Assembly (NCBI GenBank): GCA_029065825.1
Contig: JAIEHQ010000052.1
Coordinates: forward strand, 1-36,493
Reading direction: 5' to 3'
Source: Alistipes sp.
Lineage (GTDB): Bacteria; Bacteroidota; Bacteroidia; Bacteroidales; Rikenellaceae
DNA: 36,493 nt
Within the stretch, counting starts at the first letter, position 1. Each line of letters opens with the position of its first letter. The notes below the pieces were generated by a model. It worked only from the letters and a program-made list of their open reading frames with translations. It made no database searches and was not told where the DNA came from. Positions 1 to 36,493 of the stretch are shown piece after piece. The translations under genes and the position numbers were made by a program.

Positions 1-99
1 ATACTCCACCCCGGATGTTCGATTTTCCGGGGAACAAACGTACAGGTCCTGATACAGGACCACTATAACACCTGTCTTATCATGAATTTTCTCAATCAT
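1..99 (-). CDS. Partial CDS running off the left edge, possibly a glycosyltransferase (N-terminus MIEKIHDKTGVIVVLYQDLYVCSPENRTSGVEY...)
   Basis: Open frame on the minus strand from ATG at 97-99 to the window edge without a stop; starts 14 bp after the EpsG-like ORF stop; co-directional in the polysaccharide operon. Confidence 0.4.
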   Translation of the reverse strand, partial: MIEKIHDKTGVIVVLYQDLYVCSPENRTSGVEY

Positions 100-113
100 A
101 GCAAAACGAGCAA

Positions 114-1214
114 CTATTCTCTCAATCTGAATTGATGATTTTTAAAATCATCGCTGAATATGGTTTTATAAGGCGTATTCCCCCGGGGTTCGTGCACAAG
201 CGATTTTTCAAATGTCAAAGCGAATCCCAAAAGAATCAAATATCCCCAGGACCTACGATTTACGGACTTCAACACGATGGGCAGCGAAATGATGATCGAA
301 TAGAGGAAATAGAGACTCATCCGTTCGATGTTGTAGTTTCCGCTTCCGATCAAGAAAATGGCAGTTCCCCAAAAAAGCGAATTGATACATGCCGACCGAC
401 GCTTGTCGAGACACAGAATAACCACAATCGAGCTGACAGCTTTCAGCAGAATGCCCAGACCGCTCGACACCTCCTGCATCTCCAACTGCTTGTCGGCATC
501 TTCATATTTTATTGAATAAAACGGAATATTTTCGAATATCACGTTGATGAGGCGGCTCCAGATCTTCAGATAAAAGCCACAGACCAACATCACTATGATG
601 GCCACCCATAAATATTTATGAGGTTTCATATTTATCAGCCAGCACCCCGGCAGCATGATCAGCGCCGAATAGTGGCAACAAGCCGCCAGGATTACGTACA
701 GACAATATCTGAACTTGTTCTGTCCGACGAATTTCATCGCATATATGACAATCATTATGGCCAGCCCCTGCCTGATGACATCGAACAGAAAAAACATCAT
801 TCCATAGAGGATGAATACCGCGATGCCGGCGACATGCGAATCATGTTCCCTGTTGATCCGGTACAAGAAATATACCGACAATACCCAGTAAGCCCCGATA
901 CACCAGATTTGAGGGTCCGTGGCGTGCCTGAATATCATGCCCAGCAACAGAGCGAACGGCTCCAACCCGAGAAATGCGGCAGAGAATCCGAAAAAATCGA
1001 ATTGCACGGGGAGATACTCGAACATATTATAATAATTCTCGTAATCATTCCCGATATCGTATCGGACAATTCCGAATACGCCGAGTATCAGATAGGCTGC
1101 AATCAGAATCGCTCTGACATTATAGCGCACTCCGACATATGCCAGCAAAGGGCACAGCATCAGAATACCGTTATATACAAGATAATCTTCGAGCATAAAA
1201 TTCAACAGCTGCAA
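114..1214 (-). CDS. EpsG/Wzy-like polysaccharide polymerase, polytopic membrane protein
   Basis: 366 aa, many TM segments, 'RYDIGNDYENYYNMFEYLP' and 'DVIRQGLAIMIVIYAMKFV' typical of the EpsG family; located in a polysaccharide operon. Confidence 0.8.
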   Translation of the reverse strand: MQLLNFMLEDYLVYNGILMLCPLLAYVGVRYNVRAILIAAYLILGVFGIVRYDIGNDYENYYNMFEYLPVQFDFFGFSAAFLGLEPFALLLGMIFRHATDPQIWCIGAYWVLSVYFLYRINREHDSHVAGIAVFILYGMMFFLFDVIRQGLAIMIVIYAMKFVGQNKFRYCLYVILAACCHYSALIMLPGCWLINMKPHKYLWVAIIVMLVCGFYLKIWSRLINVIFENIPFYSIKYEDADKQLEMQEVSSGLGILLKAVSSIVVILCLDKRRSACINSLFWGTAIFLIGSGNYNIERMSLYFLYSIIISLPIVLKSVNRRSWGYLILLGFALTFEKSLVHEPRGNTPYKTIFSDDFKNHQFRLRE

Positions 1215-1251
1215 CGGATCGGCAACGACCGCGCAACAACATACTTACCAC

Positions 1252-1998
1252 CTAAAAAATCACAGCCGCAGCCATCTTGCGCAAATGGAATGCGACACGT
1301 GCTCCGACAGACAATTCGACCGGCGGATGAAGATAATATTTCACATAACGACTATTCCGCGTATTGACCTGCTCGCCGAACAAAAGCTCCGGCTTGAAAC
1401 CCAGCTTCCAGTAAACGTAACACAAACTCAGCTGATCGCGGTTGGCATGTTCGAGAAAGGTCTTCCACCACAATTCGGAGATGGCGACAACCGCATCGTC
1501 GCGATGCGCCCGGAGCAGCATGTTGTTTTCATAAAGCCCGAAGTGGTGCGGAAATCCCTCGGACTGGAGGAAACGGCACTGCTCCCTGAGGGTTTTGAAC
1601 CTGTCCTTGCCCAGTTTGGCACACTCCCGGATCTCATCGTAGATGCAGTCCCGCCACAGATGGGGCACCTGCGCAATCAAGGTCCCGCCCGCTATGAGCC
1701 GGTCGCAGATTTCATAGAAATCCTCGCTTTCGATGGTAATGTTCGCGTCCAGATACAGGCTGTACCGATAATCGCCGAGCACTTTGTGGGGCAGCAGCTT
1801 CGGATAGCGGGAAAGACGGGTCGCATTGTCGTTCTCGTAAGGAATCCTCCGTATCTCCCAAACCCCGATGCGCGTCTCTGCGATATCGTTCGAAAAACAG
1901 ACGTAGTCCCAGTCGCCCCTCACGGCCTTCGGCTGGCGAAGGTCGTCGTAAGATCCGACAAGGCAGGTGTATATGACTTTCTTCCTCTTATTTTCCAT
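1252..1998 (-). CDS. Glycosyltransferase, DUF616/TOD1-like
   Basis: 'VIYTCLVGSYDDLRQP...WDYVCFSND...YRYSLYLDANITI' typical of the DUF616 glycosyltransferase family. Confidence 0.75.
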   Translation of the reverse strand: MENKRKKVIYTCLVGSYDDLRQPKAVRGDWDYVCFSNDIAETRIGVWEIRRIPYENDNATRLSRYPKLLPHKVLGDYRYSLYLDANITIESEDFYEICDRLIAGGTLIAQVPHLWRDCIYDEIRECAKLGKDRFKTLREQCRFLQSEGFPHHFGLYENNMLLRAHRDDAVVAISELWWKTFLEHANRDQLSLCYVYWKLGFKPELLFGEQVNTRNSRYVKYYLHPPVELSVGARVAFHLRKMAAAVIF

Positions 1999-2002
1999 CG
2001 TT

Positions 2003-3130
2003 TTACAAAGTCTTATTCACAGAATAACGCAACCGGTCGAGGTGACTCTCGCAGTTGATGTAGTTCGCTATCCTGTATTTTTTCCGGGTCTTGAATGCCG
2101 AGGACAAGAATTTCAATTTATACAGAACTTTCGACAAGAAATTGGTTTTGGGTTCGAACACTCCGAGCATCAACTCCCGATAGAGATCGTAATTCTTTTC
2201 CACTTCGGCCTGCAGCAGCTCGTCGGAGGCAATGATTTCATTCAGGCGACGGATATTCCCGAAAAAACCGTCGGTATCCTTCATCGGAGCCACCACGCTG
2301 TCGCCAAGACACTGTATGTACGGCATCAGCACAAAAGAGACCCCGGCGCCCGACAAATTCAATCCAACGAGATACCCCTCGTGCCAGAAGCGCTCCGTCT
2401 TTTCATGCGGTTTGTCGAAACAGAAATTTCCCACTCCATAGAATATCGGAGCCTCCCGATAAACCTCGTATCCACTATAGCAATGCTGGTGATGGTTGAT
2501 GACCGCATCCGCTCCCGCATCGACAAAAAAACGGTATGTCCGCTTCATGCGCAAACTCGGCAGATTGAATCGCTCATGCCCTCCGTGGACCACCACAATG
2601 ACCTTATCCGCCTCCTGCTTCGCCTGCCGAATCTGATAATACACCGCAACCGGATCGAGCGGATTGGCACCGGGACTTGTTCTTGTCGCGATGCTAAATT
2701 CTTGTTCGCAACAATTGACAACCGCGACTTTCAGTCCGTCCTTTTCCAACAGCAGGGGACGGGCCGCCGCCTCCAGATTCGCTCCGACACCGACATACGA
2801 TATGTTTTTTTCATCCAGCACCTCAACCGTATTGTTCAACGCGGCCGCACCATAGTCCATCACATGGTTGTTCGCCATCGTCACACCGGTTATGCCCAAC
2901 CACTTCAATGCTTCCGCAGCACAACTGCCGTTTCTCAGATTCGGCCCCTCCTTGGCTATCGGCGACGCTCCTGCCGGAGGCAGAATCGTCGTCTCGAAAT
3001 TCACGATATTGAAATCGGCAGACTCAAAACAAGGCCTGATCGGTCCGAGCACGGCATCAAACTCGCCGGCCGCGAACTTGTCCTCGAGGATTTTGCTCGG
3101 TGCAAAATCACCTCCGAATACGATATTCAT
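2003..3130 (-). CDS. CapA-family protein (metallophosphoesterase-like, polysaccharide/poly-gamma-glutamate biosynthesis type)
   Basis: 'IVFGGDFAPS', 'NFETTI', 'VTMANNHVMDYG', 'VVVHGGHE', 'GADAVINHHQHCYSGYEVY' CapA motifs. Confidence 0.88.
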   Translation of the reverse strand: MNIVFGGDFAPSKILEDKFAAGEFDAVLGPIRPCFESADFNIVNFETTILPPAGASPIAKEGPNLRNGSCAAEALKWLGITGVTMANNHVMDYGAAALNNTVEVLDEKNISYVGVGANLEAAARPLLLEKDGLKVAVVNCCEQEFSIATRTSPGANPLDPVAVYYQIRQAKQEADKVIVVVHGGHERFNLPSLRMKRTYRFFVDAGADAVINHHQHCYSGYEVYREAPIFYGVGNFCFDKPHEKTERFWHEGYLVGLNLSGAGVSFVLMPYIQCLGDSVVAPMKDTDGFFGNIRRLNEIIASDELLQAEVEKNYDLYRELMLGVFEPKTNFLSKVLYKLKFLSSAFKTRKKYRIANYINCESHLDRLRYSVNKTL

Positions 3131-4578
3131 TTTTTATTGACAACCAATTTATAAATTTTGCACAACTGGCTCCGACTCTCCGGAAAAATACTCAAGAACA
3201 CCAGGTAAGCCATACACGAAATCCCTATTCCCAATATCGAAAGCAGGATAGAATCCAGCGTCCGGCTCAGAAGAAGAGAGACGGCGACCATAAGCACGGA
3301 GGCGATCAGCGAATATCTCACATTGAGCAGCAGCTCCGCAAACGATGTACGAATCAATATTTTCAATGCCACGACACTTACAAATATCAACTCCAGCCTC
3401 ACAAGCGACCTGGCGACATACAGCACCTCGTAGCCATATCTGACAGCGACAAGAACCGCAGGAATCAGCACAACCAGATGCAACACCTGAACGATCAGGG
3501 AGACCTTCGGCTTTCCGAGCGCGCGGAACACTTCGCTGTTGTAATGACTGAATATTATCGTCACGGCACTCATCAAGCCCCACAAACCAATAAATCCGAC
3601 AGCCTCCGTCCATTGAGAGCCGAGAAGCACCTCGCAGACGGTCGAACTGTAGCAAAAAATAATGACCCCGATGGGAAATACGACCATGGCCAAAAATTTC
3701 TGGCAAGTCAGAAACATCGACTTCAACTCGGACACGCTCGCTTGCAAGCGGGACAGCGAAGAGAAGATGATAGGCGTCGTAGCCGCCGTTACCAATCCCA
3801 TGATCTGACCTACGGTGGTCATCGAAGTCTTATATATTCCCAATATATGGTCATTCAGACAGACTCCGACGATAAAGACATCGACATAGCTCGTCATCCA
3901 GATCGCCACAGCCTCGCACATCGACCAGAAAGTGAAGGAAAACATCTCCCGCAGCTTCGCAAAGGAATAATAAAACGAAGGCTTCCACTTCGAGTAATAA
4001 GTCAGCAGCGCCGCATTCAGCAGATCGCGGACTATCGTTCCGATAATCAGCGCCCAATAGCTTCTGAACAGGAATGCCAGCGGAATGGTGACCACAATGG
4101 GAACGACGATGCCGACGATCCTTACCTTGAAAAGAGTCTTGAAGTCGAGATCCCTTTTGTACAATGCCATCTGAATACTCGAGAACGCCTCCAGCACGAT
4201 GGAGACGCACGCGACCGCAATGACCGCCCCCAGACCGGGATTCCCGACGAGCGCGGCAAGAGGCTCCCTGAACAAAATGATGAAACCCCACAATACCGCC
4301 GACAGGAAAAGATTGCTCCAGAAAGCGACGTCGGTATTTCGAATCCGGTCCTCTTCCGACTCGAATTCATGCTGTATCAGATATTTCTGAAATCCTGCAT
4401 CGGTAAATACCTCGACAAACGTGATGATCATCGTGATTGTCGCGACGACACCGAACGCCTCCGGAGCGAGCAGTCTGGCCAGTACGATATTGGAAACGGG
4501 CGAGACCAGCTTCGAAGCCAGTTCCGTCAGGGACGACCATCGGGTCGCCGTCAGCACCTTATGATTTTGCACAGCCAT
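3127..4578 (-). CDS. Polysaccharide flippase (Wzx / lipopolysaccharide biosynthesis family)
   Basis: 483 aa polytopic protein; 'TRWSSLTELASKLVSPVSNIVLARLLAPEAFGVVATITMI' typical of the N-terminus of Wzx/WzxC flippases. Confidence 0.88.
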   Translation of the reverse strand: MAVQNHKVLTATRWSSLTELASKLVSPVSNIVLARLLAPEAFGVVATITMIITFVEVFTDAGFQKYLIQHEFESEEDRIRNTDVAFWSNLFLSAVLWGFIILFREPLAALVGNPGLGAVIAVACVSIVLEAFSSIQMALYKRDLDFKTLFKVRIVGIVVPIVVTIPLAFLFRSYWALIIGTIVRDLLNAALLTYYSKWKPSFYYSFAKLREMFSFTFWSMCEAVAIWMTSYVDVFIVGVCLNDHILGIYKTSMTTVGQIMGLVTAATTPIIFSSLSRLQASVSELKSMFLTCQKFLAMVVFPIGVIIFCYSSTVCEVLLGSQWTEAVGFIGLWGLMSAVTIIFSHYNSEVFRALGKPKVSLIVQVLHLVVLIPAVLVAVRYGYEVLYVARSLVRLELIFVSVVALKILIRTSFAELLLNVRYSLIASVLMVAVSLLLSRTLDSILLSILGIGISCMAYLVFLSIFPESRSQLCKIYKLVVNKK

Positions 4579-4621
4579 TACAGCCTAAAAACAAATATTA
4601 GTTGTATCAATCCTTTCTATT

Positions 4622-6085
4622 TCAGCCGATCGAATCTTCCAAGACACTCTGATACCTCTCTTCGGAGATCTTTTTGACGAGAGCGGGACTCGCATCCACC
4701 ACCCACTCGATCCCGTTTCTGTCCGGCAGCATCAGGCGATAGACGACCCGTTGCGGAACCATGCCCTTTTGCGAGACGACTTGCCGCCCGAACGTTCCGA
4801 CCTTGCCCGCGAAATTTCCCCCGATCACTTCGACCCGGTCTCCCTCCTCGAGCACGAAAGTGCCGGCGGGACGGATCTCCATATCGGAAGTAAACCCGTC
4901 GATAGCCGCCCGGTACTCCTCCATCTGCTTCTCGGGAATCACCGCATAAAGCCTGTCGGCCCCCTCCCGGTAACACCATGCAAGATCGCCGATGCTTCGG
5001 AACAGCGGCGCCACCTCCGAAATCCGGCTGCGGAAAAAAAGCAGTCCGGGAATTACCGGTCTTTTCTCGTACACGAGTTTGCGCCCTATCTTGCCGGCGA
5101 TCTCCTCGCATGGATAATAGATCTCCGGAACGACGATGCCGAGGTGCCGCATCCGCGCCTGCAATCTGTCGTAACCGACATGCGGACGCAGCTGCATGGC
5201 GAACCACTGCTCCGGATTCTCGGTCAGAACCCGACAAACCGCCTCTCTCATACGGCCGCATGTCCGCCCGGGCGCTGCCGCCGGGGCGACCAATGCGAAC
5301 ACCGGATTCAGGACAGGCCTTCTGCCGGCACAGCCGAGGATCGACGACGGAGCGAAATCGCACTTCAGGGCCGTCATGCACCACATGTCCAGCGCGACAT
5401 CGTCCGATATGTTCGGCATCAGAATCCCCACCGACTCCAGGGCATCCGCGAACAGACTCCGGATCCTGCTCCTGAGCTGCCGCCCGCTCCTCTGCGACTG
5501 CTTCAGCGGAAAGAGGTACTTGCACCTGGGCCTGGAGTAGCTGGCGACGATATCGGCAAGGAGCGGATTCCCGCCCGCATATCCGTCTTTCCGGAAATTC
5601 GCGAGGCAATCGAAGGCAAGCCCTCCGTTCAGCACGGCGAAGAGCACCAGATCCGCCGCCAGGCGATGCTCGCCCCTCAGGCAGCATCTGTTCCGCACGA
5701 GTCGCCGCAGTTTGTCGTCGAGCTTCGGATCGACTTCATTGACGAACATGATGTCCGGAAGATCGAGAATACGCCTGCGGACCCGGCCGAATCCCCCGCA
5801 CTCTTCCGCCAGCCCCTCCTCGATAGCCTTTCCGTAGAGAGCGGAAAGATGCTTTATGTAATAGGCACTGGTCTTGCGGGTGTAACTCCCGGCCAAAAGC
5901 CATGCCCCCCATTCGAGCAGCAGCTCTTCCGTAAAATCCGCAAATCCGATCGTCCGCCCCCCGAGAAACCGGACGAATGCCGAATAGGCCTGCTTCAGAC
6001 TGCCGGCACTCCTCTCGTTCCGAACCTCCTCGATTCTGGTTCGAAAAAAATCGTACACGCCGACAGTTGCAGACACCGGACACAT
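4622..6085 (-). CDS. Fusion protein: degenerate tyrosine recombinase-like N-terminus (SAM-like core-binding plus catalytic-fold remnant) with C-terminal UpxY/NusG-like NGN + KOW transcription antiterminator
   Basis: Residues ~8-95 resemble the Bacteroidota Phage_int_SAM-like domain ('YTRKTSAYYIKHLSALYGKAIEEGLAEE'); ~120-265 resemble the integrase catalytic fold without catalytic residues; ~291-400 NGN-like ('WFAMQLRPHVGYDRLQARMRHLGI...YYPCEE...KRPVIPGLLFFRS'); ~411-440 KOW ('LEEGDRVEVIGGNFAGKVGTF'). First gene of the polysaccharide operon. Confidence 0.78.
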   Translation of the reverse strand: MCPVSATVGVYDFFRTRIEEVRNERSAGSLKQAYSAFVRFLGGRTIGFADFTEELLLEWGAWLLAGSYTRKTSAYYIKHLSALYGKAIEEGLAEECGGFGRVRRRILDLPDIMFVNEVDPKLDDKLRRLVRNRCCLRGEHRLAADLVLFAVLNGGLAFDCLANFRKDGYAGGNPLLADIVASYSRPRCKYLFPLKQSQRSGRQLRSRIRSLFADALESVGILMPNISDDVALDMWCMTALKCDFAPSSILGCAGRRPVLNPVFALVAPAAAPGRTCGRMREAVCRVLTENPEQWFAMQLRPHVGYDRLQARMRHLGIVVPEIYYPCEEIAGKIGRKLVYEKRPVIPGLLFFRSRISEVAPLFRSIGDLAWCYREGADRLYAVIPEKQMEEYRAAIDGFTSDMEIRPAGTFVLEEGDRVEVIGGNFAGKVGTFGRQVVSQKGMVPQRVVYRLMLPDRNGIEWVVDASPALVKKISEERYQSVLEDSIG

Positions 6086-6259
6086 TACGAATAACGGTTA
6101 ATATACATTATTTTTCAAGACACACCCTCTCTTCCCCCGCTTCAAAAAGCGGAGTCCCCCAAGACTGCCGAACCGATCGCTTCGCGCGCTGGTGCACCCA
6201 AGGGTCGGAGGCAGCCATCCGTTCGTTCATTAAAGTATATAACATGCTTTAACAGTGCG

Positions 6260-6287
6260 CAAACATAACATTTTTTACCGACACAAA
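6260..6287 (-). promoter_or_regulatory. Candidate promoter of the minus-strand polysaccharide operon
   Basis: Minus-strand -7 TATGTTTG (6260-6267) matching TAnnTTTG; TTTG at 6284-6287 at a shorter than ideal 16-bp spacing; predicted 5' leader of roughly 165 nt. Confidence 0.45.
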
Positions 6288-6497
6288 AAAATCCGGCGGA
6301 CGCCGATTTCCCGAAAGCGGGGCATAATACGCCGCAATTTCCCGCAAAACGGCCCGAAAACACGGCTTTTTCCCGGATCGCAGCATCTATTTCCGCAATA
6401 ATATTCCCACCACAACAACCCACAAACAACTGATTCACAACGACAATCCCTCAAAAGAGGGAGGGGGGGGAATTTTCGAAAAAACGACAAAAAAACA

Positions 6498-6529
6498 TTT
6501 GTTTATTAAGTACTTTTGACGTAGTTTTG
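6498..6529 (+). promoter_or_regulatory. Bacteroidota-type promoter of the plus-strand export operon
   Basis: TTTG (6498-6501)-N20-TAGTTTTG (6522-6529); a second -7-like TACTTTTG at 6511-6518. Confidence 0.7.
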
Positions 6530-6664
6530 CACGCGTCGCAGAGGGGGAGCGCTTTCCGCTCGGAAGCCCCGTCCCGCGGCATGCGAACAGAGACTACATT
6601 GGCAATAATAATGAAGAAACAATACGCCCGAATCGCTAACCTTTAATAAAACCTGAAACCATCC

Positions 6665-7828
6665 ATGGAAATCTACTACCTGATCCTATTCGTCTCGGCC
6701 ATGCTGAGCACCTGGTGGGTTTTTAGACACATCCACAAAATCGCGGTGCTGAAGAACATCACCGACAACCCCGACGCACGCAAGCTGCAGAAAGTTCCCG
6801 TTCCGTGTCTGGGCGGTGTCGCCGTATTCTTCGGCATCGTCATGGCGCTGCTGATAGCGGGTGTCGAGTTCGAGGCATCGAAAACCTTCACGATCGTCTG
6901 CGCCTTTACACTGATGCTCTACATCGGCACGATGGACGACATACTCTCGCTTTCGCCCCTGTTCCGGCTCTTCATGGAGGTGCTGATCCTCTCGCTGCTC
7001 ATCTACGGCGGCTCGGGATACATCGACGACTTCCACGGCCTGTGGGGCATCTACTCCATCCCCGACTGGATCGCCGTCCCGCTGACGATCTTCGCATGCG
7101 TCGGCATCATCAACGCCATCAACCTCATCGACGGAGTGAACGGACTCTGCTCGGGCTACTGCATCACGGCCTGCATCGCCTTCGGCACGGTCGCCTTCTG
7201 GTCGGGCGACCAGAAGAGCGCCTCGTTCGCCGCGATCTTTACCGGCGCGCTCATCCCCTTCTTCCTCCACAACGTCTTCGGCAAAAAATCCAAAATGTTC
7301 CTCGGCGACGGAGGCTCGCTGCTGATGGGCACCATCCTGGCCTACTTCGTCATCAGCATGCTCAAAAGCGACTCGTCGCTCTCGTTCGTCGCCAACGGCA
7401 ACTTCGGATTCATCCCCTTCGTGCTGGCGGTGCTGGCCATTCCGGTGTTCGACACGCTGCGGGTCATGACCAGCCGCATGCTTCGCGGCACCTCGCCTTT
7501 CAGCCCGGACAAGACCCACCTCCACCACCTGCTTTTCCGCCTCCATTTTTCCCATGTCGGCACCACATTGACGGAAATTCTCTCCAATATGATTATTTTT
7601 GCAGTCTGGTTCGCATGCTGGCATTGCGGAGCCTCCGTCGAGGTGCAGCTCTACGCGGTCATATCGCTCGGATTTCTGGCGACCTTCGGATTCTACTGGT
7701 ACGGAGTCCGCGTCGAAAAACGGGAAGGTGCGGTCTGGCGCTTCCTGACCCGGATCGGCGAGCACACCCACGTGGGCCACACCAAGTGGTTCGAACGCTG
7801 CACCCGGCTTCTCGATCGAAGATACTGA
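6665..7828 (+). CDS. WecA/MraY-like glycosyltransferase family 4, polyprenyl-phosphate sugar-1-phosphate transferase
   Basis: 'ITDNPDARKLQKVPVPCLGGVAVF', 'GTMDDILSLSPLFRL', 'NAINLIDGVNGLCSG', 'FLGDGGSLLMG', 'SPFSPDKTHLHHLL'. Confidence 0.93.
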   Translation: MEIYYLILFVSAMLSTWWVFRHIHKIAVLKNITDNPDARKLQKVPVPCLGGVAVFFGIVMALLIAGVEFEASKTFTIVCAFTLMLYIGTMDDILSLSPLFRLFMEVLILSLLIYGGSGYIDDFHGLWGIYSIPDWIAVPLTIFACVGIINAINLIDGVNGLCSGYCITACIAFGTVAFWSGDQKSASFAAIFTGALIPFFLHNVFGKKSKMFLGDGGSLLMGTILAYFVISMLKSDSSLSFVANGNFGFIPFVLAVLAIPVFDTLRVMTSRMLRGTSPFSPDKTHLHHLLFRLHFSHVGTTLTEILSNMIIFAVWFACWHCGASVEVQLYAVISLGFLATFGFYWYGVRVEKREGAVWRFLTRIGEHTHVGHTKWFERCTRLLDRRY

Positions 7829-7925
7829 CCGGAGCCGCAACGCACCCGCACGCACCCGCGCCGGATCTTCGACACCGTGTCGAGTCCGGCCGGAAATTTT
7901 TGATAACGAAGCAACAACATACGCA

Positions 7926-10343
7926 ATGAAGATCTTCAGAATTTTAGTCGCACTGTGCATGATGCTGGCCGCTTCGCACGCGGCGAATGCACAGATGACG
8001 GATGCCGCCGTAAAGGATTACGTCAAGACAGGACTGGCATCCGGGAAATCGCAGCAGGATATCGCACGGGAGCTTGCGGCACGCGGCGTGACGCGCGAGC
8101 AGGCGGAGCGGATCAGGCAGGCACACGAAAGCGAGACCTCTTCCGGCTCGGACGAAGCGTTCCGCAAGGCGGGAGAGCAGGAGCGGGAGCGCCGGGCGGA
8201 TTCCGGTCTCAACGAGACGAAGCCCGTCGATTTCGACCTGCTGACCTCCATCCAGCAGCAGATCCCCGCTGCGAACCGGGAGAACAAGCCTGCGGTATTC
8301 GGACGCAATATCTTCACCACGAAGAACCTTACCTTCGCTCCGAACACCCAGCTCCCCACGCCGCCCAACTACCGGCTCGGCCCCGGCGACGAAGTGATCA
8401 TCGACATCTGGGGGGCCAACCAGGCCTCGATACGCCAGACCATCTCCCCCGACGGCACCATCAACATTCCGGACCTCGGACTGATCAGTCTGAACGGCAT
8501 GACGGTCTCGGAGGCCGATGCCTACATGCGCCGCATGCTCGGGCGGATCTACTCCCTGGACGGCTCCGATGCCAAATCGGAGATAAAGCTCACGCTGGGC
8601 AACATCCGCAGCATCCAGGTCAATCTGATGGGCGAGGTGGCCGTTCCGGGCACCTACTACCTCTCCTCGCTGTCGAACATATTCCACGCCCTCTACCGCG
8701 CCGGCGGCGTGAGCGACCTGGGGTCGCTGCGCGACATCCAGCTGATCCGCAACGGCCGGAAGATCGCGTCGCTCGACGTGTACGAGTTCATCCTGAAGGG
8801 AAAGTCGCCTGACGACATACTGCTTCAGGAGGGCGACATAGTGATCGTTCCCGCCTACGAAACGCTGGTCGATCTGTCGGGTAACGTGAAACGCCCGATG
8901 ACATACGAGATGAAAGCGGGCGAGACCGTCGCGAACCTGCTCGACTATGCGAGCGGATTCTCGGGCGACGCCTACCGCAACAGCCTGCGCATGATCCGCC
9001 GGAACGGCCGGGAATACCGGGTCTATACGATCGACCGGCCGGACTACGCCTCCTTCGAACTGCGCGACGGCGATGCCCTCGAAGTCGGAGCCATGCTCGA
9101 CCGCTTCGAAAACAGAATCGAGGTCAAGGGTGCGGTCTATCGCCCCGGAATCTACGAACTCGGCAGCGAAATCGCGACCGTCGGCCAGCTGCTCGCCAAA
9201 GCCGAGGGGGTCAAGGGCGACGCATTTACCAACCGGGCGCTCCTGCAGCGCGAGAAGGAGGACCTCACGCTGGAGGTGCTCCCGCTCGACATAGCGGCGA
9301 TCATGGCGGGCACCGCCGAGGATATTCCGCTGCGCAAGAACGACGTGCTGTTCGTGGCGAGCATCCACGACCTGCAGGATATCGGGCAGATAACGGTGTT
9401 CGGCGAGGTCGCTCGTCCCGGACAGTTCATCTTCGCGGAGAACACCACGCTGGAGGATATCATCATGCAGGCCGGCGGATTGCTGGAGTCGGCCTCCGTC
9501 GTCAAGGTCGATGTGAGCCGCCGCATCAAGGACCCCGCGGCCACCGAACTGACCGACACGCTCTCCGAAATCTTTACCTTCTCCCTCAAGGACGGCTTCG
9601 TCATCGACGGCGAACCGAACTTCATCCTCGAACCCTACGACCAGATCTTCGTCCGGCGCAGCCCGGCGTACAATCCCCAGGAGAATGTCACGATTACCGG
9701 CGAAGTGACCTTCCCGGGTCCCTATGTCCTGACCAGCAAGAACGAGAAACTCTCCGACCTGGTGGCCAAGGCGGGCGGCACCTCCCGGTGGGCCTACGTC
9801 AAGGGAGCACGCCTCGAGCGCACCATGACGGTCGGCGAGAAGGCACGCAGCCAGGCGGTCCTCGACGCGCTCGACAACTCCAAGGACAGCATCAATGTCA
9901 ATAAACTGGAGCTGGCCGATACCTACTACGTGGGCATCGACCTCGAAGCTGCCCTGAACAATCCGGGCGGGAATGCCGATCTGGTGCTCCGGGTCCACGA
10001 CCGGCTCCATATCCCGACGATGGTCAATACGGTGCGCATTACCGGCAACGTGATGTATCCCAATGTCGTGACCTACGACCCGGACAAGAAGGTCGGCGAC
10101 TTCATCAAGATGGCCGGCGGCTACGGATTCCGGGCCAAGAAAGGCAAGGCCTATATCGTATATATGAACGGAACGGTGGCGCGGGCCAAACGCAACAGCA
10201 AGGAGGTCGTGCAGCCCGGCTGTGAAATAATCGTTCCGGAGCGCCGCAAGAGCAGATCGACGCTCGCAGAGATCATGGGCATCGCGACGACGAGCGCTTC
10301 GCTGGCGACGATGATCGCGACAATAGGCACACTGGCAAAATAA
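7926..10343 (+). CDS. SLBB-domain polysaccharide export protein (Wza-like outer-membrane exporter)
   Basis: Signal peptide; 'YRLGPGDEVIIDIWG' Poly_export motif; repeated SLBB-like 'V.G.V..PG.Y' units. Confidence 0.93.
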   Translation: MKIFRILVALCMMLAASHAANAQMTDAAVKDYVKTGLASGKSQQDIARELAARGVTREQAERIRQAHESETSSGSDEAFRKAGEQERERRADSGLNETKPVDFDLLTSIQQQIPAANRENKPAVFGRNIFTTKNLTFAPNTQLPTPPNYRLGPGDEVIIDIWGANQASIRQTISPDGTINIPDLGLISLNGMTVSEADAYMRRMLGRIYSLDGSDAKSEIKLTLGNIRSIQVNLMGEVAVPGTYYLSSLSNIFHALYRAGGVSDLGSLRDIQLIRNGRKIASLDVYEFILKGKSPDDILLQEGDIVIVPAYETLVDLSGNVKRPMTYEMKAGETVANLLDYASGFSGDAYRNSLRMIRRNGREYRVYTIDRPDYASFELRDGDALEVGAMLDRFENRIEVKGAVYRPGIYELGSEIATVGQLLAKAEGVKGDAFTNRALLQREKEDLTLEVLPLDIAAIMAGTAEDIPLRKNDVLFVASIHDLQDIGQITVFGEVARPGQFIFAENTTLEDIIMQAGGLLESASVVKVDVSRRIKDPAATELTDTLSEIFTFSLKDGFVIDGEPNFILEPYDQIFVRRSPAYNPQENVTITGEVTFPGPYVLTSKNEKLSDLVAKAGGTSRWAYVKGARLERTMTVGEKARSQAVLDALDNSKDSINVNKLELADTYYVGIDLEAALNNPGGNADLVLRVHDRLHIPTMVNTVRITGNVMYPNVVTYDPDKKVGDFIKMAGGYGFRAKKGKAYIVYMNGTVARAKRNSKEVVQPGCEIIVPERRKSRSTLAEIMGIATTSASLATMIATIGTLAK

Positions 10344-10355
10344 CACGAACCGGAT

Positions 10356-11450
10356 ATGACTGACACGCAAAACAATACCAATAGTACAAACTCCGCAGCA
10401 GAAAGCGACATCGATCTCATGTCCCTGCTGGTCCGCCTGTGGCACGCACGCCTCTTTCTGCTGAAATGCTGTGCGGCGGGTGCCGTTCTGGGGCTGATCG
10501 TCGGATTCAGCATCCCGAAGCGCTACCGCGCGACGGCGGTCATCGCTCCCGAGACCGAACAGAAGATGGGAAGCGGTGTCAGCTCCCTCGCGAGCATGAT
10601 GGGCATGAACCTCGACAACAACGTCGATGCGATCAACGTAAACATGTTCCCGGAAGTAGTACACTCCACCCCTTTCATATTCGGACTGTTCGATCTCCCG
10701 GTCGAGACGGCCGACGGAGAACTGCGGACAACGCTGCTGGATTACATGCTCAACCACCAGAAGAAGGCATGGTGGTCCTACGTCATCGAGGCGCCTTTCG
10801 CGGCTTTGGAGTGGGGCATCTCGCTGGTATCAGGCAAAGAGGAGGAACCGGAAGGAGCTTTGCAGATGCACAACCTGCCGAAAAAAGAGCGGGCCGTCAT
10901 CAAATACTTCTCCAATGCCCTCGCTGTCAGCATCGACAAGAAAACGGGCAAGACGGACATGTCCCTCGAGATGCAGGACCCTCTGGTCGTCGCAACGGTC
11001 ATGAATGCGGTGCTCGACCACCTGAAAGCCTACATGTCGGACTACCGCACCTCGAAATCCCGGCAGGACGCGGAAAATCTCTCGGTCATCTGCGAGGAGC
11101 GCAAAGCCGACTACTACCGCACGCAGCAGCAATACGCAGCCTACGCCGATGCGAACAAGAGCGTCGTGCTCCAGTCGGTCCAGGCCGAACGCGAGCGCCT
11201 GCAGCAGGAGATGCAGCTGGCCTATCAGGTCTATTCGCAGGTAGCGACCCAGCTCGAAGCAGCCCGAATCAAGGAGCAGCAGGCCAAGCCGGTCTTCGCG
11301 ATCATCGACCCCGTGACGGTTCCCCTCCGCAAGTCGGCACCGAGCAAGGCCAAACTGCTCGTCGGCTTCGTGTTCCTATTCGGCTGCGCGGGCGTTGCCT
11401 GGGAGCTGTTCGGCCGCGATGCCTTGAAACGGCTGCACTCGTCTCTGTAA
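10356..11450 (+). CDS. Wzz-like chain length determinant protein
   Basis: N- and C-terminal TM segments, 'IDLMSLLVRLWHARLFLLKCCAAGAVLGLIVGFSIPKRYRATAVIAPE', 'FAIIDPVTVPLRKSAPSKAK'; no kinase domain. Confidence 0.85.
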   Translation: MTDTQNNTNSTNSAAESDIDLMSLLVRLWHARLFLLKCCAAGAVLGLIVGFSIPKRYRATAVIAPETEQKMGSGVSSLASMMGMNLDNNVDAINVNMFPEVVHSTPFIFGLFDLPVETADGELRTTLLDYMLNHQKKAWWSYVIEAPFAALEWGISLVSGKEEEPEGALQMHNLPKKERAVIKYFSNALAVSIDKKTGKTDMSLEMQDPLVVATVMNAVLDHLKAYMSDYRTSKSRQDAENLSVICEERKADYYRTQQQYAAYADANKSVVLQSVQAERERLQQEMQLAYQVYSQVATQLEAARIKEQQAKPVFAIIDPVTVPLRKSAPSKAKLLVGFVFLFGCAGVAWELFGRDALKRLHSSL

Positions 11451-11485
11451 TACGGTTATAATCGCAAACCATCGAGCTGCAGATC

Positions 11486-12511
11486 ATGAAAAAACGGATA
11501 CTCGTCTCGGGCGGCGCGGGCTACATCGGAAGTCACGTGAGCGTCGAACTCATCGAAGCCGGTTACGAGGTCGTCGTGGCCGACAACATGTCCAACTGCG
11601 ACACGACCGGTATCGAGGGTGTGCGGAAAATTACCGGCCGCACGGATATTCCCCTCGTCGAGATGGATTTCTGCGACGCGGCCGCCGTCGAACGGCTCTT
11701 CGACGACTACCCGATCGATGCGGTAATCCATTTCGCGGCATTCAAAGCGGTCGGCGAATCGGTCGCCGAGCCGATAAAATACTACCGCAACAACCTGACC
11801 TCGTTCCTCAACGTGCTGGACGCAGCCCGCAACCACGGCGGCTGCGACGTGCTCTTCTCCTCTTCGGCCACGGTATATGGCGAGGCGGAGCAACTGCCCG
11901 TAACCGAGCGGTCGCCCCGGCTTCCCGCCACCTCGCCGTACGGCAACACCAAGCAGATCTGCGAGGACATGCTGCGCGACGTGACCGCCTCCGACCCTTC
12001 GATCCGGGGTATCGCGCTGCGCTACTTCAACCCCATCGGCGCCCATCCGTCGGCGCTGATCGGAGAACTGCCGCGCGGAGTACCCAACAACCTGATCCCC
12101 TACATTACCCAGACCGCTATCGGCAAACGCGCCTGCCTGAGCATCTTCGGCAACGACTACCCCACCGAAGACGGCACCTGCCTGCGCGACTACATCGACA
12201 TAGTCGATCTGGCTCAGGCCCACGTGGCGGCCGTTACCCGCATGCTCGAAGGCAGGATGAAGGAGGGTTACGAGATCTTCAACATAGGAACGGGCCGTCC
12301 CGTCTCGGTATCGGAGCTGGTCACGGAGTTCGAACGGGTCAATGGTCTCAAGCTCAACTACCGATTCGCGGAGCGTCGCCCCGGAGATGTCACGGCCATC
12401 TGGGCCGACACCGCCCTGGCCAACGAAGAGCTGGGCTGGAGGGCCAAACGCACCCTTGCCGAAACCCTCGCGTCGGCCTGGGCCTGGGAGAAGCATCTGG
12501 CCGGAGAGTAG
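11486..12511 (+). CDS. galE: UDP-glucose 4-epimerase
   Basis: 'ILVSGGAGYIGSHVSVELIEAGYEVVVADN', 'FSSSATVYGE', 'SPYGNTK', 'LRYFNPIGAHPS', 'EDGTCLRDYIDIVDLAQAHV'. Confidence 0.95.
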   Translation: MKKRILVSGGAGYIGSHVSVELIEAGYEVVVADNMSNCDTTGIEGVRKITGRTDIPLVEMDFCDAAAVERLFDDYPIDAVIHFAAFKAVGESVAEPIKYYRNNLTSFLNVLDAARNHGGCDVLFSSSATVYGEAEQLPVTERSPRLPATSPYGNTKQICEDMLRDVTASDPSIRGIALRYFNPIGAHPSALIGELPRGVPNNLIPYITQTAIGKRACLSIFGNDYPTEDGTCLRDYIDIVDLAQAHVAAVTRMLEGRMKEGYEIFNIGTGRPVSVSELVTEFERVNGLKLNYRFAERRPGDVTAIWADTALANEELGWRAKRTLAETLASAWAWEKHLAGE

Positions 12512-12665
12512 CCGCCGCACACTCTTTCGGCACGGAGGCGGATGAGCGAGACGACACGCCCGGAGGCAATATCCGCTGTGAATACACCGAACATCGCCCG
12601 GCCTACCGCTCTTTGCGCCCGGGAGCCGATCCGCGCCCTCGGGATTGTAGGCCCCGCAGCGCGGC

Positions 12666-13283
12666 CTACAGCGTGTCGATCTTCTCCTGCAGCAGCGTGA
12701 GAAAGCGGGCCGCATGCGCGCCGTCCATCTGCGTATGATGGAACTGGAACGAGAGCGTCAGCGTCGTGCGGAACAAACGCTTCCGGTATTTTCCCCAGAT
12801 CATGAAAGGGTTGTTGAAAATCCCGCTATACATTCCCACCGCCCCCTCTATGTCGAAACGGGCGAGGGCCGAGGTGCCGATTACCATGCTTTCGGGCAGG
12901 TCGTGGTTGCATCGGGTCTTGGCAACCTGACGGGTAAGGCGCAGATAATCGGCGTTGAATGTCGCCAGATCGTACGAGAAAGGAATGTCGCACGAGAAGA
13001 CCTCCCCCCGATCGTCCGCCACGATGGTATTGACGGCGATGCGGTCGTAGCGCATCAGCGCGCCGCCGACGGGAAGCAGGTAAAACTCCTTTACCTCGCT
13101 CGCCGTCCGGCCGATGCACCAGCACATGAGCATATTGAATTTTACCCCCTTCTTACGGCTCTGCCGCACCAGGGGCGACACTTCGAGCCGCTTGAAAAGC
13201 GTTACCATCGGCATGGGAGCCTTCATCCACATCTCGAACGCATAAGCCCGGGTCGTCTCCCGGGGATCCACCTCTTCTTTCAT
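12666..13283 (-). CDS. CatA-like (chloramphenicol acetyltransferase superfamily) acyltransferase
   Basis: 205 aa; conserved 'FHHTQMDGAHAARFL' (HHxxxDG) and 'FNNPFMIWGKYRK'; substrate cannot be assigned. Confidence 0.82.
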   Translation of the reverse strand: MKEEVDPRETTRAYAFEMWMKAPMPMVTLFKRLEVSPLVRQSRKKGVKFNMLMCWCIGRTASEVKEFYLLPVGGALMRYDRIAVNTIVADDRGEVFSCDIPFSYDLATFNADYLRLTRQVAKTRCNHDLPESMVIGTSALARFDIEGAVGMYSGIFNNPFMIWGKYRKRLFRTTLTLSFQFHHTQMDGAHAARFLTLLQEKIDTL

Positions 13284-13396
13284 ACTCAGTCAAAAACAAA
13301 CGGTTCATAAAACTCGCCCGACGGGACAAATACCGCCATCGGAATCACGTGCAAAGATAGCCTCTGCCACGCAACCGAAATAGAAGAAAAGAGACA

Positions 13397-14227
13397 TCAT
13401 ACGGGGTCGGCGAAAAGATCGGAATAGGGAGTGTGCTCGCACAGCAGCCTCCCCGGCGTTCGGCCGCTGAAGGCCTTGAACTCCCGGATGAAATGGGACT
13501 GGTCGGCATAACCGCACGCATACGCTATCTCCGCCATACCGCCCCACCGGCGCTGCATCAGCCACAACGCCTTCTGAAACCTTACGATGCGGGCATACTC
13601 CTTCGGCCTCATCCCCACACAGCGGTCGAACACCCGTTCGAACTGCCTCTTGCCCAGACAGGCGATGGCCGCCAGATCGGCGACCGGGGTCGCCGGCTCC
13701 TCCATAAGCCTCTTCACGGTCGGAGCGATGCGATCGGGATCCGGCGCAGAGCAAGCGCCGCACAACTTGCGGAGCAGCCACTCCTCGACCGTCCGCACGC
13801 AGCGCTCCGCATCCCCGCAGTCGAAGACCCGGGAGGCCAGTTCGTCGAGCCGCCTGTTCCCGAGGTCGTAACCCGAAATCTCAAGATTGCGGAACGCCGA
13901 AGGCGGAGTGTCCAGAAACATTCCGATCGCATGAGGACGGAAAACGGCCACGATCATCTCCGTATCCGTCCCGGCCCGAAGATGGGCCGGGAAATCCACC
14001 TGCCCGCTGACGGTAAAGCGATCCTGGAAACGATCCAGCTCCCGAACGAACAACGGCGAGCGCCTGTGGAATATGAGCTGCGGACAACCGATCGGAAAGG
14101 TCGGGACGCAGAAACTCTCCCGGCTCTTCAGCACCCAGTAATAACGCACATAGGGGCGCAGCGGTACGCAGGGCTTGTAAACCGACATCCCTCCGCCGAA
14201 AGCAGGCGGCTCGCAAACATTTGACAT
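13397..14227 (-). CDS. AraC-family transcriptional regulator
   Basis: C-terminal HTH: 'LGKRQFERVFDRCVGMRPKEYARIVRFQKALWLM...WGGMAEIAYACGYADQSHFIREFKAFSGRTPG'. Confidence 0.92.
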   Translation of the reverse strand: MSNVCEPPAFGGGMSVYKPCVPLRPYVRYYWVLKSRESFCVPTFPIGCPQLIFHRRSPLFVRELDRFQDRFTVSGQVDFPAHLRAGTDTEMIVAVFRPHAIGMFLDTPPSAFRNLEISGYDLGNRRLDELASRVFDCGDAERCVRTVEEWLLRKLCGACSAPDPDRIAPTVKRLMEEPATPVADLAAIACLGKRQFERVFDRCVGMRPKEYARIVRFQKALWLMQRRWGGMAEIAYACGYADQSHFIREFKAFSGRTPGRLLCEHTPYSDLFADPV

Positions 14228-14368
14228 TCAGAAAAAATCACATATTCGACACGTAGAGAAATGCGGCCGACAATACGGTTCGTCGTCAGGGGCATTTGCA
14301 GCCGTAGGCCTCCGCCCATTCCCGATTCATCCGCCCGCACGACGGCCGCATTCCGCGCACGCCGGAGA

Positions 14369-15562
14369 TCAGCCCCGCACCCAGAGGCGGTCGATCCTGC
14401 GGCGGATCATCAGGCAATCGACGGCCGCGACCAGCCCGACGAGCCCGAGGCCTGCAATCGCCGCAGGCCAGATGCCGCCCGTCGTCTCCGCCCCGTCGCC
14501 GAACAACGTTACCAGCGAAAGATATTCGCCCCGAACCCATCCGACCGCGAGCAGCGCTCCGGCGAGCGCCGCAAGATTCAGACCAGCAGCCAGCAGCTGG
14601 TAGGGACGCGCCACACGGGCAGGCGTATAGCCGAGCAGAAGCAGGTCTTCGAGCTGCTGCTCGTTCTTCTGCAACACGAGGAAAAGACTGAGGATCAGAA
14701 TCAGAAATGCAAGCACGGTAATCAGCAGACCGATTCCGGCGATCGCTCCGGCGACCAGGCGCAGCACCGCCCCCGCACGTCCGGAGCGGGCACCGTCGCC
14801 CTCGACCAGATAGCCGTTTCGGGCCAGATAGTCGTGCAGCGCCCCCTCAGCGGCATCCCGCACCTCCACAATGACCCGCGACGGATCGCCGGCGGCGCGA
14901 TCGGCGTAGCGCTCGTTCGACCAGCGGATGAAGGTTTCCGGCACCAGAATGGTGTTGAGCCGGTTGGAGAACCCGGCCACCTGTCCCCGGAAGCGACGCG
15001 ACGCACCGCGTCCCGCAATCTCGATATCGAGCGGAATATCCCGCACGAGCTCCTCGCTCAGCTGCGGCAGTCCCTGCGCCGATGCGAATCCGAAATTATA
15101 GAGATTCAGATAATTGCGCGGCAAAATGATCGGCACACGCCCCTCGCGCTCCTCGAAATGCCAGGCCTCGCTCGCCACGTCGAGAAAACGGTCGGGCACG
15201 CTCTCGAAGAAGAGGTAGGTGCTCATGCGCAGCCCGCCCATCGACAGCCCGCCCGACACCCGGTAACGGGCCGGCGTAAATTCGCCCGAGGCGACGACGA
15301 ACGGCTGTTCCGCCAGACGGTCCAGCTCCTCGCGCGTGAAGAAAGTCTTGCCTGCACCGACCTCGCGCACCTCCTTGCTCAGAATCAGGAAATCGTTGGC
15401 CAGCAGCGAGTCGGGAGCCTCGATCGCCGAACGCCCGTCGCAATAGAACTGCACGGCTCCGAGCAGGATGGCGAATCCCGCCAGAGTGGTCGCGAAAAAA
15501 CCGAGAAGCTGCCACCCGCCGACATGCTGCCGGACGAGCCGCCGAAAAGGATGCCCCGTCAT
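14369..15562 (-). CDS. ABC transporter permease, FtsX-like
   Basis: Four predicted TM segments with a large periplasmic loop; 'EQQLEDLLLLGYTPARVARPYQLLAAGLN'; overlaps the following ATPase gene by 4 bp. Confidence 0.75.
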   Translation of the reverse strand: MTGHPFRRLVRQHVGGWQLLGFFATTLAGFAILLGAVQFYCDGRSAIEAPDSLLANDFLILSKEVREVGAGKTFFTREELDRLAEQPFVVASGEFTPARYRVSGGLSMGGLRMSTYLFFESVPDRFLDVASEAWHFEEREGRVPIILPRNYLNLYNFGFASAQGLPQLSEELVRDIPLDIEIAGRGASRRFRGQVAGFSNRLNTILVPETFIRWSNERYADRAAGDPSRVIVEVRDAAEGALHDYLARNGYLVEGDGARSGRAGAVLRLVAGAIAGIGLLITVLAFLILILSLFLVLQKNEQQLEDLLLLGYTPARVARPYQLLAAGLNLAALAGALLAVGWVRGEYLSLVTLFGDGAETTGGIWPAAIAGLGLVGLVAAVDCLMIRRRIDRLWVRG

Positions 15563-16203
15563 AGCGTCAATATTTTATCGTAATCCATGGACAGCCGCTT
15601 GCCGACCGACGTAATGACGATCCCCACCCCGCGCTGCCGCCGCTCTTCGCGCAGCAGCGCGGCCATGACGGCGGCATTCCGCTCGTCGAGGTGGCTCATC
15701 GGCTCGTCCAGTATCAGAAAGTCGGCCGGCTGGCAGAGCATCCGCACGAACGCCACGCGCTGCCGCTGCCCGAAAGAGAGCCGCTCCAACGGCTCGTCGC
15801 GCTTGCCGGCGATCCCCAGCGCCGCGAACAGCTCCCTGATCCATGCCTCGGAGCGAAATCCCGTCAGGTCGTTCTTCAGCCGCACGTTGTCCAGCGCGCT
15901 CAGCTCGGGAAAAAGCCGCAACCCCTGGAAGGTCATCGCCAGCATGCGGCGGCGCACCTCGCTCCACCGCTTCACACCGAAGGTGCGGATATCCTCCCCG
16001 TCGAAACGGATCGCCCCCGCATAGTCGCGCCGGTATCCGTACAGAAAACCGCAAAGCGAGGACTTGCCCGTTCCCGAGGCCGCCTCGATCAGGCAGCAGT
16101 CGCCCCGCCGGAGCACCACCTCGCGGCCCCACACCTGCGACCGCAAGGGGGGATCGCCGGCAAAAGCGGCGGGCACCACCCGCAACAGCTCGATTGTTTC
16201 CAT
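15559..16203 (-). CDS. ABC transporter ATP-binding protein (LolD-like)
   Basis: Walker A 'EAASGTGKSSL', signature 'LSFGQRQRVAFVR', Walker B 'FLILDEP'; start placed at METIELL (16203) rather than the longer ORF start. Confidence 0.87.
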   Translation of the reverse strand: METIELLRVVPAAFAGDPPLRSQVWGREVVLRRGDCCLIEAASGTGKSSLCGFLYGYRRDYAGAIRFDGEDIRTFGVKRWSEVRRRMLAMTFQGLRLFPELSALDNVRLKNDLTGFRSEAWIRELFAALGIAGKRDEPLERLSFGQRQRVAFVRMLCQPADFLILDEPMSHLDERNAAVMAALLREERRQRGVGIVITSVGKRLSMDYDKILTL

Positions 16204-16365
16204 CCAACTAATTCCGAATAAAATTACCGTGCCCCGCACAAAGCGCGCGCTGCACGCAAAACCCGCCGCACGACGATGCCCGGCCACCGCAGGCCGAAAA
16301 AACCCGGAACGAGGCGGCACGCCCGCCGACCGTCCCGGATTCCGAATCATCGCCGCATCGCGGCA

Positions 16366-17928
16366 CTACTCCTCCTGCAGCGCCCGGTCGCCCAGCTCTT
16401 CGATCAGCGCATAGATCGTCGCGACAGCATTGCGCTCCTTGTCGGTCATCTCGACCACGAAGGTCGCACGCTCCTGGCGCTCGCTTCTTACCTCGATCTT
16501 CTCGAACAGCTCCAGCACCTTCATCGCCACCGCCTGTTCCTGCGCCTGGCTTTCATTGCGAGGTACGAACACATCGCCGAGCAGCTGCCGGATCTCCACG
16601 AAATCGACATTCATCGCACCGTAGGCTCCGCGGAACAGGGTGCCCAATGCCGAAGCGTCGGTAAAGTCGCCGCATCCCTCGGCCAGCGAAGCGGCCATAC
16701 AGGGCACGGTGGTCGCGTAGAAACGTCCGTCGCGTTCGCCGAAATAGAGCCACTGACGGCTGTCGATGCGAAGCCGATAGACTCCGGCATCGTACTCCTC
16801 CGCCCCGGAGGCCACCTCCAGAATACTCTTCACGATTCCTGCGTGCGGAGCGGTTGCCAGGAAGGTTATTTCGAGGTTGTCGCTTTCGGCATCGAATCCG
16901 TGAACGGCCAGCGCGACATCGCCGTCGATCGCCTCCAGTATCGTCTGCACCTGAGGTGCCATCGCCAGCAGCATCGAGTACATCGGGATCTGCTGCAACA
17001 TCGCGTAAACCCGGGCACCCTTCATGCTCCAGGCCGCCAGAGCCAGATTGCCCCCCGGCAGCGACTCGAGGAATCCGCCGTCGATCTTCTGCGCGCCCGA
17101 AACGAACTCGCGATACTGCGACTCGGCCTCCCTGCCGTCGAAGAAGAGCGACACTTCGGAGACGATCCGCCCCTTCTCGAAATTGACCGGCGCGACATAC
17201 GACATGCGCGACAGGAACTCCATCCCCGGGATCGAGGTCATCCCGATACCCGTCTGGCTCATGAACTGAACGAAGACCGGTCCGTAATTCATCGCCAGCA
17301 CGATATCGCTCCCGGCATCGAACGCACGGGACAGCTCCGGGCGGTGCATGAGGCTCTCGCCCCGCTTCTGTGCGAAAAGTCTGCGCGCGACAACCTCGAC
17401 ATCGCAACCCGGATCGGAGGAAAAGAGCAGCAGGAAAGCCTCGTCGTCGAAAGCGACGACCTCCGGCAGCCCCTCGGGAAGAGCACCCCGGACGAGGGTC
17501 GGCCCCGACGCTACGGCCTCCTCCCAGTCGGCGGCTCCGCACCACTCGAGCAGCTCTTTCACTGCGGCACGATCCTTCACCTTGCCGAGCAGACCGGCCG
17601 TAAAGCGCCCGGCGGAGAGATCGTCCGGCATGGCGAAGAAGAAGAGGTCACTGTGCGGATCGAGTCCCGACTTCTCGGGATCGGCGATCAGCGCGAGCAT
17701 TCTCTCGCGGTCGGCCGGCGACATGTCGGCATCGATCGCCCCCTCGACGAGCCGGTAGAGAACGGTTCCGGTCGGCTCGCCCGCATCGGCCTTCCCGGCG
17801 ATCGAGGCGGGATTGACCGAAACGACCGTAAAGGCATCGGCCGGGAGCAGGTTGCGGTAATCCCTCTTACCGCACGAAGCGAACAGCAACGCGACGCACA
17901 GGGCGACGCACAGAGCAATTTTTTTCAT
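16366..17928 (-). CDS. Lipoprotein resembling the DUF4836 family
   Basis: Lipobox 'ALLFASCGKRD'; 'YRNLLPADAFTVVSVNPASIAGKA' typical of DUF4836-type Bacteroidota proteins. Confidence 0.72.
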   Translation of the reverse strand: MKKIALCVALCVALLFASCGKRDYRNLLPADAFTVVSVNPASIAGKADAGEPTGTVLYRLVEGAIDADMSPADRERMLALIADPEKSGLDPHSDLFFFAMPDDLSAGRFTAGLLGKVKDRAAVKELLEWCGAADWEEAVASGPTLVRGALPEGLPEVVAFDDEAFLLLFSSDPGCDVEVVARRLFAQKRGESLMHRPELSRAFDAGSDIVLAMNYGPVFVQFMSQTGIGMTSIPGMEFLSRMSYVAPVNFEKGRIVSEVSLFFDGREAESQYREFVSGAQKIDGGFLESLPGGNLALAAWSMKGARVYAMLQQIPMYSMLLAMAPQVQTILEAIDGDVALAVHGFDAESDNLEITFLATAPHAGIVKSILEVASGAEEYDAGVYRLRIDSRQWLYFGERDGRFYATTVPCMAASLAEGCGDFTDASALGTLFRGAYGAMNVDFVEIRQLLGDVFVPRNESQAQEQAVAMKVLELFEKIEVRSERQERATFVVEMTDKERNAVATIYALIEELGDRALQEE

Positions 17929-17954
17929 ACAATCGGTGGTTTAGCTTATTTTCG

Positions 17955-17986
17955 CAAATATACGCAGGAATCGCCACAACTGCAAA
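17955..17986 (-). promoter_or_regulatory. Bacteroidota-type promoter for the DUF4836-like lipoprotein gene
   Basis: Minus strand TTTG (17983-17986)-N20-TATATTTG (17955-17962). Confidence 0.65.
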
Positions 17987-18043
17987 TCCCGGGCGTACAA
18001 TTCCCGGGCGCGCCCTGCGGCATCCCGCCCGCAGCAGGGGCGG

Positions 18044-18086
18044 AAAAAGAGGGATGCGCCTCCTCGCCGGGCAAGGAAGCGCATCC
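18044..18086 (-). terminator. Rho-independent terminator downstream of purB
   Basis: GGATGCGC/GCGCATCC stem (18052-18059 / 18079-18086) followed on the minus strand by CTCTTTTT. Confidence 0.75.
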
Positions 18087-18108
18087 GCTCGGGGGTGCGG
18101 GACGCGAA

Positions 18109-19458
18109 CTATTCGAACACGCCCGTATAGCTCTGCGGCGTGATGGCTCGCAGCTCCTCGCGCACCGACTCCTCGACATCGAGTTCGGCCACGAACGCGG
18201 CGATCGACTCGCGGGTAATGTGGGCGTTGGTCCGCGTGAGCGCCTTGAGCGCCTCGTAGGGCGAGGGATAACCCGCACGGCGCAGCACGGTCTGGATGCC
18301 CTCGGCCACGACGGCCCAGTTGTTCTCCAGGTCGCGGTCGATCGCCTCGCGGTTGAGCAGCAGCTTGCCCAGCCCCTTCTTGAGCGAGCGCAGGGCGATC
18401 AGCGCATGGGCCATCGGCACGCCGATGTTGCGCAGCACGGTCGAGTCGGTCAGGTCGCGCTGCAGGCGCGAAACGGGCAGCTTCGAGGCCAGGTGCTCGT
18501 ACACGGCGCTGGCGATGCCCAGGTTGCCCTCGGCGTTCTCGAAGTCGATGGGATTGACCTTATGGGGCATGGCGCTCGAACCGACCTCGCCCGCCTTGAT
18601 CCGCTGCTTGAAGTACTCCATCGAAATGTAGGTCCACACGTCGCGGCAGAGGTCGATCAGGATCGTGTCGATGCGCTTCAGGTTGTCGAAGATCGCCGCC
18701 AGGTTGTCGTAATGCTCGATCTGGGTGGTGTACTGCGAGCGCTCCAGCCCCAGCTGCCCGCCGACGAACCGGTTGGCGAAAGCCACCCAGTCGATCGCGG
18801 GATAGGCGACGTGGTGTGCGTTGAAGTTGCCGGTCGCGCCGCCGAACTTGGCCGGCACGGGCAGCGCACGCAGCTGCGCAAGCTGCTTGTCGAGCCGCTC
18901 CACGAATACGGCGATCTCCTTGCCCAGACGCGTGGGCGAAGCCGGCTGACCGTGCGTGCGCGCCAGCATCGGCACCCCGCGCCACTCCTCGGCCATCGCG
19001 CGCAGCGTCGCCACCAGCTCCTCGGCCTCGGGCAGATAGACCTCCGCGATCGCATCCTTGAGCGTGAGCGGGATCGACGTGTTGTTCACATCCTGCGACG
19101 TGAGCCCGAAGTGCACGAACTCCTTGAAGTCCGACAGGCCCAGCGCGTCCATCTTCTCCTTGAGCAGGTACTCGACGGCTTTCACGTCGTGGTTGGTCAC
19201 GGACTCGATCTCCTTGACGCGCAGCGCATCCTGCTCGGTAAAGTCGCGATAGACGGAGCGCAGCGCCTCGAACGAGGCGGGATCCACCGCCCGCAGTTCG
19301 GGCAGCGGCAGCTCGCACAGAGCGATGAAGTATTCCACCTCGACCCGCACACGGTAACGAATCAGTGCGTATTCCGAAAAATAATCGGCCAGTTTCTCCG
19401 TTTGATTGCGGTAGCGGCCATCGACGGGAGAAATGGCAGTAAGTTTGTCCAGCAACAT
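18109..19458 (-). CDS. purB: Adenylosuccinate lyase
   Basis: 'LTAISPVDGRYRNQTEKLADYFSEYALIRYRVRVE', signature 'GSSAMPHKVNPIDFENAEGN'; start placed at MLLDKL. Confidence 0.95.
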   Translation of the reverse strand: MLLDKLTAISPVDGRYRNQTEKLADYFSEYALIRYRVRVEVEYFIALCELPLPELRAVDPASFEALRSVYRDFTEQDALRVKEIESVTNHDVKAVEYLLKEKMDALGLSDFKEFVHFGLTSQDVNNTSIPLTLKDAIAEVYLPEAEELVATLRAMAEEWRGVPMLARTHGQPASPTRLGKEIAVFVERLDKQLAQLRALPVPAKFGGATGNFNAHHVAYPAIDWVAFANRFVGGQLGLERSQYTTQIEHYDNLAAIFDNLKRIDTILIDLCRDVWTYISMEYFKQRIKAGEVGSSAMPHKVNPIDFENAEGNLGIASAVYEHLASKLPVSRLQRDLTDSTVLRNIGVPMAHALIALRSLKKGLGKLLLNREAIDRDLENNWAVVAEGIQTVLRRAGYPSPYEALKALTRTNAHITRESIAAFVAELDVEESVREELRAITPQSYTGVFE

Positions 19459-19587
19459 AATATTTTCGATATGATTTGATTTCCGGTTCAAAAATAGCAC
19501 TTTTAATCGAGAAATCGAACCTGCCCGCCGCTAATGGCCGATTTTTTTCTACCTTTGTCCTATTATAAACCAACGATTCCCGAACCG

Positions 19588-19974
19588 ATGAATTTTCTGA
19601 CGGCTCTTATCGACGGTCTGACCGGCTTCGTGCGGCGCAATCCGCTTTTCTGCCTGCTGCTCCTGCTGCTGGCGCTCTTCGCACCCTCGGTGCTGGAGGG
19701 CATCGCCATGTTTGTCGTATATGCCGTACTCGGACTCATGCTGCTCTTCGCCGCGATCGTCTTCTCGTTCCGCTGGAAGCTCTACCGCATGCGGCGCGAC
19801 ATGGAGAAGCAGTTCGGCTCCGGCACGACCGCCGGCGGCCACACCTCCCGCAACCGCGAGGGCGAGGTAAAGATCCGCAAGACGGCCGACGCCCCCGAAA
19901 AACGCATCCGCCGCGACGTGGGCGACTACGTCGATTTCGAAGAGATGCCCGACTCCGACAAAAACGCACAGTAG
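19588..19974 (+). CDS. DUF4834-like small membrane protein
   Basis: 'RNPLFCLLLLLLALFAPSVLEGI...FSFRWKLYRMRRDMEKQFG' and an acidic tail; TACCTTTG -7-like element at 19550-19557. Confidence 0.6.
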   Translation: MNFLTALIDGLTGFVRRNPLFCLLLLLLALFAPSVLEGIAMFVVYAVLGLMLLFAAIVFSFRWKLYRMRRDMEKQFGSGTTAGGHTSRNREGEVKIRKTADAPEKRIRRDVGDYVDFEEMPDSDKNAQ

Positions 19975-19981
19975 TCCCGCC

Positions 19982-20725
19982 ATGCTCAAGATACTCGAAC
20001 AGATCGGCCGCTACACCCTGCTCATGGGCAAGGTCTTCTCCCGGCCCGAAAAGATATCGATCTACCGCCGCCGCATCGTCCGCGAGATGGAGGCGCTCGG
20101 ACTCGACTCGATCGGCCTGACGGCCATCATCTCGGTCTTCATCGGCGCGGTCATCACGCTCCAGATGTCGATCAACCTCGAATCGCCCTTCATTCCGCAG
20201 TACCTGATCGGCTACGCCACGCGCGAGACGATGATCCTCGAATTCTCCTCGACGGTCGTGGCGCTGATCCTGGCCGGAAAGGTCGGGTCGAGCATCGCCT
20301 CCGAGATCGGCACCATGCGCATCACCGAACAGATCGACGCGCTGGAGATCATGGGGGTCAATTCGGCCTCCTACCTGATCCTCCCGAAGATCGTGGCCAC
20401 GGTGTTCTTCTTCCCCTTTCTGGCGATCCTGAGCATCCTGATCGGCATCGCCGGCGGCTACGCGATCTCCGTACTGACGGGCATCATGATTCCGGACGAC
20501 TACATCGAAGGACTCCTCTACGACTTCCGCCCCTACTCGATCGTCTATACGCTGATCAAGATGGCCTTCTTCGCCTTCATCATCACCTCGATCTCCGCCT
20601 TCTTCGGCTACTACGCCAAGGGCAACTCGCTCGAGGTGGGCACGGCCTCGACGCGGGCGGTGGTCGCCAGCTCGATCGTCATCATGATCTTCAACCTGAT
20701 CCTCACGCAAATCCTGCTCATATGA
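19982..20725 (+). CDS. MlaE-family ABC transporter permease
   Basis: 'EMEALGLDSIGLTAIISVFIGAVITLQ', 'GKVGSSIASEIGTMRITEQIDALEIMGVNSASYLILPKIVA'. Confidence 0.93.
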   Translation: MLKILEQIGRYTLLMGKVFSRPEKISIYRRRIVREMEALGLDSIGLTAIISVFIGAVITLQMSINLESPFIPQYLIGYATRETMILEFSSTVVALILAGKVGSSIASEIGTMRITEQIDALEIMGVNSASYLILPKIVATVFFFPFLAILSILIGIAGGYAISVLTGIMIPDDYIEGLLYDFRPYSIVYTLIKMAFFAFIITSISAFFGYYAKGNSLEVGTASTRAVVASSIVIMIFNLILTQILLI

Positions 20726-21486
20726 TAACCGCGGAACATATTTCGAAATCGTTCGAAGGCCACACCGTGCTCGACGACATATCGGCCGAATTCGAGACCG
20801 GCAAGACCAACCTGATCATCGGCAAGAGCGGTTCGGGCAAGACGGTGCTGCTCAAGAGCCTGGTGGGACTGCACCCGGTCGATTCGGGCACCATACGCTA
20901 CGACGAGACCGACTTCACGGCCCTCGGATTCAAGGAGCGCAAGGCGATCCGCCGCGACATCGGCATGATCTTCCAGGGCGGGGCGCTGCTCGACTCCTCG
21001 ACCGTGGCGGAGAACGTCCAGCTGCCGCTCGACCTCTTTACCGAACAGAGCGAGGAGGAGAAGCGCGCGCGAGTCGAGTTCTGCCTCCAGCGCGTGCGGC
21101 TCAGCAACGCCGGCGAGCTCTACCCCGCCGAGCTGAGCGGCGGCATGATCAAGCGCGTGGCGATCGCCCGCGCCATCGTGCTCAACCCCAAATACCTCTT
21201 CTGCGACGAACCCAACTCGGGACTCGACCCCCAAACCTCGATCGTGATCGACAACCTGATCCACGAGATCACCCACGAATACGGCATCACGACCATCATC
21301 AACACCCACGACATGAACTCCGTGATGGAGATCGGCGAAAAGATCGTCTATATCCACGAAGGACGCAAGTGGTGGGAGGGCACCAAGGACGAGATCCTGC
21401 AGGCCGACAACCCCGAGCTGAACGCGTTCGTCTTCGCCTCGGCAATGGCCAAACGCGCCCGGGCGAAGGTCTTTTCCGAGAAATAG
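20722..21486 (+). CDS. MlaF-like ABC transporter ATP-binding protein
   Basis: Walker A 'GKSGSGKTVLLKSLVGL', 'IGMIFQGGALLDSSTVAENVQLPL', 'ELSGGMIKRVAIARAI', 'FCDEPNSGLDP'. Confidence 0.94.
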   Translation: MITAEHISKSFEGHTVLDDISAEFETGKTNLIIGKSGSGKTVLLKSLVGLHPVDSGTIRYDETDFTALGFKERKAIRRDIGMIFQGGALLDSSTVAENVQLPLDLFTEQSEEEKRARVEFCLQRVRLSNAGELYPAELSGGMIKRVAIARAIVLNPKYLFCDEPNSGLDPQTSIVIDNLIHEITHEYGITTIINTHDMNSVMEIGEKIVYIHEGRKWWEGTKDEILQADNPELNAFVFASAMAKRARAKVFSEK

Positions 21487-21548
21487 CCCGCCGCTCCTGC
21501 GGGCGGTCCGGGAGGGGAGCGCCGCACCCGAAATAAATCGGCGGAATA

Positions 21549-21580
21549 TTTGCTTATCCCGCCAAAAGTGCGTAATTTTG
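21549..21580 (+). promoter_or_regulatory. Consensus Bacteroidota promoter of gap
   Basis: TTTG (21549-21552)-N20-TAATTTTG (21573-21580) about 58 bp upstream of the start codon. Confidence 0.8.
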
Positions 21581-21625
21581 TCTTTGACTAACAAAGTCGG
21601 AACACAGGGATCAATATTCACTTAA

Positions 21626-22654
<1,029 letters not shown>

Positions 22655-22675
22655 TCTCCCGCCACGACGGGAACG

Positions 22676-22706
22676 AGAGGACGCGCTTTCCGGCGCGTCC
22701 TCTTTT
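22676..22706 (+). terminator. Rho-independent terminator of gap
   Basis: Perfect 11-bp stem AGAGGACGCGC / GCGCGTCCTCT with TTTCCG loop followed by a short T run. Confidence 0.85.
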
Positions 22707-22852
22707 CGTTTGCGGCAAGATCGTCTCCGCCCCGAAGCCCTGCACGACGGGTCTCCGCCCGGCGCAGGCAACCGCCCCCGTTTCCGGCAGGCAGGGCCGA
22801 CTGCGGAGCGCGGCGGAAACCGCCCCGAATGCGGGAGGAAGCAGGGGAAATG

Positions 22853-22888
22853 AAAAATCCGCCCGGAACCTTGCGTTCCCGGACGGAT
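22853..22888 (-). terminator. Rho-independent terminator of the YeiH-like gene
   Basis: Minus strand ATCCGTCCGGGAACGCAAGGTTCCGGGCGGATTTTT: GC-rich hairpin plus T tract. Confidence 0.75.
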
Positions 22889-22906
22889 CACGAAATTACC
22901 GCAGCC

Positions 22907-23839
22907 CTACAGCATCAGGATGACGGCCAGCGAGACGAAGGAGATGACGGCCCACAGCACGACACCCAGCACGAGCGGCTTGAGTCCCACCTTGCGGATC
23001 ACATCGACCGAGAGTCCCCCGCCGATGAGGAAAAGCGTAGCCGACAGACCGCTGCGGGCGGCGACCGAGATGCCGTGCGTCAGCTGGCCTGGCAGGGTGC
23101 AATAGGTGTTGAGCAGCATCGCCGCGATGAACCAGAGGATGAACCAGGGAATTTGCACCTTCTTGCCCTTCTGGCGGAAGATGAGCGCCGAGACCAGCGA
23201 GAGGGGAATGATCCAGAGCGCCCGGGTCAGCTTGACGGTCGTCGCCACCTTGAGCGCCTCCTCGCCGTAGGCGGCACCCGCTCCCACGACCGAACTGGTG
23301 TCGTGGATGGCGATGGCGGCCCAGGTGCCGAACTGCACCTGTCCCATCTCCAGCCAGCGGCCCACGACCGGGAAGACGAACAGCGCAACGGCATTGAGAA
23401 TGAATATCGTCGCCAGCGACAGGGAGGTCTGGTTCTCGTCGGCATCGATCACGGGAGCCACCGCCGCGATGGCGCTTCCGCCGCAAATGGCCGTGCCCGA
23501 AGCGATCAGATAACCGCTCTTGCGGTCCACGCACAACAGCCGGGCGGCCAATACCCCCACGACCATCACCATGACCACCGACACGACCGTGAAGATCATG
23601 CCGTCGCGCCCGGCAGCCAGCGATTCGTGGAAGTTCATTCCGAAGCCGAGGCCCACGACGCACCACTGCAACAGCAGCTTCGATGCCTTCTTGCTCTGCG
23701 CCGGGAATGGGTTGCCGAGAATCAGGGCGAACAGAATGCCCGCAAAGAGCGCCACCGCCGGCGAAACGAAAAGCGAGCCGACCAGCAAAACGACGAACAA
23801 CGCCTGCAATCCGGACGATTGGATGTTTCCTTTTTTCAT
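22907..23839 (-). CDS. YeiH-family putative sulfate exporter / membrane protein
   Basis: 310 aa polytopic; 'GLGFGMNFHESLAAGRDGMIFTVVSV', 'LIASGTAICGGSAIAAVAPVIDADENQTSLSLATIFILNAVALFVFP', 'IHDTSSVVGAG'. Confidence 0.9.
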   Translation of the reverse strand: MKKGNIQSSGLQALFVVLLVGSLFVSPAVALFAGILFALILGNPFPAQSKKASKLLLQWCVVGLGFGMNFHESLAAGRDGMIFTVVSVVMVMVVGVLAARLLCVDRKSGYLIASGTAICGGSAIAAVAPVIDADENQTSLSLATIFILNAVALFVFPVVGRWLEMGQVQFGTWAAIAIHDTSSVVGAGAAYGEEALKVATTVKLTRALWIIPLSLVSALIFRQKGKKVQIPWFILWFIAAMLLNTYCTLPGQLTHGISVAARSGLSATLFLIGGGLSVDVIRKVGLKPLVLGVVLWAVISFVSLAVILML

Positions 23840-24045
23840 AAGTCAATAACTTTTCATAAGCAATGCCGCAAAGATAGGGCGCTTTACCTGCCGAAACAAG
23901 GGAAAAATAGTTATGACGGATAACAGAAAGTTATCCGACCCCTGTTTCCGCCCGCTACGCCGCTGCCGGACCGTGCGAAGCCGGGACGACGCTTCCGATT
24001 GTGGCGGAAAATGCCTATTTTTGCGGGACAATCAATCAACAAGCG

Positions 24046-25548
24046 ATGAATCTTACCGGATACGAACGACGACCGAGCTGCGCGGTGCGCATCGGCCGCA
24101 TAACCATCGGCGACGGCCATCCGATCGCCGTGCAGTCGATGACCAACACCGCCACCTGCGACACGGAGGCCTGCCTCGCCCAGATCGAACGCATCCATCG
24201 GGCCGGCGGCGAGATCGTGCGGCTCACGGCCCAGGGCCGCCGCGAGGGGGAGAACCTGCAGCGGATCGCACAGGGGCTGCGCGAGCGGGGATGCCCGACG
24301 GCCCTGGTCGCCGACATCCATTTCGTTCCCGAGGTGGCGGCCATCGCCGCCGAATACGTCGATAAGGTACGCATCAACCCGGGCAACTACCGCTCCTCGC
24401 ACGGCGAGTTCGAGGCGCTCATCGAGCAGTGCCGCCGGCGCGGGGTGGCGATCCGCATCGGCGTGAACCACGGATCGCTCGCCAAGCGGATCTTCGACGA
24501 GTGGGGCGACACGCCCGAAGGGATGGTGGCCTCGGCGATGGAGTTCCTCCGCGTCTGCCGCGAGCACGACTTCGACCAGGTGGCGGTCTCGATGAAATCG
24601 AGCAACACCCGGGTCATGGTGGCCGCCTACCGGCTGCTCGTCGAGGCGATGGAGCGCGAAGGGATGCGCTACCCGCTGCACTTGGGTGTCACGGAGGCCG
24701 GCAACGGACTGGAGGGGCGCATCAAGAGCGCCGTGGGCATCGGGGCGCTGCTGGCCGACGGCATCGGCGATACGATCCGCGTCTCGCTGACCGAAGCGCC
24801 CGAAAACGAAATTCCCGTCGCCCGCCTGCTGGCCGACCACTTCGCCCGCCGCGAGGGACGGTTCGAGGTCGCCCACCCCGAACGCTACTCGCCCACGCAG
24901 TACCGCCGCCGCAGTCCGATCCAGACCCCGCTCATCCACTCCGAACTGCCCGCCCAATGGCGCGTGATCGAAGCCGTATCGGGCAACCCGACGGCAGAGC
25001 TGCGGGCCGCGATCCTGAACCTCGACCGGGCCGACGAGCCGGTGGCCGTCGCCCGCCGCTACGACGACCCCACCGTCGAGCAGGTCGCCGTCAAAGCCGC
25101 CGCCGACCTGGGGGCGCTCTTTCTCGACGGCCTCGCAGATGGCATCCGCATCGAAGCCCCCTGCCTGACCGATGCGGAAACCGAACAGATCGAGCTGATG
25201 ATCCTGCAGGCGGCCCGCGTGCGCATGTCGCGCACCGAATACATAGCCTGCCCGAGCTGCGGCCGCACGCTCTACGACATCGAAGGCACGCTCGCCGCGA
25301 TACGCGCCCGCACCGCCCACCTCAAAAACCTGCGCATCGGCGTGATGGGCTGCATCGTGAACGGTCCCGGCGAGATGGCCGATGCCGACTACGGCTATGT
25401 CGGGGCCGCCCCCGGACGCATCACCCTCTACAAGGGGCGCACCGTCGTGGAGAAGAACATACCCCAGGAGGAGGCGCTCGACCGGCTGGTGGCGCTCATC
25501 AAGGCCGGCGGCGACTGGATCGAACCCGAAACCCGCAGCGCCTTATGA
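24046..25548 (+). CDS. ispG: 4-hydroxy-3-methylbut-2-enyl-diphosphate synthase
   Basis: 'GDGHPIAVQSMTNTATCDTEACLAQIERIHRAGGEIVRLTAQG', C-terminal 4Fe-4S region 'CPSCGRTLYDIEGT...GVMGCIVNGPGEMADADYGYVG'; TATTTTTG -7-like at 24016-24023. Confidence 0.95.
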   Translation: MNLTGYERRPSCAVRIGRITIGDGHPIAVQSMTNTATCDTEACLAQIERIHRAGGEIVRLTAQGRREGENLQRIAQGLRERGCPTALVADIHFVPEVAAIAAEYVDKVRINPGNYRSSHGEFEALIEQCRRRGVAIRIGVNHGSLAKRIFDEWGDTPEGMVASAMEFLRVCREHDFDQVAVSMKSSNTRVMVAAYRLLVEAMEREGMRYPLHLGVTEAGNGLEGRIKSAVGIGALLADGIGDTIRVSLTEAPENEIPVARLLADHFARREGRFEVAHPERYSPTQYRRRSPIQTPLIHSELPAQWRVIEAVSGNPTAELRAAILNLDRADEPVAVARRYDDPTVEQVAVKAAADLGALFLDGLADGIRIEAPCLTDAETEQIELMILQAARVRMSRTEYIACPSCGRTLYDIEGTLAAIRARTAHLKNLRIGVMGCIVNGPGEMADADYGYVGAAPGRITLYKGRTVVEKNIPQEEALDRLVALIKAGGDWIEPETRSAL

Positions 25549-26144
25549 CGATTCTTCCGGCAGCTTACCTCGGATCGGTCGCCTATTTCGCCCGGCTGCT
25601 CCGCGACGAGTGCGTGATCGACCTGGGCGAACACTTCGTCAAGCGCTCCGAGCGCAACCGGGCGCGGATCCTGACCTCAGGCGGCGTAATGGAACTGACG
25701 GCCCACGTCCGCAACGCCGACCGCCCCCGCACCCCGATGCGCGAGGTGCGGCTCGACTACTCGAAGCGCTGGCAGCACCAGCACTGGATGTCGCTCGTGT
25801 CGGGCTACCGGGGTTCGCCCTATTTCGACCACTACCGCGAGCGATTCGAACCCTTCTACCGCCGCCGCTTCGACTTTTTGGCCGACTACGACCTGGAGCT
25901 TACCCGCATCCTGCTCGAAGCCTTCGGCGGAACGATGCCGCGCATCTCGGAATCCTACGTCGAGGCGGCAGCCGGCGACCTCGACCTGCGCCCCAGAAAC
26001 AGCGAGGACCCGGCGTTCTCCGCCGAGCCCTACGTCCAGGTCTTCTCCGACCGCCTGCCCTTCGCCCCTAATCTATCCGCAGCAGACCTCCTGTTTGCGG
26101 AAGGTCCCGGCGCTGCGGCGCTATCAAAGGCCAGTCTCCGGTAA
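25545..26144 (+). CDS. WbqC-family protein
   Basis: ATG at 25545 overlapping the ispG stop (ATGA); 'ILPAAYLGSVAYFARLLRDECVIDLGEHFVKRSERNRARILTSGGVMELTAHV', C-terminal 'FAPNLSAADLLFAEGP'. Confidence 0.82.
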   Translation: MTILPAAYLGSVAYFARLLRDECVIDLGEHFVKRSERNRARILTSGGVMELTAHVRNADRPRTPMREVRLDYSKRWQHQHWMSLVSGYRGSPYFDHYRERFEPFYRRRFDFLADYDLELTRILLEAFGGTMPRISESYVEAAAGDLDLRPRNSEDPAFSAEPYVQVFSDRLPFAPNLSAADLLFAEGPGAAALSKASLR

Positions 26145-28104
26145 AAATCGCCTCGTCGCGCAGCGCTCCGGCCGCAGCTTCGATGCGGACCCGGCCCCGC
26201 ATGCGCACCGAATCGCAGCGATAGATGCACGGAGCATACTCCCGCACGGGCAGCGTATCGCCGTCGACCGTCACGACAGGCTCCCCGGCCGAGGAGTACA
26301 CCGTGACGGTCTGCAACCCCGCATCGCGGCGGTCGCGACGGCGATCGGCGATGCGGAGGGTCGGGACCTCTCCGTTCCAGAGCGCCTTGTAAAGATAGAA
26401 GGCATCCTTGCGCTGGCGACGATCCATCGTCACGAGTCCCGTCGCCTCGACCCCCTGCGGCTCCCGAACCGAGCCGTAGTCGCACAGGGTATTGATCCAC
26501 ACGCCCCACAGCAGCGTATCGCGCAGCAGATAACGGGTATAGTCCTCGTGGAAACGGGTCTGCCGCCCCTCCGTCTGCGGCAGGGGCGCACCGGGGCGAC
26601 GCGCCGGTGCGAACTGCTGCTCGGGCGATCCGGCACCGCCGTAGCACACGCCCGAACGAAGCTCGGGCCAGCCGGCATGGAGGCGTTCGAGCCAGACGGC
26701 CAGATCGTCCGTATGCCCCTTGTCCCATCCGACCTCCTGCGCCCAGACCACCAGATCGGTTATCCGGTTCAGTTCGCCGTCCTGATTGCTGCATGCGACG
26801 GTGGAGCGCGACGGATCGCTGCGGCGGGCCTGTTCCTGGAGCGATCGCACGTAGGGCACGGGATTCTCGCCCCGCTGCCAGAGCCTGTCGAACAGCCCCC
26901 ACATGACCACCGACGGACGGTTGATATTCTGGGCGATGATCTCGCTCAGCTGAAGCCGACCGTTCTCCTCGATGCGCGGCGCAGGATAATAGGAGAGATC
27001 GCTCAGATAGGGGGCGCGGATCAGGGGCAGATCGATCCATACCAACACCCCCTCCCGGTCGCACAGATCGTAAAGATGCGGCGCGTGGGGTCCGGCCGGC
27101 GAACGCAGGGCATTGGCTCCCAGCTCGCGCAGCAAGGCGAAATCCTCGTCGTAGTCGCCGTCGGTCAGGGCGTTCGCCCGCCCCGCGCGATCGTAGTAGA
27201 GCGTCACGCCGCGCACCGGAACCAGCGAATCGTTGAGCCGGAATCCCTCGTCGGCCGTAAAGCGCAGGTTGCGAAACCCTGTCTCGACACACACCTCGTC
27301 GCTCGAAGAGTCGCTCTCCGCCCGAACGCAAACCCGGTAAAGCGCAGGATCGTCCGTGCTCCAGAGCCGGGGCCGTCCGATGACGAAGGGCACCGCGACC
27401 GGCTTGCCGTCGATCTTCGCCCGGAGCGTCTTGGCGGCTACGAGGCTGTCGCCCGCATCGCGCACCTCGACCGTCAGCCGGCAGGCGCTCTCCCCGCGCG
27501 AGGTAAGGTAGATCTCCGCATCGGCCTCGACCCGCTCGGCCGAGACCGTCCGGGGACGGACGAGCACCCCGTCCGACCCCAGATGCAGGGGCGAAACGGC
27601 CGTCGGCCCGGTCACGATCAGCTCCACCGGGCGGTGGATGCCTCCGTAGAGGTTATGCACCGACGAGAGCGGCAGCACCTCTCCGTTCGCGGCATTGCAG
27701 ACGACCACACGCAGCTGGTTCTCCTCGCCGAAGCGCACCCGGTCCGTGATTTCGAAGACGAAGGCGGTCGTGCCGCCCCGGTGCTCGCCGACATAGCGGC
27801 CATTCACCAGCAGCGCGGCCGTACTCTCGACACCGTAGAACTTCAGGAAGAGCCGCTGCCCGCTCCACTGCCTGGGCACATAGAGCCGCCGCTGGTAGTC
27901 GGCCGTCGTGCGCAGGTAGTCGCCCCCGCCGGCCAGCGCATCGAGGTTCCAGGTATGGGGCAGCGTCACGCAGCGGGCGTTGTCGCTGCTGTTCTCATGA
28001 CGGAAGGAGAAAGCCCAGGAGTCGTTGAGCGGATACACCTCGCGGCCCTCCGCAGCACCCGCCAGCACAAGGCCAAGCAAAAGAATCAGAATCGTTTTTT
28101 TCAT
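26068..28104 (-). CDS. Secreted glycoside hydrolase family 2-like protein (possible pseudoenzyme)
   Basis: Signal peptide MKKTILILLLGLVLAGAAEG; GH2 architecture 'CVTLPHTWN', 'LFLKFYGVESTAALLVNGRYVGEHRGGTTAFVFEIT', 'LYGGIHRPVELIVTG', 'GLRTL/RSPAGPHAPHLYDLCDREGVLVWIDLPL'; start placed at MKKTIL. Confidence 0.83.
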   Translation of the reverse strand: MKKTILILLLGLVLAGAAEGREVYPLNDSWAFSFRHENSSDNARCVTLPHTWNLDALAGGGDYLRTTADYQRRLYVPRQWSGQRLFLKFYGVESTAALLVNGRYVGEHRGGTTAFVFEITDRVRFGEENQLRVVVCNAANGEVLPLSSVHNLYGGIHRPVELIVTGPTAVSPLHLGSDGVLVRPRTVSAERVEADAEIYLTSRGESACRLTVEVRDAGDSLVAAKTLRAKIDGKPVAVPFVIGRPRLWSTDDPALYRVCVRAESDSSSDEVCVETGFRNLRFTADEGFRLNDSLVPVRGVTLYYDRAGRANALTDGDYDEDFALLRELGANALRSPAGPHAPHLYDLCDREGVLVWIDLPLIRAPYLSDLSYYPAPRIEENGRLQLSEIIAQNINRPSVVMWGLFDRLWQRGENPVPYVRSLQEQARRSDPSRSTVACSNQDGELNRITDLVVWAQEVGWDKGHTDDLAVWLERLHAGWPELRSGVCYGGAGSPEQQFAPARRPGAPLPQTEGRQTRFHEDYTRYLLRDTLLWGVWINTLCDYGSVREPQGVEATGLVTMDRRQRKDAFYLYKALWNGEVPTLRIADRRRDRRDAGLQTVTVYSSAGEPVVTVDGDTLPVREYAPCIYRCDSVRMRGRVRIEAAAGALRDEAIFTGDWPLIAPQRRDLPQTGGLLRID

Positions 28105-28137
28105 CGCAATCGGAACTTTCGGTTCGTAATGACGGCG

Positions 28138-28145
28138 CAAAGATA
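28138..28145 (-). promoter_or_regulatory. Candidate -7 element of the GH2-like gene
   Basis: Minus strand TATCTTTG matching TAnnTTTG about 34 bp upstream of the start; no clear -33 element. Confidence 0.45.
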
Positions 28146-28174
28146 AGAAACCCGCGACAGATGCGGCGGGCGAC

Positions 28175-28220
28175 TGTGGAATAATTCCACACCGGCGCAT
28201 TCCGTTCCACAAACGGAATG
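28175..28220. promoter_or_regulatory. Two adjacent palindromes in the divergent GH2 / RND intergenic region (candidate operator)
   Basis: TGTGGAATAATTCCACA (28175-28191) and CATTCCGTT-CCACA-AACGGAATG (28198-28220). Confidence 0.55.
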
Positions 28221-28331
28221 GTTCGCACACCCGGGATTCCGAAACATTATCGTTCTGATAAATATAGTATTACAAAAATCAGGCCGAAGCGGCAGAACTT
28301 TTGAAACTCCCCGTCCAAACCCGATTGAAAG

Positions 28332-29579
28332 ATGAAGAAGAAATTGGATCGAATGACCCGGAATCTGAGGGACCTCAAATGGGAGCGTCCCCGCAAGCGC
28401 CCCGCGAAGGAGCGCCGCCGCAAGTTCTCGCTCCGGCAGTGGGCGCTGGCCGTCTTCCTGGCGGCTGCGGCAGGAATCGCACTGACCGTCTGGCTGCGCC
28501 CCCGTCCGGTCGCGGTGCAGCTTCCGGTGGTCGAGGTCGAACCGGTCGCGACGGAGGACGTGAACATCTACGGCGACTACGTGGGCCGCATCCGCGCCCA
28601 GCAGTTCGTCGAGATCCGGGCGCGCGTCGAAGGCTATCTCGAAAAGATGCTCTTCGCCGAAGGAACCTACATCGAAAAGGGGCAGACGCTCTTCGTGATC
28701 GACCCCAAAATCTACCGTGCGCGCGTCGATCGGGCCAAGGCCCAGCTGAACAAGGCCCGGGCACACGCCCTCAAGGCCGAACGCGACCTGAACCGCATCC
28801 GTCCGCTCTACGAGCAGAACGCCGCCAGCCAGCTCGACCTCGACAACGCCATAGCCTCCTACGAAAGCGCCGCCGCCGACGTGGTAGTCGGCGAGGCCGA
28901 CCTCACGCAGGCCGAGACGACGCTCGGCTACACCACCGTCCGCTCCCCCATCTCGGGCTATATCTCCGAACGCAACGCCGACATCGGCACGCTGGTCGGC
29001 CCGGGCGGCAAATCGCTGCTGGCGACCGTTGTCAAGAGCGACACGGTGCGGGTCGATTTCAGCATGACGGCGCTCGACTACCTGCGCTCGAAAGCCCGCA
29101 ACGTCAATCTGGGACACAAGGACTCCACCCGCAAGTGGGATCCCTACATTACCGTCACGCTGGCTGACGGAGCGCAGTATCCCTACCGGGGACTGGTCGA
29201 TTTCGCCGATCCGCAGGTCGATCCCCGCACGGGAACCTTCTCCGTGCGCGCCGAGATGCCCAATCCGGAGCACATCCTCCTGCCCGGTCAGTTCACTCAG
29301 GTGCGGCTGCTGCTCGACGTGCGCGAGCGGGCCGTGGTGGCCCCCAAGAAGGCGATCATGATCGAGAAGGGCGGTGCCTACATCTTCGTCGTGCGCCGCG
29401 ACAGCGTGGTCGAGAAGCGACTGGTCGAGACCGGACCCGAGATCGGCAACAAATTCGTCATCGAGCGCGGTCTGGCCCCCGCCGAACGGATCGTGGTGGA
29501 GGGATACCACAAGCTCGCGCACGGCATGAAAGTCGAACCTGTGGCCTCTTTCGAAGAGGCGGCGCAAAAGGAGGAGTAG
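28332..29579 (+). CDS. RND efflux periplasmic adaptor (membrane fusion protein)
   Basis: 'YVGRIRAQQFVEIRARVEGYLEKMLFAEGTYIEKGQTLFVIDPKIYRARVDRAKAQLNKA', 'TTVRSPISGYISERNADIGTLVGPG'. Confidence 0.94.
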   Translation: MKKKLDRMTRNLRDLKWERPRKRPAKERRRKFSLRQWALAVFLAAAAGIALTVWLRPRPVAVQLPVVEVEPVATEDVNIYGDYVGRIRAQQFVEIRARVEGYLEKMLFAEGTYIEKGQTLFVIDPKIYRARVDRAKAQLNKARAHALKAERDLNRIRPLYEQNAASQLDLDNAIASYESAAADVVVGEADLTQAETTLGYTTVRSPISGYISERNADIGTLVGPGGKSLLATVVKSDTVRVDFSMTALDYLRSKARNVNLGHKDSTRKWDPYITVTLADGAQYPYRGLVDFADPQVDPRTGTFSVRAEMPNPEHILLPGQFTQVRLLLDVRERAVVAPKKAIMIEKGGAYIFVVRRDSVVEKRLVETGPEIGNKFVIERGLAPAERIVVEGYHKLAHGMKVEPVASFEEAAQKEE

Positions 29580-29583
29580 CCCC

Positions 29584-32500
29584 ATGAAAAGCGACTTTTT
29601 CATCGACCGGCCCGTCTTCTCGACGGTGCTTTCGATCGTCATCGTCATCGTCGGCGCCATCGGTCTGGCGCTGCTGCCCGTCGATCAGTATCCGCAGATC
29701 GTACCGCCCGTGGTCCGCATCTCGGCCTCCTACCCGGGTGCCGACGCACAAACCGTCACGCAGGCGGTCGCCACCCCCGTCGAGCAGGAGCTGAACGGCA
29801 CCCCGGGCATGATCTACATGGAGTCGTCCAGCTCCAACTCGGGCGGCTTCTCCGCCGTCGTGACCTTCGACATCGCGACCGACCCCGACCTGGCGGCCGT
29901 CGATATTCAGAACCGGCTCAAGAAGGCCGAATCGCGCCTGCCGGCCGAGGTGGTGCAGAACGGCATCTCGGTCGAGAAGCAGGCCGCCAGCAAGCTGATG
30001 ACCATCACGCTGCTCTCGTCCGACCCGAAGTTCGACGAGATCTACCTTTCAAACTACGCCACCCTCAACGTACTCGACATGCTGCGGCGCATCCCCGGCG
30101 TGGGCAGCATCTCGAACGTGGGCAGTCGCTACTACGCCATGCAGGTGTGGGTCAGCCCCGACAAGCTGGCCGACCTGGGCCTGACGGTCAAGGACCTCCA
30201 GGCGGCGCTGAAGGATCAGAACCGCGAGTCGGCGGCCGGCGTGCTGGGACAGGCTCCGATGACGGGCATCGACGTGACGATCCCCATCACGGCGCAGGGC
30301 CGCCTCTCGTCGGTGGGCGAGTTCGAGCAGATCGTCGTGCGGGCCAACCCCGACGGTTCGGTCATCCGCCTGCGCGACGTGGCCGAAATCTCGCTCGAAG
30401 CCTCGACCTACACCACCGAAAGCGGCATCAACGGAGGCAACGCCGCCGTGCTGAACATCAACATGCTGCCCGGAGCCAACGCGATGGCGGTCGCCGAGGC
30501 GGTCAAGACGGCGATGGAGGAGATCAGCCGCAACTTCCCCGAGGGCATCTCCTACGAGATTCCGTTCGACATGACCACCTACATCTCCGAGTCGATCCAC
30601 CACGTCTATCAGACCCTCTTCGAGGCGCTGCTGCTGGTCATCCTGGTGGTCTTCCTCTCGCTGCAGAGCTGGCGCGCGACGCTCATCCCGATCGTCGCGG
30701 TCCCGATCTCGCTCGTGGGCACCTTCGGCGTGATGATGATCTTCGGCTTCTCGCTCAACATGCTCACGCTGCTGGGCCTGATCCTCGCCATCGGCATCGT
30801 GGTCGATGACGCGATCGTGGTGGTCGAGAACGTCGATCGCATCATGCACGAAGAGGGACTCTCCCCCTACGAGGCGACCAAGAAAGCGATGCGCAGCCTG
30901 AGCGGGGCGCTGATCGCCATGTCGCTGGTGCTGTGCGCCGTATTCGTCCCCGTAAGTTTCCTTTCGGGCATCACGGGACAGCTCTACCGCCAGTTTACCG
31001 TCACCATCGCCGTCTCGGTCATCATCTCCACGGTGGTGGCCCTCACGCTCAGCCCCGTCATGTGCTCGCTCTTCCTGCGCCCCGAGAAGACGGGACGCAA
31101 GAACAAGTTCTTCCGCTACATCAACGTGGCGCTCGCCCGGGGCAACAAGCTCTACGTGCGCATGATCGCCCGGGCGCTGACCCGCTCGCGCCGCATGTTC
31201 GCCGCCTTCGGCATCGTCCTGGTCGGCATCTGGCTGATGAACCGCCTGGTCCCCCAGAGTTTCATGCCGCAGGAGGACCAGGGCTACTTTACCGTCGAAC
31301 TCGAACTGCCCGAGGGGGCGACCATCGAGCGGACGCGCCGCGTGACGGGGCGCGCGATGGAGTTCCTGATGCAGGATCCCGACGTGGAGTATGTCCTCAA
31401 CGTGACGGGATCGAGTCCCCGCGTGGGCAACAACCAGGGTCGCAGCCAGCTGACCGTGATCCTCAAGTCGTGGAAGGAGCGCAAGACGGAGCAGATCTCG
31501 GAGGTGATGCAGCGCGTGCGGCGCGAACTGTCGCGCTACCCCGAATCGAAGGTCTATCTCTCGACCCCGCCCGTCATCCCGGGGCTGGGCACCTCGGGCG
31601 GCTTCGAGATGGTGCTCGAAGCGCGCGGCGACGCAGGATACGCCGACCTGCAGCGGGCGGTCGATTCGCTGCTGCACTACGCCTCGCAGCGGCCCCAGTT
31701 CGCGGGCCTCGCCTCCTCGATGCAGGCCGACATCCCGCAGCTCTACTTCGACGTGGACCGCGACAAGGCCCAGCTGCTGGGTGTCTCCATGTCGGACATC
31801 TTCTCGACGATGAAGGCCTTCACGGGTTCGATCTACGTCAATGACTTCAACATGTTCAACCGCATCTACCGCGTCTATATCCAGGCCGACGCCTCCTACC
31901 GTGCCGACCGCAACAACCTGAACCTCTTCTTCGTGCGCGGAGCCGACGGTGCGATGATCCCCATCACGTCGCTCGGCACGACCCACTATACCACGGGCGC
32001 GGGCACCGTCAAGCGCTTCAACATGTTCCACGCGGCGACCATCACGGGCGAAGCGGCCCACGGATACAGCTCGGGACAGGCGATGGCCGAACTGGAGCGG
32101 ATCGTGCGCGAAAAGCTGCCCGCCTCGATCGGTGTCGAGTGGAGCGGACTCTCCTATCAGGAGAAGCACGTGAGCGGTCAGACCGGCGCGGTGCTGGCCC
32201 TCGCCTTCCTCTTCGTCTTCCTCTTCCTGGCGGCCCAGTACGAAAGCTGGACGGTCCCCATCGCCGTGATCCTCTCCCTGCCGGTGGCCGGCATCGGCGC
32301 CTACCTGGGCATCTGGGTCTGCGGACTGGAGAACAACATCTACTTCCAGATCGGCCTGGTCATGCTCGTGGGTCTGGTGGCCAAGAACGCCATCCTGATC
32401 GTCGAATTCGCCAAAGAGGAGGTCGAGAAGGGGCGCGATGCCGTCACAGCGGCCTTTACCGCCGCACGCCTGCGCTTCCGCCCCATCGTGATGACCTCGC

Positions 32501-32679
32501 TGGCCTTCATCCTCGGCCTGCTTCCCCTGGTCTTCGCCTCGGGGCCCGGCTCGGCCAGCAGGCAGGGTATCGGCACGGGTGTCTTCTTCGGCATGCTGGT
32601 GGCCATTACCGCAGGCATCGTCTTCGTACCCTTCTTCTTCGTATGGGTCTATCGCATCAAAACCAAACTGAAACGATGA
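29584..32679 (+). CDS. RND efflux transporter permease (HAE1/AcrB type)
   Basis: 1031 aa; 'FFIDRPVFSTVLSIVIVIVGAIGLALLPVDQYPQIVPPVVRISASYPGADAQTV', 'GIVVDDAIVVVENVDRIMHEEGLSPYEATKKAM'. Confidence 0.97.
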   Translation: MKSDFFIDRPVFSTVLSIVIVIVGAIGLALLPVDQYPQIVPPVVRISASYPGADAQTVTQAVATPVEQELNGTPGMIYMESSSSNSGGFSAVVTFDIATDPDLAAVDIQNRLKKAESRLPAEVVQNGISVEKQAASKLMTITLLSSDPKFDEIYLSNYATLNVLDMLRRIPGVGSISNVGSRYYAMQVWVSPDKLADLGLTVKDLQAALKDQNRESAAGVLGQAPMTGIDVTIPITAQGRLSSVGEFEQIVVRANPDGSVIRLRDVAEISLEASTYTTESGINGGNAAVLNINMLPGANAMAVAEAVKTAMEEISRNFPEGISYEIPFDMTTYISESIHHVYQTLFEALLLVILVVFLSLQSWRATLIPIVAVPISLVGTFGVMMIFGFSLNMLTLLGLILAIGIVVDDAIVVVENVDRIMHEEGLSPYEATKKAMRSLSGALIAMSLVLCAVFVPVSFLSGITGQLYRQFTVTIAVSVIISTVVALTLSPVMCSLFLRPEKTGRKNKFFRYINVALARGNKLYVRMIARALTRSRRMFAAFGIVLVGIWLMNRLVPQSFMPQEDQGYFTVELELPEGATIERTRRVTGRAMEFLMQDPDVEYVLNVTGSSPRVGNNQGRSQLTVILKSWKERKTEQISEVMQRVRRELSRYPESKVYLSTPPVIPGLGTSGGFEMVLEARGDAGYADLQRAVDSLLHYASQRPQFAGLASSMQADIPQLYFDVDRDKAQLLGVSMSDIFSTMKAFTGSIYVNDFNMFNRIYRVYIQADASYRADRNNLNLFFVRGADGAMIPITSLGTTHYTTGAGTVKRFNMFHAATITGEAAHGYSSGQAMAELERIVREKLPASIGVEWSGLSYQEKHVSGQTGAVLALAFLFVFLFLAAQYESWTVPIAVILSLPVAGIGAYLGIWVCGLENNIYFQIGLVMLVGLVAKNAILIVEFAKEEVEKGRDAVTAAFTAARLRFRPIVMTSLAFILGLLPLVFASGPGSASRQGIGTGVFFGMLVAITAGIVFVPFFFVWVYRIKTKLKR

Positions 32680-34061
32680 AACGACTTGCAATCCTCATAT
32701 CGCTGGCGGCGATCGGCTGGCTGGCCGCCTGCTCGCCCGTACGCCGCTGCCAGGCTCCCGACGTGGCGCTTCCCGAGCGGATCGCCGCCGGAGCGGCGAC
32801 CGACTCGCTGACCATCGCCGACATGGAGTGGTGGCGCTTCTACGGCGATGCGCACCTGTGCCGCATCATCGAGCGGACACTGGCAAACAACCGCGACATG
32901 CTGGCCGCCGCCGCGCGCGTCGAACAGATGCGCCAGCTCTACCGGATCGACAAGGCCGAGCGGCTGCCGAACCTTACCGCTTCGGGCTACGGCGACTACG
33001 AAACCAACGATTACGCCGGAGAGTCTCCGTCACGCGATCCCGAGTTCGGCGCGAAAGTGTCGCTGGCCTGGGAACTCGACCTGTGGGGCAACCTCCGCTG
33101 GGCCAAGCGCCGGAGCGGTGCCCGCTACGAGGCTTCGATCGAGGAGGAGCGGGCCATGCGGATGACCCTCGTGGCGGAGGTGGCCGCGGCCTATTTCCGG
33201 CTGGTGGCGCTCGACAACGAACTCTCCATCGTCCGGCGGACGCTCGCCACCCGCAACGAGGGGGTCGAGCAGGCACGGCTCCGCTTCGAGGGGGGCCTGA
33301 CCTCCGAGACGGTCTATCAGCAGGCCCAGGTGGAGTACGCCTCGACGGCGACCCTCATCCCCGACCTCGAACGGCGCATCGAGACCACCGAGAACGCCAT
33401 CGCCCTGCTGATGGGCGAAACGCCCGATCTCCGGATCGAGCGCCACCGCATGGAGATCGACGAGCTGCTGCCCGACTCGCTCCCCGTCGGAGTGCCGTCG
33501 GGACTGCTCCAGCGCCGCCCCGACGTGCGGGCCTCCGAACAGCAGCTGCGCGCGGCGATGGCCTCCGTCGGCATCGCCTACGCCGACCGCTTCCCCCGGC
33601 TGAGCTTCAACCTGACGGGCGGTCTGGAGAACGACGACCTGAGCGGCTTCTTCCGTTCGCCCTTCTCGTACGTCGTCGGACGGCTGGCCAGCCCCGTCTT
33701 CGGATTCGGCCACAAGCAGGCCCGCTACCGCGCCGCACTGGCCGCCTACGACGAGGCACGCTACGGCTACGAACAGAAGGTGCTGGAGGTGCTCCGCGAG
33801 GCCAACGACGCGGTCATCACCTACCGCAACCTCCGCAAGACGGCCACCCTCAAGGCCACGCTGCGCGATGCCGCCCGCAAGTACGTCGAACTGGCCTACC
33901 TCCAATACCGGAACGGAGCGATCAACTACATTGACGTGCTGGATGCCCAGCGCCGCTACTTCGACGCACAGATCGGACTGAGCAACGCCGTGCGGGACGA
34001 ACACCTGGCCCTGGTGCAGCTCTACAAGGCCCTGGGCGGCGGCTGGCAGCTCGGCGACTGA
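32676..34061 (+). CDS. RND efflux outer membrane factor (TolC/NodT-like lipoprotein)
   Basis: ATG overlaps the permease stop; lipobox 'WLAACSP'; 'DMEWWRFYGDAHLCRIIERTLANNRDMLAAAARVEQ', 'GLLQRRPDVRASEQQLRAAMASVGIAYADRFPRLS'. Confidence 0.94.
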   Translation: MKRLAILISLAAIGWLAACSPVRRCQAPDVALPERIAAGAATDSLTIADMEWWRFYGDAHLCRIIERTLANNRDMLAAAARVEQMRQLYRIDKAERLPNLTASGYGDYETNDYAGESPSRDPEFGAKVSLAWELDLWGNLRWAKRRSGARYEASIEEERAMRMTLVAEVAAAYFRLVALDNELSIVRRTLATRNEGVEQARLRFEGGLTSETVYQQAQVEYASTATLIPDLERRIETTENAIALLMGETPDLRIERHRMEIDELLPDSLPVGVPSGLLQRRPDVRASEQQLRAAMASVGIAYADRFPRLSFNLTGGLENDDLSGFFRSPFSYVVGRLASPVFGFGHKQARYRAALAAYDEARYGYEQKVLEVLREANDAVITYRNLRKTATLKATLRDAARKYVELAYLQYRNGAINYIDVLDAQRRYFDAQIGLSNAVRDEHLALVQLYKALGGGWQLGD

Positions 34062-34086
34062 CGGACCGCAACGGCCCTCCCTACAA

Positions 34087-34121
34087 CGACACCGCCCCGC
34101 TTGCACAGCGGGGCGGTGTCG
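34087..34121. terminator. Strong bidirectional hairpin between convergent genes (probable terminator, no long T tract)
   Basis: Perfect 15-bp stem CGACACCGCCCCGCT-TGCAC-AGCGGGGCGGTGTCG between the OMF and MmcQ/YjbR gene ends. Confidence 0.6.
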
Positions 34122-34145
34122 CATACCGACGGCGGCAGCGGCGTA

Positions 34146-34523
34146 CTAAGCGCCGTCCCGCCGCTTTCGGAGGCGGGGCGGCCGGGCATATTGCGCCTTC
34201 ACCAGATCATAGGCGCGGGCAACCAGCGCGCAGACGGTCTCGTCCGCAACGTCGCCTCCGAAGCGGATGCGGATCCAATACCGGAGGCTGCGGTTCAGCG
34301 GCCGGTCCCAGGAGACGTACCGCGCCTGAAGCTCCGCAATCCCGTCGGGCGACGACTTGACATCGACAAACGTGAAGTCGTCGATATCGACGAAGCAGAA
34401 CATGTGTCCCGAGACGTAAAACGCCAGCACCGAGTCGTAGCGGGCCGCAAACCTGCCGAACGGCATCTTCTCGGAGACACCCTCCAAAGCGAGGCAATAA
34501 CTTCTGAATCGCTCCAAATCCAT
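34146..34523 (-). CDS. MmcQ/YjbR family protein
   Basis: 'MDLERFRSYCLALEGVSEKMPFGRFAARYDSVLAFYVSGHMFCFVDIDDFTFVDVKSSPD...YWIRIRFGGDVADE'; start placed at MDLERF. Confidence 0.88.
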   Translation of the reverse strand: MDLERFRSYCLALEGVSEKMPFGRFAARYDSVLAFYVSGHMFCFVDIDDFTFVDVKSSPDGIAELQARYVSWDRPLNRSLRYWIRIRFGGDVADETVCALVARAYDLVKAQYARPPRLRKRRDGA

Positions 34524-34575
34524 AACAATCCACCTTGAAACAGGGACAAAACTAAGAAAAATCCGCTCCCGGAAG

Positions 34576-34608
34576 AAAAACCGCCCCGACCTGCTGAGGT
34601 CGGGGCGG
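34576..34608 (-). terminator. Rho-independent terminator of rpsA
   Basis: Perfect 11-bp stem CCGCCCCGACC / GGTCGGGGCGG with a TTTTT tract on the minus strand. Confidence 0.85.
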
Positions 34609-34631
34609 TTCACACATGGTCGTCGGAACGA

Positions 34632-36437
34632 CTACTTCTCCTCTTTTCTGGCAGCAGCCTCCAGAGCGTCCTTCAACTCGGCCAGACCGGCGATATCGCC
34701 CAGCGTGGTCTTCTCGACCGAAGCGTTGATCTTCTTCACGGACGACTTCGTAGCCTCGGCAGCAGCCTTCTTCTCGGCAGCCTGCTCGGCGCGCTCGGCA
34801 CGTTTCGCCTCCTCGAATACACGGGTGTGCGACAGCGTGACGCGCTTGGTACCCTTCGAGAACTCGAGAATCTTGAAGGGCAGCTTCTCGCCCAGCGTGG
34901 CGGTCGTGCCGTCCTCCTTGGCGAGCTGACGCGTGGGAGCGAAGCCCTCGATGTTCTCGCCCAGCGATACGACAGCGCCCTTGTCGGTCATCTCGATGAT
35001 CGTACCCTCGTGGATCGAATCGAGGGGGAACTGGCTCTCGAACTCGTTCCAGGGGTTCTCCTCGAGCTGCTTGTGGCCGAGCGACAGACGGCGGTTGTCC
35101 TTATCGACCTCCAGCACGACTACCTCGATATCGGCACCAACCGACGTGAACTCGCCCGGATGCTTTACCTTCTTGGTCCAGCTCAGGTCGGAAATGTGGA
35201 TCAGACCGTCGATACCCTCCTCGATCTCGACGAATACGCCGAAGTTGGTGAAGTTACGCACCTTGGCGTGGCACTTCGAACCGACCGGATAGCGGGTCTC
35301 GATATCGGCCCAGGGATCGGGAGTGAGCTGCTTGATGCCCAGCGACATCTTGCGCTCGTTGCGGTCGAGCGTCAGGATAACGGCCTCGACTTCGTCGCCG
35401 ACCTTCATGAAATCCTGAGCCGAACGCAGGTGCTGGCTCCAGGACATCTCCGATACGTGGATCAGGCCCTCTACGCCCGGAGCGATCTCGACGAACGCAC
35501 CGTAGTCGGCCATCACGACGACCTTGCCCTTCACGTGGTCGCCCACCTTCAGCTCGGCATCCAGAGCCTCCCAGGGGTGCGGAGCGAGCTGCTTCAGACC
35601 CAGGGCGATGCGCTTCTTCGTATCGTCGAAGTCGAGGATCACGACGCGGATCTTCTCGTCCAGCGCAACGATCTCCTCGGGGTGGTTCACGCGGCCCCAC
35701 GAAAGGTCGGTAATGTGGATCAGACCGTCCACGCCGCCCAGATCGACGAATACGCCGTAGGAGGTAATGTTCTTCACGGTACCCTCCAGGATCTGGCCCT
35801 TCTCGAGTTTCGACATGATCACCTGCTTCTGCGCCTCGAGTTCGGCCTCGATGAGCGCCTTGTGCGATACGACGACGTTGCGGAACTCCTGGTTGATCTT
35901 CACGACCTTGAACTCCATCGTCTTATCTACATATACGTCGTAGTCGCGGATCGGCTTCACGTCGATCTGCGAACCCGGCAGGAAGGCCTCGATGCCGAAT
36001 ACATCGACGATCATACCGCCCTTGGTGCGGCACTTGATGTAACCCTTGATGATCTCGTCCTTCTCCAGCGCCTCGTTCACGCGGTCCCACGACTTGAGCT
36101 GGCGCGCCTTCTTGTGCGACAGAGCCAGCTGGCCGTTCTTATCCTCGGGGGACTCGACATAGACCTCGATCTTGTCGCCCACCTTCAGATCCGGATTGTA
36201 ACGGAACTCCGATACGGGGATGATACCCTCGCTCTTGTAGCCGATATTGACCACCACCTCGCGCTTGTTGATGCCGATAACCGTACCTTCGGTCACCTCG
36301 TTGGCGGCAATGTTGGACAGGGTCTTGTCGTAAGCCTCGCCGATCTGCTCTTTGGGCTGGTCGTAAACGCCCAGGTCGTTCTCGAATGCGTTCCAGTCGA
36401 AATTCTCGTTCGCAACCGTTTTGTTCATCTCTTCCAT
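34632..36437 (-). CDS. rpsA: 30S ribosomal protein S1
   Basis: 601 aa with multiple S1 RNA-binding repeats ('GTVKNITSYGVFVDLGGVDGLIHITDLSWGRVNHPEEIV', 'VSEMSWSQHLRSAQDF', 'HISDLSWTKKVKHPGEF'). Confidence 0.96.
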   Translation of the reverse strand: MEEMNKTVANENFDWNAFENDLGVYDQPKEQIGEAYDKTLSNIAANEVTEGTVIGINKREVVVNIGYKSEGIIPVSEFRYNPDLKVGDKIEVYVESPEDKNGQLALSHKKARQLKSWDRVNEALEKDEIIKGYIKCRTKGGMIVDVFGIEAFLPGSQIDVKPIRDYDVYVDKTMEFKVVKINQEFRNVVVSHKALIEAELEAQKQVIMSKLEKGQILEGTVKNITSYGVFVDLGGVDGLIHITDLSWGRVNHPEEIVALDEKIRVVILDFDDTKKRIALGLKQLAPHPWEALDAELKVGDHVKGKVVVMADYGAFVEIAPGVEGLIHVSEMSWSQHLRSAQDFMKVGDEVEAVILTLDRNERKMSLGIKQLTPDPWADIETRYPVGSKCHAKVRNFTNFGVFVEIEEGIDGLIHISDLSWTKKVKHPGEFTSVGADIEVVVLEVDKDNRRLSLGHKQLEENPWNEFESQFPLDSIHEGTIIEMTDKGAVVSLGENIEGFAPTRQLAKEDGTTATLGEKLPFKILEFSKGTKRVTLSHTRVFEEAKRAERAEQAAEKKAAAEATKSSVKKINASVEKTTLGDIAGLAELKDALEAAARKEEK

Positions 36438-36493
36438 TGTGGAAATTTTCTTTTTTGCGATACAATCGCTCGTTAAATAGTTAATAATAAAGC

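Follow-up and report, generated by a model that had tools for sequence, protein, structure and literature searches.

A catalytically dead tyrosine recombinase fused to an UpxY-type NusG paralogue at the head of a polysaccharide operon in Alistipes

The window analyzed here, a stretch of 36,493 nucleotides from an Alistipes sp., carries on its minus strand (4622-6085) a gene in which a dead tyrosine recombinase is joined to an UpxY-type NusG paralogue, as identified by Pfam, NCBIfam, AlphaFold and hhalign. The gene is a single open reading frame of 487 aa (P0001) that starts with ATG at 6085, ends at the stop at 4622 and has no internal stop. A tyrosine-recombinase fold (residues ~10-264) is followed by an UpxY-type pair of NGN and KOW domains (residues ~292-472). 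An initial annotation of this DNA had already proposed the uninterrupted 487-aa frame, which is confirmed here with its strand, absent there, being minus; the boundary it drew between the two halves was about right. After 43 bases the same strand continues with the second gene of the operon, for a Wzx-type flippase (Polysacc_synt_3; 3127-4578), and, according to neighbor annotation, with genes for a PGA_cap capsule-synthesis protein (2003-3130), a glycosyltransferase-like TOD1/MUCI70-domain protein (1252-1998) and an EpsG-family (Wzy-like) polymerase (114-1214). Thus, the neighboring gene families bear out the earlier proposal that the gene heads a polysaccharide operon. A divergent polysaccharide operon on the plus strand starts with a gene annotated as WecA-like Glycos_transf_4 (6665-7828) and continues with Wza/SLBB (7926-10343), Wzz (10356-11450) and an epimerase (11486-12511).

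Between the two operons, pattern matching on the minus strand gave two candidate promoters of the fused operon. One of them, TTTG-N19-TATTATTG (6396-6426), has one mismatch to the Bacteroidota pattern TAnnTTTG, and the alternative, TTTG-N16-TATGTTTG (6260-6287), lies downstream of a hairpin with a T-run (TCGGCGTCCGCCGG-ATTTTTTT; 6285-6306, minus strand). This hairpin is a weak candidate attenuator and, since the intergenic region is divergent, would be usable only by the leader of the fused operon itself. A structured leader RNA was rejected, as neither the leader (z-score 0.36) nor the hairpin (z-score 0.15) had a fold energy better than that of shuffled sequences, and no Rfam family scored above its gathering score in the window leader. 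An invertible promoter was also rejected for the window: repeats flanking the promoter were not found, nor was any inverted repeat of note or any site resembling ATCTCTT. In the lack of both paired and single inversion sites, phase variation of this locus is therefore unsupported. On the plus strand, the divergent wecA/wza operon has a sequence that matches the Bacteroidota promoter well (TTTG-N20-TAGTTTTG; 6498-6529).

The recombinase half consists of two parts. The core-binding (SAM-like) domain (residues 10-94; 5804-6058, minus strand) matches Phage_int_SAM_5 (Pfam PF13102) above the cut-off with an E-value of 7e-10, and is modelled as all-helical with pLDDT >90. The second part is an all-alpha remnant of the catalytic domain (residues 96-264; 5294-5800, minus strand), recognized by hhalign and modelled by AlphaFold without a beta-sheet. 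When compared with 18 active Bacteroidota recombinases, hhalign aligned residues 19-272 with a probability of 99.7 (E 1.2e-25). A search of the PDB with the single P0001 sequence gave no convincing match, but the family profile found Cre there by sequence alone (E 9e-6). The integrase reading of the N-terminus in the initial annotation is thus upheld by the Pfam SAM domain, hhalign and the family profile. The AlphaFold model of the full-length protein (mean pLDDT 87) had both halves confidently folded, and residues 1-272 modelled alone reached a mean pLDDT of 94. Foldseek with the full-length model retrieved NusG and RfaH first (E 3e-7), together with recombinases. With residues 1-272, the leading ~36 matches were all tyrosine recombinases or regulators with a recombinase fold, including Cre, lambda Int, XerA, Tn1549 Int and the regulators YopR/MrpR and SroF, so that the structural match to tyrosine recombinases sought as a test of the earlier proposal was found. 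The E-values of these matches were modest (5e-3 upwards) and the TM-scores low (0.3-0.4), probably because the two recombinase lobes are placed differently relative to each other than in DNA-bound structures; the fold assignment therefore rests on the uniform identity of the matches and on hhalign.

Although the core-binding and catalytic folds of a tyrosine recombinase are present, the catalytic set (R, K, H/x-x-R, H/W and Y) is not, since R, K and R-H are gone in P0001. Catalytic columns were scored in an alignment with 14 control recombinases, in which the catalytic Tyr was not reliably alignable. In the box I remnant LVLFAVLNGGLAF (5612-5650, minus strand; LFIFSYYTRGMAF in active enzymes), the catalytic Arg of the active motif YTRGM is replaced by G154. 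The box II remnant, as placed by the alignment and hhalign, reads L-D-M-W (residues 232-235; 5381-5392, minus strand) where active enzymes have R-H-S-W, and the Lys-bearing beta-hairpin is missing, in line with AlphaFold models that contain no beta-sheet. The same holds for the 33 fused proteins from 32 genomes that we aligned: the catalytic Lys column is absent in all of them, the box I Arg is kept in one only (L045), and each retains at most one alignable catalytic residue, compared with near-complete retention in the 14 controls. Two structural residues in the helix of box II, W235 and A239, do not vary among the 33 fusions. The core-binding domain is the part kept in every member, even in four fusions (L048, L050, L051 and L052) that have lost most of the catalytic domain. 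Judged from these residues, the recombinase half of P0001 is catalytically dead, which supports the earlier suggestion that the recombinase fold is now used otherwise, as part of a pseudo-enzyme. Net charge is also lower in the fusions than in active enzymes, both in the core-binding domain (~+1 vs +4) and in the catalytic part (+4 vs +11); DNA binding may therefore be weakened or lost.

Analysis of the C-terminal half revealed an NGN domain (residues 293-389; 4919-5209, minus strand) and a KOW domain (residues 414-465; 4691-4846, minus strand). The Pfam matches to NusG (293-389) and KOW (414-431) are both sub-threshold. NCBIfam NF033644 (antiterm_UpxY) matches residues 294-435 with an E-value of 1.5e-14, and Foldseek links the NGN domain to NusG and RfaH; the KOW domain is also seen in the AlphaFold model. 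The NGN and KOW assignment made from the sequence is thus corroborated. P0001 scores 54 bits on the UpxY model, under the curated cut-off of 100 bits; with 55 bits for the housekeeping NusG from this genome, the model fails to separate the two here. All 33 fusions match this model, and in a tree of NGN/KOW sequences the 56 rows of UpxY proteins and fusions were set apart from 7 NusG proteins with a support of 100. The position as first gene of a polysaccharide operon, typical of UpxY, is found in the window and in many relatives, with the exception of one monocistronic clade. The genome assembly of the window (1.6 Mb, 87% complete) contains the fusion in one copy, along with a single housekeeping NusG and a few recombinases. 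As only the integrase-like half of P0001 exceeds the threshold of a curated model, such proteins are probably misannotated as integrases.

The distribution of the fusion was then considered. In a genome scan, a homologue of 549 aa (L024) had 31% identity to P0001 over the full length (E 7e-96); its gene is located directly upstream of a sugar nucleotidyltransferase gene, and a second copy is present in the same genome. A profile built from two sequences matched 43 of 101 sampled genomes of the genus to which the L024 genome belongs, these matches not all being fusions. Within the family to which the window belongs, fusions were found in two further genomes, G716 (the closest relative, 44% identity) and G693. 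Among 393 sampled genomes of the order, no fusion was detected in other families, and a sample of 396 genomes of the phylum likewise had none elsewhere. An origin of the fusion in a mobile element or phage was rejected, with zero matches in plasmids, phages and viral contigs. The genes downstream of the fusions belong mostly to polysaccharide-synthesis families, and UpxZ was not among the commonest of these downstream families. In 26 of the 33 fusions, 52-56 residues separate the recombinase remnant from the first NGN strand, as would be expected of a fixed two-part unit. Because 33 homologues share the same architecture, a chance join is excluded, and a sequencing or assembly error, which had been named as a possible source of the long frame, was rejected on the same ground. 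The merger of recombinase and antiterminator that had been proposed is thus conserved, and we regard it as virtually certain that the fusion is real and its recombinase half dead.

Both halves point to a single origin. In the NGN/KOW tree the fusions formed one clade (SH-aLRT 93), and in the recombinase tree they fell on one side of a branch with a support of 98; the trees were quick ones with long branches, and these values, as well as the agreement of the two trees on one origin, are therefore only indicative. The recombinase half of L062 scored best against active enzymes (profile E 2e-33), and this fusion is basal in the NGN tree and adjoins the active enzymes in the recombinase tree. L045, the sole fusion with a box I Arg, comes next after it in the NGN tree. 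Moreover, four genomes that bear fusions (L148, L149, L153 and L180) also have an active recombinase gene directly upstream of a separate upxY gene on the same strand, and this unfused pair is likely to be the ancestral arrangement. Loci of P. distasonis, B. xylanisolvens and B. thetaiotaomicron have been described in which an integrase, a palindromic invertible promoter and upxY/nusG or a capsule operon stand in a row (PMC12118408). The simplest reading is that a neighboring invertase and UpxY merged and that the enzyme then decayed, which we consider likely. Since the same fused protein occurs at the same kind of place in relatives across Bacteroidota, the enzyme seems to have been repurposed as a domain that steers expression.

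Several fusions are located just downstream of invertible promoters flanked by the site ATCTCTT-N3-AAGAGAT. This site occurred upstream of 9 of 40 loci examined, mostly as inverted pairs ~150-240 bp apart, and 21 sites in the upstream regions matched at 11 or more of the 14 positions, compared with 1.8 expected. In a search of ten whole genomes, paired sites occurred at 10 places, with none for the reversed control. Five of these places precede fusions and one precedes a separate upxY, two are beside active recombinases, and the other two precede other genes. Depending on the genome, the promoters between the repeat arms point in either direction, and the presence of both orientations across genomes is as expected of true invertons. 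G716 has one site (12 of 14 matches) immediately after its promoter, without a partner site.

Sites of this type were also observed in other contexts. In two genomes (L181:1501-2563 and L189:630-1687) such an inverton has an active recombinase on one side and a DUF4007 gene on the other, where expression of a non-capsule gene is possibly phase-variable. In two others (L188:1501-3180 and L183:1501-3186) the genes downstream of this inverton are an SrfB-like gene and a TonB-dependent receptor gene; such sites therefore serve beyond capsule loci. Related long palindromes (arms TTTTCCCGAATATGGCAAAAT and TTTTCCGCATACTGCAAAACTTAT) were found ~125-180 bases upstream of the fused gene in L080 and L095, where they overlap the predicted promoters of these two related fusions and could be an operator.

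UpxY factors are known to keep transcription from ending too early in the leader that precedes their own gene (PMC7819879). As the NGN and KOW domains are kept at the genomic place that UpxY occupies, the C-terminal half is best read as an antiterminator of the wzx-to-EpsG operon, and the fusion probably antiterminates this operon, its own. By analogy with UpxY, the NGN domain would clamp RNA polymerase in the leader, and the clamped polymerase would then read past termination into the wzx-to-EpsG genes. Two observations weigh against this reading, namely a leader RNA that folds no better than shuffles and an UpxY score under the cut-off. For the N-terminal half, DNA targeting or recruitment is the likeliest role of the recombinase fold, though a more tentative reading with somewhat less than even odds. 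The dead fold might bind DNA at the promoter-proximal leader, where relatives have inversion repeats, and such binding might restrict loading to its own operon in cis. Recognition of DNA or leader in this way is favored by the retained core-binding domain, by the precedent of MrpR, a dead recombinase working as a DNA-binding repressor (PMC10516654), by the inversion repeats nearby in relatives and by the genomic spot, which is where the ancestral enzymes bind; the reduced positive charge of the fold and a window leader without a recognizable repeat speak against it. Overall, the best explanation appears to be an operon-specific, processive antiterminator of the UpxY/RfaH type that uses the dead recombinase as a recruitment or positioning module (probability about 0.6). 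A bolder extension, which we consider improbable, is that the dead invertase half reads the inversion repeat once recombined by its ancestor and so ties antitermination to the orientation of the promoter, both by loading the antiterminator where the repeat is transcribed and by shielding the ON orientation from the active invertase. If true, one protein would link phase variation at the DNA level with control at the RNA level. One clade of fusions (L055, L057-L060, L096, L097 and L099-L102) is apparently monocistronic, with genes of the opposite strand on both sides, and adjoins rhamnogalacturonan-degradation genes (GH88, GH106 and RGL11). Action in cis on the next gene is therefore not universal, and this clade suggests an RfaH-like action in trans.

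The main rival explanation keeps the recombinase domain off DNA and makes it a scaffold for dimerization, autoinhibition or partner binding that regulates an ordinary UpxY antiterminator. This would suit the lowered charge, the four members without most of the catalytic domain, the absence of a recognizable site in the window leader and the fixed distance of 52-56 residues to the NGN domain. We nevertheless find it rather unlikely, as the core-binding domain, the DNA reader of recombinases, is always kept, MrpR shows that such folds can retain DNA binding, and the fusions of relatives are located at recombinase sites. According to a further model, the dead half would sit on the promoter-proximal repeat in competition with the active invertase; an operon in the ON state would thereby stabilize its orientation, with the NGN half providing antitermination. 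Several genomes with a fusion just downstream of an invertible promoter, captured in both orientations, the membership of the domain in the same recombinase family as the enzymes beside such invertons, and the single 12/14 site retained without a partner in G716 are consistent with it; with no inverton at most of the 40 loci examined, the window included, its chances seem slim.

The two remaining explanations were given far less weight. An in-frame Met279 region (GRMREAV) just before the NGN domain could allow the halves to act as separate proteins, through an internal start or proteolysis, with their join being incidental; the conservation of both join and spacing in 33 members of a single clade, together with invariant residues on either side of the join, makes this very unlikely. 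That the recombinase half has remained active as an invertase has almost no probability: the overall fold is retained and the genomic position resembles that of invertase genes, but the Lys is lost in all members, the box I Arg and the box II R-H are lost in P0001, and the models have no beta-sheet. An active recombinase was thus rejected on the basis of the lost catalytic columns.

The fusions share with the UpxY family (NF033644; UpaY-UphY of Bacteroides fragilis) the NGN and KOW domains, the occurrence in Bacteroidota and the position as first gene of a polysaccharide operon (PMC7819879, PMC7593976). In contrast, separate UpxY proteins in the genomes studied here are mostly ~170-240 aa long and have no recombinase domain, a domain also absent from the UpxY proteins described in the literature consulted. 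The fusions score under the UpxY cut-off and form their own clade. With the tyrosine invertases of Bacteroidota capsule promoters (Tsr19 and Mpi type; P. distasonis and B. xylanisolvens integrases), they have in common homologous core-binding and catalytic folds and a genomic place with internally palindromic inverted repeats, whereas they have lost the catalytic residues, the beta-sheet and the status of a separate gene. A recombinase fold without recombinase function is also found in MrpR/YopR of Bacillus prophage SPbeta (PDB 8bj6; PMC10516654) and in SroF (9rd5). These are DNA-binding transcription regulators; the fusion shares their fold and residue loss, and its DNA binding is putative. 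Unlike the fusion, MrpR is a stand-alone phage repressor that has no NusG domain and keeps the Lys and Tyr. RfaH, like the fusion, is a specialized NusG paralogue with NGN and KOW domains, but it has no recombinase domain, is encoded away from its targets and reads ops DNA via the NGN domain. Domain II of Thermotoga maritima NusG offers a parallel, since it is an additional domain that helps to recruit this NusG to the elongation complex (PMC7819879), although it is a different domain that is not described as recombinase-related.

A description of a recombinase-UpxY fusion was not found in the open-access literature. The fusions are a distinct, conserved family of specialized NusG paralogues with a pseudo-recombinase domain; they fall outside the catalytic definition of a recombinase, and the best reading is that they would work like a factor of the UpxY/RfaH type. 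For RfaH, and in part for LoaP, it is understood how specialized NusG paralogues are targeted to their own operons only; to our knowledge, this is not so for UpxY. The fusion gives UpxY-type factors a separate domain of a recognition type, and as its recombinase ancestry hints at what may be bound, targeting becomes testable by domain swaps. The family also adds to the few dead recombinases that serve as regulators, such as MrpR, and joins in one chain promoter inversion and antitermination, two layers of capsule variation in gut Bacteroidota.

Finally, a second unusual group of UpxY proteins, ~350-390 aa in length, was observed (L149:5097-6263, L180:1396-2574, L171:1054-2097 and L028:1192-2250). 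These proteins have a C-terminal extension of ~150-180 residues. The two tested, L149 and L180, gave no Pfam match, and their genes lie directly downstream of an active recombinase.
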